Part shown: positions 1-64,000 of the stretch, piece by piece
Layout: each line of letters opens with the position of its first letter
Numbering within the stretch: position 1 is the stretch's first letter
Assembly: GCA_029959285.1 (NCBI GenBank)
Contig: JASCOE010000006.1
Coordinates: 238,565 to 302,564 of the forward strand
Direction of reading: 5' to 3'
DNA: 64,000 nucleotides
Source: Flavobacteriaceae bacterium PS02337
GTDB taxonomy: Bacteria; Bacteroidota; Bacteroidia; Flavobacteriales; Flavobacteriaceae
Made by a program: the position numbers and the translations under genes
The notes under the pieces: generated by a model
What the model was told of the DNA's origin: nothing
What the model saw: the letters and a program-made list of their open reading frames with translations, nothing else
Database searches by the model: none

Positions 1-429
1 TGCGAAAACGATGGTTACGATGATTACGATTTAGGAACAACTCCATCTGTAGAAATGAATGGAGAATGGTACATCAACGGAAGCGATGCTAGCGGTTTAC
101 TTTTTGAACATGCTAAGCACGTAACTTACGATTCAAACGAAGGTAACAATACTATGTACATCAATGACAATAAAACAGGATGGTACTTAAAAGGTAAGGT
201 TGTAGTAGATACTAAAGCTTTAACATTTAGCGCTACTGCTGAACCTAACTTGTTAGATTCTGGAACATTTACTATCACTGAAGGTAAAATATTAAAAGGC
301 GCTGCTCATTCTAGAGCTGGAAACGTTACTGACAGTATTTACTTTAAAGGTGTATTTAGTTATCAGCCAACAAGAGTAATAACTTTTGCTGGTCATAAAA
401 GAACTGGATTCTTAGAAGATAACTACTAG
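1..429 (+). CDS. Lipoprotein, lipid-binding putative hydrolase-like (5' end outside window)
   Basis: The reading frame is open from base 1, and its first codon in the window is Cys followed by Glu-Asn-Asp-Gly. That is what the mature N-terminus of a Bacteroidota lipoprotein looks like (lipidated Cys then acidic or polar residues), so the signal peptide and lipobox probably lie just upstream of the window. The rest (MNGEWYING near the start, a beta-rich middle, and the ending KRTGFLEDNY) resembles the Bacteroidota family annotated as lipid-binding putative hydrolase (PF12888). An internal Met at base 55 is unlikely to be the real start. The gene ends just before a strong terminator, so it is monocistronic or last in its operon. 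The enzymatic role is unproven in this family. Confidence 0.7.
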   Translation, partial: CENDGYDDYDLGTTPSVEMNGEWYINGSDASGLLFEHAKHVTYDSNEGNNTMYINDNKTGWYLKGKVVVDTKALTFSATAEPNLLDSGTFTITEGKILKGAAHSRAGNVTDSIYFKGVFSYQPTRVITFAGHKRTGFLEDNY

Positions 430-453
430 TATACAGTAAAATCAATTATTACA

Positions 454-481
454 AAACCGCTCTGTTAATTCAGAGCGGTTT
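454..481 (+). terminator. Intrinsic terminator after the lipoprotein gene
   Basis: A perfect 11-bp stem (AAACCGCTCTG / CAGAGCGGTTT) with a 6-nt TTAATT loop is followed by a run of T. It separates the lipoprotein gene from rlmB. Confidence 0.9.
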
Positions 482-501
482 TTTTATAGAAACATATTAC
501 C

Positions 502-509
502 TATATTTG
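502..509 (+). promoter_or_regulatory. Flavobacterial -7 box of rlmB (leaderless layout)
   Basis: TATATTTG matches the Bacteroidota -7 consensus TAnnTTTG and ends 4 nt before the rlmB ATG. With the usual start-site distance the transcript would begin at or next to the ATG. No good TTG -33 box is visible at 17-23 bp upstream, where the preceding terminator T-run lies. Confidence 0.6.
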
Positions 510-513
510 CCCT

Positions 514-1248
514 ATGGAAAAAGAACATCAAATATTTGGCATTAGAGCCATTATAGAAGCAATTCAAGCAGGAAAAGAAGTAGATAAAGTTTTCATTCAG
601 AAAGAGATTTCTAGTGAATTGATGAAGGATTTAATGAAGGTAATGAAACGTGCCAATATTAACTTCTCTTATGTACCTGTAGAAAAACTAAATCGTCTTA
701 CTCCAAACAATCATCAAGGTGCTGTAGCAACTATTTCTCCTATTGGTTTTATTGATTTAGAACATCTTGTTGAATCTACTATCGAATCTGGAAAGAAACC
801 ATTGTTTTTAATATTAGATCAAATTTCTGATGCAAGAAATTTTGGCGCCATCATCAGAACTGCAGAATGTACTGGAGTAAATGGAATTATTGTTCAAAAA
901 GCAGGTTCGGCTCCTGTTAATGGCGATACCGTTAAAACTTCTGCTGGTGCAGTTTTTAATGTTCCCATTTGTAAAGTCGAGCATATAAAAGATGCTATTT
1001 TCTATTTGCAAGGATCTGGAATTAAAACAGTAGCTGCAACTGAGAAAACAGATCAAAACATTTATGATGTAACACTTACAGATCCAGTAGCTATTATTAT
1101 GGGATCTGAAGATCGCGGAATAAATCCTTCTGTTTTGAAAATAGTAGATGAAAAAGCAAAATTACCAATGTTTGGATCTATAGGATCTTTAAATGTGTCT
1201 GTTGCCTGCGGCGCATTTTTATATGAGACTGTTCGTCAAAGAAGTTAA
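514..1248 (+). CDS. rlmB: 23S rRNA 2'-O-ribose methyltransferase RlmB (TrmH/SpoU family)
   Basis: The 244-residue length is that of RlmB, which methylates the 2'-OH of G2251 in the 23S rRNA P-loop using SAM. The N-terminal substrate-binding domain starts with the typical IFGIRAIIEAI. The C-terminal SPOUT trefoil-knot domain shows all three motifs: NFGAIIRTAE (about residue 109), IIMGSEDRGI (about 194) and LNVSVACGAF near the end. Other SpoU-type 2'-O-methyltransferases (TrmH-like) are the alternative, but the N-terminal domain fits RlmB. It is a single gene between a terminator and the DUF2490 gene, expressed from a -7 box 4 nt before the start. Confidence 0.9.
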   Translation: MEKEHQIFGIRAIIEAIQAGKEVDKVFIQKEISSELMKDLMKVMKRANINFSYVPVEKLNRLTPNNHQGAVATISPIGFIDLEHLVESTIESGKKPLFLILDQISDARNFGAIIRTAECTGVNGIIVQKAGSAPVNGDTVKTSAGAVFNVPICKVEHIKDAIFYLQGSGIKTVAATEKTDQNIYDVTLTDPVAIIMGSEDRGINPSVLKIVDEKAKLPMFGSIGSLNVSVACGAFLYETVRQRS

Positions 1249-1295
1249 ATTGACTTAGAATAAGATTAGAATGAATAATTAAAAAACTTTAATTA

Positions 1296-2105
1296 ATGCT
1301 TTCAAAATCTAATCCAAAACAAATATTTACTATACTCCGATGCTTGTTTGTAATCTTCGCGATTGCAAACAGCTACGGACAAAATACTACATACAACCAA
1401 TTTTGGAATGAGATACAGTTCAATCAAACTCTCAACAAAAAATGGTCGACCGAAATAGATTTAGGAGCAGCTTACAGCAGTACAGCAGCATCTTCAAATC
1501 TTTTCGAAAATACTATTCAAAGATCTTTAAGAGGTTGGGGACACTACTATTTTTCTCCTCGATGGAAATTCTCTACTTTTCTAGCTTATTACAACAATAG
1601 AGACGTTCCAGAAATTGGTCAATTTGAATCTCCCGAATGGCGTTTTGCTCTTCAAGGCATCTATTATTTTCATAAAACAGGCTACACTTTAAGCACTAGA
1701 ATGCGAACAGAGTTTCGGCACATGAAAAACCAAGATGATGATTTTGAAAACGTTTTTAGATATCGTCATCAAATTAAATACATACAACCTCTAAATAGCA
1801 AAGTTTTACGGAAAGGCGTTATCTATGCAACTGCATCAGATGAAATTTATCTAAAATCTGGAACAAAAGTTACTGGTGAAAGTTTTTTCGATCGTAATAG
1901 ATTGAATATTGGCGCTGGATATCTTTTTTCAGATGATGTTCAAATTGAACTGGCTTATGCAAATGAATATCTTCCTAGAAATAATGGAAATCAAATGACA
2001 AATGCCGCATCTTTAACAATGAGTTTCAATAACCTATTTAAGAATATTAAAAAGAGAATTGAAAGTAAACTACACGACAAAGAAAAAAAAGATGACGAAG
2101 AGTAA
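1296..2105 (+). CDS. DUF2490 domain protein, probable outer-membrane beta-barrel
   Basis: This 269-residue secreted protein has an N-terminal signal segment (hydrophobic residues about 11-26, then SYGQ). The body matches DUF2490: the N-terminal NQFWNEIQFNQTLNKKW pattern, then alternating aromatic and polar strands (for example RGWGHYYFSPRWKFSTF) and repeated R-x-R-x-Q barrel strands. The C-terminus is highly charged (KLHDKEKKDDEE). DUF2490 proteins are thought to be small outer-membrane barrels of unknown function. It follows rlmB by 47 nt and may be co-transcribed; it converges on the next gene. Confidence 0.75.
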   Translation: MLSKSNPKQIFTILRCLFVIFAIANSYGQNTTYNQFWNEIQFNQTLNKKWSTEIDLGAAYSSTAASSNLFENTIQRSLRGWGHYYFSPRWKFSTFLAYYNNRDVPEIGQFESPEWRFALQGIYYFHKTGYTLSTRMRTEFRHMKNQDDDFENVFRYRHQIKYIQPLNSKVLRKGVIYATASDEIYLKSGTKVTGESFFDRNRLNIGAGYLFSDDVQIELAYANEYLPRNNGNQMTNAASLTMSFNNLFKNIKKRIESKLHDKEKKDDEE

Positions 2106-2110
2106 AGAAA

Positions 2111-2617
2111 TTAATCATCCTCTTTCTTTAAAAAACAATTGAGCTGATTACGAATCGCATTTTTATGAAGCTTAAAATTATAACTTCTAATAAATTCGGT
2201 TCCAGCCATATTTATTTCGGCAGTAACAGCTTCATTTTTTGAAAACGCATCAATATCTTTCTCATCAATTAAATACAAAACTTGCATGATCGAATCATTA
2301 CGTTGATATTGTGTGTCGTAATGTGCTAATTTATACGTTTTATTATCAGAAAGAATAATGAGTAAATCGTCTTTAATCTTCTTCCCTATTTTCTTATCTG
2401 GAAATGGCGTTGGCTGTAATGCCACAAAATAATGTTCTTTGTCAGTAACAATATTAATTTTCAGAGACTTTGATTTTGTTGTATAAAACACAGCTGGATC
2501 AAAATAATACAACATACTTCCGTCAGCTTGTACCCTATTTTTAATTTCACATTGAGCGGTGCTATCTACAAAAAAAGCAAAACACAAAAACAAAATCAAA
2601 AAATCCACCTTCTTCAT
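2111..2617 (-). CDS. Secreted hypothetical protein
   Basis: The start is placed at the Met of MKKVDFLILF, which opens a clear signal peptide ending near DSTAQ; an in-frame Met 16 codons upstream would put extra residues before the signal and is less likely. The mature part of about 145 residues is mixed alpha/beta, with two Cys, and no family is recognised. It is 15 nt downstream of the rhomboid gene on the same strand, so the two may be co-transcribed. Its stop lies 5 nt from the convergent DUF2490 stop. Confidence 0.6.
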   Translation of the reverse strand: MKKVDFLILFLCFAFFVDSTAQCEIKNRVQADGSMLYYFDPAVFYTTKSKSLKINIVTDKEHYFVALQPTPFPDKKIGKKIKDDLLIILSDNKTYKLAHYDTQYQRNDSIMQVLYLIDEKDIDAFSKNEAVTAEINMAGTEFIRSYNFKLHKNAIRNQLNCFLKKEDD

Positions 2618-2680
2618 GACACTGTAAATTAATCTGTTACACAACAAATTTACTCTTTTTATCAAAGGAAATTACTAAAA

Positions 2681-3439
2681 CTAGTTATCATCTTCCAATT
2701 CAGATTTTCTTATAATATAATTAACAGCATGACTGGAAGAAAAATACTCAATTGTTTCCTCCTCTTCTTCGGGAGAAATATTTACAAAATTACCGTCTTC
2801 ATCAAAATGTTTCATAAAAGGATCAGCGCTAGGATCAAAATCCGGTCGCTGCCATTCATAAACAATTGGTTTTGCATATTCTGGCGCTTTATAAAACAAA
2901 GTCAACCCAAAACCAGTAATAAGTCCGCCTAAATGCCCTTCCCAAGAAATTGACTGATCTACGTCTGGAAAAACGTACCAGATCATTCCGCCATAAACTA
3001 AAATTACTGTGAGAGACAAAGCTACCAATCTATAATATCGCGTTTGAATTCCTTTAAAAAAAATAAAACTTACCAAAACATAAATTAATCCGCTAGCGCC
3101 GATATGAAAATTTTCTCGACCAACAATCCAAGTAATTAATCCCGAAAATAGTATGCCGTATGTAATAACTCCAAATGTTTGTTTTGGATAAAAAAATTGC
3201 ATCGCTGCCAGCAATATTAAAAGCGGAATACTATTATTATATAAATGATCTAGATTTTCGTGAATGAATGGACTAAAAAGAACACCTCGCAATCCAAGAA
3301 AATCTCGCGGATAAATCCCGTATCGATAGAAATCAAAATCAAAGCGAATCTGAAGCCAGTAAATAATCCATAAGAAAAGGACAAAAAACAATGGCAGTCC
3401 GATTACGGCATTCGAAAACTTAAAATTATTATCGCTCAT
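2681..3439 (-). CDS. Rhomboid-family intramembrane serine protease
   Basis: This 252-residue polytopic protein carries the rhomboid signatures in order: HENLDHLYNNS in the second membrane region, the catalytic GASG (Ser116) and the catalytic His in WEGHLGGLITGF (His169), giving the Ser-His dyad. Six hydrophobic segments fit the bacterial GlpG-type core. The acidic cytosolic tail of about 60 residues (FMKHFDEDG, SPEEEEE) is a Bacteroidota-style extension. It cleaves transmembrane substrates; the substrate is unknown. It runs toward the secreted hypothetical gene and diverges from rarA. Confidence 0.9.
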   Translation of the reverse strand: MSDNNFKFSNAVIGLPLFFVLFLWIIYWLQIRFDFDFYRYGIYPRDFLGLRGVLFSPFIHENLDHLYNNSIPLLILLAAMQFFYPKQTFGVITYGILFSGLITWIVGRENFHIGASGLIYVLVSFIFFKGIQTRYYRLVALSLTVILVYGGMIWYVFPDVDQSISWEGHLGGLITGFGLTLFYKAPEYAKPIVYEWQRPDFDPSADPFMKHFDEDGNFVNISPEEEEETIEYFSSSHAVNYIIRKSELEDDN

Positions 3440-3597
3440 AGTGGTATAAATAACATTTTAATGAACTCAAAAAACTATCCAAAAAAAAATTACTGATAAT
3501 TTGTCATAGAAAATAAAAATTGTCTCAGATTGGAACAATCCTACTTTCAATGGAGTGTTTTAACTTTTGAATGAATGAAATTTAAATCTTAAAACAT

Positions 3598-3605
3598 TAA
3601 TTTTG
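3598..3605 (+). promoter_or_regulatory. -7 box of rarA (leaderless layout)
   Basis: TAATTTTG fits TAnnTTTG and ends exactly 4 nt before the rarA ATG, the same spacing as at rlmB and gbsR. No TTG is found at the canonical distance; the nearest is 28 bp upstream. Confidence 0.55.
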
Positions 3606-3609
3606 TAGA

Positions 3610-4887
3610 ATGGAAGCACCTTTAGCAGAGCGTATTCGTCCGCAAAAATTAGAAGATTATATTAGTCAGCATCATTTGGTTGGTCCAACTGGCTCTTTAA
3701 CACAACAAATTTCGAAGGGAATAATTCCGTCTCTAATTTTTTGGGGACCGCCTGGAACAGGAAAAACAACACTTGCCCAAATTATTGCACAAGAATCTAA
3801 AAGACCTTTTTATATTTTAAGCGCAATCAACTCTGGAGTAAAAGATATTCGCGATGTAATTGATAAAGCAAAACAAAGTGGTGGATTGTTTACTGCCAAA
3901 AACCCTATTCTTTTTATTGATGAGATTCACAGATTTAGTAAATCGCAGCAAGATTCGCTTTTAGCTGCTGTAGAAAAAGGATGGATTACCTTGGTTGGCG
4001 CTACGACAGAAAATCCGAGTTTTGAAGTGATTCCTGCATTATTGTCACGTTGTCAAGTTTATATTTTAAATGCATTTACAAAAGCCGATTTAGAAGCGCT
4101 TTTAGAACGTGCAATGAAAACCGACGCTTATTTATTGACAAAAAAGATAAATCTAAAAGAAACAGAAGCTTTATTACGCATTTCTGGCGGTGATGGAAGA
4201 AAACTATTAAATGTATTTGAACTTGTTGTGAATGCTTCTACAGTTGATGAAATAACAATTACCAACGATCGCGTTTTAGCATTAGTCCAGCAAAATACTG
4301 TTTTGTATGATAAAACCGGAGAACAGCATTATGATATTGTTTCTGCATTTATAAAATCGATTCGTGGTAGCGACCCGAATGGTGCAGTTTATTGGCTTGC
4401 CCGAATGATTGAAGGCGGTGAAGATGTAAAATTTATTGCCCGAAGAATGCTGATTCTTTCGAGCGAAGATATCGGAAATGCCAATCCGACAGCTTTTATT
4501 ATGGCTAATAATACTTTTCAAGCTGTTACTACGATTGGATATCCTGAAAGCCGTATCATTTTAAGTCAATGTGCAATTTATTTGGCTACATCGCCAAAAA
4601 GTAATGCATCTTATATGGCAATCGGAAACGCACAGCAATTGGTAAAACAAACTGGAGATTTGCCAGTTCCGATTCATTTAAGAAATGCTCCGACAAAATT
4701 AATGAAAGAATTAGGATATGGCGATGAATATAAATATTCGCACGATTATGCAAATAATTTTGCCGAACAAGAGTTTTTACCCGATGCTATAAAAGAAACG
4801 GTTCTTTATAATCCTGGAAGCAATTCTAGAGAGAACAGCAACCGCGAATTTTTAAAGAACCGTTGGAAAGATAAATACGGCTATTAA
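3610..4887 (+). CDS. rarA: Replication-associated recombination protein A (RarA/MgsA AAA+ ATPase)
   Basis: This 425-residue AAA+ protein has Walker A GPPGTGKTT (Lys52), Walker B ILFIDEIHRF (Asp104-Glu105), sensor 1 GATTENPSFEV and the arginine-finger region ALLSRCQVY, all typical of the clamp-loader-like RarA/MgsA/WRNIP1 family. The C-terminal oligomerisation half (DPNGAVYWLARMIEGGED, then SEDIGNANP) is also diagnostic. RarA acts at stalled replication forks. The gene is monocistronic and divergent from the rhomboid gene. Confidence 0.93.
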   Translation: MEAPLAERIRPQKLEDYISQHHLVGPTGSLTQQISKGIIPSLIFWGPPGTGKTTLAQIIAQESKRPFYILSAINSGVKDIRDVIDKAKQSGGLFTAKNPILFIDEIHRFSKSQQDSLLAAVEKGWITLVGATTENPSFEVIPALLSRCQVYILNAFTKADLEALLERAMKTDAYLLTKKINLKETEALLRISGGDGRKLLNVFELVVNASTVDEITITNDRVLALVQQNTVLYDKTGEQHYDIVSAFIKSIRGSDPNGAVYWLARMIEGGEDVKFIARRMLILSSEDIGNANPTAFIMANNTFQAVTTIGYPESRIILSQCAIYLATSPKSNASYMAIGNAQQLVKQTGDLPVPIHLRNAPTKLMKELGYGDEYKYSHDYANNFAEQEFLPDAIKETVLYNPGSNSRENSNREFLKNRWKDKYGY

Positions 4888-4902
4888 ACCGTATTTTATA
4901 TT

Positions 4903-5691
4903 TTAGAATTTCACTACAATTTTTTCTGAAACTAATTTGTCATTTTGATACGATTCAAAATACCAATTTCCGTCTTCTTTTAAAATTAAAGAACCTTGAA
5001 CATTGTCTTTAATAGCAATAAAAACATTTGTTTGCGAAGTTTTAAGAAGCTTCATAACCACTTTTGGCGTTTTATCGATCAATTGATATCCTGATTCTGT
5101 TGGCTGAGCGTATAATAAATTAGGATCTTTTAAATCTGGTACAGGCGCAACAACAACCATTTTGTTTTGTGGTGTTGCTACAGCAGCAGTTGTAACTACA
5201 GCCGCAGCCGCAGGAGAAATTTTTGCTTGTGTATTAGTTTGAGCAGCTGCAACTACCGGTGCATTGCCACTGTATTTATAATGCAAAGCAATAATTGATT
5301 TAAAAGCATTATCAAGAGATTCTCTGTAAGCCAAATCAAAATCTTTCTCTTTACTTTTTCCAACTTCTGATGTATAAACTACTTGACCAAAACAATCTTT
5401 AAATTGTACAAAAAGTTTCGTTACTAAAAAAGCACTGTCTTTTATCACATCGATATACAAAACTTGGCAACGATCTGTGTAACCTTCAGGAAGTTGTTCG
5501 TTAGCATAAAAAGCTTGAAAACCTGCTTTTACCAAATTTGACTTCGTTAATGTCGCCAAACGATATTGATTATCTGTTTTTGTAAAATCATATCTTAAAG
5601 GAATAATTACGGCTTTGTAGTCATTAAGCGACTGCGCAAATCCAGCAACTGAAAATAAAATTGCAGTAATTAAAAGTTTAATTTTCATCAT
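4903..5691 (-). CDS. Secreted hypothetical protein (conserved flavobacterial type)
   Basis: 262 residues with a signal peptide ending at GFAQ. Residues about 20-140 form a mixed alpha/beta domain (YKAVIIPLRYDF, then RESLDNAFKSIIALHY). An Ala/Thr-rich low-complexity linker (about 150-185) follows, then a short beta-rich C-terminal domain. I do not recognise a named family; it resembles conserved flavobacterial envelope proteins. Its ATG overlaps the yjjG stop by one base (TAATG), so it is translationally coupled as the last gene of the radC-yjjG operon. Confidence 0.6.
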   Translation of the reverse strand: MMKIKLLITAILFSVAGFAQSLNDYKAVIIPLRYDFTKTDNQYRLATLTKSNLVKAGFQAFYANEQLPEGYTDRCQVLYIDVIKDSAFLVTKLFVQFKDCFGQVVYTSEVGKSKEKDFDLAYRESLDNAFKSIIALHYKYSGNAPVVAAAQTNTQAKISPAAAAVVTTAAVATPQNKMVVVAPVPDLKDPNLLYAQPTESGYQLIDKTPKVVMKLLKTSQTNVFIAIKDNVQGSLILKEDGNWYFESYQNDKLVSEKIVVKF

Positions 5692-6377
5692 TATAAATAT
5701 TTTTTTAGTTCTAATAAATGGTTAATTTGTTTATAATTTTCGGAAACATCCAGTTTCTTTTCATTGAAGAAAATAGCATCTAAACCAGCATTCAACGCTC
5801 CGTTTACATCTGCTTCAAAATCGTCGCCAATCATGATACTGTTTTCTTTAGATGTTTTGGCTAAATTTAATGCATAATCAAATATAATACTATTTGGCTT
5901 TTTTACGCCTGCTAATTCAGAATTTGTAATCGTGCTGAAATAACTTCCTAAAGATGCATTGGTAATTTTCTTTTCCTGAACAGTTGCAAATCCGTTTGTA
6001 ATAATGTGCAGTTTATATTTTGGTTTTAAATATTCTAAAACCTCAATTGCACCATCAAAAAGATAATTATTATCCGTAAGAAACTCGATGTAATCATTGG
6101 CAATTTCAAAAATATTTTCTTCTGAAATAACATAATTCAAAGCATCAAACGAAAACTTCAAACGATTATAACGCAATTCTTGATGCGTAATTTTATCATT
6201 TTGATACAATCTCCAACATTCCTGATTGATCGGAATATAAGCTTTGATAAAATCTTGCGTAATAATTTCGTTGTACTTGCTTTTAAAAATTCGATCAAAA
6301 GCCATTTCTGAGTTTTTGTCAAAATCCCAAAGTGTGTGATCTAAATCGAAAAAAATGTCGGTAATATTGGTGTTCAT
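5691..6377 (-). CDS. yjjG: YjjG-family HAD nucleotidase
   Basis: A 228-residue HAD hydrolase with motif I FFDLDHTLWDF (nucleophile and acid Asp), motif II Thr in IITNGF, a motif III Lys in the KKP segment, and motif IV IGDDFEADVNGA. The DHTLWDF variant and length match the YjjG family of noncanonical pyrimidine nucleotidases, which dephosphorylate nucleoside monophosphates to clean the nucleotide pool. It lies 3 nt after radC and overlaps the next gene by one base, so all three are probably one operon. Confidence 0.85.
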   Translation of the reverse strand: MNTNITDIFFDLDHTLWDFDKNSEMAFDRIFKSKYNEIITQDFIKAYIPINQECWRLYQNDKITHQELRYNRLKFSFDALNYVISEENIFEIANDYIEFLTDNNYLFDGAIEVLEYLKPKYKLHIITNGFATVQEKKITNASLGSYFSTITNSELAGVKKPNSIIFDYALNLAKTSKENSIMIGDDFEADVNGALNAGLDAIFFNEKKLDVSENYKQINHLLELKKYL

Positions 6378-6380
6378 GTA

Positions 6381-7076
6381 TTAAAAAATTCCTTCATCTA
6401 CAAAACTATAATATTTTGATTCAGTAATAATCAAATGATCTAAAACTTTAACATCTAAGATTTCTCCTGCCGTTTTAATTTTATGTGTAATTTGTTTGTC
6501 GGCATTACTTGGGTTTAATTCTCCAGAAGGATGATTATGACACAAAATCAAACCAGTAGCGCCATTTTCTAACCCTAATTTAAAAACCAATCGCATATCT
6601 ACAACTGTTCCTGCAATACCACCTTTACTCAATTGCGATTTAGAAATTACCTTATTTGAATTATTAAGAAAAAGCACCCAAAATTCTTCATGCGGAAGTT
6701 CACCAATAATGGGTTGCATGATATCAAATACAGCTTTGCTAGAAGTTATTTTTTTAAGCTTCACCACTTCTTCAGATCGTTGTCTCCTTCCTAATTCTAA
6801 TGCAGCAACAATCGAAACCGCTTTTGCTTCACCAATTCCTTTAAACTGCATTAGTTGAGAAAGAGACATTTTTCCTAAAGCATTTAGATTTTTTGCTGCA
6901 GCTAAAATCCGTTGACTTAATGCAACCGCAGATTCATTGCGACTTCCAGAACCAATTAAAATTGCCAATAATTCAGCATCACTCAAAGAATCTTTTCCTT
7001 TAAGCATTAATTTTTCGCGAGGTTTATCATCTTCCGACCAATTCTTTATTGCAAAATGACTTCCTTCCATAATCAT
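6381..7076 (-). CDS. radC: RadC-family JAB/MPN domain protein
   Basis: A 231-residue RadC protein. The N-terminal part (PREKLMLKG, then LSDAELLAILIGSG) leads into a helix-hairpin-helix (FKGIGEAKA, about residues 78-86). The C-terminal JAB domain carries the zinc motif LCHNHPSG (His180, His182) with Asp193. The name DNA repair protein RadC is historical: the original radC mutation lay elsewhere, and the biochemical role is uncertain. It starts an operon with yjjG and a secreted protein. The ATG at 7076 is followed by a second Met two codons later; either could be the start. Confidence 0.85.
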   Translation of the reverse strand: MIMEGSHFAIKNWSEDDKPREKLMLKGKDSLSDAELLAILIGSGSRNESAVALSQRILAAAKNLNALGKMSLSQLMQFKGIGEAKAVSIVAALELGRRQRSEEVVKLKKITSSKAVFDIMQPIIGELPHEEFWVLFLNNSNKVISKSQLSKGGIAGTVVDMRLVFKLGLENGATGLILCHNHPSGELNPSNADKQITHKIKTAGEILDVKVLDHLIITESKYYSFVDEGIF

Positions 7077-7177
7077 AAAAATTTAAGAAGCGAATATAAA
7101 TTAAATACAAGAAAAATCTTTCAAATATTGTTATGCTTTTAAAAAAATTACTATCTTTAAAAACAAATCTTCTGAAA

Positions 7178-7807
7178 ATGAAAACATTAAAAACCATTCT
7201 CCTACTTTTTATTTTCATATCGTGCCAGCAAAAAGAATCAAAAGCTTTGGCAATTTCAAATTCTGTTGAACCAAAAACTTTTTCAGAAAAATTGTCCCAA
7301 GCCGCAATTTCTATAATTGATCCGTCAATTGATTATGATCCCGCATATTTTAAAATTGATTATCCAAATGGAGATGTACCAAAAGGAAAAGGCGTTTGTA
7401 CAGATGTCATAATTCGTTCGTATCGCATTTTAAATATCGATTTGCAAAAAGAAGTTCATGAAGATATGGCTGAAAATTTTTCACTTTATCCCAATCTCAA
7501 AAAATGGGGAATGACAAAAACAGATACTAATATTGATCATCGAAGAGTTCCCAATCTTGAAGTTTTTTTTGAAAGAAAAGGAACAAAATTACCCGTAACA
7601 CAAAATGCAAGTGATTATAAAACGGGAGAATTAGTCACTTGGATGATTAATGATAAATTACCACATATCGGAATTGTAACGAGTAAAAAATCTTCTGACG
7701 GAAAACGAAATCTTATCGTTCATAATGTCGGCGGCGGACAAGTTTTAGAAGATTGTTTATTTGAATATAAAATCGTTGGACATTTTAAATATGAGAAATC
7801 TAATTAG
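7178..7807 (+). CDS. DUF1287 lipoprotein (papain-like/amidase-type fold)
   Basis: The start is set at MKTLKTILLL because it opens a lipoprotein signal with lipobox FISC; the upstream ATG at 7133 would add 15 residues. The DUF1287 signatures are present: DPAYFKIDYPNGDVPKG, then GVCTDVIIRSYR with the putative catalytic Cys, a central DHRRVPNLEVFF, and LPHIGIVTSKK and IVHNVGGG supplying His residues. Members are periplasmic NlpC/P60-like proteins whose substrate is unproven. A possible -7 element (TATCTTTA) lies about 20 nt before the chosen start. The gene is divergent from radC and convergent with mpl. Confidence 0.8.
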   Translation: MKTLKTILLLFIFISCQQKESKALAISNSVEPKTFSEKLSQAAISIIDPSIDYDPAYFKIDYPNGDVPKGKGVCTDVIIRSYRILNIDLQKEVHEDMAENFSLYPNLKKWGMTKTDTNIDHRRVPNLEVFFERKGTKLPVTQNASDYKTGELVTWMINDKLPHIGIVTSKKSSDGKRNLIVHNVGGGQVLEDCLFEYKIVGHFKYEKSN

Positions 7808-7857
7808 ATAATGTGCCAATTATATAATTATATAAATTGATAATTAAAACTCAAAAA

Positions 7858-7892
7858 AAAATGTGCCAACTACAAAAGCATTGGCACATTTT
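7858..7892. terminator. Bidirectional terminator between DUF1287 gene and mpl
   Basis: A perfect 12-bp stem (AAAATGTGCCAA / TTGGCACATTTT) with an 11-nt loop is flanked by A-rich sequence on the left and T-rich on the right, so it can serve both converging genes. A further partial copy of the left arm (aatgtgccaa) lies at about 7810-7820. Confidence 0.8.
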
Positions 7893-7916
7893 CTAATTCT
7901 CTAATTATCAAATTCT

Positions 7917-9272
7917 CTAATTAATCAAACCTTTTACTTCGTCAAAATTTAAACCTCCGTAATTTCCTGAACTCATTAATAAAAGTGCAGAATTTTCTAA
8001 ATTTAAGTTGAATAAATATTCTTTAAATTCAGCAGGATTGGTATAAATAATTAAATCTTTTCTGTTGAATGAAGTTGCAATTTGCTCATAAGTTACTTCT
8101 TCCAATTGCTTGATTTTTACCGCATCTGGCGAATAAAAAACAACAGCAACATCTGCATATTCTAAAGCGCCTTCGTATTCTTTTAAAAATTCAGCATTCA
8201 AACTGCTATAAGTATGTAGTTCTAAACAAGCCACTAAAGTTCTGTTCGGATATTGTTCTTTTACCGCTTTTGTCGTTGCAGCCACTTTACTTGGCGAATG
8301 CGCAAAATCTTTGTACGCTACTTTTCCTTTTCCTTCAGCAATTTTTTCTAAACGTTTAGAAGCGCCTTTAAAACTTGCAATTGCTTCGTAGAAATCTGCT
8401 TCATCAACGCCCATATTTTGGCAAATCCATTTTGCACCAGCAAGATTATTTAAATTGTGAGCTCCAAAAACCTCAATTGGCATATCGCCTTCTGGAGTTT
8501 TTAAAAGTGTTACACCGTCACTTACAGAATATTCTGGAGTCGAGTAAGCAATTTTTCTAATCGGATTTGTTGCCGCTTCAGAAACGCGTTTTACTTCTGG
8601 ATCATTTTCGTTGTAAACTAAAATTCCGCCGTTTGTAATTTTTTGAATGAAAATCTCAAATTGCTCTACATAATTTTCATACGTTGGAAAAACATTAATA
8701 TGATCCCACGCAATTCCAGAAATTAAGGCAATATTTGGTTGATATAAGTGAAATTTGGGACGTCTGTCAATTGGAGAAGATAAATATTCATCGCCTTCTA
8801 AAACCATAAAATCGTTTTCTTCAGTCAAATGCACCATCGTGTCAAAACCTTCTAATTGTGCACCAACCATATAATCAACCGCAATATTATGATAATGCAT
8901 TACATGAAGAATCATCGAAGTAATGGTTGTTTTTCCGTGCGAACCGCCAATTACGACACGCGTTTTATTTTTAGATTGTTCGTATAAAAATTCAGGATAC
9001 GAATAGATTTTCAAACCTAATTCCTGCGCTTTTAACAATTCAGGATTATCCGCTTTTGCGTGCATTCCTAAAATGATTGCATCAATATCTGAAGTAATTT
9101 TTTCTGGAAACCAACCCATTTCTGCAGGAAGAATTCCTTTTTTTTCTAATCTTGATTTTGAAGGTTCAAAAATAGCATCGTCACTTCCTGTAACTTGATA
9201 TCCTTTATTATGTAATGCTAATGCCAGATTGTGCATAGCGCTTCCGCCAATTGCGATGAAATGTGTCTTCAT
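7917..9272 (-). CDS. mpl: UDP-N-acetylmuramate:L-alanyl-gamma-D-glutamyl-meso-DAP ligase
   Basis: This 451-residue Mur ligase opens with IAIGGSAMHNLALAL (Mpl-type; MurC has GIGGxGMSG-like) and has the ATP loop GGSHGKTTITSM, a central LEGDEYLSS, and the Mur C-terminal motif DFAHSPSKVAATTKA. Mpl reattaches the recycled tripeptide L-Ala-gamma-D-Glu-meso-DAP to UDP-MurNAc in peptidoglycan recycling. MurC is the main alternative, but the SAMHNLA loop and the single-gene context away from the dcw cluster favour Mpl. The gene stands alone. Confidence 0.88.
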   Translation of the reverse strand: MKTHFIAIGGSAMHNLALALHNKGYQVTGSDDAIFEPSKSRLEKKGILPAEMGWFPEKITSDIDAIILGMHAKADNPELLKAQELGLKIYSYPEFLYEQSKNKTRVVIGGSHGKTTITSMILHVMHYHNIAVDYMVGAQLEGFDTMVHLTEENDFMVLEGDEYLSSPIDRRPKFHLYQPNIALISGIAWDHINVFPTYENYVEQFEIFIQKITNGGILVYNENDPEVKRVSEAATNPIRKIAYSTPEYSVSDGVTLLKTPEGDMPIEVFGAHNLNNLAGAKWICQNMGVDEADFYEAIASFKGASKRLEKIAEGKGKVAYKDFAHSPSKVAATTKAVKEQYPNRTLVACLELHTYSSLNAEFLKEYEGALEYADVAVVFYSPDAVKIKQLEEVTYEQIATSFNRKDLIIYTNPAEFKEYLFNLNLENSALLLMSSGNYGGLNFDEVKGLIN

Positions 9273-9301
9273 TGAATACGTTGAATCATTTAGATGTTGA
9301 A

Positions 9302-9321
9302 TCGTTTATTCGATTAAACGA
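9302..9321. repeat. Small dyad in the mpl/A2M divergent spacer
   Basis: TCGTTTA-N6-TAAACGA is a perfect 7-bp dyad inside a larger imperfect repeat of TTGAATCGTT/CAACGATTAA. It lies 30 bp before the mpl start in the 224-bp divergent region and could be an operator or a degenerate intergenic repeat. The remainder is AT-rich with no clear TAnnTTTG. Confidence 0.35.
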
Positions 9322-9496
9322 ATACACAATTCAACGATTAAACCGGTTAATTATTTTTCAAAAATAAGGAAATATAACATGCTCTATTTGGTTTTGAAAA
9401 TAAATTATTAATTTGTACGAAAATTATTTTTAAAAATATTTTTAAATCTTTCCAACCTTTTTCAAAATTTGATTCTCTATAGATTAAAACTCTCTT

Positions 9497-12400
9497 ATGA
9501 AAAATATAGTATTTGTATTCTTATTGATTTCTTCTGTAATTTTTGGTCAAAAAAATGACAAAAAGTGGGACGCTGTTATTGCTTTTGAAAATGAAGCCCG
9601 CGTAAAGTCTGCAAATGAAATAGTCGATAAAATTTACAAAAAAGCAGTAAGTCAAAAAGACGAAGTTCAAATGATAAAATGCTTTTTTTATCAATCTAAA
9701 TATCTACAGGTTGTTGATGAAAATGCACGAATTAAAATTCTAAATAATCTTAATAGAGATCGTAGCCGCATTTCTGTACCTTCAAAAACAATTTTGGACT
9801 TGGTTTATGCAAAATGTTTGGTTGATTTTTTTGAAAAAGAACCTAATTTCTCTTATTTCAGAGATAATGATAATAATATATTTCAGGATAATAATTTTTT
9901 GACATGGAGTGATGATTATTTAAAGAAACAAATTGATAGCTCCTACACCAATTCATTAAAAAATGAAGCCATTTTAAAACAGACTCCTTTAAACAATTAT
10001 GAAAAAATATTTGATTATGCAATCCTTAATGAATTTAAGAATAAATCGCTCTATGATTATATTTTAACTGAAAACATCGATTATCGATCTTCAAAAATTA
10101 ATGAGTGGGAAATCTCAAAAAGTGATTATTCATCGTATCGAAAAGATCTTTTATCAAGTTCAACCGATTTTATAAAATTAAACCTTGACTTTGTAAAAAA
10201 TGAAAAGTTAAAAGACGTTTTATTTTTATATCAAAAACAAGAAACAAATAATCCGACCGAAAATAATCAATTCAAAAGAATACTGTTTTGTAAAAAACAT
10301 ATGATTTACGCCGACGAAGATTATATTTCTTTTTTAAATAATTTTCAAAAAACAATCAGCAATACAGAGTTAATTGAAAAAATTCAGCTAGAGAAAGCAT
10401 CGATTTATTATCAGCTTTCATCCAAAAAACTTCATCCAGATTATAGAGTTAAAGCTGCTGAAATTCTTGATAGCATATTAAATTCTAAAATTCATTCTAA
10501 CTCCTATAAACTTGCTTTGCAACAAAAATCGCTACTAGAATCTAAATACCTTTCCATTAAACTTCAGGAAAACAATTATGAAGGCGAGAACAAAAGAGCT
10601 GCCATCTTTTACAATAACATTACCAAATTAAAAATTTCCTTTTTTAAGATTAATCAAAAAGAATTTTCAGATTTAAAAGCTGTACATTATAATGCTGATA
10701 TTCGCTCACATCACATTCTTGAAAATCGAAAACCAATTGTCACACAAGATTATTCCCTTCCAATAAAAAAAGATTATTTTGAACATACTACAGAAATACT
10801 ATTTCCTCAACTTAAAAAAGGAACTTATGTTGTTTATTTTGAAAGTGATCCTAACATCAAAAAAGCAAAAACGTTTTCTTTTGATTTCATTACTATAACC
10901 GACATTGCCGTATCTAGCAGAAAAGATGGTTTACAAAACCTTTTTCAGGTAGTAAATAGAAAGTCTGGAATGCCTTTGGAGAATGTGACGATCAAACTGC
11001 AAAATCAAACTGTCACTACAGATAAAAATGGTAAAGCCTATTTAGAAGGTATAGCAACTGACTATTATAGCCAAGAGCCAATTGAATTTTATACCTTAAA
11101 CGACACGCTTTCAATTAGCAAAAGAGTTTTAAATAATGTTCATGGCTACTACAATCAAGAAGAAAAAAAAAGAGGAGCAGTACAATTTTATTTAGACAGA
11201 GCTATTTATAGACCAGGCCAAACGGTTTATTTTAAAGGAATTGCCATTCAAAAAGATAAGGATATAACTTCTATTGTTGCAAATACTATTTTTAAAATCG
11301 TTATCCAAGATTCCAATTACAAAAAAATTAAAGAATTTGACGTAATTACAAACGAATTTGGCTCTTTTTCTGGCGATTACGTTTTGCCTAAAAATGGACA
11401 AACGGGAAGTTATATCATAAGAGTTGTTCCGCCAAACGATCATGAATATGGCTTTAATTACAATATAAAAAAGCCCGAAAATGCTTTTTGGGATAATGTA
11501 GATTTTCGATATGCGCGAACTAATTTTCAAGTTGAAGAATACAAACGTCCAAAATTTGATGTTACTTTTAATAAAATCCAAAAAACATATCAAATTGATG
11601 ATGAAGTTAATCTGATTGGTAGTGCAAATGCATTTGCCGGAAGTTCAATTTCTAATGCAAAAGTAAAATACAAAATTGATCGCAAACCTTTTATTTTTGA
11701 ACATGGAAACTATTATTACAAAAATGTAAAAATTGAAACTATTGCAGAAAGCGAAACGCAAACTGATGCAAACGGAAGATTTCAAATAGATTTCATCGCA
11801 AAGGCTCATCCAGATTTTTCAAAAAAAAACCTCCCTATTTTTGAATATCAAGTTACCGCTACCGTAACAGACATAAACGGAGAAACTCGCACTGCAACTC
11901 ATTCAATAAAAATAGGCTATCAAAACTTGGTTCTAAATGCTGTCTTGCCTCAGAAAATAGAAACTAAGAATAAAAACGAAATTACTATCTCTAGCACAGA
12001 TTTAAACAGTCAATTTACTGCTGTCAATGCAGATCTTAAAATATATTTTGACAGTCCACTTTCGGATAAAATTAAAAACAGAATATTTGACCAGCCCGAA
12101 GTAGAGATGATTTCAAAACAAGAATTTGAAAAATTATTTCCTTACGAAAAAAATGAAGACCTAAAAAAAGATGAGCTTGGAACACTTGTTTACAGTAAAA
12201 AAATCAATACTGAAAAAGACAAAATAATAGCTTTAGATTTTATTTCAAACTTTACATCTGGAAATTATAGTGTTGTTTTGACAGCAAAAGACGATCTTCA
12301 AAATACTATTGAAAGCAAAGCTAATTTTTTGCTTTTGCAGAGTAAAGACAAGTTTAATCCTTCGCAACTTTTTACATTAAAACAAATAAATGAAAACCCT

Positions 12401-15400
12401 AGAAAAGATGGATTTGTTTTAATAAAACTGACTTCTGTTGTATCGAATGTTTTTGTAAGTGTTTATGGCAGCTACAAAAGTAAAGCCTATTATGAAGATA
12501 ATTTTCAAATTCAAAACAATGAAAGTTTTATTAAAGTTCCAGTAAAAGAAGATTTTGAAAACATCATGAATGTCAGCTTCGAAAGTGTTTTTGAAAACTC
12601 TAGATACAGTTTCGCAACAGATGTCACTTTAGAAACACACGAAAAAAAGCTAGAAATAGATGTTGAAACCTTTAGAAATAAGATTGATCCTGGAAAAAAT
12701 GAAAAATGGTCTTTCAAATTAAAAGGGCTCAACACAAAAAAAGATGCCGAAGTTTTAGCTTCAATGTATGATAGTTCGCTAGACATTTTTTACAAAGGTA
12801 AATGGTCTTTATTAAATTTTTATAAAACAGAATTCAACAACGGAACTTATAAAACCGATATTGGATCCAATTTCACATCTAATACTTTACAAAATCTGAA
12901 TCCTACTTATATTCCTCTTGAATTAAGTAATGAAGATGAAATTAAACTAATGTGGTTCGGTTTTAATTTTTTCGATTCATTTACCGAATATCAGCAACGA
13001 GAATATCAAAAACAATTAAATAAAAAACAAAGAAAACCTTCTAATACTAAACTGATATTTGGCATCATTACAAACGAAGCCAATTTACCAATTGAAAAGG
13101 CATCAGTTCAAATCAAAGGAACACAAAGAGCAATAATTTCAGAAACAGATGGTTATTATGAGATAGAAACTGGGGCAAATGAAGAGCTTATTTTTAGCGC
13201 AATCGGATATCTAAACCAGACAATTATTCCATCAAACAAAAACATAAACATCAAATTAATTGCAGATTCGCAAGAATTCAACAAAGTTGGTTTGGTAAAT
13301 TATACAACTTTAAAATCTAAAAAAGTTATCTATTATGGAAGAGAAGTGATACAAGAAGACAATACGGTTTACAATACTGCAGGAACTGAAGCAGCATTGT
13401 CGCTTGAAGAAGTAAAAACATACAAAATTAAAGGCTATACTTCAGAAAAAGGGTTAGAGCCGCTATATATTCTTGATGGAAAAATCATCAGTGATAGTAT
13501 TTATAAAAATTTAAACCCAAATGATCTCATTGATATTTCAGTTTTAAAAGATAGAAATATGATGGCTCAATATGGAGAAAAAGCTGTCAATGGAGTAATT
13601 TTTTTAACAACAAAAAAATCTCTTGAAGCTTTGAATGAGATAAAAACCCGAAAAAATCTTTCAGAAACTGCTTTCTTTTTACCTACTTTAAGAACCGATT
13701 CTAAAGGAAAAGTAAGTTTTAATTTTACTTCGCCCGAAGCTTTAACCGCTTGGAAATTTCGTTTGCTGGCACATAATAAAGATGCTCTTTCTACTTATTT
13801 AGAAAAAACTGTCGTGACTCAAAAAGAATTAATGGTGATGCCAAATTTTCCAAGATTCTTTAGAGAAAAAGACACGATTGTAATTAGCGCTAAAATCTCA
13901 AATGTTACCGCTGAAGCGAAAACTGGAATCGCAAGTTTGCAGTTCTTTGATGCCGTAACCATGCAGCCAATTGATGCAAAAATGCTAAATACGAAAAACA
14001 TTAAAAACTTTACAATCTCAGCTTACGGAAATACAACAGCAAATTGGACGATTACAATTCCTGAAGGTTTACAAGGTGTACAATATCGAATTGTCGCAAA
14101 AGCTGGGAATTTTTCAGATGGAGAAGAAAATATTCTTCCCGTTTTAACGAATAATATGTTGGTTACAGAAAGTATTCCGATTTGGGTTAGTGAAAATTCT
14201 ACAAAAGAATATACTTTCGAAAACTTAAAAAATAATAATTCAACAACATTAAAAAATCATCAGTTTACTTTAGAATATACTTCAAACCCAACTTGGCTTG
14301 CGATTCAATCTCTTCCATATTTAATGGAATACGAACACGAATGCGCGGAACAGACTTTTGCACGTTATTATGCAAATACTTTAGCGACAGAAATCATTTC
14401 GAGTAATCCGAAGATTGCGGCTGTTTTTGAAGATTGGAGAAAAAACGAAAAATCAACTTCTAAACTAGAAGAAAACGAAGAATTAAAATCGCTCATTTTA
14501 GCTGAAACTCCTTGGCTAAATGATGCACAAAATGATGATGAAAAGAAAAAAAATCTAGCTCTTTTGTTTGATTTAGAAAAAATGAAAACTTCTCAAGAAG
14601 CGACTTTCGAAAAATTAAAACAAAAACAAAAATCATCTGGCGGATTTTCTTGGTTTGACGGCGGTTTTGAAAGTGAATATATTACAAGACATATTTTGGC
14701 TGGTTTAGGACATTTAGAAAAATTAAGTAAAAAAAATACAGCCAATATAAATGAAATTACAAAAACTGGAATTCCGTTTTTAGACAATAAATTTTTAGAT
14801 TATTACCGAACAACAACTAAAAACCTAAAAGCAAACGAAAAACTAATCTGGATCAATCCTTATTCAGATCTTCATTATTTGTATACAAGAAGTTTTTATT
14901 TAGAAAAATATCCGCTTTCTGATACACTTAAAAAAGCAACAAAATTATATCTTGAAACGGCTAAAAAAGATTGGCTGAATTATTCTCTTTATGAAAAAGG
15001 ATTAGCCGCTTTGACTTTAAATCGTTTTGGAGAAAAGGAAAGCGCTAAAAAAATTATCGAAAGTTTAAAAGAAACAGCATCAAACAATGAAGATTGGGGA
15101 ATGTATTGGATTTCGAACAAAGCGGGCTGGTATTGGTATCAGGCACCTATAGAAACTCAGGCGTTGTTGATCGAGGCTTTCGCCGAAATAAATAATGATA
15201 AAAAATCTGTTGACGAGATGAAAGTCTGGTTATTGAAAAACAAACAAACCAAAAATTGGCCAACAACCAAATCTACAACCGAAGCAATTTACGCCTTATT
15301 AATGCAAGGAAGCGATTGGCTTTCTGTAAAAGATAACACGATTATAAAATTGGAAGATGAAAAAATCTTAACCAAAAAAATAGCCGAAAATGAAAAAGAA

Positions 15401-15979
15401 GCTGGAACGGGTTACATCAAACTCAACTGGAAAGCCGAAGAAGTAAAGAAAGAAATGGCAACTATCAAAATTCAAAATAAATCTAATGTTCCTGCTTTTG
15501 GCGGTGTTTATTGGCAATATTTTGAAGACTTAGATAAAATCAAAAATAATTCTGGTGCTGTTTTATCGGTTTCGAAAGAATTGTATTTAAAGAAAAATAC
15601 TTTAAAAGGCGATGAACTAGAAAAGATAACAGCTTCAAATTCTTTAAAAACTGGTGATTTAGTGACTGTTCGATTAATTATTACTGCGAAAGAAGATACA
15701 GAATATGTTCATTTAAAAGATATGAGAGCTTCTTGTTTTGAACCTATAAATGTGCTTTCAGAATATCAATACAAAGATCGTTTGGGTTATTATATGAGTA
15801 CAAAAGATGCCGCGACACATTTTTTCTTTGATCAAATTAATAAAGGAACTTATGTTCTGGAATATGATATTCGAGTAAACAACAGTGGCGAATTCTCAAA
15901 CGGAATTACAACCATTCAAAGTATGTATGCGCCAGAATTTACAAGTCATACAAAAGGAATTCGAGTAAAAGTTGAATAA
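9497..15979 (+). CDS. Giant alpha-2-macroglobulin family protein with embedded carboxypeptidase-regulatory/TonB-plug-like module
   Basis: A 2160-residue secreted protein. A signal peptide (MKNIVFVFLLISSVIFGQ) has no lipobox, so it is periplasmic or surface rather than a lipoprotein. A helical N-terminal region (about 20-350) precedes macroglobulin domains; MG2 is marked by AIYRPGQTVYFKG (about 568-580). Residues about 1186-1260 form a SusC-type CarboxypepD_reg-like domain (SVQIKGT, ETDGYYEI, FSAIGY). Residues about 1310-1374 resemble a TonB plug (PLYILDGK, LNPNDLIDISVLKDR, GVIFLTTKK). The A2M domain begins about 1392 (AFFLPTLRTDSKGKVSFNF) and the thioester is CAEQ (Cys1616). Bacterial A2Ms are thought to trap attacking proteases; no pbpC-like partner lies beside it. 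Confidence 0.88.
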   Translation: MKNIVFVFLLISSVIFGQKNDKKWDAVIAFENEARVKSANEIVDKIYKKAVSQKDEVQMIKCFFYQSKYLQVVDENARIKILNNLNRDRSRISVPSKTILDLVYAKCLVDFFEKEPNFSYFRDNDNNIFQDNNFLTWSDDYLKKQIDSSYTNSLKNEAILKQTPLNNYEKIFDYAILNEFKNKSLYDYILTENIDYRSSKINEWEISKSDYSSYRKDLLSSSTDFIKLNLDFVKNEKLKDVLFLYQKQETNNPTENNQFKRILFCKKHMIYADEDYISFLNNFQKTISNTELIEKIQLEKASIYYQLSSKKLHPDYRVKAAEILDSILNSKIHSNSYKLALQQKSLLESKYLSIKLQENNYEGENKRAAIFYNNITKLKISFFKINQKEFSDLKAVHYNADIRSHHILENRKPIVTQDYSLPIKKDYFEHTTEILFPQLKKGTYVVYFESDPNIKKAKTFSFDFITITDIAVSSRKDGLQNLFQVVNRKSGMPLENVTIKLQNQTVTTDKNGKAYLEGIATDYYSQEPIEFYTLNDTLSISKRVLNNVHGYYNQEEKKRGAVQFYLDRAIYRPGQTVYFKGIAIQKDKDITSIVANTIFKIVIQDSNYKKIKEFDVITNEFGSFSGDYVLPKNGQTGSYIIRVVPPNDHEYGFNYNIKKPENAFWDNVDFRYARTNFQVEEYKRPKFDVTFNKIQKTYQIDDEVNLIGSANAFAGSSISNAKVKYKIDRKPFIFEHGNYYYKNVKIETIAESETQTDANGRFQIDFIAKAHPDFSKKNLPIFEYQVTATVTDINGETRTATHSIKIGYQNLVLNAVLPQKIETKNKNEITISSTDLNSQFTAVNADLKIYFDSPLSDKIKNRIFDQPEVEMISKQEFEKLFPYEKNEDLKKDELGTLVYSKKINTEKDKIIALDFISNFTSGNYSVVLTAKDDLQNTIESKANFLLLQSKDKFNPSQLFTLKQINENPRKDGFVLIKLTSVVSNVFVSVYGSYKSKAYYEDNFQIQNNESFIKVPVKEDFENIMNVSFESVFENSRYSFATDVTLETHEKKLEIDVETFRNKIDPGKNEKWSFKLKGLNTKKDAEVLASMYDSSLDIFYKGKWSLLNFYKTEFNNGTYKTDIGSNFTSNTLQNLNPTYIPLELSNEDEIKLMWFGFNFFDSFTEYQQREYQKQLNKKQRKPSNTKLIFGIITNEANLPIEKASVQIKGTQRAIISETDGYYEIETGANEELIFSAIGYLNQTIIPSNKNINIKLIADSQEFNKVGLVNYTTLKSKKVIYYGREVIQEDNTVYNTAGTEAALSLEEVKTYKIKGYTSEKGLEPLYILDGKIISDSIYKNLNPNDLIDISVLKDRNMMAQYGEKAVNGVIFLTTKKSLEALNEIKTRKNLSETAFFLPTLRTDSKGKVSFNFTSPEALTAWKFRLLAHNKDALSTYLEKTVVTQKELMVMPNFPRFFREKDTIVISAKISNVTAEAKTGIASLQFFDAVTMQPIDAKMLNTKNIKNFTISAYGNTTANWTITIPEGLQGVQYRIVAKAGNFSDGEENILPVLTNNMLVTESIPIWVSENSTKEYTFENLKNNNSTTLKNHQFTLEYTSNPTWLAIQSLPYLMEYEHECAEQTFARYYANTLATEIISSNPKIAAVFEDWRKNEKSTSKLEENEELKSLILAETPWLNDAQNDDEKKKNLALLFDLEKMKTSQEATFEKLKQKQKSSGGFSWFDGGFESEYITRHILAGLGHLEKLSKKNTANINEITKTGIPFLDNKFLDYYRTTTKNLKANEKLIWINPYSDLHYLYTRSFYLEKYPLSDTLKKATKLYLETAKKDWLNYSLYEKGLAALTLNRFGEKESAKKIIESLKETASNNEDWGMYWISNKAGWYWYQAPIETQALLIEAFAEINNDKKSVDEMKVWLLKNKQTKNWPTTKSTTEAIYALLMQGSDWLSVKDNTIIKLEDEKILTKKIAENEKEAGTGYIKLNWKAEEVKKEMATIKIQNKSNVPAFGGVYWQYFEDLDKIKNNSGAVLSVSKELYLKKNTLKGDELEKITASNSLKTGDLVTVRLIITAKEDTEYVHLKDMRASCFEPINVLSEYQYKDRLGYYMSTKDAATHFFFDQINKGTYVLEYDIRVNNSGEFSNGITTIQSMYAPEFTSHTKGIRVKVE

Positions 15980-16000
15980 GTTTATCCGTTAAGTGAAGTT

Positions 16001-16066
16001 TGTCAGTCTGAGCGAAGTCGAAGACCCGTTCCAATTGGCAAGCCTTCGACTTCGCTCAGGATGACA
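16001..16066. repeat. REP-like inverted repeat (TGTCANTCTGAG family)
   Basis: Imperfect 23-bp arms beginning TGTCAGTCTGAGCGAAG and ending CTTCGCTCAGGATGACA enclose a 20-nt centre. The outer bases (TGTCA-TCTGAG) are shared with the longer repeat at 55624-55726. It lies downstream of the A2M gene, before a separate terminator. Confidence 0.75.
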
Positions 16067-16093
16067 TTCGATTTCAAAATTAAAAAAAACAAA

Positions 16094-16124
16094 AAACCCG
16101 ATAGATCTAAAATCTATCGGGTTT
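16094..16124. terminator. Bidirectional terminator between A2M and S46 peptidase genes
   Basis: A perfect 13-bp stem (AAACCCGATAGAT / ATCTATCGGGTTT) with a 5-nt loop has A-runs on one side and T-rich sequence on the other. It sits between the convergent A2M and DPP genes. Confidence 0.88.
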
Positions 16125-16145
16125 AATTTTATAAAGAAATTGAGA

Positions 16146-18290
16146 TTACTTAGCAATCGTCAATTCATCGATAATATTTTTAGCTCCAGCGTATTTGTCA
16201 ATAATCCAAAGTACATAACGAATATCTACGTTAATCGTTCTTTGCAATTTAGGATCAAAAATGACGTCTCCAGCCATTGCTTCGATGTTTCCATCAAAAG
16301 CAATTCCGATTAATTCTCCTTTTCCGTTAAGAACTGGTGAACCAGAATTTCCTCCTGTAATATCGTTGTCCGTTAAGAAGTTTACTGGCATATATCCTGC
16401 TTTGTCAGCATATTGTCCGAAATCTTTTTTCTTGTTTAATTCTAATAAACGAGCTGGCAAGTCAAATTCTTGATCTCCTGCTTTGTATTTTTTAACCATA
16501 CTTTCCATTGTAGTATAGTTATTGATTTTAGCATCGTTACGAGGATCTGCAGGTAAAGCACGAACTTTTCCGTAAGTCAATCTCAAAGTTGAGTTAGCAT
16601 CTGGATATTGAATCGCATTTAATTTTGATTCTCTTAAACCTTCAACCAATTTGCGGTAAGCAGTTGCAAAACCGTCATCAGCTTTTGCTTGATCTTCAGT
16701 TTTAGAACGGTATTTTGTCAACAAATCATTAGAAATAATATACAACGGATCGTGTACAATTGCCAATGGTTTTGGATCTGCCAAAAATGCTAACACTTTT
16801 TCTTTAGTTGTAAAATAACTTACTTCTGTTGCTTTTGCTACATCAGCAGTAAAATCACCGTTGTTAGCCGTTTTCATTTTTGCAACTTCTGGAGCAAGTC
16901 CGTATTCAGCAGCTTTAGAAGCGTATAAGTTTAATTGCGCTGTTAAAACATCTTTTTCTAATGGAGCGTAAAATTCACCATAAATGCTTTCAACCATTGC
17001 ATTGATTTTAGGAAGCATTTCTGCTTTCTTTGCATCATTTTCTTTGTAGTATGCAATTAATGCATTTCCTAAGTTAGCTGGTCCAGTTGCGTAGCTAGAA
17101 GTACGTAAAAGTTGAGTCAAGTAATTATCGTGACGCGCTTTTAAGTTTGTTTCTCTGTAGTAATCGTTGATTGTCGGAATTACATTCTCGTACTTTTCTT
17201 TGTTTGCAGGTTTAGAAGCCCACTCGTAAAATTTGTCTTCTTGCGCCGCTTTTGTATCAACAGTTCCTGCTTTTGTTAAAGCATCGATCATACCTTGACG
17301 ATTTTTCCAATAGTTTGCTGTAGAAGCATATTTAGAAGCATATTGTAAACGAACGGTATCATCTTTATCCATATACTTTTTCATTTGGTCCATTCCAGTT
17401 TTTGCACCTTCAACCCAAGCAGGATAAGCATATTTAATATTTTGTTCGATTCCGCCAGCAGGCATCCAACGGTTTGTTCTTCCTGGATATCCTAAAATCA
17501 TTGCAAAATCATTTTCTTTTACCCCTTTAATACTAACAGGCAAATAATGTTTTGGTTGCAATGGCACATTGTCTTTAGAATAAGCTGCTGGATTTCCGTC
17601 TTTATCAGCATAAACTCTAAACATAGAGAAATCTCCCGTTTGGCGAGGCCATTCCCAGTTGTCTGTGTCTCCACCAAATTTACCAACACTTTCAGGAGGA
17701 GTTCCAACTAAACGAACGTCTGTGTAATCTTGGTAAACGAAATAGTAATATTCATTTCCTTGAAAGAAAGGACGAACAGAAACGGTATATTTTCCATTTT
17801 CACTGTTTTCTTTTTCGATCAAAGCGATTTCTTGCTGAATGACTTTGTTTCTTTCAGTTTCTGTCATTGTATCATTTACTTTAGACAAAATTCTTTTAGA
17901 AACATCATCCATACGAACGAAGAAACGAACGTATAAAGACTTAGGTTTCATTTCGGCACTTTTCTCTTTAGCCCAAAAACCGTTTTTTAAATAGTTTTGT
18001 TCTGCTGTAGAAAGTTCTGCAATTGCATTGTAACCACAATGGTGATTTGTTAAAACCAATCCGTTTTTAGAAACGATTTCTGCAGTACAACCTCCATTAA
18101 ACTGCACAATTGCATCTTTTAAACTATGGTGGTTAATACTGTAAATTTCTTCGGCTGTCAATTGCAAGCCCATTTTTTCCATATCTCTATGGTTCAATCT
18201 TTCGATAAACATCAAAAACCACATTCCCTCGTCGGCTCTCATAGGAAGAGCGATGAAGCACATGGTCAAGAATAAAATTACTTTTTTCAT
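16146..18290 (-). CDS. S46 family dipeptidyl peptidase (DPP7-like)
   Basis: The start at MKKVIL begins a signal peptide ending near MRADEG; an in-frame Met 14 codons upstream gives a less plausible leader. The 714-residue length fits S46. The catalytic His lies in LVLTNHHCGYNA, the Asp region in GGDTDNWEWPRQTGDF and the Ser in GGNSGSPVLNG. Eighteen residues after the catalytic Ser is Gly (AFDGN); in Porphyromonas that position is Arg673 in DPP11 (acidic P1) and Gly in DPP7 (hydrophobic P1), so this is inferred to be DPP7-type. It releases dipeptides from peptides in the periplasm. A TATATTCG element lies 20 nt upstream. Confidence 0.9.
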   Translation of the reverse strand: MKKVILFLTMCFIALPMRADEGMWFLMFIERLNHRDMEKMGLQLTAEEIYSINHHSLKDAIVQFNGGCTAEIVSKNGLVLTNHHCGYNAIAELSTAEQNYLKNGFWAKEKSAEMKPKSLYVRFFVRMDDVSKRILSKVNDTMTETERNKVIQQEIALIEKENSENGKYTVSVRPFFQGNEYYYFVYQDYTDVRLVGTPPESVGKFGGDTDNWEWPRQTGDFSMFRVYADKDGNPAAYSKDNVPLQPKHYLPVSIKGVKENDFAMILGYPGRTNRWMPAGGIEQNIKYAYPAWVEGAKTGMDQMKKYMDKDDTVRLQYASKYASTANYWKNRQGMIDALTKAGTVDTKAAQEDKFYEWASKPANKEKYENVIPTINDYYRETNLKARHDNYLTQLLRTSSYATGPANLGNALIAYYKENDAKKAEMLPKINAMVESIYGEFYAPLEKDVLTAQLNLYASKAAEYGLAPEVAKMKTANNGDFTADVAKATEVSYFTTKEKVLAFLADPKPLAIVHDPLYIISNDLLTKYRSKTEDQAKADDGFATAYRKLVEGLRESKLNAIQYPDANSTLRLTYGKVRALPADPRNDAKINNYTTMESMVKKYKAGDQEFDLPARLLELNKKKDFGQYADKAGYMPVNFLTDNDITGGNSGSPVLNGKGELIGIAFDGNIEAMAGDVIFDPKLQRTINVDIRYVLWIIDKYAGAKNIIDELTIAK

Positions 18291-18414
18291 GTTATTTTGT
18301 TTAAGTGATGCGAATATAAGCCATTTTAACAATTATTTCATCTTAAACCATCTTAAAATTAAATTTGACATTACGTTTTTAGCCGTTTATTACGAATTTA
18401 ACATTCCAATAACA

Positions 18415-18445
18415 AAAAAGGCATTCTGAAACAGAATGCCTTTTT
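18415..18445 (-). terminator. Terminator after obg
   Basis: A 14-bp perfect stem (AAAAAGGCATTCTG / CAGAATGCCTTTTT) with a 3-nt loop lies 22 nt downstream of the obg stop and before the S46 peptidase gene on the same strand, separating the two transcripts. Confidence 0.88.
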
Positions 18446-18466
18446 ATTATGTAAAGAAGTTATTTT

Positions 18467-19468
18467 TTATTCATTAAGCATTTTCCAAAGCTTATCTTTT
18501 AAGTCTGTCAAACCTTGCTGTGCAACAGATGAGATAAACATATATGGAACATCTTTGAAAGAAACATCTAACTCTGCTTTCAATTCTGCTTTCAATTCGT
18601 CATCCAACATATCGCATTTAGAAATCACAACAAGACGTTCTTTGTCTAACATTTCTGGATTGTATTTCGTTAACTCATTAACTAAAATATCATATTCTCC
18701 TTTAATGTCTGGCGTATCAACAGGAACTAAAAATAGTAAAGTTGAATTACGTTCGATGTGGCGTAAGAAATAATGCCCCAAACCTTTTCCTTCTGCAGCA
18801 CCTTCAATAATTCCAGGAATATCGGCAATTACAAAAGACTGGAAATCTCTGTAAGCAACAATTCCTAAATTTGGTTTTAATGTTGTAAACGGATAATCTG
18901 CAATTTTTGGTTTTGCAGAAGTTAAAACAGACAATAAAGTAGATTTTCCAGCATTTGGAAAACCAACTAAACCAACATCTGCCAGAACTTTAAGTTCTAG
19001 AATAACATCCATTTCTATTCCAAGCAAACCTGGCTGTGCGTAACGAGGCGTTTGGTTTGTTGAACTTCTAAAATGCCAGTTCCCTAAACCTCCTTTTCCA
19101 CCTCTTGCCAGAATCTGTTTTTCTCCGTGTTCTGTAATCTCAAAAAGTGTTTCGCCTGTTTCTTTGTCTTTTACAACAGTTCCTAGCGGCACTTCAATGA
19201 TTTTATCTTCTCCGTCTGCACCTGTACTACGATCTCCACCACCGTCTCCACCGTGTCCAGCTTTTATGTGACGCGCAAACTTTAAATGAAATAATGTCCA
19301 AAGTCCTTTATTCCCAACTAAATATACATGTCCTCCGCGACCACCGTCTCCTCCGTCTGGACCACCTTTTTCAATAAATTTCTCTCTATGTAAATGCGTA
19401 GATCCTTTTCCTCCTTTTCCTGAAGAAACATATATCTTAACGTAATCTACAAAATTCCCTTCTGTCAT
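18467..19468 (-). CDS. obg: GTPase Obg/CgtA
   Basis: 333 residues with the glycine-rich Obg fold ([16 protein letters not shown], then [11 protein letters not shown]) at residues 1-158, followed by a G domain with G1 [11 protein letters not shown], switch region [10 protein letters not shown]3 DIPGIIEGA and G4 SKCD. There is no long C-terminal OCT extension, as is usual in Bacteroidota. Obg is an essential ribosome-associated GTPase in 50S assembly and stress control. The spacer upstream holds a tandem intergenic repeat rather than a recognisable promoter. Confidence 0.95.
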
Positions 19469-19475
19469 TTTTTTT

Positions 19476-19616
19476 AGTATTCAGTCGCAGTCGCAGTTTT
19501 CAGTGCAAACTGCAACTAAAAACTGTGACTAAAAACTATTTTATTTAGTATTGAGTCTCAGCCTTAATTTTCAGCACAAACTGCGACTGAAAACTGTAAC
19601 TGAAAACTATTTTTAT
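19476..19616. repeat. Two tandem 71-bp copies of the CAGTCGCAG/TTTTCAGT inverted-repeat family
   Basis: The copies start at 19476 and 19547, both with AGTATT(C/G)AGTC and both running through AAACTGC-ACT-AAAACTGT-ACT to an ATTTTATTT end. Each is an imperfect hairpin of CAGT/ACTG words. They fill the space between the CNNM-type gene and obg. Related pieces occur at about 27965-27985 and 44385-44439. Confidence 0.8.
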
Positions 19617-20891
19617 TTACTCTTTAAGCGCTTTTACAAGCACTTTATCAATCTTAACGCCGTCCATATCGACAACTTCAAGTGTGAATTTCTGCCAGAT
19701 TAATTTTTCACCTTCTTTTGGAATATGTGAAAGTTCCGTCATAATCATTCCGCTTACGGTGTTTACTTCGTAATCGTTTGTCAATTCATCTAACTCAAAA
19801 TAAGTTAAGAAATCGTGCAACGAATAATGTCCGTCAACCAACCATGAACCGTCTTCTCTTTCGATAAGCTGAAATTCATCTTTATAGAATTCAGCAGCAT
19901 CTCCAACTAAAGCTTCTAAAATATCATTCAAAGTAATCATACCTTGAAAAACTCCATATTCATCTGAAACTAAGGCGTAATGAACACCAGTTTTCTTGAA
20001 ATTCTCTAAAGCTTTGTAAGCTGTAGTTTGTTCCATTAGATAAGGCGCGTCAGACATTATTGCAGATAAATCGAAATTATCTTTTTCGATATTTGCGAAG
20101 ATATTTTTAAGTGTTACCACTCCAACAATATCATCGTAATTATCATTGTAAACTGGATAAACTGCATGTAAATCTTGAACGACTAATTCTTTGATTTTTT
20201 CTTTATTTTCTTTTAATGGCAACATGTCAACAGACTTACGGTGTGTCATTAAAGAATTTACTTTTCTATCTCCAATATGAAAAACACGTTCTACGATATC
20301 TTGTTCAATTTCTTGAACTTCACCAACTTCGGTTCCTTCTTTAATGATGGCTTTAATTTCTTCTTCAGTAACTTTTCCGTCAGCAGTTGGTTTTATCTGA
20401 AAAACATTCAGTAAAAAATCTGTCGACGAAGTTAATAACCAAATAAATGGCGCCGTAATAATTGAAATTACTTTCATTGGCATTGCCACCATTTTTGCAA
20501 TTGCTTCTGGATAATTTAATCCGATTCGTTTTGGAAGTAATTCTCCCAAAACCAAAGAGAAAAAAGTTAAAACTACAACTACAATTCCAACAGCTACAGA
20601 ATGTGCGTAAGGTTTTAGAACTGCAAAACCTGAAACAAATAGTTCAACATCCTGTGTGATTTTATCGCCAGAATAAATACCAGTTAAAATTCCGATTAAG
20701 GTAATTCCGATTTGTACTGTCGATAGAAATTTGTTTGGCGAATTGGCTAAATCGAGTGCCGTTTTAGCGCTTTTATTTCCTTTTTTCGCAGCAGTTTCCA
20801 ACCTGTTTTTACGGGCCGAAATCAATGCGATTTCAGACATGGAGAAAACTCCGTTTAAGAGAATTAGAAAAAATATAATTAGTATTTCCAA
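19617..20891 (-). CDS. CNNM/CBS-pair membrane protein (hemolysin C / YtfL-type family)
   Basis: 424 residues: an N-terminal CNNM (DUF21) domain with the hallmark LLNGVFSMSEIALISARKNRL and four membrane segments up to about 160, a CBS pair (about 200-325, DDIVGVVTLKNI, FQGMITLNDILEALVGD) and a C-terminal CorC_HlyC domain (EREDGSWLVDGH). Relatives are linked to Mg2+ or Co2+ transport or efflux; the hemolysin name is historical. The start codon appears to be TTG at 20891: an ATG start would fall at residue 18, inside the first membrane segment. Confidence 0.87.
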   Translation of the reverse strand: MEILIIFFLILLNGVFSMSEIALISARKNRLETAAKKGNKSAKTALDLANSPNKFLSTVQIGITLIGILTGIYSGDKITQDVELFVSGFAVLKPYAHSVAVGIVVVVLTFFSLVLGELLPKRIGLNYPEAIAKMVAMPMKVISIITAPFIWLLTSSTDFLLNVFQIKPTADGKVTEEEIKAIIKEGTEVGEVQEIEQDIVERVFHIGDRKVNSLMTHRKSVDMLPLKENKEKIKELVVQDLHAVYPVYNDNYDDIVGVVTLKNIFANIEKDNFDLSAIMSDAPYLMEQTTAYKALENFKKTGVHYALVSDEYGVFQGMITLNDILEALVGDAAEFYKDEFQLIEREDGSWLVDGHYSLHDFLTYFELDELTNDYEVNTVSGMIMTELSHIPKEGEKLIWQKFTLEVVDMDGVKIDKVLVKALKE

Positions 20892-20951
20892 TTGATAGGG
20901 GATTCGTTATAAAATAGTCTTGTTAAATGCAATTTGTACTCGTAATCTAAA

Positions 20952-21091
20952 TAGCCCAGATGGAAGAGAAGAGCCCGGAGCTAAAAAAACTAATTTTTCT
21001 TGCCAGAAAACAGCGACCAACGGAAGCTCGTTTTATGGTTAGAAAAATAGTTTTTTTAGCGAGGACTCGTAACGTACAGCTGGAAAAAGCT
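20952..21091. repeat. Long-hairpin intergenic element beginning TAGCCC, RNA-like
   Basis: A 140-nt region between adk and the CNNM gene starts with TAGCCCAGATGGAAG and ends with AGCTGGAAAAAGCT. Its core is a stem of about 20 bp (GCTAAAAAAACTA.. at 20980 pairing with ..TAGTTTTTTTAGC ending 21060, one bulge), continued inside by CCAGAAAAC / GTTTTATGG. From memory, similar TAGCCC(C)GAT-GAAG elements recur in intergenic regions of Bacteroidota; identity with a named RNA family is not claimed. Confidence 0.65.
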
Positions 21092-21092
21092 T

Positions 21093-21665
21093 CTACAAAT
21101 TATCTATAACTGACGTTAAGCGCTCTGTAATTTCTTCAATTGTTCCGATACCGTTTACGGCGTGAAACTTGTTTTGTTCTTTATAATATCCAATAAGAGG
21201 AGCTGTTTTCTCATTGTATTCTTGATATCTTACACGAATTTTTTCTTCGTCTTGATCGTCAGCTCTTCCGCTTGTTTTTCCTCTTTCTAATAAACGTGCT
21301 ACCAAAATCTCATCGTCAGCTTCTAAAGCGATTGTTGCTGTTACGCTAGACCCGATTGTTGGTAAAAATTTATCTAAAGCCTCAGCTTGGTTGATTGTTC
21401 TTGGGTAACCGTCGAACAAAAATCCTGCTGTATCTGGGTGTTTTTTTACCTCATCAATTAACATTGCAGTTGTTACTTCGCATGGAACTAATTCTCCATT
21501 GTCCATAAAAACTCTTGCTTTTTTTCCTAGTTCAGTATCATTTTTTAAATTAAAACGAAAAATATCTCCAGTTGAAAGGTGTGTTAAATTGTATTTTTCT
21601 TTTAAAAATTCTGCCTGAGTTCCTTTTCCTGCACCAGGCTTTCCAAATAAAACGATGTTAATCAT
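21093..21665 (-). CDS. adk: Adenylate kinase
   Basis: 190 residues, the short-LID form. The P-loop GKPGAGKGTQ, the AMP-binding region STGDIFR, FLFDGYPRTINQAE and LLERGKTSGRADDQDE are all present. It interconverts ATP + AMP and 2 ADP in the cytosol. It lies 65 nt downstream of hpt on the same strand, so the two purine enzymes are probably co-transcribed. Confidence 0.96.
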   Translation of the reverse strand: MINIVLFGKPGAGKGTQAEFLKEKYNLTHLSTGDIFRFNLKNDTELGKKARVFMDNGELVPCEVTTAMLIDEVKKHPDTAGFLFDGYPRTINQAEALDKFLPTIGSSVTATIALEADDEILVARLLERGKTSGRADDQDEEKIRVRYQEYNEKTAPLIGYYKEQNKFHAVNGIGTIEEITERLTSVIDNL

Positions 21666-21730
21666 AATTGAAATGAGTGTTGTTACTTCTGTCTTTCAGA
21701 AGTTTTAAAATGAATATATAGTTGTGTTTG

Positions 21731-22261
21731 TTATTCTGCTAATTTGTAAATCTCGGTTAAGTTTCGTCCTAATCCATCATAGTCTAAACCGTAACCTACA
21801 ATAAATTTATTTGGAATTCGAACTCCAACATAATCTATTTTTATGTCTTTTTTATACGCTTCTGGTTTAAAAAACAAAGTGGCAATTTTAAAATGCTTTA
21901 CATTTTGTGCTTTAAACAAATGCTTCAATTCTTCGATCGTGTTTCCTGTATCGATAATATCTTCAATAATTATAACCGTTCTTCCAGTCAAATCCTGATT
22001 GATTCCGATTAATTCTTTAACGATATTTGTCGTTTCAGTTCCTTCATACGATGCCATTTTGATAAATGAAACCTCGCATGGTTTTTTGTATTTTTTTAGA
22101 AAATCTGACACGACCATAAAAGCGCCATTCAAAACTCCAATAAAAATTGGTGTATCATCTCCAAAATCATCCTCTACCTGAGCCACCATTTTAGTTAAAG
22201 CAAAATCAATTTCTTTAGCCGAAATAAACGGAACAAATTGTTTATCGTGAAGTTGTATCAT
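21731..22261 (-). CDS. hpt: Hypoxanthine phosphoribosyltransferase
   Basis: A type I PRTase with the PRPP-binding motif VIIIEDIIDTGNTIEEL and a hood/C-terminal region PNKFIVGYGLDYDGLGRN. It is 176 residues from the ATG at 22261; a TTG start 27 nt further upstream is possible but would place translation right on the -7 box. It salvages hypoxanthine (and often guanine) to the nucleotide. It leads a likely hpt-adk unit. Confidence 0.93.
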   Translation of the reverse strand: MIQLHDKQFVPFISAKEIDFALTKMVAQVEDDFGDDTPIFIGVLNGAFMVVSDFLKKYKKPCEVSFIKMASYEGTETTNIVKELIGINQDLTGRTVIIIEDIIDTGNTIEELKHLFKAQNVKHFKIATLFFKPEAYKKDIKIDYVGVRIPNKFIVGYGLDYDGLGRNLTEIYKLAE

Positions 22262-22285
22262 TATTTTTAAATTTAAAATAATGGA

Positions 22286-22293
22286 CAAAGATA
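22286..22293 (-). promoter_or_regulatory. -7 box of hpt
   Basis: On the minus strand this reads TATCTTTG, a match to TAnnTTTG, ending 24 nt before the chosen ATG. The -33 TTG is not well placed (8 or 26 bp upstream). Confidence 0.5.
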
Positions 22294-22447
22294 CAGAATT
22301 ACAACTTAACTGCTTCTATCAAAATGGACTGTATCGCGATATTTTTTAAGAATGTTAAATATCAGTTAATAATTACAAATTACTTTTTGATGCTGTTTTT
22401 AATTTCAGTAAATTGTTGTTAAATAATTATTTAACTCCAAAAACCCG

Positions 22448-23731
22448 ATGAAAAAATCCTTACCGCTATTTTCAGTAGCATTATTAGCATTGATGACTTC
22501 CTGTAATGGGCAAGTAAAAAAAGAAGAAAAAGAAGCGCTGGCTAAACAACCTAATAATGTTGTAAAAACTGCCATTGGAGATCTTACGCTTCCGCCGCCT
22601 TACGCCACAGAATCTAAAACCAAAAATAGTAAAGTTATCGGATGGCCAGCCGGCAAAACACCAAAAGCGCCAGAAGGTTTTACAGTTACAAAATTTGCAG
22701 ACGGATTTGAGAATCCGCGTTGGAGTTATATTGGTCCAAACAATGATATTTTTGTTGTGGAAAGCGGAACCAGAACAAGTAAAAACCAAATTATAGTTTT
22801 GCGCGACAATGATAAAGACGGAAAATATGAAACTCGCGAAGTTTTTATATCTGGTTTAAACAGACCTTTGGGAATGTTAATTCTTAAAGACTTTTTTTAT
22901 ATTGCCAATACTGACGGACTTTACCGTTATCCTTATAAAAACGCACCATTAAAATTAGAAACTCAAGGAACTAAAATTGTTGAACTTCCTGCGGGCGGAT
23001 ACAACAATCACTGGACAAGAAGTTTGCTTGCTAATCCTGAAGGAACAAAAATTTATATTGGTGTTGGTTCTGGAAGCAATGTTGGAGAAAATGGAATGGA
23101 TAAAGAAATTCGCCGTGCTGCAATTTTAGAAATTAATCCTGATGGAACTGGCGAAAAGATTTATGCTGAAGGTCTTAGAAATCCAATGGGAATGGATTGG
23201 AATCCTGCCAACAAAAAAGAACTTTGGACAGCGGTAAATGAAAGAGATGAACTTGGCGACGACTTAGTTCCAGATTATATTACGAGTGTAAAAAGAGGCG
23301 GTTTTTATGGATGGCCTTATTCGTATTTCGGAAGTATTCCTGATCCAAGATGGAAAGGAAAAGGCGAACGAAAAGATTTGATAGAAAAAGCAATTGTTCC
23401 CGATGTTCCAGTTGGTGCTCACACGGCTTCTCTAGGATTGGCTTTTTACACAAAAGATGCTTTTCCAGCAAAATATAAAAATGGAGCATTTGTTGGTCAG
23501 CACGGTTCTTGGAATCGATCTGTAATTTCAGGTTATAAAGTTTTGTTCGTTCCTTTTAAAGACGGAAAACCTTCAGGAAAACCAGAAGATTTTTTAACTG
23601 GTTTTATTTCTGACAATGATAAAGCGGAAGTTTACGGACGTCCGGTCGCTGTTACTGTTATGAACGACGGATCGCTTTTGGTAAATGATGATAGCGGAAA
23701 TACAATTTGGAAAGTTACAGCGAATAAATAA
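22448..23731 (+). CDS. PQQ-dependent sugar dehydrogenase-type lipoprotein (GSDH/sorbosone dehydrogenase fold)
   Basis: A 427-residue lipoprotein (signal ending LMTSC, then NGQ). The six-bladed propeller of soluble glucose/sorbosone dehydrogenases is indicated by GFENPRWSYIGPNNDIFVVE, GLNRPLGMLI, a YNNHWTRSLL His segment, EGLRNPMGMDWNP, and GQHGSWNRS near the end. Such proteins oxidise sugars in the periplasm using PQQ; no PQQ biosynthesis genes are in the window, so the cofactor is inferred only from the family. The TonB-dependent receptor follows after 147 bp containing an inverted repeat. Confidence 0.85.
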   Translation: MKKSLPLFSVALLALMTSCNGQVKKEEKEALAKQPNNVVKTAIGDLTLPPPYATESKTKNSKVIGWPAGKTPKAPEGFTVTKFADGFENPRWSYIGPNNDIFVVESGTRTSKNQIIVLRDNDKDGKYETREVFISGLNRPLGMLILKDFFYIANTDGLYRYPYKNAPLKLETQGTKIVELPAGGYNNHWTRSLLANPEGTKIYIGVGSGSNVGENGMDKEIRRAAILEINPDGTGEKIYAEGLRNPMGMDWNPANKKELWTAVNERDELGDDLVPDYITSVKRGGFYGWPYSYFGSIPDPRWKGKGERKDLIEKAIVPDVPVGAHTASLGLAFYTKDAFPAKYKNGAFVGQHGSWNRSVISGYKVLFVPFKDGKPSGKPEDFLTGFISDNDKAEVYGRPVAVTVMNDGSLLVNDDSGNTIWKVTANK

Positions 23732-23751
23732 TTTTAAACATAAAGATTTTA

Positions 23752-23845
23752 AACACATAGAGACATAGATTTTGTTTTAAAAAGAAGTTATTTGAAAATT
23801 CGAAACGCCTTTTTTGCCTCAACCAATGCTATGTTTCTATGTGTT
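23752..23845. repeat. Intergenic inverted repeat (AACACATAGAGACATAG type)
   Basis: Two 17-bp arms (AACACATAGAGACATAG at 23752 and CTATGTTTCTATGTGTT at 23829) pair with one mismatch around a 60-nt centre. It lies between the sugar dehydrogenase and receptor genes and is one of several inverted-repeat families in this window. Confidence 0.75.
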
Positions 23846-23878
23846 AAAATAAAAACTGCATTTTAATCAGCTCATTTT

Positions 23879-25981
23879 ATGATTTTAAAAAAATATTTTC
23901 TTCTTCTTTTTGCACTTTTCATTTTTCAAAATACAATTTCACAAGAAAAAGAAGTCCAAAATATTGATACTACAAAAACTCAAAAACTAAACGAAGTTTT
24001 AATAAGTCCGCTTCACATCAATCGTGATTTGCAAAACAGTCCTGCTTCTATTGGTGTTTTATCTGAAAAAGAATTACTTCGAAATAACACCACAGATATT
24101 AGCAATGTCATTAATACGATTCCGGGTGTTTTTATGCAATCTTCGAATATTACGACAACCCGAATTTCGATTCGCGGAATTGGCGCGAGAACTCCATACG
24201 GTACTAATAAAATTCGTGCTTTTTATGGAAGTATCCCTTTGACTTCTGGAAACAGTGAAACCGTAATTGACGATATTGATCTTCAAAACATCAATCAAAT
24301 TGAAATTATAAAAGGTCCGCTTTCGAGTATTTACGGCGCGGGTTTGGGCGGTGCAATTTTAATTTCGCCTCAAACTTTAAAAAAAGGAAATTATCAAACT
24401 GAAGTTAGTTCTACTTTTGGTTCTTTTGGATTATTAAAAAACAGAGTGAGTTTTGATTTGAATGAAAAAAGTTCTTCTCTAAATCTGAGTTACCACAATT
24501 TAAAGACAGACGGATGGCGCCAAAACAGCGCTTACAATCGGGAAGGAATTACGCTTGGCGGAGAATTATTTCGAAAGAAAAACAGCAAACTGACTTACTT
24601 TTCGAATTATACTTATTTGAAAGCTTATATTCCAAGTTCGATTAATAAAACCACTTTTGGTAATAATCCTCAAGCGGGCGCGCCGACTTGGGTTGCTTCA
24701 AAAGGTTTTAAAGAATACAAATCGACTTTGGGCGGATTGTCTTATGATTTTTCCATTAATGAAAATTTAAAAAATTCAACTTCAGTTTTCATCAATTACA
24801 AAGACAGCAACGAACCGCGTCCGTTTGATATTTTACGTCAATATACTTTTGCTTCGGGCGTGCGAACTCAGTTTTCGGGAGATTTTAATATCGGAAAAAT
24901 CAAAAATCAATTTATTGCTGGTTTAGAATATTTCAGAGATAATTATAACGGAAATACTTTTCAAAATCTTTATCAGCAAAATAATGGAAACGGAAGTTTA
25001 CAAGGCGATCAACTTACAGCAACCGATCAAAAAAGACATTTTTATAATATCTTCTCCCAAATTAGAACTTTACTTTCTGATCAATTCGAAATTCAGGCAG
25101 GATTAAATTACAACAAAACCAAATTCGAACTTCAGAATGATTTTCCCGCTTCCGCGAATAGTCCAAAAGAAAAATATAGTTATGATGGGATTTTTTCACC
25201 TCAACTTTCTTTTTTATTTAAACCAAATGAAGTACAAACTTTTTACTTTTCTGCAAGCCGAGGATTTTCGCTTCCCGCAACCGAAGAAACTTTAACTTCA
25301 ACAGGAAATATCAATCAAAACATTAAACCTGAAACGGGTTACAATTTTGAATTGGGCGGAAAATTGCATTTTTTCAATAAAAAATTATATACTCAAATTG
25401 CCATTTATAGAATGGAAATTAAAGATTTATTGGTTGCAAAAAGAATCGGCGATGATCAATATGAAGGCGTGAATGCAGGGAAAACTTTTCATGAAGGAAT
25501 TGAAATTTCATTAAATCATAATTGGCCAATAAATCGAATTTTCAATTTAAATTCCTATATCGGAGCTTCAATCGGAAATTATGAATTTAAAGATTTTGTA
25601 GACAACGGAAATGATTTTTCTGGAAACAAACTAACTGGAGTTCCTGCAAATACTGCAAGTGCTGGTTTTACTTTAAATACAACTTCTGGATTTTACTTTA
25701 GTGCCGATTTTCAGTTCACAGATAAAATTCCAATGAACGATTCTAATGCTAATTTTTCAGATTCATATTCTTTATTAAATTTAAAAACAGGTTATCAATT
25801 TGAAATTTTATCGAATTTAACAACACATTTTGATGCGGGAATTAATAATGTTATGAACGAAAAATACGCTTCTATGATTTTAACCAATGCAACTGGCGTT
25901 GGAAATGCGCAACCAAGATTTTATTATCCTGGATTACCGATAAACTTTTACGGAAATATCTCATTAAATTACGTATTTTAG
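23879..25981 (+). CDS. TonB-dependent receptor (FecA/siderophore type)
   Basis: 700 residues: a signal peptide ending near TISQ, a TonB-box-like segment (KLNEVLISP), a plug domain (about 45-150, with NTIPGVFMQ, TRISIRGIGARTPYG and IEIIKGPLSSIYGAGLGGAI), then a 22-strand-type barrel to a C-terminal aromatic (NYVF). There is no SusC-type N-terminal carboxypeptidase domain and no susD gene nearby, so iron-chelate or small-molecule uptake is more likely than polysaccharide uptake. Energy would come from TonB-ExbBD such as the set at 54.5-57 kb. Confidence 0.9.
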   Translation: MILKKYFLLLFALFIFQNTISQEKEVQNIDTTKTQKLNEVLISPLHINRDLQNSPASIGVLSEKELLRNNTTDISNVINTIPGVFMQSSNITTTRISIRGIGARTPYGTNKIRAFYGSIPLTSGNSETVIDDIDLQNINQIEIIKGPLSSIYGAGLGGAILISPQTLKKGNYQTEVSSTFGSFGLLKNRVSFDLNEKSSSLNLSYHNLKTDGWRQNSAYNREGITLGGELFRKKNSKLTYFSNYTYLKAYIPSSINKTTFGNNPQAGAPTWVASKGFKEYKSTLGGLSYDFSINENLKNSTSVFINYKDSNEPRPFDILRQYTFASGVRTQFSGDFNIGKIKNQFIAGLEYFRDNYNGNTFQNLYQQNNGNGSLQGDQLTATDQKRHFYNIFSQIRTLLSDQFEIQAGLNYNKTKFELQNDFPASANSPKEKYSYDGIFSPQLSFLFKPNEVQTFYFSASRGFSLPATEETLTSTGNINQNIKPETGYNFELGGKLHFFNKKLYTQIAIYRMEIKDLLVAKRIGDDQYEGVNAGKTFHEGIEISLNHNWPINRIFNLNSYIGASIGNYEFKDFVDNGNDFSGNKLTGVPANTASAGFTLNTTSGFYFSADFQFTDKIPMNDSNANFSDSYSLLNLKTGYQFEILSNLTTHFDAGINNVMNEKYASMILTNATGVGNAQPRFYYPGLPINFYGNISLNYVF

Positions 25982-26007
25982 CTTAAGTTTTTAAATACCG
26001 CTAGAAG

Positions 26008-26559
26008 ATGCTGTCTGAATTACAAAAAAAACTGGATTATGTAAATGCTTATAGAGAAAATCGGCTAAAAGCAGCACAAGATGTTTTGGAAAATCCTGAC
26101 CTTTTTGGCGAATTAGTTTCAATCTGTTTTACGCCTTCAGACAAAAACAATCATAAAGCTTGCTGGATTTTAGAATTTGTTTCTTACGAAGAATTACTTT
26201 GGTTGCAACCTCATCTTGATTTTTTCTGTTCGAATTTAAAAATTTTAAAAGATGAAAGTTCACTTCGGCCAATTGCAAAAGTTACTCAACTTTTGGTAAA
26301 ATCACATTATAAGAAAAACGAAAACGGAATTCAACTCTCAGAAGAAAACCTTCAAGATTGCATTGAAGCTTCTTTTGATTGGCTAATAAATGATACTAAA
26401 GTTGCTACAAAAGCGTATTCTATAAGAACTTTATACATTCTAGGAAATTATTACGATTGGATTCACCCTGAATTAAAAGTAATTATAGATAAAGATTTCG
26501 GAGATCATTCAGCGGCATACAAAGCTGTAGCCAAAGAAGTTTTGAAGAAAATAAAATAG
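26008..26559 (+). CDS. Helical hypothetical protein (HEAT-like)
   Basis: 183 residues, almost all alpha-helical, with repeated helix pairs (CWILEFVSYEELLWLQPHLD, IRPIAKV-like, CIEASFDWLIND, AYSIRTLYILG) that resemble HEAT/ARM repeats. There is no signal peptide. Similar flavobacterial proteins are sometimes labelled adenylosuccinate lyase in databases, but none of the lyase signature (SSxMPxKxNP) is present, so that name is not supported. It lies 26 nt after the receptor gene and could be co-transcribed. Function unknown. Confidence 0.6.
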   Translation: MLSELQKKLDYVNAYRENRLKAAQDVLENPDLFGELVSICFTPSDKNNHKACWILEFVSYEELLWLQPHLDFFCSNLKILKDESSLRPIAKVTQLLVKSHYKKNENGIQLSEENLQDCIEASFDWLINDTKVATKAYSIRTLYILGNYYDWIHPELKVIIDKDFGDHSAAYKAVAKEVLKKIK

Positions 26560-26572
26560 TTTTTTTTTGTTA

Positions 26573-26746
26573 GCCACAGATTAAAAGGATTAAAAAGATT
26601 TCTCTCTTTGTGGAGTTTTAGTTGCCACGAATTACACAAATTTCCACTAATTTTTTTAGACCGAATTTTTAAAAAAAATAATTCGTGAAAATTTGTGTAA
26701 TTCGTGGCAAACAAAAAAATCCTTTCTAATTCTTTTAATCTGTGGC
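26573..26746. repeat. Nested inverted repeat: GCCACAGATTAAAAG outer, GCCACGAATTACAC inner
   Basis: An outer pair (GCCACAGATTAAAAG.. at 26573; ..CTTTTAATCTGTGGC ending 26746) encloses a complete inner inverted repeat (TTGCCACGAATTACACAAAT at 26622; ..GTGTAATTCGTGGCAA ending 26710). The inner unit is the same family as the repeat at 35718-35788. It fills the space before purK. Confidence 0.85.
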
Positions 26747-26761
26747 AAAAAAAACTAAATT

Positions 26762-26792
26762 TTGGCTAAAAAAAGATTAAAAAGTATCTTTG
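26762..26792 (+). promoter_or_regulatory. purK promoter
   Basis: TTG (26762-26764), 20 bp, TATCTTTG (26785-26792): a full match to the Bacteroidota TTG/TAnnTTTG promoter. The ATG at 26810 is 17 nt downstream, which argues against a TTG start at 26762 that would lie inside the -33 box. Confidence 0.75.
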
Positions 26793-26809
26793 CAAAAACA
26801 CAACACAAA

Positions 26810-27964
26810 ATGAATTATTTTTCTTCTGATTTTAAATTAGGAATATTAGGCGGCGGACAATTAGGTAAAATGCTTTTGTTCGACACTAGAAAATTTGATA
26901 TACAAACTTACGTTCTGGATCCAAGCGACGAAGCGCCAAGTAAAATTGCCTGTAATAAATTCTTCCAAGGCGATTTAATGGATTATGAAACGGTTTACAA
27001 CTTCGGAAAACAAGTCGATGTTTTGACTTTCGAAATCGAATTGGTAAACCTTGAAGCTTTAACACAATTAGAAAACGAAGGCGTAAAAGTATATCCATCT
27101 CCTAAAACTTTAAAAGGAATTCAGAATAAAGGAACTCAAAAAGATTTTTATACTGAAAGTAATATTCCAACCGCAGCATATTTGCGATTTGAAAGTCCGT
27201 TGCATTTGCAAAAATCAGTTGGAAACAACGAAATCACAATTCCATTTGTTTGGAAATGCACCGAGTTTGGTTACGACGGAAATGGCGTAAAAGTAATTCG
27301 TCAGATTTCAGACATGGACGATTTACCAAACGTAGAATGTATTGCAGAAACGATGGTTCCGTTCAAAAATGAATTGGCGGTAATTGTGGTAAGAAATCCA
27401 TCAGGAGAAATTAAAACATATCCAGTTGTAGAAATGGAATTTCATCCAGAAGCCAACCAAGTGGAATACGTAATTTGCCCAGCAAGAATCGATGAAAAAG
27501 TAGCTGAAAAAGCCAGAGCAATTGCTTTGAATGTTTCAGAAAAATTCAATCACGTTGGACTTTTGGCTGTTGAAATGTTCCAAACCAACGAAGATGAAAT
27601 TTTGGTAAACGAAGTTGCTCCTCGCCCACACAATTCCGGACATTATTCAATTGAAGCAAGTTATACTTCACAATTCGAAAATCATTTACGCGCTATTTTA
27701 GATCTTCCATTAGGAAACACAGACAGTAAAGTTGCCGGAATTATGGTAAATTTAGTGGGCGCTGAAGGTCATTCTGGAAATGTCGTGTATGAAAACATCG
27801 AAACCATATTAGGATGGGACGGAGTTACTCCACATATTTACGGTAAAAAACAAACGCGTCCGTTTAGAAAAATGGGACACGTTACAATCGTAAACGAAAA
27901 TATGCAGGAAGCAAGACGAATCGCTGAGGAAGTTAAGAATACTATTAAAGTGATTTCTCAGTAA
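26810..27964 (+). CDS. purK: 5-(carboxyamino)imidazole ribonucleotide synthase
   Basis: 384 residues from the ATG chosen because a full promoter lies upstream. The ATP-grasp fold shows LGILGGGQLGKML, the ATP lid region GYDGNGVKVI, EVAPRPHNSGHYSIEA and the C-terminal GHVTIV. PurK carboxylates AIR to N5-CAIR with ATP and bicarbonate; PurE, encoded just downstream, then converts it to CAIR. A 71-residue membrane gene sits between purK and purE. Confidence 0.95.
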   Translation: MNYFSSDFKLGILGGGQLGKMLLFDTRKFDIQTYVLDPSDEAPSKIACNKFFQGDLMDYETVYNFGKQVDVLTFEIELVNLEALTQLENEGVKVYPSPKTLKGIQNKGTQKDFYTESNIPTAAYLRFESPLHLQKSVGNNEITIPFVWKCTEFGYDGNGVKVIRQISDMDDLPNVECIAETMVPFKNELAVIVVRNPSGEIKTYPVVEMEFHPEANQVEYVICPARIDEKVAEKARAIALNVSEKFNHVGLLAVEMFQTNEDEILVNEVAPRPHNSGHYSIEASYTSQFENHLRAILDLPLGNTDSKVAGIMVNLVGAEGHSGNVVYENIETILGWDGVTPHIYGKKQTRPFRKMGHVTIVNENMQEARRIAEEVKNTIKVISQ

Positions 27965-28020
27965 TCAGTTTTCAGTCGCAGTTGGCAAACTCGAAGCAAA
28001 CTAAACGAATTTATTAGCTT

Positions 28021-28236
28021 ATGGATTTTGTAGAAGTAGTAATGAATCTTTTGAATTTAGACGACAAATCAAATTTGTTTAAAATTCATTTTGAAAAATT
28101 TACAGATAAATATGAATATAAGGGAGAAAGAATAAAAAGTTTTATCCTATTTATAATTCTTGTTCTATCTTTCTTAGTATTAATAATTTTCGTTTTATTT
28201 CTGATTTATACGATTCTGCTTAAATTAAGATCATAA
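28021..28236 (+). CDS. Small membrane protein of unknown function
   Basis: 71 residues with a basic/acidic N-terminal half (about 1-38) and a long hydrophobic stretch (about 40-67: SFILFIILVLSFLVLII..) forming one long or two short membrane helices. ATG start, AT-rich composition like its neighbours. It lies between purK and purE, where a purE-purK operon would be expected to be tight; no link to purine synthesis is evident. It may be a genuine small gene or a recent insertion. Confidence 0.5.
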   Translation: MDFVEVVMNLLNLDDKSNLFKIHFEKFTDKYEYKGERIKSFILFIILVLSFLVLIIFVLFLIYTILLKLRS

Positions 28237-28271
28237 CCAAAAAAATAAAACAGTTTTCAGTTACAACAAAA

Positions 28272-28293
28272 CTTGAAACTTTAAACCTGAAAC
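28272..28293. repeat. Copy of the CTTGAAACTTTAAACCTG word
   Basis: A 22-nt word beginning CTTGAAACTTTAAACC immediately before purE is identical to the right part of the inverted repeat at 42846-42902. Here the left arm is missing or degraded, and a CAGTTTTCAGTT piece of another family lies just upstream. Confidence 0.65.
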
Positions 28294-28304
28294 AAAAAAA
28301 TCAA

Positions 28305-28790
28305 ATGAGCAAAGTAGCTATTATAATGGGAAGCATCTCAGACATGCCAGTTATGCAAGATGCAATCGACATATTAAAACAATTTAATGTAGAAGTTGAA
28401 GTAGATATCGTTTCGGCACACAGAACGCCGGAGAAATTATTCGATTTCAGTAAAAATGCACATACTCGCGGAATTTCGGTAATTATTGCCGGTGCGGGCG
28501 GTGCGGCACATTTACCTGGAATGGTAGCTTCAATGTCTCCGCTCCCTGTAATTGGAGTTCCCGTAAAATCAAGCAATTCAATTGATGGCTGGGATTCGGT
28601 CTTATCGATTCTGCAAATGCCAGGCGGAGTTCCTGTTGCAACTGTAGCTTTAAATGGTGCAAAAAATGCTGGAATTTTAGCAGCACAAATCATCGGAAGT
28701 CACGATAAAAAAGTTTTAGATACTATTATTTCTTATAAAGAAGAATTGAAAGCAGCGGTAAATAAAGCTGCTGAAGGTTTGAAGAAGTAA
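28305..28790 (+). CDS. purE: 5-(carboxyamino)imidazole ribonucleotide mutase
   Basis: 161 residues, class I PurE. MGSISDMPVM (phosphate loop), SAHRTPEKLF (catalytic His), AGAGGAAHLPGM and the PVKSSNSIDGWDSVLSI segment are all present. It converts N5-CAIR to CAIR and acts directly after PurK. Confidence 0.96.
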   Translation: MSKVAIIMGSISDMPVMQDAIDILKQFNVEVEVDIVSAHRTPEKLFDFSKNAHTRGISVIIAGAGGAAHLPGMVASMSPLPVIGVPVKSSNSIDGWDSVLSILQMPGGVPVATVALNGAKNAGILAAQIIGSHDKKVLDTIISYKEELKAAVNKAAEGLKK

Positions 28791-28804
28791 GACGCTTCAC
28801 AATT

Positions 28805-28896
28805 CCTACAAGGTTTTCAAAACCTTGTAGGTCTGATTATCACAATCAAAATCAAATACTTCTAAAACACCTACAAGGTTTTGAAAACCTTGCAGG
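28805..28896. repeat. Two 27-bp palindromes of the CCTACAAGG...CCTTGTAGG family
   Basis: A perfect 27-nt palindrome at 28805-28831 and a second at 28870-28896 (one mismatch, GCAGG end) flank 38 nt of AT-rich DNA. Each can form a 13-bp hairpin. They separate purE from the M3 peptidase gene and may also act as terminators, though no strong T-run follows. Confidence 0.85.
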
Positions 28897-28911
28897 ATAA
28901 AAAAATGCAAT

Positions 28912-30939
28912 ATGAGTATCTTAACCCAATATTTCAACACCAAACATAACACAGCACCTTTTTCGCAAATTAAAATCGAAGATTATGTCACTGCTTTCAA
29001 CGAAGGAATTGCTTTGGCTAAAGCCGAAATTGATGCAATCGTTAATAATCCGGATACACCGACTTTTGAAAATACAATTGTAGCGATGGATTTTTCGGGT
29101 GATATTTTAGATCGTCTTTCTAGTATTTTCTTCAATTTAAATTCGGCTGAAACGAATGATGAAATGCAGAAAATTGCTCAGGAAGTTTCGCCTTGGCTTT
29201 CTGAATTCGGAAATGACGTTCGCTTAAACGCTGATTTATTTGCAAAAGTAAAAACGGTTTATGATCAGAAAGACAGTTTAGGTTTAAATCCTGAACAAAC
29301 CACTTTATTAGATAAAAAATACAAAAGTTTTTCAAGAAACGGAGCGAATTTGCCAGAAGACAAGAAAAATCAATTAAGAGAAATCGACAAAGAATTATCA
29401 AAATTGAGTTTACAATTTGGTGAAAATGTTTTGGCAGAAACCAATAACTTCGAATTGCATTTAACCGATGAAAAAGATTTATCTGGTTTACCGGAAGGCA
29501 CAATCGAAGCGGCAAGATTATTAGCAAAAAACCAGGAAAATCAAGGCTGGATTTTCACTTTAGATCATCCAAGTTATGTTCCGTTTTTGACTTATGCCGA
29601 TAATCGTGAATTACGTAAAAAAATGGCAATTGCATTCGGAGCAAAAGCATTTCAGAATAACGAATTCGACAATCAGGAAAATGTTTTAAAAATTGCTAAA
29701 CTGCGTTTTGAAAGAGCCAATTTATTAGGCTACAAAACGCACGCACATTTTGTTCTGGAAGAAAGAATGGCCGAAAGCCCGGAGAAAGTTTTTTCTTTTT
29801 TGAATGATTTGTTGGCAAAAGCAAAACCTGCAGCTCAAAAAGAATTTTCTGAATTAACTGCTTTCGCGAAAGAACTGGACGGAATCGATCAATTGGAAAA
29901 ATGGGACGGAGCTTATTATTCTGAAAAATTAAAACAACAGCTTTTTAATTTAGATGATGAAAAACTGAAACCTTATTTTCAATTAGAAAAAGTTTTAGAT
30001 GGCGCATTTACCGTTGCCAAAAAACTATACGGTTTAACTTTTACGGAAGTTTTTGATATCGATAAATACCACGAAGAAGTTACAACTTATGAAGTGAGAG
30101 ATGCCGAAAACAATTTGGTTTCGATTTTCTATGCGGATTTCTTCCCAAGAAAAGGAAAAAGAAACGGTGCCTGGATGACTTCTTTCAAATCACAATATGT
30201 AAAAGACGGCGTAAATGAAAGACCGCATATTTCGAACGTTTGTAATTTCACGAAACCAACCGAAACAAAACCTTCGTTATTGACTTTTAATGAAGTAACG
30301 ACTTTATTCCACGAATTTGGGCACGGCTTACACGGAATGTTGGCAAACACAGTTTATCCAAGTTTATCAGGAACTTCTGTTTACTGGGATTTCGTAGAAT
30401 TACCAAGTCAGATTATGGAAAACTGGTGTTACGAACCGGAAGCTTTGGCTTTGTTTGCGAATCATTATGAAACGGGAGAAATTATTCCGATTGAATATGT
30501 GCAAAAAATTAAAGAAAGTGCAAGTTTCCAAGAAGGTTTAGCAACTTTGCGTCAATTAAGCTTTGGATTATTAGACATGGCTTGGCACGGACAAGATCCA
30601 ACCAACATTAGCGATTTAAAAGCTTTTGAAACAGAACAATTCGCCAACACACAATTATATCCTGATGTAAAAGAAAATGCAATGAGTACAGCTTTTTCTC
30701 ATATTTTTCAAGGTGGATATTCTTCTGGATATTACAGCTACAAATGGGCGGAAGTTTTGGATGCTGATGCTTTTGAATATTTCCATGAAAATGGAATCTT
30801 CAACGAAGAAATTGCGAAAAAATTCAAAGATAACGTTCTTTCTAAAGGAGGAACTGAACATCCTATGACTTTGTATAAACGTTTTAGAGGTCAAGAACCT
30901 AAACCGGAAGCTTTGTTGAAAAGAGCAGGATTACTTTAG
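28912..30939 (+). CDS. M3-family metallopeptidase (peptidyl-dipeptidase Dcp / oligopeptidase type)
   Basis: 675 residues. The zinc motif TLFHEFGHGLHGM (His467, Glu468, His471) and the downstream Glu region (YWDFVELPSQIMENW) are those of the M3 family. The C-terminal FSHIFQGGYSSGYYSYKWAEVLDADAF block is typical of Dcp/OpdA. No signal peptide is visible, so it is cytoplasmic. It cleaves short peptides, probably recycling products of proteolysis. Monocistronic with its own terminator. Confidence 0.92.
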   Translation: MSILTQYFNTKHNTAPFSQIKIEDYVTAFNEGIALAKAEIDAIVNNPDTPTFENTIVAMDFSGDILDRLSSIFFNLNSAETNDEMQKIAQEVSPWLSEFGNDVRLNADLFAKVKTVYDQKDSLGLNPEQTTLLDKKYKSFSRNGANLPEDKKNQLREIDKELSKLSLQFGENVLAETNNFELHLTDEKDLSGLPEGTIEAARLLAKNQENQGWIFTLDHPSYVPFLTYADNRELRKKMAIAFGAKAFQNNEFDNQENVLKIAKLRFERANLLGYKTHAHFVLEERMAESPEKVFSFLNDLLAKAKPAAQKEFSELTAFAKELDGIDQLEKWDGAYYSEKLKQQLFNLDDEKLKPYFQLEKVLDGAFTVAKKLYGLTFTEVFDIDKYHEEVTTYEVRDAENNLVSIFYADFFPRKGKRNGAWMTSFKSQYVKDGVNERPHISNVCNFTKPTETKPSLLTFNEVTTLFHEFGHGLHGMLANTVYPSLSGTSVYWDFVELPSQIMENWCYEPEALALFANHYETGEIIPIEYVQKIKESASFQEGLATLRQLSFGLLDMAWHGQDPTNISDLKAFETEQFANTQLYPDVKENAMSTAFSHIFQGGYSSGYYSYKWAEVLDADAFEYFHENGIFNEEIAKKFKDNVLSKGGTEHPMTLYKRFRGQEPKPEALLKRAGLL

Positions 30940-30974
30940 ACTTTCTTAGATTTTTAGACTTCTTAGAATATTAG

Positions 30975-31000
30975 AAACCGAAGTAGAAATACTTCGGTTT
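30975..31000 (+). terminator. Terminator after the M3 peptidase gene
   Basis: An 11-bp stem (AAACCGAAGTA / TACTTCGGTTT) with a GAAA tetraloop is followed by TTTTT. Confidence 0.9.
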
Positions 31001-31062
31001 TTTATTTGATTTTACTTTAGCTATCTTCGTATTTTTAAATCTTAATCTTACAAATACAAGCC

Positions 31063-31722
31063 GTGAAAAAACATTTTAAAATAGCCCTTTATCTTATACT
31101 TATTGGATTGATTGCTGTCGTTTCGGTAAATTACTATGTCAAATCTTCCACTAAAAAGAACATTTATTATTCGATAAAAAAGTTTCCTAAAAATGATGTC
31201 GGAATTATTTTTGGTGCAGGAATTAATGGAGATCAGCCGAGCAAATATTTAAAAGATCGTTTGGATGCTGGAATTATGCTTTGGAAAGCAAAACGCATCA
31301 ATAAAATTTTACTTTCTGGAGATAACGGACGTGAAGAATATGATGAATTAACAGTTATGAAAAACTACTGTTTCAATCACGGCGTTGACACTACCAAAAT
31401 CTTTATCGATTATGCAGGTTTTGATACGTATTCAACAATGTATCGTGCAAAACATATTTTCAAAATTAAAAGAGCAACTTTAATTTCTCAGGAATACCAT
31501 TTAAATCGGGCGATTTACATCGGAAATAAATTGGGCATAAAATCGGCTGGATATTCTGCAAATCGAGGAGAATATTTAGGATATAATTATGTTCGCTTTA
31601 GAGAATATGGCTCGGTTTTCAAATCTTTTTTAGATGTTTTGAGAAATCGTCAACCTCATTTTTTAGGAACTGAAATTAATATTAACGGAGAATCTAATTA
31701 TTCTAAAGAAGATAAACGATAA
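31063..31722 (+). CDS. SanA/YdcF-type DUF218 membrane protein
   Basis: 219 residues starting with GTG. An N-terminal membrane anchor (about 7-27) is followed by the DUF218 fold: VGIIFGAGI, YLKDRLDAGIMLWKAKRI, ILLSGDNG, and LISQEYHLNRAIYIG with the conserved His. SanA-like proteins are inner-membrane proteins linked to envelope barrier function (vancomycin exclusion in E. coli) and peptidoglycan metabolism. Monocistronic; its stop codon is part of the following terminator stem. Confidence 0.82.
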   Translation: MKKHFKIALYLILIGLIAVVSVNYYVKSSTKKNIYYSIKKFPKNDVGIIFGAGINGDQPSKYLKDRLDAGIMLWKAKRINKILLSGDNGREEYDELTVMKNYCFNHGVDTTKIFIDYAGFDTYSTMYRAKHIFKIKRATLISQEYHLNRAIYIGNKLGIKSAGYSANRGEYLGYNYVRFREYGSVFKSFLDVLRNRQPHFLGTEININGESNYSKEDKR

Positions 31723-31760
31723 AGAAAAACCCTGTAAAAGAACTTACAGGGTTTTTCTTT
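31721..31760. terminator. Terminator overlapping the sanA-like stop codon
   Basis: A perfect 17-bp stem (AAAGAAAAACCCTGTAA / its complement) with a 6-nt loop begins within the TAA stop of the upstream gene and is flanked by A-rich and T-rich sequence. It can serve the convergent antiporter gene as well. Confidence 0.9.
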
Positions 31761-31820
31761 ATTATAATGTTTAGACAAAGAAAAAAATCTTGTTTCTTTA
31801 CTCTTATTTCTATTAAATCT

Positions 31821-33083
31821 TTACTCTTTTTCCAAAACTCTTTTAGCTAATTTCCCAACAGTAAGTCCTTGTACAACAATTGAAAACAATACCACAATAT
31901 AAGTTACTTCCAAAAGCAGGTTTTTATATTCTCCTTCAGGCATAGAAAGAACTAATGCGATAGAAACTCCGCCACGAATTCCTCCCCAAACCAAAACCAT
32001 CAAAGAGCCTTTGTTGTATGCAGATTTGATTCCGAAAAACTTAAATATATCGAAAAATTTCCACGGTAAAACTATTGAAAAAATTCTGGCAAACAACACA
32101 ATGAAAATGGCGACAAAACCTGTCAGTAATTGTTTGTTCAAATCTGGAAGTAACAGTAATTCAAAACCAATAAAAAGGAATAAAACCGCATTCAGGATTT
32201 CATCTACAAGTTCCCAAAACTTACCAAGATAATCTTTAGTGACTTCACTCATGGCAACTTTTTTACCATAATTGCCAATAATTAATCCAGCAACAACCAT
32301 TGCCAGCGGACTAGAAACATGTAATGCTTGGGCAACTAAAAATCCTCCTGTAACAATAGAAAGTGTGATTAAAACCGAAACTTTATAATCGTCAATTTTT
32401 TTCATGACATTTGATGCTGTAAATCCGAAAACAGCTCCTAATAAAAGTCCGCCAATTCCTTCTTTAGCAAAAAGCCAAGCGATTGAGCCAAAACTCATAT
32501 CAAATGTTGGATCAGTTGCCAATTTTAAAACAACAGCAAACATTACTACCGCTACTCCATCATTAAATAACGATTCTCCAACAATTTTGGTTTCGATTCT
32601 TTTAGGAACTTTAGCTTCTTTTAGAACTCCTAAAACTACTATTGGATCGGTTGGTGAAATTAAGGTTCCAAAAACCAAACAAAATACATAAGGGATTTTT
32701 ATTCCTAAAAGTGGCGCGATATAATAAAGTAACATCGAAATGATTAAAGCCGATAGCACAACGCTTACCGTTGAATAAATCATAATAGGAACTTTTTGTT
32801 CCTTAAGATCGGAAATGTTTACGTGTAAAGCCCCAGCGAATAAAAGAAAATTCAACATCGCTCCCATCAGAATTTCGTTGAAATCGAATTGTTTTATTAA
32901 ATCAAAAAAATGTTTCGTAGTTGAAGGAAAATAAGAATCTCCTAAAAGACGAATTCCGACTGAAACTAACATCGCAATAATCATAATTCCTATGGTTCCG
33001 GGAAGTTTTAAAAATCTTAAGTTTAAATAGGCGAAGAAAGATGCCAATACAATTAGCACCGAAAAAGTGTAGTATAATTCCAT
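31821..33083 (-). CDS. Na+(K+)/H+ antiporter, CPA1 (NhaP/SLC9) family
   Basis: The start is set at MELYYTFSVL (420 residues), which begins the first membrane helix; an in-frame Met 22 codons upstream would add a soluble leader and overlap the promoter. There are 12-13 hydrophobic segments, with SPTDPIVVLGVL (ion-binding helix), ESLFNDGVAVVMF (the ND motif of electroneutral CPA1 exchangers) and VWGGIRGGVSIAL. It exchanges cytoplasmic Na+ or K+ for protons. It is divergent from the GbsR-type regulator, so it may be under that regulator's control. Confidence 0.9.
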   Translation of the reverse strand: MELYYTFSVLIVLASFFAYLNLRFLKLPGTIGIMIIAMLVSVGIRLLGDSYFPSTTKHFFDLIKQFDFNEILMGAMLNFLLFAGALHVNISDLKEQKVPIMIYSTVSVVLSALIISMLLYYIAPLLGIKIPYVFCLVFGTLISPTDPIVVLGVLKEAKVPKRIETKIVGESLFNDGVAVVMFAVVLKLATDPTFDMSFGSIAWLFAKEGIGGLLLGAVFGFTASNVMKKIDDYKVSVLITLSIVTGGFLVAQALHVSSPLAMVVAGLIIGNYGKKVAMSEVTKDYLGKFWELVDEILNAVLFLFIGFELLLLPDLNKQLLTGFVAIFIVLFARIFSIVLPWKFFDIFKFFGIKSAYNKGSLMVLVWGGIRGGVSIALVLSMPEGEYKNLLLEVTYIVVLFSIVVQGLTVGKLAKRVLEKE

Positions 33084-33097
33084 AAATGTGATTTTTA

Positions 33098-33105
33098 CAA
33101 AAATA
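33098..33105 (-). promoter_or_regulatory. -7 box of the antiporter gene
   Basis: Reads TATTTTTG on the minus strand (TAnnTTTG), 14 nt upstream of the chosen ATG. No TTG at the canonical -33 distance. Confidence 0.45.
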
Positions 33106-33172
33106 ACGGTATCATAAGCTAATCGAAAATTCAGACCTTCAATTAACATAACTTTATAATTCGTTAAATAAG

Positions 33173-33198
33173 TTTCAATTATTTTTGAAAGTTTAAAA
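33173..33198. promoter_or_regulatory. Dyad site A, putative operator upstream of gbsR-like gene
   Basis: TTTCAATTATTTTTGAAAG plus seven more bases matches site B (33752-33777) over 26 nt with one difference. It is an imperfect inverted repeat (left arm TAAGTTTCA, right arm TGAAAGTTT, 8-nt spacer) and it contains the -33 TTG (33185-33187) of the regulator promoter, an ideal place for autorepression. Confidence 0.6.
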
Positions 33199-33215
33199 AC
33201 TTTTACTTACATTTG
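33185..33215 (+). promoter_or_regulatory. Promoter of the GbsR-type regulator
   Basis: TTG (33185-33187), 20 bp, TACATTTG (33208-33215), then 4 nt to the ATG: a full consensus promoter with a leaderless layout. The -33 box is embedded in dyad site A. Confidence 0.75.
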
Positions 33216-33219
33216 AACT

Positions 33220-33723
33220 ATGGAATTCAAAGAAGCAAAAAATAAGTTTGTACAAACCTGGGGAGCATTAGGATCTCAATGGGGAATTAATAAAACGATG
33301 GCACAGATCCACGCTTTATTAATGGTTTCGAACGAACCTGTTTCGATGGAAGATATTATGGAAGAATTGCAAATTTCTCGTGGAAATGCAAGTATGAATC
33401 TTAGAGGTTTGATGGATTGGGGAATTGTCTATAAAGAATACAAAGCGGGAGAAAGAAAAGAATTTTTTACCGCAGAAAAAGATTTAGACGAATTAGCAGT
33501 TAAAATTTCCAGAGAAAGAAGTAAAAGAGAAATCAAACCAACGCTGAAAATCTTAAAAGAGGTTTCAACTATTGAAGCGAAAGATTCGGCAGAAGAAAAA
33601 CATTTCGTAGATCAAACTACTAAATTGTATGATTTCGTTTTAAAAGCAGATAACATGCTGGACAAAATGACTGAATTTAATGACAATTGGCTAGGTAAAT
33701 TGGTTATCAAAATGATGAAATAA
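33220..33723 (+). CDS. GbsR/MarR-family transcriptional regulator
   Basis: 167 residues with the GbsR-type winged helix: an N-terminal helix (KNKFVQTWGALGSQWGINKTMAQIHALL), recognition region SMEDIMEELQISRGNASMNLRGLMDWGIVYKEYKAGERKEFF, and a C-terminal helical dimerisation part. GbsR proteins are MarR relatives, first described as repressors in choline/glycine betaine metabolism, and are common in Bacteroidota with other targets. Context (divergent antiporter, downstream DUF2071-DCC-TIGR01777-SRPBCC run, paired dyads) suggests it controls its own neighbours. The inducer is unknown. Confidence 0.88.
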   Translation: MEFKEAKNKFVQTWGALGSQWGINKTMAQIHALLMVSNEPVSMEDIMEELQISRGNASMNLRGLMDWGIVYKEYKAGERKEFFTAEKDLDELAVKISRERSKREIKPTLKILKEVSTIEAKDSAEEKHFVDQTTKLYDFVLKADNMLDKMTEFNDNWLGKLVIKMMK

Positions 33724-33747
33724 TCTTCAACTTAAAAAATTTAATTC

Positions 33748-33777
33748 AAACTTTCAATTATTTCTGAAAGTTTAAAA
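33748..33777. promoter_or_regulatory. Dyad site B, putative operator before the downstream membrane gene
   Basis: A perfect inverted repeat AAACTTTCA-N8-TGAAAGTTT (33748-33773). Bases 33752-33777 repeat site A with a single mismatch. It ends 12 nt before the next ATG. No TAnnTTTG box is visible beside it, so it could be an operator, or control read-through. Confidence 0.6.
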
Positions 33778-33789
33778 TAATCAATAACT

Positions 33790-34125
33790 ATGAAAAACAT
33801 TAATTACTTAAATTATTTCTTTGTTGGAATTCCTTCAATAACTTTTTTATTGGCATTCTTTAAAATATTAGATTTTATTGTCTTTGGTTTATTGTTTAGC
33901 ATCCTTACGGGATTATTTCAAGTCACTATTGGAGGTTCTATGTTATCTGATGAACCCAAAAACAAATTTCTTCAATTATACATCATCGGAGTAGTTTTTT
34001 ATTTTGTTCTAATCTTTATAAATCCTTTTCCTTCTCATGATTTCAATATTTATTTTGTAACAGGAATACCAACAATACTAGCATTTTATCTATCAATATT
34101 AATCTATAAAAAAGCACACAAATGA
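33790..34125 (+). CDS. Small four-helix membrane protein of unknown function
   Basis: 111 residues with about four hydrophobic segments (YFFVGIPSITFLLAFF, VFGLLFSILTGLF, LYIIGVVFYFVLIF, FVTGIPTILAFYLSIL) and a short basic tail. No family recognised. The stop overlaps the next ATG (ATGA), so it is translationally coupled to the DUF2071 gene. Confidence 0.6.
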   Translation: MKNINYLNYFFVGIPSITFLLAFFKILDFIVFGLLFSILTGLFQVTIGGSMLSDEPKNKFLQLYIIGVVFYFVLIFINPFPSHDFNIYFVTGIPTILAFYLSILIYKKAHK

Positions 34126-34862
34126 ACTTCTTAAAAGCAGAATGGAAAAATTTAGCACTTTTCAATTATGAAGTTGATGCTGAAATTTTAGAAAAATATC
34201 TTCCCGCAGGAACGGAGATTGATATTTGGAACAACAAATGCTATGTTAGTTTGGTTGGGTTTATGTTTAAAAACACCAAAGTTTTAGGATTGAAAGTTCC
34301 GTTTCATATCAATTTTGAAGAAGTGAATTTGAGATTTTATGTAAAACGTTTTGAAAATGGAGAATGGAAACGCGGCGTAGTTTTCATTAAAGAAATTGTT
34401 CCTAAAAAAGCCATCACATTTATTGCAAATACTTTGTATCAGGAACATTATGAAACTCAAAAAATGAGACATGAAATTATTGCAAACAAAAACAGCAATA
34501 CTTTTATTTATCAATGGAAGAATGACAAAGAATGGAGTACAATTGAAATTGAAACCAAAAAAGATTTAAGCAAAATCGAAATCGATTCTGAAGCCGAATT
34601 TATTACCGAACATTATTTCGGATATACTAAAATTAACGAAGAAACTACTTTTGAATATGAAGTAACGCATCCGAGATGGGAACAATTTGAAGTTTTAAAT
34701 CATCAAATTGATATTGATTTCGAAAAAAATTATGGACGCGATTTTGGATTTCTTCAAACTCAAAAACCAATCTCAATTTTCTTGGCTGAAGGATCAAAAA
34801 TTACAGTTAAAAATAAAAGAAAAATTGAGTTGATTCCTTTCGAAGAAGAACTTTACGCATAA
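34122..34862 (+). CDS. DUF2071 (YqjF-like) protein
   Basis: 246 residues. LAEWKNLALFNYEVDAEILEKYLPAG-type N-terminus, YVSLVGFMFKNTKVLG, FEEVNLRFYVKR and RGVVFIKEIVPKKAI are characteristic of DUF2071/YqjF, a fold related to acetoacetate decarboxylase with unknown activity. No signal peptide; cytosolic. It is coupled to the preceding membrane gene and followed after 28 nt by the DCC gene; the same set is seen together in other Bacteroidota. Confidence 0.85.
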   Translation: MNFLKAEWKNLALFNYEVDAEILEKYLPAGTEIDIWNNKCYVSLVGFMFKNTKVLGLKVPFHINFEEVNLRFYVKRFENGEWKRGVVFIKEIVPKKAITFIANTLYQEHYETQKMRHEIIANKNSNTFIYQWKNDKEWSTIEIETKKDLSKIEIDSEAEFITEHYFGYTKINEETTFEYEVTHPRWEQFEVLNHQIDIDFEKNYGRDFGFLQTQKPISIFLAEGSKITVKNKRKIELIPFEEELYA

Positions 34863-34890
34863 AAACTATTCATCTTTAAAACCAAAAATC

Positions 34891-35709
34891 ATGAAAACGT
34901 TAGAAAACCAAACCTTACTTTATGATGAAGATTGTCCGCTTTGCAGTTTATACACAACTGGATTTGTCAAAAGCGGAATGCTTGATGAAAATGGAAGAAA
35001 ATCTTATTGCCAATTATCTGCCGAAGAACAAAATTTTGTGGACTTGAAACGCGCGCCAAACGAAATTGCTTTGGTCGACAATAAAACGCAAACTGTTATT
35101 TACGGAATTGATAGTTTGATAAAAGTGGTTGGATTTTCTTTTCCGTTAATTGAAAAAATTGCAACGATAAAACCAATTCATTTCATTTTAAAAAAAATGT
35201 ATTCTTTTGTTTCTTACAATAGAAAAGTAATTATTCCGGGAAATGTAAAAGACGAAAACAAATTACAATGTACGCCAGATTTCAATTATAAATACAGATT
35301 TCTATTTATTGGTTTTGCTTTAACGATAACAAGTTTTATTCTTTTTGGATATTCTAATTTGATTCTGAATCTACCAAAATATAATATTACAAGAGAAATT
35401 GTTTTAGCTTTAGGACAAATTGTTTTTCAAAGTTTATTCCTTTTGAAATTCAACAAACAAACGATTCTCAATTACGCAGGAAATTTAATGACTGTTTCAT
35501 TGATGGGAAGTTTAATTTTAACGCCGATTTTAATTTTGAGTCAGTTCGTCCAACTTCCGCAAACTATTATTTTAGGTTGGTTTGGAGTTACGGTTTTGAT
35601 TATGTTTTTAGAACATTTTAGAAGAGTTAAAGTTTTAAAACTTCCTTTTTATCTATCTTTCACTTGGATTCTATACAGAATTCTTGCTTTGCTTTTGATT
35701 CTTAATTAA
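34891..35709 (+). CDS. DCC-type thiol-disulfide oxidoreductase-like protein (DUF393) with membrane tail
   Basis: 272 residues. The N-terminal part has the DCC-family motif YDEDCPLCSLYT (CxxC, residues about 14-17) and a short thioredoxin-like segment including LVDNKTQTVIYGIDSLIKV. From about residue 130 the protein has four to five membrane helices (FLFIGFALTITSFILFG, and others), longer than minimal DUF393 proteins. The redox partner is unknown. Part of the gbsR-to-SRPBCC run. Confidence 0.75.
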   Translation: MKTLENQTLLYDEDCPLCSLYTTGFVKSGMLDENGRKSYCQLSAEEQNFVDLKRAPNEIALVDNKTQTVIYGIDSLIKVVGFSFPLIEKIATIKPIHFILKKMYSFVSYNRKVIIPGNVKDENKLQCTPDFNYKYRFLFIGFALTITSFILFGYSNLILNLPKYNITREIVLALGQIVFQSLFLLKFNKQTILNYAGNLMTVSLMGSLILTPILILSQFVQLPQTIILGWFGVTVLIMFLEHFRRVKVLKLPFYLSFTWILYRILALLLILN

Positions 35710-35717
35710 AAAGATTC

Positions 35718-35788
35718 GCCACGAATTTCACGAATTTTCACGAATTAATATTTTAAAAAAATTAATGTGAATTCGTGAAATTAGTGGC
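35718..35788. repeat. Inverted repeat GCCACGAATTTCACGAATT family
   Basis: GCCACGAATTTCACGAATT at 35718 pairs with the sequence ending in AATTAGTGGC at 35788 around an AT-rich centre. The arm has an internal period of about 10 (CACGAATT repeated three times). It is the same family as the inner repeat at 26622-26710 and interrupts the run of genes between the DCC and TIGR01777 genes. Confidence 0.8.
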
Positions 35789-35806
35789 AAAAAAAAACTA
35801 TACACA

Positions 35807-36721
35807 ATGAAAAAACTCATAATTGCAGCCGGAACAGGTTTTCTTGGACAAGTTTTAGTCAATCATTTCAAAAATAAATTTGACGAAATTGTAATTCTAA
35901 CAAGAGGAAAATCGCAGACAATTGACGGAATTAAATACGTAAACTGGAATGCCAGAACATTTTCGGGTTGGGAAAAAGAATTAGAAAATGCAACAGTTTT
36001 AATTAATCTCGCAGGAAAATCTGTTGATTGCCGTTACACGAAAAAGAACAAAAAAGAAATTCTTTGGTCAAGAATCGAAAGCACAAAAATTCTAAATAAA
36101 GCAGTTTTAAATTGTCAAAATCCGCCGAAACATTGGCTGAATTCATCGACCTCAACTATTTACCGATTTTCTTTAGACAAACAAATGGACGAAGTTGACG
36201 GCGAAATCGGAAATGACTTTTCTATAAATGTGGCGCTTTCTTGGGAAAAAGCATTCTTAAAAACTGAAACTCCCAATACTTTAAAAACAGCTTTGCGAAC
36301 TTCGATTGTTTTAGGGAAAAACGGTGGCGCTTTTATTCCGTTGAAGACTTTGGCGAAATTTGGTTTTGGAGGAAAACAAGGAAAAGGAAATCAGTTTATA
36401 AGTTGGATTCATGAAGAAGATTTTGTAAATGCGATTGATCTTATTATTGAAAAAGAAATTACTGGCGTTATCAATATTGTTTCTCCAGAACCAATTCGAA
36501 ATGCTGATTTTATGCAGAAACTAAGAAAAGCAGTTGGTTTTCCATTCGGAATTCCGATGAATAAATTCTTTTTGGAAATTGGTTCTTTTTTTATTCGAAC
36601 TGAAACCGAATTGGTTTTGAAAAGCAGAAATGTAGTTCCGAAACGACTTTTAGAAAATGGGGTTCAGTTTAAATTTGGAAATATTGATGAGGCTTTAAAA
36701 AATTTATTAAAAAATGAATAG
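35807..36721 (+). CDS. TIGR01777-family SDR-like oxidoreductase (SulA/YfcH type)
   Basis: 304 residues. Extended-SDR start LIIAAGTGFLGQVLVNHF (GxxGxxG), VNWNARTFSGWEKELENATVLINLAGKSVDCRY, the WSRIESTKIL segment, the GGKQGKGNQFISWIHEEDFV block and the C-terminal DUF1731-like part (VPKRLLENGVQFKFGNI) define TIGR01777. These NAD(P)-binding epimerase-like proteins lack a known substrate. The following membrane gene overlaps it by 8 bases and an SRPBCC gene comes next, a pairing often seen. Confidence 0.85.
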   Translation: MKKLIIAAGTGFLGQVLVNHFKNKFDEIVILTRGKSQTIDGIKYVNWNARTFSGWEKELENATVLINLAGKSVDCRYTKKNKKEILWSRIESTKILNKAVLNCQNPPKHWLNSSTSTIYRFSLDKQMDEVDGEIGNDFSINVALSWEKAFLKTETPNTLKTALRTSIVLGKNGGAFIPLKTLAKFGFGGKQGKGNQFISWIHEEDFVNAIDLIIEKEITGVINIVSPEPIRNADFMQKLRKAVGFPFGIPMNKFFLEIGSFFIRTETELVLKSRNVVPKRLLENGVQFKFGNIDEALKNLLKNE

Positions 36722-37103
36722 AACATTTATTTTTGGCCATTGGATTTTAACATTATTATGCAGTCCAATAATCTTAACATTAAAAAGTTATGTGCCTAAT
36801 TCTACCACTAAAAATGTATTGGGCTTTATAGAAATATATCCCCTTATGGTAATTATAGGGCTAGTATTCTCTATACCAACCTATCTTTTTTTCATTCTTT
36901 TTTTTGAACTTATTAAATACAAAAACATAAAACCAATCTATATAAAATCATTTTTCATTTTTACTGTAGTAATTGGAATTTGGGTAACAACAAATATACT
37001 TAGTGGCACACTTTGGTCCGATATTGCAATTTCATATTCATTAGTTGCAATTACACTAGGATTATTTTTAAAATCAAATTATAATTTTCCTTGCCATTCA
37101 TGA
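36714..37103 (+). CDS. Small membrane protein of unknown function
   Basis: 129 residues with four predicted membrane helices (FGHWILTLLCSPIILTL, LMVIIGLVFSIPTYLFFILFF, FFIFTVVIGIWVTTNIL, ISYSLVAITLGLFL). No family recognised. Its start overlaps the TIGR01777 gene by 8 bases and its TGA overlaps the next ATG (ATGA), so three genes are tightly coupled. Confidence 0.6.
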   Translation: MNRTFIFGHWILTLLCSPIILTLKSYVPNSTTKNVLGFIEIYPLMVIIGLVFSIPTYLFFILFFELIKYKNIKPIYIKSFFIFTVVIGIWVTTNILSGTLWSDIAISYSLVAITLGLFLKSNYNFPCHS

Positions 37104-37561
37104 CAACAATACACCTAACAACCAAAATAAACGCCTCAAAACAAATCGTTTTTGATGCTTCAAGAAATATCGACATTCACCAACAATCTGCAAGTCCGTC
37201 TAAAGAAAAAGCAATTGACGGCGTAACATCTGGTTTAATTAATTTAAACGAAACGGTAACTTGGCGTGGCAAACATTTCGGATTTTATCTCACACACAAA
37301 AGCCGAATTACCGAAATGAATCTCTACGATTATTTTGTGGATGAAATGGAAAAAGGAAAATTCAAATCGTTTAAACATGAACATTTTTTTGAAGAAGAAA
37401 GTGGTTTTACAATTATGAAAGACAAATTGCAATATGAAACTCCGTTTAGAATATTCGGGGAACTTTTTGATATTTTGTTTTTAGAAAAGCATCTTACTAA
37501 TTTTCTTTTAGAAAGGAATAAAGTTTTGAAAGAGGTTTCTGAAAAAATAGGTCTAATTTAA
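37100..37561 (+). CDS. SRPBCC-family protein (START-like)
   Basis: The ATG at 37100, overlapping the upstream stop as ATGA, is preferred to an in-frame TTG three codons earlier. 153 residues with the SRPBCC pattern: beta strand IHLTTKINASKQIVFDASRN, the RGKHFGFYLTHKSRITEM segment and the C-terminal helix LFLEKHLTNFLLERNKVLKE. Members bind hydrophobic ligands; the ones next to TIGR01777 proteins are sometimes called cell division inhibitor-like without evidence. Last gene of the cluster. Confidence 0.8.
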   Translation: MTTIHLTTKINASKQIVFDASRNIDIHQQSASPSKEKAIDGVTSGLINLNETVTWRGKHFGFYLTHKSRITEMNLYDYFVDEMEKGKFKSFKHEHFFEEESGFTIMKDKLQYETPFRIFGELFDILFLEKHLTNFLLERNKVLKEVSEKIGLI

Positions 37562-37603
37562 ATTTAGTACTTTTAATAAAGTATATAATTTAAAATCAGA
37601 ATT

Positions 37604-38002
37604 ATGACAATCAAAACCAAAATAATATCGTTAGCTTTTTTTGCCATTTCTTTTATTGGATTTTCTCAAACTAACTGCACCACTTTAAAAGGCTGCGAAA
37701 GAAAATTATGTGAATTGAACACAAAATTAGCTGCTGCAAAAAAAGCTGGAAATCAAAGTCAGATAAAAGGTATTGAAGAAGCTATTACGGAAACCAAGAA
37801 AAATTGCAGCACCAAAACAGTCAACAAAGATCTTGACAAAAAAGTAAAAGAAAAACAGCAAAAAGTAAATGAAAGAACTGCCGATTTGAACGAAGCGATT
37901 AAAGACAAAGAGAGCAAAGAAAAAATCGATAAAAAGAGAAAAAAACTTAATGAAGCAAAAGCTGAATTGAATAAAGCTTTGGCTGAACAGAAAACGAAAT
38001 AA
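37604..38002 (+). CDS. DUF1090-type periplasmic coiled-coil protein
   Basis: 132 residues with a signal peptide ending IGFSQ, then the DUF1090 pattern CTTLKGCERKLCELNTKLAAAKKAGNQ and IKGIEEAI, three to four Cys near the N-terminus, and a long Lys/Glu-rich coiled coil (KVKEKQQKVNERTADLNEA..). E. coli YqjC is the reference member; function unknown. Confidence 0.72.
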   Translation: MTIKTKIISLAFFAISFIGFSQTNCTTLKGCERKLCELNTKLAAAKKAGNQSQIKGIEEAITETKKNCSTKTVNKDLDKKVKEKQQKVNERTADLNEAIKDKESKEKIDKKRKKLNEAKAELNKALAEQKTK

Positions 38003-38028
38003 TATTGTTTGCCGATTTCGTTTGTTTA

Positions 38029-38907
38029 CTAATCAAAATTAATAATCTCAAATTCTAGAGTTTCTTTTGGCGAATTCATCCAATAAATATTAAATAAATC
38101 ATTAGGGTAAAGTTTATGTCCCATTGGTTTACCATTTCTTAACAATTTTAGCTTAATAAAATCTTTGCCTATATCTAGAATTTGAATAGTTTGAATAGAT
38201 TTAATTTCAAAATAACAATGCACCCACCATGGCTTCAAAGCAAAACAGAAACTTTCTTTATTCCTAATGATACTGGGATATAATAAACCATCTGTTTGAA
38301 AAATATCTTTTCTAATATTAGTTCCATCGGTCATAAAAATACGAGATACAGCAACACTTAACTTATATTTATATAGTTCGTCTGAATCCACATTTTGATG
38401 AAATAATTTATCTAAAAAGGAATCCATTTCAAGTTGATCTTCCATTACAATGTAACCTTCAAATAATTTTTTAAGATGGGGAATCTTTAATAAATATGCT
38501 TTCCCAATTGCATTTATTCTAAATTGAGGAACATTATTAGTGTAAAAATTCTGAAAGTTAGAAACTGTAATATAATCTCCAATTTTAGGTTTAACTTCAA
38601 GAACTGCAGTTATAAAATCACTTGCGCAATAAAAAATACTCTCCCATTTATCATTACACCTACCCATACTTGCATACTCAATAGGAGGGTTCCAAAATTC
38701 CTTTTCATTAATAAATTTGTTTAAAATACCTTTTTTATAATAGCCTTCTATATTATCGTGAACCCTTGCTCTATAAAATCCATTAAACGTGTAATTTGTA
38801 AAAATATCTGTACTATATTTTTTATCAAGCATTATTTGACTAACTTCTTCCTGTATTGATTTTAAATCTTTTTGTTTAGATTCTTCAATTAACTTATCAA
38901 GATTCAT
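38029..38907 (-). CDS. RES-domain protein (putative NAD+-degrading ADP-ribosyltransferase-like fold)
   Basis: 292 residues. The central region has the RES landmarks: Arg in GFYRARVHD (Arg46/48), GRCNDKWESIFYCASDFITAVLE with Glu104, and Ser in DGLLYPS (Ser212), the Arg-Glu-Ser set that gives the family its name. Canonical RES toxins are about 150-200 residues, degrade NAD+, and are encoded after a Xre/MbcA-type antitoxin; no such gene flanks this one, and the protein has an extra N-terminal helical part and a long C-terminal beta region. It may be a standalone RES enzyme. It starts 18 nt from the UbiA-like stop on the same strand. Confidence 0.65.
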   Translation of the reverse strand: MNLDKLIEESKQKDLKSIQEEVSQIMLDKKYSTDIFTNYTFNGFYRARVHDNIEGYYKKGILNKFINEKEFWNPPIEYASMGRCNDKWESIFYCASDFITAVLEVKPKIGDYITVSNFQNFYTNNVPQFRINAIGKAYLLKIPHLKKLFEGYIVMEDQLEMDSFLDKLFHQNVDSDELYKYKLSVAVSRIFMTDGTNIRKDIFQTDGLLYPSIIRNKESFCFALKPWWVHCYFEIKSIQTIQILDIGKDFIKLKLLRNGKPMGHKLYPNDLFNIYWMNSPKETLEFEIINFD

Positions 38908-38925
38908 ATTGAAACTATTTTAGAA

Positions 38926-39732
38926 TTACAAAAAAACAATCATTAACCACCAAAAAATAGGTACGGCTTCGACCCAAAAAGAAGTGTAATATTTCGATCG
39001 ATTGGTATTGGCGAAGAAAATAAAAAGCATTAATGTTACAACCATTATCAGGTTGATAATTAAATCGTGAAGTGTAAAAGACAAAATTCCTAAAACCCAA
39101 AACGGAACTAAAAGAGAAAATCCTAAAATCTTGGTTCGTTTTACGCCGATTGTCTGTGGAACGGTTTGCAAATGCGGATCATCATTTGCTAAATCTAAAA
39201 TTTCAAAAACTAAAATCAGCACAAAAACTAGAACAAAACGCTGAATGCATTTTATAAAAAAATTGGCTGTAAACGGAATTTCGGCATTTATATAAGGCAA
39301 AACCAAAGTTGCTCCAACCCAACAAAGCGCGACAATGTAGATTTTTACTCCTGCCCAGTTTCGGGCATTTTTTCTGTTTGGGAAAAACGGTAAAGTATAA
39401 AGTGCTGTTATTAGAAAAATTACAACGGAAACAATTTGTGTAATTCTTTTTAAATGGAAAAAATAATAGCCGACTAAAATCAGCGAAATGAAACTTAAAA
39501 CAGCGATAATTTTGAGTTGAATTCCGACTGGTTTTCTTTTCACTCGAACAAGCGCATCGTACTTTACGAAATTATATCCTACAATTGTTCCGAAAAAAAC
39601 GAACAGTGCCATTGGTTCATCATACTGAATATGAAAGAAGTGAAACGTAATTCGCACCAAAGCATAACACGATAAAGCCACGTGAATGCTGCTGTTTAAA
39701 TAAAAATCGAAAATGTGTTTCAGAAGTTTCAT
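38926..39732 (-). CDS. UbiA-like polytopic membrane protein
   Basis: 268 residues, eight or so membrane helices. FGTIVGYNFVKYD (residues 47-59) is where UbiA prenyltransferases carry NDxxDxxxD, and DLANDDPHLQTVPQTIGVKRT (about 184-203) resembles the second Asp-rich motif (DxxxDxxxG..T.P..lG). The first Asp motif is degenerate, so catalysis is uncertain. Expressed from a TAGATTTG box 4 nt before its ATG and possibly co-transcribed with the RES gene. Confidence 0.6.
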   Translation of the reverse strand: MKLLKHIFDFYLNSSIHVALSCYALVRITFHFFHIQYDEPMALFVFFGTIVGYNFVKYDALVRVKRKPVGIQLKIIAVLSFISLILVGYYFFHLKRITQIVSVVIFLITALYTLPFFPNRKNARNWAGVKIYIVALCWVGATLVLPYINAEIPFTANFFIKCIQRFVLVFVLILVFEILDLANDDPHLQTVPQTIGVKRTKILGFSLLVPFWVLGILSFTLHDLIINLIMVVTLMLFIFFANTNRSKYYTSFWVEAVPIFWWLMIVFL

Positions 39733-39736
39733 GCCT

Positions 39737-39764
39737 CAAATCTAATCAATTGGTAACAAATCAA
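39737..39764 (-). promoter_or_regulatory. Promoter of the UbiA-like gene (leaderless layout)
   Basis: On the minus strand: TTG (39764-39762), 17 bp, TAGATTTG (39744-39737), then 4 nt to the ATG at 39732. Confidence 0.6.
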
Positions 39765-39828
39765 CTCTTTAGTTAGAAATTTGATAAAAATTGAAGTTAA
39801 AAATACCCATTAAATTATTAATAATACT

Positions 39829-39836
39829 TAATTTTG
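39829..39836 (+). promoter_or_regulatory. Possible -7 box of gcvP
   Basis: TAATTTTG fits TAnnTTTG; it would give a leader of about 85 nt. No TTG at the canonical distance. The leader shows no glycine-riboswitch-like tandem structure that I can recognise. Confidence 0.4.
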
Positions 39837-39926
39837 CGCCACAAAAAAACAACACATTTACTTTTAAATGTTATTCACGCCCTATAATCGAGCAGAATCA
39901 CATTATTTAAAACATTAGATAGCTAC

Positions 39927-42776
39927 ATGAAAACAGATGCTTTTGCTTTAAGACACATTGGTCCAAGAGAAACTGATCTTCAGCACATGCTGAAAACTAT
40001 TGGAGTTGATTCGATTGAACAACTTGTTTATGAAACCCTTCCGGACGATATTCGTTTAAAAGCGCCTTTGAATTTAGATCCTGCAATGACGGAATTCGAA
40101 TTTGCAAATCATATTCGCGACTTAGGAAAGAAAAACAAAACATTTAAATCATACATTGGTTTGGGTTATCACCCAACTATCGTTCCGGCTCCAATTCAAA
40201 GAAACATCTTCGAAAACCCAGGATGGTATACAGCTTACACGCCTTACCAAGCAGAAATTGCGCAAGGTCGTTTGGAAGCAATTTTAAATTTCCAAACTAC
40301 TGTTATCGAATTGACAGGAATGGAAATTGCAAACGCTTCTTTACTTGATGAAGGAACTGCTGCTGCTGAAGCTATGGCATTATTATTTGATGTTCGTACA
40401 AGAGACCAAAAGAAAAACAATACACACAAATTCTTCGTTTCTGAAGAAATTTTACCACAAACTTTATCTGTACTTCAAACACGTTCAACTCCAATCGGAA
40501 TTGAATTAGTTGTTGGAAACCACGAAACATTTGATTTTTCAAATGAGTACTTCGGAGCTATTTTACAATATCCAGGAAAATATGGTCAGGTAAACGATTA
40601 CAGCGCTTTTGTTGCTAAAGCAAAAGAAAATGAAATTAAAGTAGCTTTTGCTGCAGATATTTTATCACTTGCTGCTTTAACTTCTCCAGGAGAAATGGGA
40701 GCTGCGGTTGTGGTTGGAACTTCACAACGTTTTGGTGTGCCAATGGGTTACGGTGGTCCTCACGCTGCATTTTTTGCAACTAAAGATGAATACAAACGTT
40801 CTATGCCAGGTCGTATCATCGGAGTTTCGATTGATGTAAACGGAAACCGAGCTTTACGTATGGCTTTAGGAACTCGTGAACAACACATTAAACGTGAAAA
40901 AGCAACTTCAAACATTTGTACTGCTCAGGTTTTACTAGCAGTTATGGCTGGAATGTATGCGGTTTACCACGGACCAGAAGGATTAAAATACATTGCAAAC
41001 AAAGTTCACGCAACGGCAGTTACTACTGCTGAAGCTTTAAATAAAATTGGAGTTTACCAAACTAACTCAGCTTACTTTGATACTATTTTAGTAAAAGCTG
41101 ATGCTCAAAAAGTGAAAGCAGTTGCAGAGAAAAACAAAGTAAACTTCTTCTACCCTGATGCTGATTCAGTTTCAATTTCATTAAACGAAACAACTTCTAT
41201 TGCAGACATCAACCAAATCGTTGCGATTTTTGCTGAAGCTTTAGGAAAAGAAACTGTTACGGTTTCTGAACTATCAGAAGCTAGTCAATTGCCAGCTTCA
41301 TTAGAAAGAACTTCATCTTTCTTGACTCATGATGTTTTTAACAATCATCATTCAGAAAGTCAGTTAATGCGTTACATCAAAAAATTAGAGCGTAAAGATT
41401 TATCGTTGAATCATTCGATGATTTCATTAGGTTCTTGTACGATGAAATTAAACGCAGCTTCTGAAATGTTGCCTCTTTCAATGCCAAACTGGAACAGCAT
41501 TCACCCGTTTGCACCAGTTGAACAAGCTGAAGGTTATATCACGATGCTTAAAAAATTAGAGCAACAATTAAATGTAATTACTGGTTTTGCTGGAACAACT
41601 TTACAGCCAAACTCAGGTGCTCAAGGAGAATATGCAGGTTTAATGGCGATTCGTGCTTACCATATGTCAAGAAACGAAGGTCACCGTAATGTATGTTTAA
41701 TTCCATCATCAGCTCACGGAACAAATCCTGCTTCTGCAGCGATGGCGGGAATGAAAATCATTGTTACGAAAACTACTCCAGAAGGAAATATTGACGTAGA
41801 AGATTTAAGAGAAAAAGCGATTGAACACAAAGATGATTTATCATGTTTAATGGTAACGTATCCTTCTACTCACGGAGTTTTCGAATCTTCAATTATCGAA
41901 ATCACAAAATTAATCCACGATAATGGCGGATTAGTATATATGGACGGTGCAAACATGAACGCGCAAGTTGGATTAACAAACCCGGCTACAATTGGTGCTG
42001 ACGTTTGTCACTTAAACTTACACAAAACTTTCGCTATTCCTCACGGTGGCGGTGGACCAGGAGTTGGGCCAATTTGTGTGAACGAAAAACTGGTTCCATT
42101 CTTGCCAACAAACCCAATCTTAAAAGTTGGTGGTGAACAAGCAATTACTGCTATTTCATCTGCACCTTACGGATCTGCTTTAGTTTGTTTAATTTCTTAC
42201 GGTTACATCACAATGATGGGAGCTGAAGGATTAAAAAGTGCTACAGAACACGCAATCTTGAATGCAAACTACATGAAAGCACGTTTCGAAGAACACTACC
42301 CAATTCTTTACACGGGAGAATGCGGAAGAGCAGCTCACGAAATGATTTTAGATTGTCGTTCATTTAAAGAAAACGGAATTGAAGTTGGTGATATCGCAAA
42401 ACGTTTAATGGATTACGGTTTCCACGCTCCTACGGTTTCTTTCCCAGTTGCTGGAACTTTAATGATCGAACCAACTGAATCTGAAGATTTAGCTGAATTA
42501 GATCGTTTCTGTGATGCACTTATCTCAATCAGAAAAGAAATTGAAGCAGCAACAGCTGATGATAAAAACAATGTATTGAAAAATGCACCGCACACATTGG
42601 CAATGTTAACTACAGATTCTTGGGATTTCCCTTATTCTAGAGAAACTGCAGCTTACCCATTAGATTACATCGCTGACAATAAATTCTGGCCATCTGTTCG
42701 TCGTGTAGATGATGCTTACGGTGACAGAAACTTAGTTTGCAGCTGTGCTCCTATCGAAGCTTACATGGAAAACTAA
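39927..42776 (+). CDS. gcvP: Glycine dehydrogenase (decarboxylating), P-protein of the glycine cleavage system
   Basis: A single-chain 949-residue P-protein, i.e. the fused alpha and beta halves. FALRHIGPRETDLQHML opens it; the C-terminal half holds the PLP Lys in HLNLHKTFAIPHGGGGPG (Lys700). It decarboxylates glycine and passes the aminomethyl group to lipoyl-GcvH. gcvT and gcvH are not in this window, as is common in Bacteroidota where the genes are scattered. The coding region has noticeably regular codon use, consistent with high expression. Confidence 0.96.
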   Translation: MKTDAFALRHIGPRETDLQHMLKTIGVDSIEQLVYETLPDDIRLKAPLNLDPAMTEFEFANHIRDLGKKNKTFKSYIGLGYHPTIVPAPIQRNIFENPGWYTAYTPYQAEIAQGRLEAILNFQTTVIELTGMEIANASLLDEGTAAAEAMALLFDVRTRDQKKNNTHKFFVSEEILPQTLSVLQTRSTPIGIELVVGNHETFDFSNEYFGAILQYPGKYGQVNDYSAFVAKAKENEIKVAFAADILSLAALTSPGEMGAAVVVGTSQRFGVPMGYGGPHAAFFATKDEYKRSMPGRIIGVSIDVNGNRALRMALGTREQHIKREKATSNICTAQVLLAVMAGMYAVYHGPEGLKYIANKVHATAVTTAEALNKIGVYQTNSAYFDTILVKADAQKVKAVAEKNKVNFFYPDADSVSISLNETTSIADINQIVAIFAEALGKETVTVSELSEASQLPASLERTSSFLTHDVFNNHHSESQLMRYIKKLERKDLSLNHSMISLGSCTMKLNAASEMLPLSMPNWNSIHPFAPVEQAEGYITMLKKLEQQLNVITGFAGTTLQPNSGAQGEYAGLMAIRAYHMSRNEGHRNVCLIPSSAHGTNPASAAMAGMKIIVTKTTPEGNIDVEDLREKAIEHKDDLSCLMVTYPSTHGVFESSIIEITKLIHDNGGLVYMDGANMNAQVGLTNPATIGADVCHLNLHKTFAIPHGGGGPGVGPICVNEKLVPFLPTNPILKVGGEQAITAISSAPYGSALVCLISYGYITMMGAEGLKSATEHAILNANYMKARFEEHYPILYTGECGRAAHEMILDCRSFKENGIEVGDIAKRLMDYGFHAPTVSFPVAGTLMIEPTESEDLAELDRFCDALISIRKEIEAATADDKNNVLKNAPHTLAMLTTDSWDFPYSRETAAYPLDYIADNKFWPSVRRVDDAYGDRNLVCSCAPIEAYMEN

Positions 42777-42800
42777 AAATTAGTTTTCTTATTAATACTC

Positions 42801-42833
42801 AAACCCGACAAGTTTTTAAAACCTGTCGGGTTT
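42801..42833 (+). terminator. Terminator after gcvP
   Basis: A near-perfect stem (AAACCCGACAAGTTTT / AAAACCTGTCGGGTTT, one mismatch) with minimal loop, followed by ATTTTTT. Confidence 0.85.
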
Positions 42834-42845
42834 ATTTTTTGTTTT

Positions 42846-42902
42846 AGGTTTAAAGTTTCAGGTTTGACGTTATGCAGGAACTTGAAACTTTAAACCTGAA
42901 AC
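42846..42902. repeat. Inverted repeat AGGTTTAAAGTTTCA / TGAAACTTTAAACCT
   Basis: Perfect 15-bp arms (42846-42860 and 42883-42897) around a 22-nt centre. The right side is identical over 22 nt to 28272-28293 before purE. Confidence 0.8.
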
Positions 42903-42924
42903 TTTTAAACAGAAATAATCATCT

Positions 42925-43039
42925 GGGCGTGCCACCATCTCGATAAAAGGGCCAACTCACTTTACGCTTATTCGCCCTTTTATCGGGATGCTGTCGGGCT
43001 ATCCACGCTACTTCGGTAGCCAGCTCCTATCCCTCACGC
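42925..43039 (-). repeat. Structured RNA-like element, copy A
   Basis: Read on the minus strand this 115-nt segment begins GCGTGAGGGATAG and ends GGCACGCCC. Its first 47 nt match copy B (55750-55862) at 44 positions, including the hairpin GCTAC-CGAA-GTAGC. The middle is a variable hairpin whose base is conserved (GGGCGAAT .. TTGGCCC) while the stem differs but still pairs (CGATAAAA/TTTTATCG here; AATAAAAAA/TTTTTTATT in copy B), i.e. compensatory change. The ends pair as GCGTG/CACGC. It lies between gcvP and the KAS III-like gene. Confidence 0.8.
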
Positions 43040-43258
43040 GGTCAAAATAATCAAGAACGTTTAGTTTTTAGAAACGTAACTTTATATTTCTATTTTGTGA
43101 AATTATTTTTAGTAAATAAAAAATAATTCTAAAATTTTCCGTTAAAAAACTTTCTTCAATCGTTTGAAATCTAGGAAATATTAAAAAATCATTAGAAGAA
43201 ACACAATATATCTTCTAAAAAATTGTTATTTCATAATTATATGCATGCATACTATTTT

Positions 43259-43276
43259 TTATGATAGTTATCATAA
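43259..43276. promoter_or_regulatory. Dyad upstream of the KAS III-like gene
   Basis: TTATGATA-GT-TATCATAA is a perfect 8-bp dyad, 46 nt before the start codon, in the AT-rich stretch 43040-43322 that otherwise shows no repeat or gene. A self-complementary TATGCATGCATA lies about 20 bp upstream. It could be an operator; no regulator is adjacent. Confidence 0.4.
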
Positions 43277-43322
43277 TATTATTTATACATTAGCGCTAAA
43301 TTTATCGGATAATTAAAGGGAA

Positions 43323-44381
43323 ATGAAAATAAAAATAATTGGTATTGGGAGTTATATTCCTAATTTAGAAGTAAAAAACACAGACTTTGACAAACATATT
43401 TTTTTGAATGAAGATGGAACTCCATTTGGCTATCCGAACGAAGTCGTTATAAAAAAATTCAAAGGCATTACCGGAATCGAAAATCGACGTTATGCAGAAC
43501 CACAATACACAGCATCAGATTTAGCCTTTTTTGCAGCTCAAAAAGCAATTGCTAATGCAAATATCGATGCAGAAACTTTAGACTATATTATTTTTGCACA
43601 CAACTTTGGCGATGTAAAAACGGGCACACATCAAACGGATATTTTACCAAGTTTAGCAACGCGTGTTAAAAACAAATTAGGAATTAAAAATCCTAAATGT
43701 GTGGCTTACGATATTCTTTTTGGGTGTCCAGGATGGATTGAAGGTGTTCTTCAAGCAAATGCTTTCATCAAATCGGGAATGGCAAAAAGAGTTATGGTAA
43801 TTGGAGCTGAAACCCTTTCAAGAGTTGTTGACGATCACGATCGTGATTCGATGATTTATTCTGATGGAGCGGGAGTTTCTATTTTAGAAGCCTCACCAGA
43901 TGAAGCAGGATTATTGGCTTACGAAAGTGCTACTTACGCTAATGATGAAGCAAATTATCTTTTCTTCGGAAAATCATACAATCCAGAGTTAGATCCAGAC
44001 ATCAAATACATTAAAATGTATGGGCGTAAAATCTACGAATTTGCTTTAAGCAACGTTCCTCTAGCTATGAAAAGCTGTTTGGATAAAAGTGGAATTGCAA
44101 TTGATGAAGTAAAAAAAATCCTAATTCATCAAGCAAACGAAAAAATGGACGAAGCGATTATCGAACGTTTTTACAAACTTTACGATAAAACTGCTCCAAA
44201 AGACATTATGCCAATGAGTATTCATGATTTAGGAAACAGCAGTGTGGCAACAGTTCCAACTTTATACGATTTAATCCTTCAAGGAAAAATTGAAAACCAC
44301 GAAATCAACAAAGGTGATGTTGTTATTTTTGCTTCAGTTGGAGCGGGAATGAACATTAATGCTTTTGTCTACAGATATTAA
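43323..44381 (+). CDS. 3-oxoacyl-ACP synthase III-like thiolase-fold enzyme
   Basis: 352 residues. KAS III fold with the catalytic triad Cys135 (ILFGCPGWIEG), His269 (KILIHQANEKM) and Asn305 (HDLGNSSVAT). The length and the N-terminal insertion (DKHIFLNEDGTPFGYPNE) differ from housekeeping FabH (about 320-330 residues), placing it among the FabH-like ketoacyl-ACP synthases of Bacteroidota that condense acyl groups in specialised or flexirubin-type lipid pathways; no such cluster surrounds it here, so the substrate is open. Monocistronic with its own terminator. Confidence 0.85.
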   Translation: MKIKIIGIGSYIPNLEVKNTDFDKHIFLNEDGTPFGYPNEVVIKKFKGITGIENRRYAEPQYTASDLAFFAAQKAIANANIDAETLDYIIFAHNFGDVKTGTHQTDILPSLATRVKNKLGIKNPKCVAYDILFGCPGWIEGVLQANAFIKSGMAKRVMVIGAETLSRVVDDHDRDSMIYSDGAGVSILEASPDEAGLLAYESATYANDEANYLFFGKSYNPELDPDIKYIKMYGRKIYEFALSNVPLAMKSCLDKSGIAIDEVKKILIHQANEKMDEAIIERFYKLYDKTAPKDIMPMSIHDLGNSSVATVPTLYDLILQGKIENHEINKGDVVIFASVGAGMNINAFVYRY

Positions 44382-44384
44382 TAT

Positions 44385-44439
44385 TCAGTTGCAGTAATCA
44401 GTTGAACAAACTGTAAACTGCGACTTTAAACTGAAAACT
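44385..44439. repeat. Inverted repeat of the CAGTTGCAGTAATCAGTT family
   Basis: TTCAGTTGCAGTAATCAGTT on the left pairs imperfectly with AAACTGTAAACTGCGACT..ACTGAAAAC on the right. It is the same word set as the tandem copies at 19476-19616. Confidence 0.65.
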
Positions 44440-44441
44440 AA

Positions 44442-44473
44442 AAAAAGTCCGCATCCTTAAATGCGGACTTTTT
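44442..44473 (+). terminator. Terminator after the KAS III-like gene
   Basis: A perfect 13-bp stem (AAAAAGTCCGCAT / ATGCGGACTTTTT) with a 6-nt loop. Confidence 0.9.
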
Positions 44474-44475
44474 AG

Positions 44476-44483
44476 TATATTTG
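44476..44483 (+). promoter_or_regulatory. -7 box of the methyltransferase gene
   Basis: TATATTTG immediately follows the terminator and lies 25 nt before the ATG. The -33 position falls inside the terminator stem and has no TTG. Confidence 0.5.
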
Positions 44484-44508
44484 CGCCTTTGTTGTTAAAA
44501 ACTATAAA

Positions 44509-45036
44509 ATGTACGAAAAAACATTTCCGAATAAAAGATTCAAACTTACCTTAGAATTTTTACAAAAACACGTTAGCACATCTGAAACCATTTTTGATTT
44601 TGGCGTACCAAATCCGTTTTCTAAAATAATGGAAGAAAATGGTTATACTGTAAAAAATACAAAAGGCGAAGATTTAGACAACGATCAAACGGCGCTACAA
44701 ACAGAAGATTACACTGTTTTTACTGCATTTGAAATTTTCGAACATTTACTAAATCCATATACAATTTTAGAAAACGTAAAATGCGATAAATTGCTAATTT
44801 CAATTCCTTTACGTTTATGGTTTTCTCCAGCATATCGTTCTAAAACAGATATGTGGGACAGACATTATCATGAATTCGAAGATTGGCAATTAGACTGGCT
44901 TTTAGAAAAAACGGGATGGAAAATTACAGACCGTTTGCAATTTACACATCCGGTAAAAAAGTTGGGCTTGAGACCTTTACTAAGATATTTTACTCCGAGA
45001 TATTATATTGTTGTAGCTGAGAAAATTCATAATTAA
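44509..45036 (+). CDS. Class I SAM-dependent methyltransferase
   Basis: 175 residues. A glycine-poor motif I (IFDFGVPNPFSKIMEENGY), motif II-like GEDLDND and the motif TAFEIFEHLLNPYTIL (typical F-E-H-L post-motif of Methyltransf_11/23 enzymes) followed by LLISIPLRLWFSPAY. The HYHEFEDWQLDWLL segment suggests a small-molecule or lipid-like substrate. It is 24 nt upstream of a glycosyltransferase gene, so it may act on the same envelope glycan. Confidence 0.75.
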   Translation: MYEKTFPNKRFKLTLEFLQKHVSTSETIFDFGVPNPFSKIMEENGYTVKNTKGEDLDNDQTALQTEDYTVFTAFEIFEHLLNPYTILENVKCDKLLISIPLRLWFSPAYRSKTDMWDRHYHEFEDWQLDWLLEKTGWKITDRLQFTHPVKKLGLRPLLRYFTPRYYIVVAEKIHN

Positions 45037-45060
45037 TAATTTACAATTCATAATTATTTT

Positions 45061-45909
45061 ATGAAATATTACATCGTCATTCCCGCGCACAACGAACAAG
45101 ATTTAATTGGCTTAACTTTACAATCATTAGTATCTCAGACAGTTTTGCCATCAAAAGTTGTGGTTGTCAATGACAATTCTACAGATAAAACCGAAGAAGT
45201 TGTATTAAGTTTTGCAAAAGAGAATCCATATATTTCTGTTGTAAACAAAACTTCAGATGCGATTCACTTGCCAGGGAGCAAAGTAATTCAGGCTTTTCAA
45301 AAAGGATTTGAAACGCTGGATTCAGATTATGATATAATTGTAAAAATAGACGGCGATTTAATTTTTCCTTCAAACTATTTCGAAACTATAATCAAACATT
45401 TCGAATCTGATCCAAAAATCGGAATGGTTGGCGGATTTTGCTATATTGATAAAAACGGAGAATGGGTTTTAGAAAATCTCACCGATAAAGATCATATTCG
45501 CGGCGCTCTAAAAGCATACAGAAAAGAAACTTATCAGCAAATTGGAGGTTTAAAACCTGCAATGGGCTGGGATACAGTTGATGAATTATTATGTAAATAT
45601 TACGATTGGAAAATTGTTACAGACCAATCTTTACATGTAAAACATCTTAAACCAACTGGCGCAAACTACAACAAAACAGCTCGCTACAAACAAGGCGAAG
45701 CTTTTTATACTTTAGGTTATGGTTTCTGGATCACGGCAATTGCTTCGGCAAAATTGGCCATTATGAAGAAAAAACCATTTCTATTTTTAGACTATATCAA
45801 AGGATTTTTGAAAGCTAAAAAAGCTAAAACGCCTTTATTAGTCACTCCTGAACAAGCTAAATTTATTAGAAATTATCGTTTACAGAAAATGAAACAAAAG
45901 TTAATTTGA
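45061..45909 (+). CDS. Glycosyltransferase family 2
   Basis: 282 residues, GT-A fold: VIPAHNEQDLIGLTLQSL, VVVNDNSTDKT, and the metal-binding DxD-like IVKIDGDLIFPSNYF, then GGLKPAMGWDTVDELL with the acidic acceptor motif. There is no membrane domain of the processive type, so it transfers single sugars from a nucleotide sugar at the inner membrane. It follows the methyltransferase and precedes the MlaE/MlaF pair after 79 bp. Confidence 0.87.
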   Translation: MKYYIVIPAHNEQDLIGLTLQSLVSQTVLPSKVVVVNDNSTDKTEEVVLSFAKENPYISVVNKTSDAIHLPGSKVIQAFQKGFETLDSDYDIIVKIDGDLIFPSNYFETIIKHFESDPKIGMVGGFCYIDKNGEWVLENLTDKDHIRGALKAYRKETYQQIGGLKPAMGWDTVDELLCKYYDWKIVTDQSLHVKHLKPTGANYNKTARYKQGEAFYTLGYGFWITAIASAKLAIMKKKPFLFLDYIKGFLKAKKAKTPLLVTPEQAKFIRNYRLQKMKQKLI

Positions 45910-45935
45910 TTGGTAAAACAATCGAAAAAGCTGAA

Positions 45936-45956
45936 CTCATAACTCAAAACTCATAA
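45936..45956. repeat. CTCATAACTCAAAACTCATAA repeat word
   Basis: A 21-nt word before the mlaE-like gene matches the terminal inverted repeats of the four-helix-bundle cassette at 48191-48589. A related, weaker sequence (AATTCATAATT twice) lies at about 45026-45057. Confidence 0.75.
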
Positions 45957-45988
45957 CTTCTTTTTACCTTAGCCAATATTTAAAAATT

Positions 45989-46735
45989 ATGATGCTAATT
46001 CGTTATTTATCCCAAATCGGGAGATATTTTTTAATGCTGAAAGAAATTTTCAATAAACAGACCAAATGGCCTGTGATGAAAAGTCTAATTCTAAAAGAAA
46101 TCGATGACCTTATTATTGACTCTCTTGGAATTGTTTGCTTTATCTCTTTTTTCATCGGAGGAGTTGTTGCAATTCAGACAGCACTTAACTTAACTAATCC
46201 ATTAATTCCAAAATATTTAATTGGTTTTGCTACACGTCAATCTGTAATTTTGGAGTTTGCTCCTACTTTTATTTCGGTTATTATGGCCGGAAAAATGGGA
46301 TCTTACATTACTTCAAGTATCGGAACAATGCGTGTTACAGAGCAAATTGATGCCTTAGAAGTTATGGGAGTTAACTCTTTAAACTATCTTGTTTTTCCTA
46401 AAATTGTAGCTTTACTAATGTATCCTTTCGTAATTTGCATTAGTATGTTTTTGGGAATTTTTGGAGGATGGCTTGCTTCTGCTTATGGCGGATTTTCAAC
46501 TAGCGAGGATTTTATTGCTGGAGCTCAAATGGAATTTATCCCTTTTCATATTACATACGCTTTCATTAAAACTTTAATTTTTGCGATGTTGTTAGCGACA
46601 ATTCCTTCTTTTCATGGATATTACATGAAAGGTGGCGCATTAGAAGTTGGTAAAGCAAGTACAGTTTCGTTTGTATGGACATCAGTTTGTATCATTCTTT
46701 TTAATTATATATTAACTCAATTATTATTAGGATAA
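45989..46735 (+). CDS. MlaE-family ABC transporter permease
   Basis: 248 residues with five to six membrane segments and the MlaE/TrgD signature GGVVAIQTALNL, then EFAPTFISVIMAGKMGSYITSSIGTMRVTEQIDALEVMGVNSL. MlaE with MlaF and an MCE-domain protein moves phospholipids between the membranes. The ATPase gene overlaps by one base (TAATG). No MCE (MlaD) gene follows in this window. Confidence 0.92.
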   Translation: MMLIRYLSQIGRYFLMLKEIFNKQTKWPVMKSLILKEIDDLIIDSLGIVCFISFFIGGVVAIQTALNLTNPLIPKYLIGFATRQSVILEFAPTFISVIMAGKMGSYITSSIGTMRVTEQIDALEVMGVNSLNYLVFPKIVALLMYPFVICISMFLGIFGGWLASAYGGFSTSEDFIAGAQMEFIPFHITYAFIKTLIFAMLLATIPSFHGYYMKGGALEVGKASTVSFVWTSVCIILFNYILTQLLLG

Positions 46736-47502
46736 TGATAGAAGTAAAAAACATTGAAAAATCGTTTGGTGACAGCAAAGTTTTAAAAGGCGTTTCGACC
46801 GTTTTTGAAACTGGAAAAACCAACTTGATTATAGGACAAAGTGGATCTGGAAAAACAGTTTTATTAAAAACACTTTTAGGAATTCACACGCCAGATTCAG
46901 GGACAATTGAATTTGACGGAAGAATTTATTCTGACTTAGACAAAGATGAAAAACGTGAATTAAGAACTGAAATCGGAATGGTATTTCAAGGTTCAGCATT
47001 ATTTGATTCAATGACAGTTGCAGAAAACGTAGCTTTCCCGTTGAGAATGTTCACCAATAACACCAAAGCACAAATCAAAGAAAGAGTAGATTTTGTTTTA
47101 GAAAGAGTAAATCTTGTTGAAGCTCACAAAAAATTACCTTCTGAGATTTCTGGAGGAATGCAAAAACGTGTGGCAATTGCCCGTGCGATTGTAAACAATC
47201 CGAAGTATTTATTTTGTGATGAACCAAACTCTGGTCTTGATCCAAATACTTCTACTTTGATTGATAATTTGATTCAGGAAATTACAAAAGAGTATAATAT
47301 TACAACTGTGATTAACACACACGATATGAACTCTGTAATGGAAATTGGTGAAAATATTGTTTTCTTAAAGAAAGGAATAAAAGCTTGGCAAGGAACAAAA
47401 GAAGAAATTTTCGTAACCGATAATAAAGATATCGTCAAATTCGTTTACTCATCAAATCTATTTAAGAAAGTTAGAGAAGCTTATTTAAAAGATATGAAAT
47501 AA
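46735..47502 (+). CDS. MlaF-type ABC transporter ATP-binding protein
   Basis: 255 residues: Walker A IGQSGSGKTVLL, Q-loop MVFQGSALFD, signature SGGMQKRVAIARA (the MlaF/MkI-type SGGMxKR), Walker B YLFCDEPNSGLDP and switch His in VINTHDM. It powers the MlaE permease encoded just upstream. An unusually short C-terminus with a lysine-rich tail is normal for the family. Confidence 0.93.
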   Translation: MIEVKNIEKSFGDSKVLKGVSTVFETGKTNLIIGQSGSGKTVLLKTLLGIHTPDSGTIEFDGRIYSDLDKDEKRELRTEIGMVFQGSALFDSMTVAENVAFPLRMFTNNTKAQIKERVDFVLERVNLVEAHKKLPSEISGGMQKRVAIARAIVNNPKYLFCDEPNSGLDPNTSTLIDNLIQEITKEYNITTVINTHDMNSVMEIGENIVFLKKGIKAWQGTKEEIFVTDNKDIVKFVYSSNLFKKVREAYLKDMK

Positions 47503-47536
47503 TTAAAAAACTCCAATTCTTTGGAAATCTCAAATA

Positions 47537-47584
47537 AAAAAATCCCAAATTCCAACATCATCAAATTGGAATTTGGGATTTTTT
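47537..47584. terminator. Bidirectional terminator between mlaF-like and sprT-like genes
   Basis: A perfect stem of about 19 bp (AAAAAATCCCAAATTCCAA / its complement) with a 10-nt loop sits between the converging genes and reaches into the sprT-like stop codon. Confidence 0.9.
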
Positions 47585-48185
47585 ATTGAACGTTTATCAA
47601 TTCGACTTCAGCATTTGGATTAAAAAGATAAGTCTTTCCAGAACTGATTTCTAAACATTCAAAACGTTTTGTTCTAACAGCTATTTTTTTAAAAACTTTA
47701 CCATTTTTGATTCTAAAAACACTTCCGTAGGGAATTTCGAAAACATAGTTTTTATCATTCTCTTTATCATATTGTTTTAACGCCAAAGATAAAGTTGTAT
47801 CGGTATCGCTACTTGCAGACGGATTCTTGAAATGTCTTGCCAACAATGGTAATATTTGTCCCGGAAATATTTCTGGTCGAATAAACGGAACCATTAAACG
47901 CTGAAAAGTATATTTCCATTCATTTCCGTGCGGTTTTATATTTCTACCAAACTTTTCAAAAGCTACCAAATGTGCAATTTCATGAATCAATGTGATTAAA
48001 AATCTATATTTATTCAAACTTGCATTAACAGTAATTTCATGTTTTCCACTTGGCCCGCGTCGATAATCACCGTGACGCGTCTGACGCTCGTTTACGATTT
48101 TCAAATGAACCTGATTGGCCACTATCAAATCAAAAACGGGTTTTACCGCATGTTCTGGAATGTATTTAGCTAAAGTTTCGCTCAA
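47583..48185 (-). CDS. SprT-like zinc metallopeptidase domain protein
   Basis: 200 residues. The zincin motif LIHEIAHLVAF (His68, Glu69, His72) with a third His in IKPHGNEWKYTFQRL (His86) is the SprT/Spartan pattern. The C-terminal part (VFEIPYGSVFRIKNGKVFKKIAVRTKRFEC) resembles the zinc-ribbon-like region of SprT but keeps only one clear Cys, so the ribbon may be lost. Likely cytosolic; Spartan relatives act on DNA-protein crosslinks, but the bacterial role is unproven. Confidence 0.82.
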   Translation of the reverse strand: MSETLAKYIPEHAVKPVFDLIVANQVHLKIVNERQTRHGDYRRGPSGKHEITVNASLNKYRFLITLIHEIAHLVAFEKFGRNIKPHGNEWKYTFQRLMVPFIRPEIFPGQILPLLARHFKNPSASSDTDTTLSLALKQYDKENDKNYVFEIPYGSVFRIKNGKVFKKIAVRTKRFECLEISSGKTYLFNPNAEVELINVQ

Positions 48186-48190
48186 TTTAG

Positions 48191-48589
48191 TTATGAATTA
48201 TGAGTTTTGAGTTATGAGTTTTTTCTTTGACGTTATAATTATGCTTTTTATGATTTTCAGAACTTCTTCACATTGCTTGTGCATGGATTCAAATTCAGCA
48301 ATAGTAATATAATTTGTTGCAATTAATATTTCTAACCAATACATTGATTCATTACATTCTTTCTGAGAAATAGACAATTTATGTATAAAATCAGGCTTAC
48401 TTTGCGCATTGACAGCTTCACGAACATTCGCGCCAACAGAGGTAATTGAACGTAAAAATTGTTTACTCATTACAAATTCCTTCCTTTCTGCAACTAGCCA
48501 TTTATAAAAATTAACCCCTCTTACAGCCAACTCAAAACTTTTAGTTTTCACAATACTCTCACTCATAATTCAAAACTCATAATTCATAA
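48191..48589. mobile_element. Putative minimal mobile cassette: four-helix-bundle gene inside 28-bp terminal inverted repeats
   Basis: The left end (48191-48218, TTATGAATTATGAGTTTTGA..) and the right end (48562-48589, ..AAAACTCATAATTCATAA) are inverted copies with one mismatch in 28. The only gene inside uses a start codon located in the right repeat and a stop codon located in the left repeat, so its last six residues are encoded by the repeat. A stray copy of the repeat word lies at 45936-45956. No transposase is present, so any mobility would be in trans. Confidence 0.6.
48198..48566 (-). CDS. Four-helix bundle protein (S23 / 23S rRNA intervening-sequence family)
   Basis: 122 residues of four amphipathic helices with the family pattern SFELAVRGVNFYKWLVAERKEF, QFLRSITSVGANVREAVNAQSK, FIHKLSISQKECNESMYWLEIL. 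The family was first noted as an ORF in 23S rRNA intervening sequences and its fold is shared with the accessory protein Avd of diversity-generating retroelements; the function of standalone copies is unknown. The gene sits between terminal inverted repeats and separates sprT-like from SDR genes that share its orientation. Confidence 0.9.
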   Translation of the reverse strand: MSESIVKTKSFELAVRGVNFYKWLVAERKEFVMSKQFLRSITSVGANVREAVNAQSKPDFIHKLSISQKECNESMYWLEILIATNYITIAEFESMHKQCEEVLKIIKSIIITSKKKLITQNS

Positions 48590-48593
48590 TTGT

Positions 48594-49271
48594 TTACGGA
48601 TTCGTTGAAGAGACTTCTAAAACTTTTCCGTTAAAATATTTATTTCCGTTAAGAGTAAAATCATAAATATAAGTTGCCATTCCTTCTGCAGAAATTGGAG
48701 CTTGATAACCTGGGAAAGCTTCGTTAAGCATTTCAGTCTGAACTGAACCTAAAGCTAGAACATTAAACGAAATTCCTTTTTCTTTATATTCTTCTGCAAG
48801 CAATTCAGTTAAAGTAATTACAGCTCCTTTACTTGAACTATAAGCGGCTAATCCCGCAAATTTCAAGCTTCCGCGAACACCGCCAATTGAACTGATCGTT
48901 ACAACATGACTTCCTTTTTCTAAATACGGAATACAGATTCTAGTAAGATTAGCAACTGCAAAAACATTCACTTTGTAAATACTTTCAAAATCTGCTTGAG
49001 TTGTTTCTGCAAAAGGTTTCAAAAGTAAAGCACCTGCATTATGAACAACAGCATCAACTTTTTTCCAAGTTGAAGAAAGAAAACTTTCTACTTCTGTCAA
49101 AGCTGTTTCATCTGCCAAATCAATAGATAAGCAAGTTATATTTTGATGTTCTAAAAGTGTTTTAGGTATTTTTCTAGAAATGGCTAAAACCTTATTTCCT
49201 GCATTTGCAAATTGCAAAGCCAATTCATAACCAATTCCTCTGCTTGTTCCGGTAACAATAATATTTTTCAT
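48594..49271 (-). CDS. SDR family NAD(P)-dependent oxidoreductase
   Basis: 225 residues: cofactor loop TGTSRGIGYELAL, NNAG variant VVHNAGALLL, catalytic Ser in ISSIGG and YSSSKGAV (YxxxK). Classical short-chain dehydrogenase of about 225-250 residues; the substrate cannot be read from sequence. Expressed from a TATTTTTG box 4 nt before the ATG; followed by the four-helix cassette. Confidence 0.88.
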   Translation of the reverse strand: MKNIIVTGTSRGIGYELALQFANAGNKVLAISRKIPKTLLEHQNITCLSIDLADETALTEVESFLSSTWKKVDAVVHNAGALLLKPFAETTQADFESIYKVNVFAVANLTRICIPYLEKGSHVVTISSIGGVRGSLKFAGLAAYSSSKGAVITLTELLAEEYKEKGISFNVLALGSVQTEMLNEAFPGYQAPISAEGMATYIYDFTLNGNKYFNGKVLEVSSTNP

Positions 49272-49275
49272 GCAA

Positions 49276-49283
49276 CAAAAATA
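49276..49283 (-). promoter_or_regulatory. -7 box of the SDR gene (leaderless layout)
   Basis: On the minus strand TATTTTTG ends exactly 4 nt before the ATG at 49271. The -33 region falls in the end of the M28 gene and has no TTG. Confidence 0.5.
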
Positions 49284-49306
49284 ATCAAATGCTGTAAAAT
49301 GACCTC

Positions 49307-50284
49307 TTATTTATTCATGGTAATTTCCTGTGTCGGCGAAACTGCAATTTTGGTTACAGCAGGCAATAATTCTTGTGTGAATGCCGTAATATGCGGAATG
49401 TCCATCACTTTAAATTCGTCTGAAACATGGTGATAAAAATCGAAGTTTTCAAAATCAAAAGTACTTATTGATTGACAAGGTTTTTTGAAAACATCATAAA
49501 ATGAATAATTATCAGATCTGTAAAACAATTCATATTCGGCTTCTTTTGGTAAAAATCCGATGGTATTTTTTCCTGTATATTCGTTTATTTTAGACGCCAT
49601 ATTCGATTTATCAAAACCTGTAATGTATGCCAAATAATCTCTTTTCATCGGAACACCAATCATTTCGATATTTAATTGTGTGTAAAGATTAAAATCTTGC
49701 TTTTTCAATTTCTGAACTAAACTTTTTGAACCTAACAATCCCTTTTCTTCTCCAGCAAAAAACACAACCAATATACTGCGTTTGTTTGTTTTTGTTTTAG
49801 CAAAATATTTCGCCATTGCGGCAACAGATGTTACGCCAGAAGCATCATCATTAGCACCATTATTAATTTTATCAGCTTGTTCCTTTTTCTCAATTCCGAT
49901 ATGATCATAGTGCGCGCTTAGAACCACAAATTCTTTTTTTAATTCAGGGTCTGTTCCTTCTATTACTCCAACGATATTAAAAGCTGGAGATTTAAAATTA
50001 GTCAACGTATCGCGATAAGTTTTAAAATAAGGTTTAATGTTGTTTTTCTTTAAAAAATCTTCTAAAAAAACTGCCGCTTTTTCGATTCCTTTTGTTCCTG
50101 TTTCGCGTCCTTCTAATTCATCTGAAGAAAGATATTTTAAGAAATCTGAAATTTCAGTTTCACTTACTTTGTAATTAACTTCAATTTGTTTTGAATCTGA
50201 TTTTGAATCTTTTTCGACATTAACTGTTGTACTGGATTTACACGCGAATAAAATGAACGGAAGTAAAAAGTATAGTTTTTTCAT
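49307..50284 (-). CDS. M28-family metallopeptidase lipoprotein
   Basis: 325 residues. Lipoprotein signal MKKLYFLLPFILFAC. Zinc ligands of M28: LSAHYDHIG, NGANDDASGV, VFFAGEEKGLLGS, YHHVSDEF. Family members are secreted aminopeptidases. The C-terminal tail is about 25 residues beyond the last ligand. It lies upstream of the SDR gene on the same strand. Confidence 0.9.
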   Translation of the reverse strand: MKKLYFLLPFILFACKSSTTVNVEKDSKSDSKQIEVNYKVSETEISDFLKYLSSDELEGRETGTKGIEKAAVFLEDFLKKNNIKPYFKTYRDTLTNFKSPAFNIVGVIEGTDPELKKEFVVLSAHYDHIGIEKKEQADKINNGANDDASGVTSVAAMAKYFAKTKTNKRSILVVFFAGEEKGLLGSKSLVQKLKKQDFNLYTQLNIEMIGVPMKRDYLAYITGFDKSNMASKINEYTGKNTIGFLPKEAEYELFYRSDNYSFYDVFKKPCQSISTFDFENFDFYHHVSDEFKVMDIPHITAFTQELLPAVTKIAVSPTQEITMNK

Positions 50285-50368
50285 GGTTTTATATTGAATT
50301 GGTTTTGTTTTTTAATGAAAAGCAACTTGAAAGCATAAACTTATGAAAAGTAAAAGAATATTCATAAA

Positions 50369-50402
50369 AAAACCCTTTCAAACTAAAATCTGAAAGGGTT
50401 TA
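50369..50402. terminator. Terminator between acyl-CoA dehydrogenase and M28 genes
   Basis: A stem of about 12 bp (AAACCCTTTCA / TGAAAGGGTTT plus flanking A-T) with a 10-nt loop lies 21 nt downstream of the acyl-CoA dehydrogenase stop (minus strand). Confidence 0.85.
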
Positions 50403-50422
50403 ATCTATATTTATAAAATGAA

Positions 50423-51565
50423 TTATCCAGCGATAACCGATCTTGAAATTACAATTTTCTGAATTTCTGAAGTTCCTTCGTAAATCTGAGTAATTTTTGC
50501 ATCGCGCATGAAACGCTCCACGTGATATTCTTTTACATATCCATTTCCTCCGTGAATTTGAACCGCTTCAACAGCAGTGTCCATAGCAACTTGCGAAGCA
50601 AATAATTTCGCCATTGCGCCACTTACGTCGTAATTTTTATGTTGGTCTTTATCCCAAGCTGCTTTCATACATAAATGACGAGCCGCTTCGATATTTACAG
50701 CCATATCCGCCAATTTGAAAGCAATCGCTTGATGATTACAGATTTCTGTTCCAAAAGCTTTACGTTCTTTAGAATATTTCAAAGCCAATTCGTAAGCTCC
50801 AGATGCAATTCCTAATGCTTGAGAAGCAATTCCGATTCTACCGCCGGCAAGCGTTTTCATTGCAAATTTAAATCCGAAACCATCTTCTCCAATTCTATTT
50901 TCTTTTGGAACTTTCACATCAGAAAACATTAAAGAATGTGTATCAGAACCACGAATTCCCATTTTTTGCTCTTTAGGACCAACTGAAAAACCTGGCATAT
51001 CTTTCGTCATAATTAAAGCATTAATTCCTTTATGCTTTAACTCTGGATGCGTTTGTGCAATTACTAAATATACAGAAGCTGTGTTTCCGTTTGTAATCCA
51101 GTTTTTGGTTCCATTTACCAAGTAATGATCTCCCATGTCAATCGCGGTAGTTTTTTGCGAAGTTGCATCACTTCCCGCTTCCGGCTCACTTAAACAAAAT
51201 GCTCCATGAATTTCTCCAGATGCTAAACCTGGTAAATATTTTTGTTTTTGCTCTTCCGTTCCGAATTCTTGTAATCCCCAACAAACCAGAGAATTATTTA
51301 CAGACATTACTACAGAAGCTGAAGCATCGACTTTAGAAATTTCTTCCATTGCAATAATATAAGAAATGGCATCTAGACCGCTTCCTCCGTATTTTGGGTC
51401 CACCATCATTCCCATAAATCCAAGCTCACCCATTTTTTTGACTTGCTCCGTAGGGAAAATTTGTTTTTCGTCACGTTCAATAACTCCCGGTAATAATTCA
51501 TTTTGAGCAAAATCTCTCGCTGCCTGCTGAATCATTAAATGTTCTTCGGTAAGATTAAAATCCAT
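50423..51565 (-). CDS. Acyl-CoA dehydrogenase (short/branched-chain type)
   Basis: The start at MDFNLTEEHLM is preferred to a Met ten codons upstream because family members begin there. 380 residues: FAD-binding CLSEPEAGSD and NWITNG, and the catalytic Glu in QIYEGTSEIQ near the end. It oxidises acyl-CoA to enoyl-CoA in the cytosol; the EGTSEIQ Glu position is that of short-chain and butyryl-type enzymes, but chain length is not certain. Monocistronic. Confidence 0.93.
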   Translation of the reverse strand: MDFNLTEEHLMIQQAARDFAQNELLPGVIERDEKQIFPTEQVKKMGELGFMGMMVDPKYGGSGLDAISYIIAMEEISKVDASASVVMSVNNSLVCWGLQEFGTEEQKQKYLPGLASGEIHGAFCLSEPEAGSDATSQKTTAIDMGDHYLVNGTKNWITNGNTASVYLVIAQTHPELKHKGINALIMTKDMPGFSVGPKEQKMGIRGSDTHSLMFSDVKVPKENRIGEDGFGFKFAMKTLAGGRIGIASQALGIASGAYELALKYSKERKAFGTEICNHQAIAFKLADMAVNIEAARHLCMKAAWDKDQHKNYDVSGAMAKLFASQVAMDTAVEAVQIHGGNGYVKEYHVERFMRDAKITQIYEGTSEIQKIVISRSVIAG

Positions 51566-51674
51566 AATTATATACTTTAATTGTTTTTCAACCAAATTTC
51601 AAGATGATCCGTTTAGTTGATGGTTCTGTTTTTTTGTGTTTTTTTGGTGCCCGATTTTCTAATGCAAAGGCTTC

Positions 51675-51705
51675 CAAAGATACTTTTTAAAAGTGTAATT
51701 TACAA
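51675..51705 (-). promoter_or_regulatory. Promoter of the acyl-CoA dehydrogenase gene
   Basis: On the minus strand: TTG (51705-51703), 20 bp, TATCTTTG (51682-51675), a full consensus match. It predicts a leader of about 105 nt. Confidence 0.65.
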
Positions 51706-52021
51706 TGCGCGCATATAAAATTAATAGATCAGCAAAGATTACGATAACGTTTTCGTAATTATTTAGCTTTTGATGAAAATGAAAGTAAATTTCGCAACAA
51801 AAACTCTAATTTTTAAGAATCATATTAGTACTCTGAAAACATCGCAAAATCTTCACAATTGACAAGCTTTTAAAGTCAAAAAGTTAAACAATTCTTAAAA
51901 CGCGTAAAAGTACGTAAAACAACTCTTACTAATTTGATTTTTAATGTAATACAAAAATTAACCTTAAAATCGCCTAGAAAAAAACATTCTAAAAATGATC
52001 GAAATATTGATAAATTAACAT
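51706..52021. other. AT-rich intergenic stretch without recognisable gene
   Basis: Between the acyl-CoA dehydrogenase promoter and the chalcone-isomerase-like gene I see no ORF, repeat or dyad longer than about 8 bp. A short CGATAACGTTTTCG palindromic piece lies at about 51740-51755. Confidence 0.5.
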
Positions 52022-52029
52022 TATTTTTG
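52022..52029 (+). promoter_or_regulatory. -7 box of the chalcone-isomerase-like gene
   Basis: TATTTTTG fits TAnnTTTG; 26 nt before the ATG. The nearest TTG is 12 bp upstream, too close for a -33. Confidence 0.45.
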
Positions 52030-52055
52030 CCTTAAAAATAAATAATTGATAGAAT

Positions 52056-52631
52056 ATGAAAAAGATTTTACTTTTACTAACATTGCTTTTAAGCTTACAA
52101 TTTTCGACCGTTTCGGCACAAACTCAAATCGAAGTTAACGGTGTAAATGTTCCTAGAAAAATAGATTTTCAAGGGAAATCTTTACAACTTAATGGCGCGG
52201 GTGGAAGATCAAAAATGTGGTTAGAAGTTTATGTGCAAGCATTGTATTTATCACAGTTAAGCCAAGATCCGCAATTTATAATCGATAGTGATACAGAAAT
52301 GGCTGTTAGAATTGAAATCACTTCTTCGATTGTTTCTTCTAACAAATTGACAAAAGCAATGAATACAGGTTTTGAAAAATCTGCTGGAGCAAATCTGGAA
52401 CAATTACGTCCAAGAATTGAGCAGTTAAAAAGTTTTCTTAGCGATGTTATTACAGAAAAAGATGTTTTTGTTATAGCTTACAATCCTTTAGATCAAAATG
52501 TTTACGTTAGTAAAAATGAAGTCTTAAAAGGAAAAATTCCAGGATTTGATTTCAAAAAAGCATTATTTGGAATCTGGCTTTCTGACAAACCAGTTGATGA
52601 AACTTTGAAAAAACATTTATTAGGACAATAA
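52056..52631 (+). CDS. Chalcone-isomerase-like secreted protein
   Basis: 191 residues with a signal peptide ending VSAQ, followed by the chalcone isomerase-like fold: EVNGVNVPRKIDFQGKSLQLNGAGGRSKMWLEVYVQALYL, and the C-terminal ALFGIWLSDKPVDETLKKHLLG. Bacterial members (PF16036) are periplasmic and usually bind fatty acids or are of unknown function rather than being flavonoid enzymes. Monocistronic with its own terminator. Confidence 0.85.
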   Translation: MKKILLLLTLLLSLQFSTVSAQTQIEVNGVNVPRKIDFQGKSLQLNGAGGRSKMWLEVYVQALYLSQLSQDPQFIIDSDTEMAVRIEITSSIVSSNKLTKAMNTGFEKSAGANLEQLRPRIEQLKSFLSDVITEKDVFVIAYNPLDQNVYVSKNEVLKGKIPGFDFKKALFGIWLSDKPVDETLKKHLLGQ

Positions 52632-52652
52632 TCTTAATTTTTTGAATATTAC

Positions 52653-52684
52653 AAAAGCCGAAAACGGAATAGTTTTCGGCTTTT
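52653..52684 (+). terminator. Terminator after the chalcone-isomerase-like gene
   Basis: A perfect 13-bp stem (AAAAGCCGAAAAC / GTTTTCGGCTTTT) with a 6-nt loop, then TCTTTTTT. Confidence 0.9.
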
Positions 52685-52772
52685 CTTTTTTGTTTATTAT
52701 ATTTGATGCGAAATACATTATTCGCATTATTCTATTTTATACATTTACGCAAAATAAACATATCACAACAAA

Positions 52773-53999
52773 ATGAAAGATTTATTACAACAATTTGAAA
52801 ACAAGGCACCTGAAATTGTTTTCAATTGGAAAGATTCTGAAACAGAAGCCGAAGGGTGGACTGTAATTAATTCACTTCGCGGAGGAGCTGCTGGTGGAGG
52901 AACAAGAATGAGAAAAGGCTTAGACATGAACGAAGTTTTGTCGTTGGCTAAAACTATGGAAGTTAAATTCTCTGTTTCTGGTCCTGCAATTGGTGGCGCT
53001 AAATCTGGAATAAATTTTGATCCGAACGATCCTCGCAAAAAAGGTGTATTACAACGCTGGTACAAAGCGGTTTCTCCATTATTGAAAAGCTATTACGGAA
53101 CTGGAGGAGATTTAAATGTTGATGAAATTCATGAAGTTATCCCGATGACAGAAGAATGTGGTGTTTGGCATCCGCAGGAAGGTGTTTTCAACGGACATTT
53201 TAAACCAACTGAAGCAGATAAAATTAATAGAATTGGGCAATTACGTCAAGGTGTAATTAAAGTGATTGAAAATCCTAAATTCTCTCCAGACGTTACAAGA
53301 AAATATACTGTTGCCGATATGATTACGGGTTATGGCGTTGCCGAAGCGGTTCGTCATTTTTACGCAACTTACGGCGGAGACATAAAAGGTAAAAAAGCAA
53401 TTGTTCAAGGATTCGGAAATGTTGGTTCTGCTGCTGCTTTTTATTTAGCTGAAATGGGCGCAAAAGTAATTGGAATTATTGATCGCGATGGCGGATTAAT
53501 TAAAGAAGAAGGTTTTTCTTTTGAAGAAATTAAAACGTTGTTTTTAAATAAAGACGGAAATAAATTAGTGGCTGAAAATATGATTCCGTTTGAAGAAATC
53601 AATTCTAAAATCTGGACAATTGGTGCTGAAATTTTCACGCCTTGCGCAGCTTCAAGATTGGTAACTCAAGCTCAAATTGATAGCTTAATTGCAAACGGAT
53701 TAGAAGTGATTTCTTGTGGAGCGAATGTTCCTTTTGCTGATAAAGAAATTTTCTTCGGTTCTATTATGGAAGAAGTAGACAGTAAAGTAAGTTTGATTCC
53801 AGATTTTATTTCAAACTGCGGAATGGCTAGAGTTTTTGCTTATTTCATGGAGAAAAAGGTTCAAATGACAGACGAAGCTATTTTTAACGATACTTCAGAA
53901 ATTATTAAAAATGCAATTGTAAAAGCTCACGCTTTAAATTCATCAAAAACAAATATTAGTGCAACTGCTTTTGAAATTGCATTGAAACAATTAGTGTAA
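52773..53999 (+). CDS. Glu/Leu/Phe/Val dehydrogenase
   Basis: 408 residues: dimerisation/catalytic half with GPAIGGAKSGI (catalytic Lys) and YYGTGGDLNVDE, then the Rossmann half VQGFGNVGSAAAFYL with NAD(P)-type IDRDGG. Length and motifs place it in the amino-acid dehydrogenase superfamily; leucine/valine-type and glutamate-type members cannot be split here by eye. It deaminates an amino acid oxidatively to a 2-oxo acid. Monocistronic with a terminator. Confidence 0.9.
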   Translation: MKDLLQQFENKAPEIVFNWKDSETEAEGWTVINSLRGGAAGGGTRMRKGLDMNEVLSLAKTMEVKFSVSGPAIGGAKSGINFDPNDPRKKGVLQRWYKAVSPLLKSYYGTGGDLNVDEIHEVIPMTEECGVWHPQEGVFNGHFKPTEADKINRIGQLRQGVIKVIENPKFSPDVTRKYTVADMITGYGVAEAVRHFYATYGGDIKGKKAIVQGFGNVGSAAAFYLAEMGAKVIGIIDRDGGLIKEEGFSFEEIKTLFLNKDGNKLVAENMIPFEEINSKIWTIGAEIFTPCAASRLVTQAQIDSLIANGLEVISCGANVPFADKEIFFGSIMEEVDSKVSLIPDFISNCGMARVFAYFMEKKVQMTDEAIFNDTSEIIKNAIVKAHALNSSKTNISATAFEIALKQLV

Positions 54000-54023
54000 A
54001 TTTTTTATACTTAATTTTCTAAG

Positions 54024-54052
54024 CGAGCCAGATTATTGTTTGGCTCGTTTTT
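54024..54052 (+). terminator. Terminator after the amino-acid dehydrogenase gene
   Basis: A 7-bp GC-rich stem (CGAGCCA / TGGCTCG) with a 10-nt loop, followed by seven T. Confidence 0.8.
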
Positions 54053-54064
54053 TTGTGCCGTAGA

Positions 54065-54479
54065 TTTTTTAACGGAAAGCACTCAAAGTTATTTTAATTT
54101 GGAGCGTAAGCAATATCTACATATTAAGTTAGCAAAGCTATGTGAAGATAGACTTTGTGAATTTTTAATCTAAAGATTTACTCAAATTTATGATAAATAA
54201 AACTTTGCGTTTCTTTGCGTAAATCTTAGCGAACTTTGCGGTTAAATAACCAGCAGTTTTTTTACGCAAAGCACGCCAAGTTATTTTAATTCAGAGCGTA
54301 AGAAATATCTAAATATTAAGTTCGCAAAGCTTTGTCTAGATCAAGTTTTGTAAATTTTAATCTAAAGATTTACTCAAATTAAATAGATAAAAACTTTGCG
54401 TTTCTTTGCGTAAAACTTAGCGTGCTTTGCGTTATAATTAATTTTAAAAAACTCTTAGCGAACTTTGCGGTTAAATTCC
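54065..54479. repeat. Tandem ACGCAAAG/CTTTGCG inverted-repeat units
   Basis: Two units of about 190 bp start at 54065 and 54257 (TTTTTTAACGGAAAGCAC, TTTTTTTACGCAAAGCAC) and share GTTATTTTAAT, GAGCGTAAG, AATATCTA, ATATTAAGTT, AATCTAAAGATTTACTCAAA and CTTTGCGTTTCTTTGCG. The arms are inverted within each unit (CGCAAAG on the left; CTTTGCG on the right). A third partial right end (CTTAGCGAACTTTGCGG) follows at about 54456. This accounts for most of the 568-bp gap before the TonB-like gene. Confidence 0.8.
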
Positions 54480-54567
54480 GCCCAACACTTCCATTCTAAA
54501 CAATTTTTACTACTTTTAAACGTTTTTATTTAATACAATTGCAAAATTCAGAATCGAAATTAGTTCA

Positions 54568-55524
54568 ATGAAAGTGAACCCATATAAAAATAATCCAGAC
54601 AGAGTTAATGGTAATCGAGCTGATGCTGAGAGTTCTTCAGACAAAAAGAAATCATTGGCACTTACTACTATGCTATATGCAGCACTAATTTTATTGCTGT
54701 TCTTTATACGTTTTTGGCCTCCTTACAATCCAGAAAATAATGCAGCTCTTGCTGATGGCGGAGGTGGCGGTGGCGGCGTAACTGTAAATTTTGGAGATAG
54801 CGATTTAGGTTCTGGAGCTAATTATAAAAGCGAAGTTTTGGATGTAAAAAACAATGTAAAACAAGCGCCTGCAAAATCAACTCCTGAAGAAGAAGCTATT
54901 ATTAGCCAAGAAAATACAACGACCGATAATGACGTCGTTATTCCAACAAAAGAAAAACCGAAGAAACCTGTTCCCGTTGAAAAACCGGTGCAAAAACCTG
55001 TACCAGAGAAACCGAAAGTTTCAAATTCAACAAATGATGCTTTAGCTAGCATTATGAAAGGTTCCAACAAAGGTGGTGACGGCGATGATAAAGTTGCAGG
55101 AAATAAAGGAAAAGCTAACGGGAGTTTAAACTCAAACGGTTATTACGGTTCTGGTGGTTCTGGCGGAGGAACTGGAGGCGGAAACGGTACTGGAAACGGA
55201 ATTGGTACAGGAAGTGGATACGGAGCTGGAACTGGCGGAGGTTCTGGCGGTGGATCAGGATATTCTCTAAACGGAAGAAAAGCATTATCTAAACCAGCAC
55301 CAAAATATACGTGTAACGAAGAAGGAAAAGTTGTTGTTGAAGTTACAGTCGACCAAAACGGAAAAACGATAAGCGCAACTGCTGGAGTGAAAGGAACAAC
55401 AAATACAGCAAGTTGTTTATTAGAACAAGCTAAAATTGCAGCATTAAACACCAAATGGTCTGCTGATGATAAAGCTGCAGCAAAACAAGTTGGAAAAATT
55501 ATTTATAATTTCAGCTTGGATTAA
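54568..55524 (+). CDS. TonB-type energy transducer with Gly-rich linker
   Basis: 318 residues. One N-terminal membrane helix (about 30-48), an oligoglycine patch (DGGGGGGG), a Pro/Lys-rich spacer (KPKKPVPVEKPVQKPVPEKP, about 130-150), a very Gly/Ser-rich segment (about 190-240) and a C-terminal TonB-like domain (PKYTCNEEGKVVVEVTVDQNG, ending GKIIYNFSLD) with two Cys. It should pass proton-motive energy from ExbB-ExbD to outer-membrane receptors. It converges on exbD-exbB instead of being co-directional with them. Confidence 0.82.
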   Translation: MKVNPYKNNPDRVNGNRADAESSSDKKKSLALTTMLYAALILLLFFIRFWPPYNPENNAALADGGGGGGGVTVNFGDSDLGSGANYKSEVLDVKNNVKQAPAKSTPEEEAIISQENTTTDNDVVIPTKEKPKKPVPVEKPVQKPVPEKPKVSNSTNDALASIMKGSNKGGDGDDKVAGNKGKANGSLNSNGYYGSGGSGGGTGGGNGTGNGIGTGSGYGAGTGGGSGGGSGYSLNGRKALSKPAPKYTCNEEGKVVVEVTVDQNGKTISATAGVKGTTNTASCLLEQAKIAALNTKWSADDKAAAKQVGKIIYNFSLD

Positions 55525-55563
55525 AACACAAATTACACGGATTTTCACTAAATCTGTTCTCAT

Positions 55564-55598
55564 AAAAAAGGCTTTCAGAGTTTCTGAAAGCCTTTTTT
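55564..55598. terminator. Terminator after the TonB-like gene
   Basis: A perfect 16-bp stem (AAAAAAGGCTTTCAGA / TCTGAAAGCCTTTTTT) with a 3-nt loop. Confidence 0.92.
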
Positions 55599-55623
55599 AT
55601 TTTTTTCCTTTTGATTAAGAACG

Positions 55624-55726
55624 TTTGTCATTCTGAGGAACGAAGAATCACACTCGAAACTCGACAAAGATTGGCTATTACTTTGAGGAATTACTCGTGT
55701 GATTCTTCGTTCCTCAGAATGACAAA
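55624..55726. repeat. Perfect 30-bp inverted repeat (TTTGTCATTCTGAGGAACG family)
   Basis: Arms at 55624-55653 and 55697-55726 pair perfectly over 30 bp, beginning TTTGTCATTCTGAGG and meeting at ATCACAC / GTGTGAT. The 43-nt centre (TCGAAACTCGACAAAGATTG..) is partly conserved with the centre of the repeat at 58643-58740, so the whole element, not only its stem, is copied. Confidence 0.88.
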
Positions 55727-55749
55727 ATTGTGTTGTTTTCTTTTTGTTT

Positions 55750-55862
55750 GCGTGAGGGATAGAAGCTAGCTACCGAAGTAGCGCGGATAGCCCGACCGCA
55801 ATAAAAAAATGGGCGAATCAACGTTATGCTGATTGGCCCATTTTTTTATTGTGGTCACGCCC
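55750..55862 (+). repeat. Structured RNA-like element, copy B
   Basis: A 113-nt segment from GCGTGAGGGATAG to CACGCCC. It has a GCTAC-CGAA-GTAGC hairpin, then GGATAGCCCGAC, a long hairpin (AATAAAAAAATGGGCGAATCA pairing through TGATTGGCCCATTTTTTTATT, bulges included) and a closing GCGTG/CACGC pair. It is copy A in opposite orientation. It lies between convergent tonB-like and exbD genes. Confidence 0.8.
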
Positions 55863-55874
55863 TAATAATTATTC

Positions 55875-56270
55875 TTATTTCGGACTTGTCGCAATTACAA
55901 ACTTTAAGTTGTTCTTCACTCCGATCTGCAAAACATCAACTAAATCTTGTACTTGCAAATTAAACGGAATTCGAACGACTACGGTTTGTTCTTTATCTGT
56001 TCCTATTTTTGACATTAAACTTGTTTCCAGGTTTTCAAAATCAACCTCTTGCTTGTCAATGTAAAACTTTTTGTCTTCTGTAACCGATAAACTAATGAGT
56101 TGTTTATTGGTTTTTTCATTTGCTTTAGCTTTTGGCAACGTCATTTTAATAACATTCGGATTTGCCAGTGTTGAAATAATTAAAAAAAACAACAGCAGGA
56201 AAAACATAATGTCGCTCAAAGACGATGTCGCTACTTCGGCGTGAAATCTTCTTTTTCTTTTAATAGACAT
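55875..56270 (-). CDS. exbD: Biopolymer transporter ExbD
   Basis: 131 residues: one N-terminal membrane helix (SLSDIMFFLLLFFLIIST) containing the conserved Asp (residue 19), then the periplasmic ExbD/TolR domain (KFYIDKQEVDFENLETSLM, VVRIPFNLQVQDLVDVLQIGVKNNLKFVIAT). It is 3 nt downstream of exbB and forms the ExbB-ExbD motor that feeds TonB. Confidence 0.9.
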   Translation of the reverse strand: MSIKRKRRFHAEVATSSLSDIMFFLLLFFLIISTLANPNVIKMTLPKAKANEKTNKQLISLSVTEDKKFYIDKQEVDFENLETSLMSKIGTDKEQTVVVRIPFNLQVQDLVDVLQIGVKNNLKFVIATSPK

Positions 56271-56273
56271 ACC

Positions 56274-56966
56274 TTATGCTCTTTGAATTATATTGACAAA
56301 TTCTAAAATCTGTTTCTGAATTTTTAAGGCAAAATCATCAATTTTTCCGTTTAATAAATGGTAAGCAGAATAAGCAATAATACCCACAATTAATCCAGAA
56401 CCTGAACTGATCATTTTTTCGTATAAACCTCCAGAAATGTTTCCGATACTGATATTTTCTGTAACCGAAATACTGTAGAAAATTTTAATTACCCCAGAAA
56501 TGGTTCCAATGAAACCTAAAGTTGGTGCAATACCAGCAATAAGTCCAAGATGACCTAAACGTCTTTCCATTTCACCAATTTCGATGTCAGCGGCGCGATC
56601 CATGTTAGATTCAATTTCTGCAATTGGTCTTCCGATTACTAAAACACCTTCTTTTAAGATATTAGCCGCTGCTGTATCACTTCTTTCTACAATGGTTCTT
56701 GCTAATTCAATATTTCCAGAATTTAATTTATCGCCAACATCTTGCATTAATCTTCCGTCGATTTTTGAAGCACGGCTGATATACATATAACGCTCAAAAA
56801 TCACATAAATAGTATAAAACAATAAAATTGCAATCGGAATTAAGAAAACTCCTCCCTTCATTATAAACCCAAACATTGAAATTTCCTGTTCTGGCGCAAT
56901 CTTTTCGATCACTACATTTGAAGCATTTGCGATTGTATCTGTTTGTAATTGAATAAAACTAAACAT
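56274..56966 (-). CDS. exbB: MotA/TolQ/ExbB proton channel protein
   Basis: 230 residues with three membrane helices (about 30-52, 130-160, 175-200) and the MotA/TolQ/ExbB signatures LGLIAGIAPTLGFIGTISGVI and GLIVGIIAYSAYHLL. It supplies the proton channel of the ExbBD complex. Start is well supported; the spacer to folC is AT-rich without a clean TAnnTTTG. Confidence 0.92.
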   Translation of the reverse strand: MFSFIQLQTDTIANASNVVIEKIAPEQEISMFGFIMKGGVFLIPIAILLFYTIYVIFERYMYISRASKIDGRLMQDVGDKLNSGNIELARTIVERSDTAAANILKEGVLVIGRPIAEIESNMDRAADIEIGEMERRLGHLGLIAGIAPTLGFIGTISGVIKIFYSISVTENISIGNISGGLYEKMISSGSGLIVGIIAYSAYHLLNGKIDDFALKIQKQILEFVNIIQRA

Positions 56967-57096
56967 ATATTAATTCTGGTTTTTAATAATTAATTCTAAA
57001 AAATATTTGAAATTTGCAATAAAGATAATTTTCGCTGTAATATTAAACTACAAAAATCGAAATTTATTTCAATCAACAACTATTTTATCCAAATAA

Positions 57097-58323
57097 ATGA
57101 ACTATCAAGAGACTACCGAATGGATGTTTAATCAACTTCCAATGTACCAATTGCAAGGTGCTTCTGCGTATAAAGAAGATTTAACGAATATCAAATTATT
57201 GGCAGCTCATCTTGACGATCCGCAAAAGAAGCTGAAATGCATACACGTTGCTGGAACAAACGGAAAAGGCTCTACTTCGCATATGCTTTCTTCTGTTCTG
57301 CAAGAAGCGGGCTATAAAGTTGGCTTATATACTTCTCCGCATTTAAAAGATTTTAGAGAAAGAATTAAAATAAACGGTAAAGAAATTTCAGAAGAATTTG
57401 TGATTGAATTTATCGCAAAACACAAATCTTTTTTTGAAGCCAATGACATGAGTTTCTTCGAAATGTCTGTTGGTTTGGCGTTTGATTATTTTGCTTTTGA
57501 AAAAGTTGACATTGCCATTATTGAAGTTGGTCTTGGCGGAAGATTGGACGCGACGAATATTATTACGCCTTTGGTTTCGGTAATTACGAATATTGGTTTA
57601 GACCACACTCAGTTTTTAGGAAATACTCTAGAAGCGATTGCGGGAGAAAAAGCGGGAATTATTAAACCAAATATTCCAGTTGTTATTGGTGAATATACAG
57701 ATGAAACTAAACCAGTTTTTTTGGCTAAAGCCGAAGAAAACAATGCGGAAATTTATTTCGCTTCAGATTTAATTGATCAAATTTATTTATCTGATTTAAT
57801 TGGAGATTATCAATTTCACAATAAAAAAACGGTTCAGCAGACGATTTCGATTTTGAATAACGAAACCAATTTTAAAATTTCGAATGAACAATTGAAAGAA
57901 GGATTATTGCATGTTGTAAAAAATACGGGATTGCAAGGAAGATGGCAGCAATTGGGTGAAAACCCGAAAATTATTTGCGACACGGCACATAACAAACACG
58001 GATTAACGGTTGTTATGAATCAAATTAAAAACGAAAAATACGAGAAATTGCATATTGTTTTGGGCGTTGTAAATGACAAAGATTTAGATTCAATTTTACC
58101 GCTTTTTCCAAAAGACGCTCAATATTATTTCTGCAATCCAAATTCGTCACGAGCTTTGCCAGCAGAAACGTTACAAAATGCAGCTCAAAAATTTGATTTG
58201 ATTGGAGAAAAATATGATTCTGTTTTAATCGCTTTCGCGGAAGCAAAGAAAAATGCATCAGAAAATGATTTTATTTACGTTGGCGGAAGTACTTTTGTCG
58301 TTGCAGAACTGCCTTTGAACTAA
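57097..58323 (+). CDS. folC: Bifunctional dihydrofolate/folylpolyglutamate synthase
   Basis: 408 residues. Mur-ligase-type fold: P-loop VAGTNGKGSTSHMLSSVLQEAGY, TSPHLKDFRERI, IEVGLGGRLDATNI, GLDHTQFLG and the C-terminal DTAHNKHG (DxAHN). It adds glutamate to dihydropteroate and folates in the cytosol. It is divergent from exbB. Confidence 0.93.
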   Translation: MNYQETTEWMFNQLPMYQLQGASAYKEDLTNIKLLAAHLDDPQKKLKCIHVAGTNGKGSTSHMLSSVLQEAGYKVGLYTSPHLKDFRERIKINGKEISEEFVIEFIAKHKSFFEANDMSFFEMSVGLAFDYFAFEKVDIAIIEVGLGGRLDATNIITPLVSVITNIGLDHTQFLGNTLEAIAGEKAGIIKPNIPVVIGEYTDETKPVFLAKAEENNAEIYFASDLIDQIYLSDLIGDYQFHNKKTVQQTISILNNETNFKISNEQLKEGLLHVVKNTGLQGRWQQLGENPKIICDTAHNKHGLTVVMNQIKNEKYEKLHIVLGVVNDKDLDSILPLFPKDAQYYFCNPNSSRALPAETLQNAAQKFDLIGEKYDSVLIAFAEAKKNASENDFIYVGGSTFVVAELPLN

Positions 58324-58434
58324 AATATACTTTTGATTTAGAAAAAACTTCAAAAAAATTATTTTAATAACAAATTCATAAACAAGCAGATATAAATTAT
58401 TTTAAAAAAAGTTTTATTTTTTATTCTAATTTCT

Positions 58435-58464
58435 TTGCAGAACTCGAAAACTAGCGTATATTTG
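58435..58464 (+). promoter_or_regulatory. Promoter of tRNA-Val
   Basis: TTG (58435-58437), 19 bp, TATATTTG (58457-58464): a full consensus promoter 37 nt before the mature tRNA end. Confidence 0.75.
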
Positions 58465-58501
58465 CACTCGCAATCACAAACGATAGCAACCTAGTAAAAT
58501 A

Positions 58502-58579
58502 GGGCGATTAGCTCAGCTGGTTCAGAGCACCTCGTTTACACCGAGGGGGTCGGGGGTTCGAACCCCTCATCGCCCACCA
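58502..58579 (+). tRNA. tRNA-Val (anticodon UAC)
   Basis: Acceptor GGGCGAT/ATCGCCC with A discriminator and encoded CCA; D stem GCTC/GAGC; anticodon stem CCTCG/CGAGG with loop TTTACAC, so anticodon UAC (reads GUA Val); T stem GGGGG/CCCTC with loop TTCGAAC. 78 nt including CCA. Single tRNA gene with its own promoter and terminator. Confidence 0.97.
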
Positions 58580-58581
58580 AG

Positions 58582-58607
58582 AAACTCCTTAAGAAATTAG
58601 GGAGTTT
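58582..58607 (+). terminator. Terminator of tRNA-Val
   Basis: An 11-bp stem (AAACTCCTTAA / TTAGGGAGTTT, one wobble) with GAAA loop, followed by eight T in total. Confidence 0.9.
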
Positions 58608-58642
58608 TTTTTATACCATTTTTTTTAAAACACAAAGTTTTA

Positions 58643-58740
58643 TTATTTCGAGTAACAAGAAATCACACTCGCGAATCGAGAAAGATTAGCAATAGCCTTT
58701 TCAGAATTTCTTGTGTGATTTCTCCTTTCAGTCGAAATAA
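58643..58740. repeat. Inverted repeat related to 55624-55726
   Basis: TTATTTCGA..AAATCACAC on the left pairs with GTGTGATTT..TCGAAATAA on the right. The centre (TCGAGAAAGATTAGCAATAG) aligns with the centre of the 55624 element (TCGACAAAGATTGGCTATTA). It lies between the tRNA terminator and the merR-type gene. Confidence 0.75.
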
Positions 58741-58821
58741 CAAACAAATCTTAACTCAATTATTTCCAAGCAAGTTTTTCATTATATATACTTTCAGAAT
58801 TAACGGATCGACAATTCAATA

Positions 58822-59181
58822 TCAATCATTAGTTTTCAATTTCTCACATACTTTTTCAAGAAGAGCCTTAGTCTGTTTAAAATATCTCATCTTATCATCA
58901 ATCTCTTTTATTTTAGCTTGAAAAAGCTCAAGTGTTTCTGGTTTCGAGTCAGTGCTTTCGAACCAAGTTGTCAATATTTTTTTTATTTCCGCTAAAGTAA
59001 ATCCAACTTCTCTTGCTTCTATAATAATTTCTAAACGCTCAACAGTATTACCATCGTAATGTTTATAATTATTAGATTTCACCTCTTCATTTGCAAATCC
59101 CTTGATCATTCCTAAATTTTCATAATATCTGATGGTATGAATTGACAATCCCGTTTTTTTTGATAATTCGTTTACAAGCAT
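58822..59181 (-). CDS. MerR-family transcriptional regulator
   Basis: 119 residues with the MerR winged helix at the N-terminus (MLVNELSKKTGLSIHTIRYYENLGMIKG, then YDGNTVERLEIIIEAREVGFTLAEIKKIL) and a C-terminal coiled coil (about 85-115). There are no Cys pairs of the metal-sensing or SoxR kind (only one Cys), so the signal is probably not metal. A dyad lies between its promoter and start codon, suggesting autoregulation; no divergent target gene is beside it. Confidence 0.88.
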   Translation of the reverse strand: MLVNELSKKTGLSIHTIRYYENLGMIKGFANEEVKSNNYKHYDGNTVERLEIIIEAREVGFTLAEIKKILTTWFESTDSKPETLELFQAKIKEIDDKMRYFKQTKALLEKVCEKLKTND

Positions 59182-59203
59182 GGTTCATTTATTTTTTAAA
59201 ACA

Positions 59204-59233
59204 TAAAAGTATAGAGTATAGTATATACTTTTA
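59204..59233. promoter_or_regulatory. Putative MerR operator
   Basis: Perfect inverted repeat TAAAAGTATA-N10-TATACTTTTA. It lies between the -7 box (59239-59246) and the merR ATG. Confidence 0.6.
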
Positions 59234-59238
59234 TATTG

Positions 59239-59246
59239 CAAATATA
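59239..59246 (-). promoter_or_regulatory. -7 box of the merR-type gene
   Basis: TATATTTG on the minus strand, about 57 nt before the ATG; no TTG at the right -33 distance, as is common for regulated promoters. Confidence 0.5.
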
Positions 59247-59327
59247 CTATTATTTTTTGCTTTTTAAGTTTTTTAAAATGAGAATGAAATTTTTATTTCA
59301 CAAATTTGTCAAAATCTCAACACTTAA

Positions 59328-60446
59328 CTATTTACTAATAATCTCAGTTATTTTTTCTCCTAAATCTTCTGAGTAACCAGTATATTTTTCAATTAATTTC
59401 CCTTCTGGACTAAAAAGATAGAATGTTGGTGTTGCTAAAACTTTATATTTAGCATAAGTTTCACTAAAACGACCTTCTTTATCCCAAATTACATTAGAAT
59501 CTTTTTGATGTTTTTCAATCAATCCTTCAAAACCTTTTTGATTTTTATCTACATAAAAAGTCACAACATCCAACTTACTTAAATTGGAATTTTTAAATTC
59601 ATCAAGTTTTGGAATTGCTTTCAAACACCAACCACAATAAATTGTTGAAAAATCTAGCAGAATATATTTTCCTTTAAAATAATCTGAAAATTTTATAGCC
59701 TTTTCATTTTGGTTTGCTCCTGCAAAATCATAAAATTTGTCTTCTATTTTTAAATCTGGATATTTAATATGATTTTGAATTGATTTAAAATAAACAGATT
59801 TAGCAAACTCCGGTTTTAATGTTTTCAGCAAATCATTTAATTGATTGGTTTCAAATTCTGTTTTGTAAACATCAAGCAAACTCAATGCATAATAAGAATT
59901 GATGTTGTTTTTTATAAATTCATTTTGAATTTGAGTTGTTTTCTGGTCAATCTTTACAATTATACCGTAAGGCTCTTTTCTGGACCAATAGGCTTTTTGC
60001 AAACTGTCGTTCCAAAGTTTCTGATCTCTTAGCAAGAACATTTTATCTACAAGTTCTTTTCTTTCTATATTTAACGCCTTTGTTTTCTGAATAAATTCAT
60101 AACGCTCATCATCATATTTCGAGCCTTTTAGTTTTACATCATACGGAAAATCTTGCTTTTTCGCATTAATTGTAACCGCTTCATTACCTATAAAAAGTGA
60201 TACATATTTTGCATTTTCTCCATCTCCAATCCATAAAAAAAGATCGGTCGGCGCCTCTTCTATTGTTCCTTTTAATTCAAATTTTTTATGTTTCAAATAA
60301 CAACTATCAATTGTTAAATTTTCTTTTTGAATTTTTACAATGGTATTTTCTTCAAAACCTTCTAAACTTCCCGAAATTTTAAAACCCTTTTGAGCATTAA
60401 TCGAAACAGACAATAACAACAGTAGAAAAGTAATTATTTTATTCAT
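59328..60446 (-). CDS. Secreted TlpA-type thioredoxin with N-terminal DUF4369-like domain
   Basis: 372 residues with a signal peptide ending INAQ. An N-terminal beta domain (about 21-110: FKISGSLEGFEENTIVKIQK) resembles DUF4369, a helical middle spans about 115-230, and a C-terminal TlpA/AhpC-TSA thioredoxin fold has IYCGWCLKAIP (Cys271, Cys274) and cis-Pro VLATPTFYLF. Such modular thioredoxins are common in Bacteroidota and act in periplasmic disulphide or cytochrome c reduction. Stands alone. Confidence 0.88.
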   Translation of the reverse strand: MNKIITFLLLLLSVSINAQKGFKISGSLEGFEENTIVKIQKENLTIDSCYLKHKKFELKGTIEEAPTDLFLWIGDGENAKYVSLFIGNEAVTINAKKQDFPYDVKLKGSKYDDERYEFIQKTKALNIERKELVDKMFLLRDQKLWNDSLQKAYWSRKEPYGIIVKIDQKTTQIQNEFIKNNINSYYALSLLDVYKTEFETNQLNDLLKTLKPEFAKSVYFKSIQNHIKYPDLKIEDKFYDFAGANQNEKAIKFSDYFKGKYILLDFSTIYCGWCLKAIPKLDEFKNSNLSKLDVVTFYVDKNQKGFEGLIEKHQKDSNVIWDKEGRFSETYAKYKVLATPTFYLFSPEGKLIEKYTGYSEDLGEKITEIISK

Positions 60447-60617
60447 AGATTTTTAATGTTTGAAGTGCTTATAGACAGAATTGTTATTTATTCTTCTACA
60501 TATAAATTCAGATTGGTGGAAACGAATTTATAAAAAAAACAGTTCAAATTAAGTTGCTTTGAAGATATTTTTGAAGGAAATTTACGCCTCTAAAAACTCA
60601 TTTATCCAATCTATTCT

Positions 60618-61742
60618 ATGAAAATAAAATTTTTATCTGCCTTTGCTTTATTGCTTTCCATTACAACATTTGCACAAAAAGTTAATTTTTCCAATGAATT
60701 CAAAAAAGAGAATCAAGGAAAAGCCACTATTGAAATTAATGAAGTCAAAGAACTTCTCATAATTATGTTGTCTATCACCGATTTTGGCTTACAAAATGAC
60801 GACATGTTTGAACAAAAAGGAGATTATTATCAGCGTGTTCTTAAACAATACAAACCTTACAAAGACGAATCAATCATTAAAAAATTGGATTCTCTTTTGA
60901 CAAAAAATCCTCTTAATTATATTTTCTTTACAGGAAATGCTCAAACTTATACTTTAAAAAATGATATTTTAATTGCCAACAATAATTATATATTACCAGC
61001 AAATAAAGTCGCAAATGTAAAAATCGAAGTAAATCCGATTACGACTTATAAAACAGAAATAGAAGCCTTCGCTAAGAAATCTCATTTCGATGATTTTTAT
61101 AAATCTGAAAAACCATTTTACAATAAGATTATTGCCGATTACGAACAATATTCAAATCTTAGAAATCAATGGAATTGGCTCGAAAAGAATTTTGAACAGA
61201 AAATAAACAGCTACATTGTTTACACGTCCGCATTAATAAATGGTCTTAATTATACGGGCGGTTACGAAAACAATAATTTCCATCTAATTGAAATGGTACT
61301 GCCACCAATAAGCAAAGAAAAAGGTCGATCAGAAAAAAACAACGAAGCTTTTAACACAAGAGGAATGTTTACAGAAATTAACCACAATTATATAGAAAAA
61401 CCAAGTGTAAAATATAAGTCAGAAATAAATACAGCTTTAAAAGATAGAGAAAAATGGGTCAATACTAAAACTTATGGCACAGAATATTATCCAGATGGCT
61501 TCAAAGTATTTAATGAATATATGACTTATTGTGTTTTCATTTTATATGCAGAAGAAATTTATAAAGGAGACGAAAAACTGCTCCAAGAAATCAATAACGA
61601 AGTAAATGCTGTAATGATTGAAAGAGGTTTTATAAAAATGAAAGAATTTAACCAAGAACTAAAAAACCTTAGAAAGAAAAATAAGAAAAAGAAAATTGAT
61701 CTATTGTATCCAGAATTAATTAAGTGGTGCAGTTTACAATAA
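60618..61742 (+). CDS. Secreted DUF4932-like protein
   Basis: 374 residues with a signal peptide ending TTFAQ. It follows the plan of DUF4932 proteins: NEVKELLIIMLSITDFG at the start, YNKIIADYEQYSNLRNQW in the middle, RGMFTEINHNYIEKPS (residues 248-263) and a helical end. The place where other members have an HExxH-like motif reads T-E-I-N-H (252-256), so zinc binding is doubtful. Lys-rich C-terminus (LRKKNKKKKIDLL). Role unknown. Confidence 0.6.
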   Translation: MKIKFLSAFALLLSITTFAQKVNFSNEFKKENQGKATIEINEVKELLIIMLSITDFGLQNDDMFEQKGDYYQRVLKQYKPYKDESIIKKLDSLLTKNPLNYIFFTGNAQTYTLKNDILIANNNYILPANKVANVKIEVNPITTYKTEIEAFAKKSHFDDFYKSEKPFYNKIIADYEQYSNLRNQWNWLEKNFEQKINSYIVYTSALINGLNYTGGYENNNFHLIEMVLPPISKEKGRSEKNNEAFNTRGMFTEINHNYIEKPSVKYKSEINTALKDREKWVNTKTYGTEYYPDGFKVFNEYMTYCVFILYAEEIYKGDEKLLQEINNEVNAVMIERGFIKMKEFNQELKNLRKKNKKKKIDLLYPELIKWCSLQ

Positions 61743-61756
61743 AAAAACAACCAAAA

Positions 61757-61786
61757 AAAAACTCCATTAGAAATAAAGGAGTTTTT
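61757..61786. terminator. Terminator between DUF4932-like and acyltransferase genes
   Basis: A 9-bp stem (AAAAACTCC / GGAGTTTTT) with a 12-nt loop, A-rich on one side and T-rich on the other; it can serve both converging genes. Confidence 0.75.
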
Positions 61787-61791
61787 ACTTT

Positions 61792-62892
61792 TTAAGATTT
61801 TATCTCTAGCTTTTTCTTTCTTTTAATATTCAAATAATTCCTTAAAGGAATATCATAAACAATCATTACTAAATAAGCAAAGAGGACTAATAGAATAATT
61901 GAAGTTATTACAATTATTATCAATTGTGATGAGTCTGGCTTATAATTGGTGTAATAATTTCCGAACATCCATAAAAATGCATAATGCGTCATGTATAATG
62001 GATAAGAAATGTTTCCTGAGAATACACAAGCTTTTTTCAAACTAGGTTTTAGCACAGCACCAGCTCCTAGCGAAATTAATAAAGGAAAATAAAATAATAC
62101 GACAAAAGGTTCAGCAATCCAATTCCATTCAGAAAATGGCATAAAAAACACCAATAACAATAAAATTGTAAGTTCTGCAAAACCAAACCTATTTTTAATA
62201 ATCCAATTAGATCTATAAATAAGTAAGCCTGCTAGAAAAGAATATGATATTCTAGCAAAGCCATCCCAAAAAGTTGGACCGCTCCAGCCCCCTAACAAAT
62301 TTCCAGAATTATATCCAACATAACAAATTGCAATTGCAGAAAGAATAGTTAAAAGTAATAAGTAGCTTCGCCCAATTCTGTAAAGTACAAATGCATAAAC
62401 AATATTAGCAATATACTCCCAAAACAAAGACCAAGCCGGCGCATTAAAACTAAACAAATTAAACCCACGATCGGCAATCACTGGAAATGGGATAAGAAAT
62501 ATTGAACAAATAAATGTCAAAATAATTTTTCCAGCGCTATATAATTCCAAATGACCTCCAAACGGATCTAATAAAAATGCCATCAATCCGAGTATTGACC
62601 CCGCAATAACCAATGGATGCAATCTAATAATTCTAGATATAAAAAAACTCTTAAGCCCCATTTTTGCAATACGATCATCATACGCGTATCCAATCACAAA
62701 TCCAGAAAGACAGAAGAAAAAATCAACAGCTAAAAATCCATGCCCGATAAAATTCTGGCTTGGATCAGCATAAATCCATTCCATAAAATGAAATACAACA
62801 ACAGCAAAAGCGGCTATTCCTCGCAAACCGTCTAAAATTTCAAAATGTTGTTTATGATTTAAAGTTATTTCGGACGTTTCTGCTGTATTCAT
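61792..62892 (-). CDS. Acyltransferase 3 family membrane protein
   Basis: 366 residues with about ten membrane helices and the signature ILDGLRGIAAFAVVVFHFMEW and FLAVDFFFCLSGFVIGYAYD near the N-terminus (catalytic His in VVFHF; Arg in LDGLRG). These inner-membrane enzymes O-acetylate cell-surface glycans or lipids. No glycan cluster surrounds it, so the acceptor is unknown. Monocistronic. Confidence 0.88.
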   Translation of the reverse strand: MNTAETSEITLNHKQHFEILDGLRGIAAFAVVVFHFMEWIYADPSQNFIGHGFLAVDFFFCLSGFVIGYAYDDRIAKMGLKSFFISRIIRLHPLVIAGSILGLMAFLLDPFGGHLELYSAGKIILTFICSIFLIPFPVIADRGFNLFSFNAPAWSLFWEYIANIVYAFVLYRIGRSYLLLLTILSAIAICYVGYNSGNLLGGWSGPTFWDGFARISYSFLAGLLIYRSNWIIKNRFGFAELTILLLLVFFMPFSEWNWIAEPFVVLFYFPLLISLGAGAVLKPSLKKACVFSGNISYPLYMTHYAFLWMFGNYYTNYKPDSSQLIIIVITSIILLVLFAYLVMIVYDIPLRNYLNIKRKKKLEIKS

Positions 62893-63013
62893 TAGTAAAA
62901 TTTCTCTCTAAATTATTTGATTTGATAACATCGCAAGTTCAACAAATTAATACATAAATCAAAATTTGAAGATTTTATAATTTAAACAAATACAATTGAA
63001 AAGTTTTTTTCAT

Positions 63014-63604
63014 TTAATCATTTAAGCCTTTTCCATCTAAAATTCGTTGAATATTTTTTTCTATTCTAGAATCTCTCGTTTTAGATTGTTTAGGCTGAGA
63101 AAAATGAAGTAAGTAGGCTCTTTGTCTTCCTGGAGTTAAAGCGTAAAAAGCTTTTTTAAAATCTATATTAAAATCAAATTTATGCTGAAGTTCTTCTGCA
63201 ATTTCAAATTCAGAATTTTTTTTCAATTCTACTTTCAAACCAGCTTTTTCAATTTCAGCAGCTTCAAAAATATATTTTTGAAGAATTTCTTTCTTATCCA
63301 AAATATCTCGAACATTTGTAAATCGAATTTGACGCGCTGCCTGTACATTTTCTGATTGTTGAATCAAGATGTCATCAGGGTCTTTCATTAAAGCTCCTTT
63401 AAAAAACAAAAATGCACAATAGTTTTTAAAAGCATGAATCAAAACAATATTTGATTTTTCAAAAGTATAACATGGCGCCCCCCATTTTAATTCTTCTACA
63501 AGATGACAATCCAAAGCAACATTCCGCAATAGCTCAAGCTCTTCTTTCCATTTTTCAGCTTTTTCAAAGTAAAAATCAACTTTAGAATCAAATCTTTTTC
63601 TCAT
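63014..63604 (-). CDS. YdeI/OmpD-associated family protein (DUF1801-like plus C-terminal)
   Basis: 196 residues. VEELKWGAPCYTFEKSNIVLIHAFKNYCAFLFFKGALMKDPDDILI is the DUF1801/YdeI core; ALTPGRQRAYLLHFSQPKQSKTRDSRIEKNIQRILDGKG is the bacteriocin-protection-like YdeI C-terminus. E. coli YdeI is linked to stress and bacteriocin resistance but has no enzymatic role. Cytosolic, monocistronic. Confidence 0.83.
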   Translation of the reverse strand: MRKRFDSKVDFYFEKAEKWKEELELLRNVALDCHLVEELKWGAPCYTFEKSNIVLIHAFKNYCAFLFFKGALMKDPDDILIQQSENVQAARQIRFTNVRDILDKKEILQKYIFEAAEIEKAGLKVELKKNSEFEIAEELQHKFDFNIDFKKAFYALTPGRQRAYLLHFSQPKQSKTRDSRIEKNIQRILDGKGLND

Positions 63605-63916
63605 ATTATATTAATTAAAAGAATTTCTCTAAATATATAAATTTACTAATTTCTTTAATGGTAAACAGTAAAACAAATTTCAGATAAGAAAATAATAGAT
63701 TTAAATTATTCCGTCAAAATTAGCTTTATCAAAGTTATATTTTCAAAAATCTACTCAAAGAGATAACTTTTTCTAGCGTAAAATAAAAATTGACAATATA
63801 AATACAATAAAACGAATAAAGTCTTTAAAGCTTTTAAGCGTAAATATCTTCTAAAAAATTAATTTATAATATAAAAAAAGCGATTAGGGAGGATTCCAAA
63901 AATCAGCAAAAACAAA
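63605..63916. other. AT-rich intergenic region before the rrn terminator
   Basis: No gene, repeat or clear promoter pair was recognised in these 312 bases; they are low in GC and contain only short imperfect dyads. Confidence 0.5.
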
Positions 63917-63947
63917 AAAAACCCTATCCTGATTGGATAGGGTTTTT
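63917..63947 (-). terminator. Terminator of the rRNA operon
   Basis: A perfect 13-bp stem (AAAAACCCTATCC / GGATAGGGTTTTT) with a 5-nt loop, followed on the minus strand by a T-rich tail. Strong, as expected for an rrn operon. Confidence 0.9.
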
Positions 63948-63955
63948 GAAAAGAA

Positions 63956-64000
63956 AGGCGACGACATACTCTCCCACATAACTGCAGTACCATCTGCGCA
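63956..64000 (-). rRNA. rrf: 5S rRNA, 3' portion (continues beyond the window)
   Basis: On the minus strand the last 45 bases read ..GATGGTACTGC, then TTATGTGGGAGAGTATGTCG and TCGCC, the conserved 3' end of flavobacterial 5S rRNA. 23S and 16S genes should follow past the right edge. The exact 3' end is set by eye within a few bases. Confidence 0.88.

Follow-up and report, generated by a model that had tools for sequence, protein, structure and literature searches.

In REPIN/RAYT systems, a gene is flanked by its own short repeat and gene-less copies of the repeat are dispersed; the repeats are REP palindromes, and RAYT is a HUH protein. Accounts of these REPIN/RAYT (TnpA-REP) systems, available here in part, are given in PMC3116915, PMC8266576 and PMC8049555. 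In the 23S rRNA intervening sequence (IVS) of Coxiella burnetii, an S23p open reading frame (ORF) lies inside a 28-bp terminal stem, with tandem heptads (GACAGAT) of strain-dependent copy number just before the S23p ATG; RNase III cleaves at the first heptad, and a solved S23 relative is a pentamer, according to the available part of the source (PMC4990558). Arrays of TAACTGA and other heptads are found between genes in Beggiatoaceae, Cyanobacteria and some Bacteroidetes, with indels mostly in steps of 7 (PMC4679880, available part). The main text of PMC4679880 contains none of the terms ‘four helix’, ‘23S’ and ‘S23’, and the available parts of PMC4990558 and PMC4679880 do not join the S23 IVS heptads to the TAACTGA arrays. 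Among the literature matches listed, none connects heptad arrays with S23 genes located outside rRNA, subscription journals being mostly outside the scope of the search.

The window analysed here is a stretch of 64,000 nucleotides (G000:C53:238565-302564) from a genome of 5.70 Mb. It contains an S23/IVP gene with inverted repeat arms, placed between two protein genes and outside any 23S rRNA gene (Table 1).

Table 1. Coordinates of the S23/IVP cassette, its neighbours and a lone array in the window.
Feature	Position	Strand	Basis
S23/IVP four-helix-bundle ORF, 122 aa, ATG start, TAA stop	48198..48566	-	PF05635 E 2.6e-26; TIGR02436 E 2.2e-28
Arm 1, upstream heptad array, carries the start codon	48561..48589	-	arm comparison
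Arm 2, downstream heptad array, inverted copy; carries the stop codon and encodes LITQNS	48191..48219	+	arm comparison
Lone three-unit array of the window heptad, without a gene	45937..45957	-	
Short-chain dehydrogenase (SDR), upstream neighbour; stop codon 4 bp from arm 1	48594..49271	-	PF00106 E 2.7e-41
SprT-like gene, downstream neighbour; listed start 5 bp from arm 2	47583..48185	-	PF10263 E 1.2e-9

The arms match at 28 of 29 positions (97% complementary, one mismatch) and are 341 nt apart. An earlier note on this DNA, made from the letters alone, had described paired ends with one mismatch over 28 nt; the pairing stands, with a length of 29 nt. Its reading of a four-helix-bundle gene with the ATG (48564-48566) in one arm, the TAA (48198-48200) in the other and a repeat-encoded LITQNS agrees with the domain matches and coordinates, and its stray copy of the repeat is present as three units on the minus strand, shifted by one position from the 45936-45956 given there. 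Its description of the ends as TIR-like has to be replaced, since they are heptad arrays instead of classical TIRs: each window arm consists of four tandem heptads of the form RTTWTGA, and the gene strand of arm 1, extended by base 48590, reads ATTATGA-ATTATGA-GTTTTGA-ATTATGA. The inverted-flank score of the window gene is 26.5, compared with 21.5 for the highest of 633 control genes. PF05635 (residues 4-107 of 122) is the sole domain found in the protein by Pfam, and its solved relatives are 2RLD (E 8.7e-37) and 2GSC (E 0.022), with five chains each. A scan of 44000-52500 against Rfam gave no match at the gathering score.

Inverted arms are a general trait of PF05635 genes. All seven such genes in this genome are flanked by inverted short tandem repeats (by eye), and in a 7 x 7 matrix of upstream against downstream flanks the own partner flank is the best match in 7/7 rows. 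The earlier note had suggested a search for the same ends at other four-helix-bundle genes; the six others do have inverted short-repeat arms, but the repeat unit differs for each of the seven genes and is mostly 7 or 8 bp. An inverted score of at least 14 is reached by 25/40 S23 gene calls and by 13/633 other genes (p 2.9e-18), the calls coming from the window and another 39 stretches, each some 20 kb long, found with a profile of 36 seeds that included two wrong long ORFs, and one call (3 kb, L111) being false. Direct-repeat scores of the same 40 S23 gene calls do not differ from those of the 633 controls. A cleaned profile of 34 seeds was used for the tests of lag, of protein identity against repeat similarity, and of orientation. 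In the cleaned set of 113 genes, the only lags between 3 and 15 with raised self-similarity of the flanks are 7 (p 1e-20) and 14 (p 3e-16). Strict intergenic arrays in a 0.58-Mb sample of this genome have a period of 7 (n=20), 8 (n=11), 6 (n=4) or 9 (n=1), with none at period 5 or 10.

S23/IVP genes are present in 157/198 sampled genomes of the phylum (taken as Bacteroidota), and the pattern extends beyond it. A named set comprised the best 80 of at least 582 relatives, 77 of them scorable after 3 with short or N flanks were dropped; phylum labels were assigned from record titles, and many records are metagenome-assembled genomes (MAGs) that may be misplaced. A score of 14 is reached by 31/45 S23 genes of Bacteroidota (neighbours 8/227) and by 26/32 of other groups (neighbours 8/183), or by 16/410 neighbouring genes overall, and period 7 is present both inside and outside Bacteroidota. 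By record title, the latter set includes Clostridia, Acidobacteria, Desulfobacteraceae, Phycisphaerae, Nitrospirae, Anaerolineae, Elusimicrobia, KSB1 and candidate phyla, while Opitutaceae, Omnitrophota, Daviesbacteria and Moranbacteria are among those below the cut-off. Repeats of AG at one phase of seven occur in 41/63 arms (shuffled arms: mean 3.3, maximum 9), the runner-up dinucleotide at a fixed phase being GT (26/63 arms); on the gene strand, the upstream arm has more AG than CT in 53 cases and more CT than AG in 5. The common heptad grammar is often AGnnnnn, with AG fixed and five positions free. The Coxiella heptad GACAGAT fits it, the window unit RTTWTGA matches only where R is G, and the AG excess in the genus set is slight (observed/expected 1.14). 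AT-rich low-complexity words inflate repeat counts, and many of the named records are MAGs, yet chance or an assembly artefact is hardly credible as the source of the pattern, since all three controls (other genes, shuffled arms and reversed motifs) gave values close to background, and gene and arms are kept together at the window site in 20/30 loci compared.

The heptad follows the protein, also across non-syntenic sites. Among 109 genes in 32 synteny clusters (113 genes before length and edge drops), repeat similarity averages 0.34 in non-syntenic pairs whose proteins are at least 70% identical (45 pairs), compared with 0.08 to 0.09 in those below 40%. Proteins with 68-73% identity to that of the window cassette, enclosed by arms with a unit of the same type, are encoded at other sites, between thioesterase and thiolase genes (L115, L116) and between polysaccharide-synthesis and methyltransferase genes (L117); the DNA similarity of these cassettes to that of the window is 72-76% over about 410 bp and stops at the arms. 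Another genome (G146, L118:1988-3747) carries two cassettes that are 95.9% identical over 411 bp, array to array, on either side of a RhuM gene; all three lie in a type III restriction locus, with the methylase gene at one side and the helicase gene at the other. Since the cassettes are 1.4 kb apart, they represent a local duplicate. The S23 gene and its arms are a single unit, and the window heptad is unique among the seven S23 genes of its genome and resembles those of close relatives at other sites.

Gene-less arrays of the same heptads were counted in 150 genomes of the genus, the counts including cassette arms and overlapping matches within one array. At least three matches to the three-unit RTTATGA pattern are found in 22/24 genomes with a window-type gene and in 28/126 without (p 1e-10); the forward pattern occurs in 74 genomes, and the reversed control gave 20 matches in 6 of 150. 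A window-type gene was defined by at least 63% identity (24 genomes), so that G010, at 62%, was scored as lacking it, and G097 (56%, RTTATGA arms, 74 matches) was scored as lacking it in the raw tests and as having it in the paired test. ATKGTRA arrays likewise occur in 9/16 genomes with an L139-type gene and in 10/134 without (p 8e-6). The two associations are cross-linked, RTTATGA with the L139 type (10/16 vs 40/134, p 0.011) and ATKGTRA with the window type (11/24 vs 8/126, p 6e-6), and six genomes have both gene types. When both types are entered in one model, the effect of the matching type exceeds that of the other (t 8.0 vs 2.0 for RTTATGA and 6.4 vs 3.6 for ATKGTRA), and the array balance tracks the gene type in the 28 genomes with a single type (p 7e-4). 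Phylogenetic pairing left the direction of the link unchanged, with 3.9 same and 0 opposite of 6 at a threshold of at least 3 matches (p 0.125, not significant) and 1.5 same and 0 opposite at a threshold of at least 5 (p 0.5).

Intergenic repeats might also spread by themselves in an AT-rich genome and carry S23 genes as harmless passengers, a reading that we regard as quite improbable. Inverted repeats are indeed plentiful, in 193/312 intergenic regions of the 0.58-Mb sample, and 17/188 gene-less intergenic inverted repeats match this genome's own S23 units. Dispersed-repeat matches average 2.4 per S23 flank against 0.15 per shuffled reference; however, 120 other genes of this genome have a comparable number of such matches in their flanks (mean 2.2, against 2.4 for the seven S23 genes), which weakened dispersal as a proof of mobility. 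Small GIY-YIG genes also lie among repeats, with an inverted score of at least 14 in 7/13 (13 scorable of 30 loci; direct score median 34), and window-type arms surround an unrelated ORF in one relative (below). The passenger reading is opposed by the rarity of two-sided matching arms in ordinary genes (13/633), by the absence of period 7 from GIY-YIG flanks (p 0.89; 13 loci), by the extension of the pattern beyond Bacteroidota, and by the heptad tracking the protein. GIY-YIG as a partner nuclease of the S23 cassettes was dropped as a candidate, its flanks being without period 7 with 13/30 loci scorable.

Other repeats were observed besides. The small GIY-YIG genes of the phylum (L335-L364; L078:8038-8322) have different flanking repeats, several of them GTCATYC-type palindromes. 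Further families of dispersed intergenic inverted repeats with low lag-7 similarity (GTCATTGCGAGGAACGAAGCAA, GCCACGAATTTCACGAATT and others) are present in L215-L234, L095-L100 and the window. At 47537-47584 of the window, the convergent ABC-type and SprT-like genes have between them a 19-bp inverted repeat that is perfect and has a loop of 10 nt. It probably terminates transcription in both directions, and the genome has similar copies at other places (e.g. L099:2258-2345).

The orientation of the cassettes is biased. Of 101 S23 genes (109 before removal of those without a neighbour on one side), 96 are co-directional with both neighbours, as are 26/28 synteny clusters, compared with 183/363 controls (p 4e-6); median gaps to the two neighbours are 38 and 33 bp. 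In the named set it is found in Bacteroidota (43/45 vs 136/216 controls) and only weakly elsewhere (19/30 vs 75/177, p 0.027). The cassettes thus sit in the sense direction within likely operons, a tendency that is strong in Bacteroidota.

Such placement would also suit a non-mobile regulatory or RNA-processing module, in which the arms pair and hide the start codon, RNase III cuts, S23 autoregulates through the heptads, and arrays change by slippage or recombination only. The arms of the window do pair in the predicted fold of its transcript, RNase III cuts a heptad-stem 23S rRNA IVS at the first heptad (available part of PMC4990558), and one relative has an intergenic region that differs in length by a single unit (415 vs 408 bp). 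Nevertheless, we consider a module of this kind unlikely. The predicted transcript is only modestly more stable than shuffled sequences (z -1.89, 3/100 shuffles as stable), and mismatches between arms are not in excess as G-U over A-C (71 wobble vs 82 anti-wobble); with no such asymmetry, there is no sign of selection for RNA pairing. The module also leaves unexplained the similar gene and heptad at non-syntenic sites and the array-to-array duplicate.

The window site itself varies among relatives. The earlier note had proposed to look for an empty site between the sprT-like and SDR genes, and of 51 related genomes, 21 have a full site and 30 an empty one (147/150 genomes had a match; the 51 are the 30 best matches, 20 picked from the same list, and L119). 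As that note had expected of a cassette, the gene is not at the same site in all relatives, and the repeats are not unrelated to such genes. On a sequence tree of the two neighbours, 10 changes between full and empty are needed, at least 6 of them forced by well-supported branches. Several sites retain what look by eye like remnants: the empty site of L239 has a 109-bp deleted cassette with both arms and the first codons, L235 and L248 have single-arm remnants, the latter beside a full sister (L026, support 88), and some empty sites hold arrays of other heptads. Between rsgA and dtd, L191 and L212 are internally deleted cassettes with both ends kept (by eye). Between hisA and hisF, G010 has an S23 gene with weak arms (score 11.5), L163 a putative other S23 gene (by eye), and L159 and L175 a 0-bp junction. 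The full/empty data fit gain or loss alike, and the two directions are not separable by them. Many empty sites resemble losses with footprints when viewed by eye, and the changes at the site may be mostly losses.

Two loci differ in content. At hisA-hisF in the his operon of L161 and L174, a different small ORF, putatively NIPSNAP-like by eye, takes the place that an S23 cassette or pairs of arms without a gene have in relatives. In L044:997-1521, an unrelated ORF of 174 aa with no match in Pfam lies inside window-type arms at the SDR/SprT-like site; the cargo may have been swapped there.

The earlier note had also proposed that gene and ends move as a unit. The unity is borne out by the 411-bp array-to-array copies and the similar heptads at non-syntenic sites; movement as such found no direct sign, in target duplications, in another protein domain or in a recent unlinked duplicate. 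Target-site duplications are not above chance in 22 clusters (the longest shared word averages 0.82, against 0.70 with sd 0.31 by chance), a test that is weak since array ends are fuzzy. No recent unlinked duplicate was found in 43 of 115 places in eight copy-rich genomes (50 loci were compared, 7 being places already covered). An identical pair at two addresses in G338 was set aside as probably a contig-end overlap.

Overall, the window cassette is probably an IVS-like insertion element between protein genes, with one S23/IVP gene inside inverted, lineage-specific heptad arrays, and this suggests an overlooked kind of inserted element. It is likened to an IVS because the available part of PMC4990558 describes an S23p ORF, a 28-bp stem and heptads inside 23S rRNA. 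In such an element, read-through from the host operon would express the S23 gene, the protein may bind the heptads of its own cassette, in DNA or RNA form, and so help to maintain or spread the arrays, and the transcribed arms could pair with each other like those of 23S rRNA IVSs; host enzymes would perform the cutting and joining. Both the binding of heptads by S23 and the movement of the cassette are what we infer from the sequences.

More tentatively, S23/IVP might supply the protein side of a widespread system in which proteins recognise heptads, where each lineage has its own word, often AGnnnnn, read as DNA or RNA, and cassettes and gene-less arrays are thereby kept and spread through the operons of many phyla. 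The 23S rRNA IVSs would then be a special case that landed in rRNA, and the orphan heptad arrays of cyanobacteria and Beggiatoaceae would be relics; we hold this wider scheme possible rather than probable. S23/IVP genes are common and without a settled function, and a repeat matched to the gene is a concrete candidate ligand. Three puzzles could be united in this way: the intervening sequences of rRNA, the orphan heptad arrays and the small genes that lie between operon genes.

Compared with known systems, the S23 cassettes share internally deleted copies (L239, L191 and L212, by eye) with IS elements and MITEs that have TIRs, but show no target-site duplication above chance in the 22 clusters with their fuzzy ends. 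Avd of diversity-generating retroelements belongs to a related protein family (PMC10053308, available part); unlike in those elements, neither gene adjacent to the window S23 gene is a reverse transcriptase, the two being SprT-like and SDR by Pfam. As in REPIN/RAYT systems, the gene lies between inverted copies of its own repeat and gene-less copies exist in addition; however, S23 is a four-helix bundle in which PF05635 alone and no HUH (Y1) transposase domain was found, and its repeats are heptad arrays instead of REP palindromes. The TAACTGA arrays are likewise intergenic tandem heptads, and the reverse complement of their unit fits AGnnnnn, whereas they are direct, with one inverted (PMC4679880, available part). 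With the 23S rRNA IVS, the window element shares one S23/IVP ORF within terminal inverted repeats; it differs in that it lies between protein genes and both of its arms are arrays, and the S23 cassettes differ in that the unit varies by gene and gene-less arrays are dispersed.
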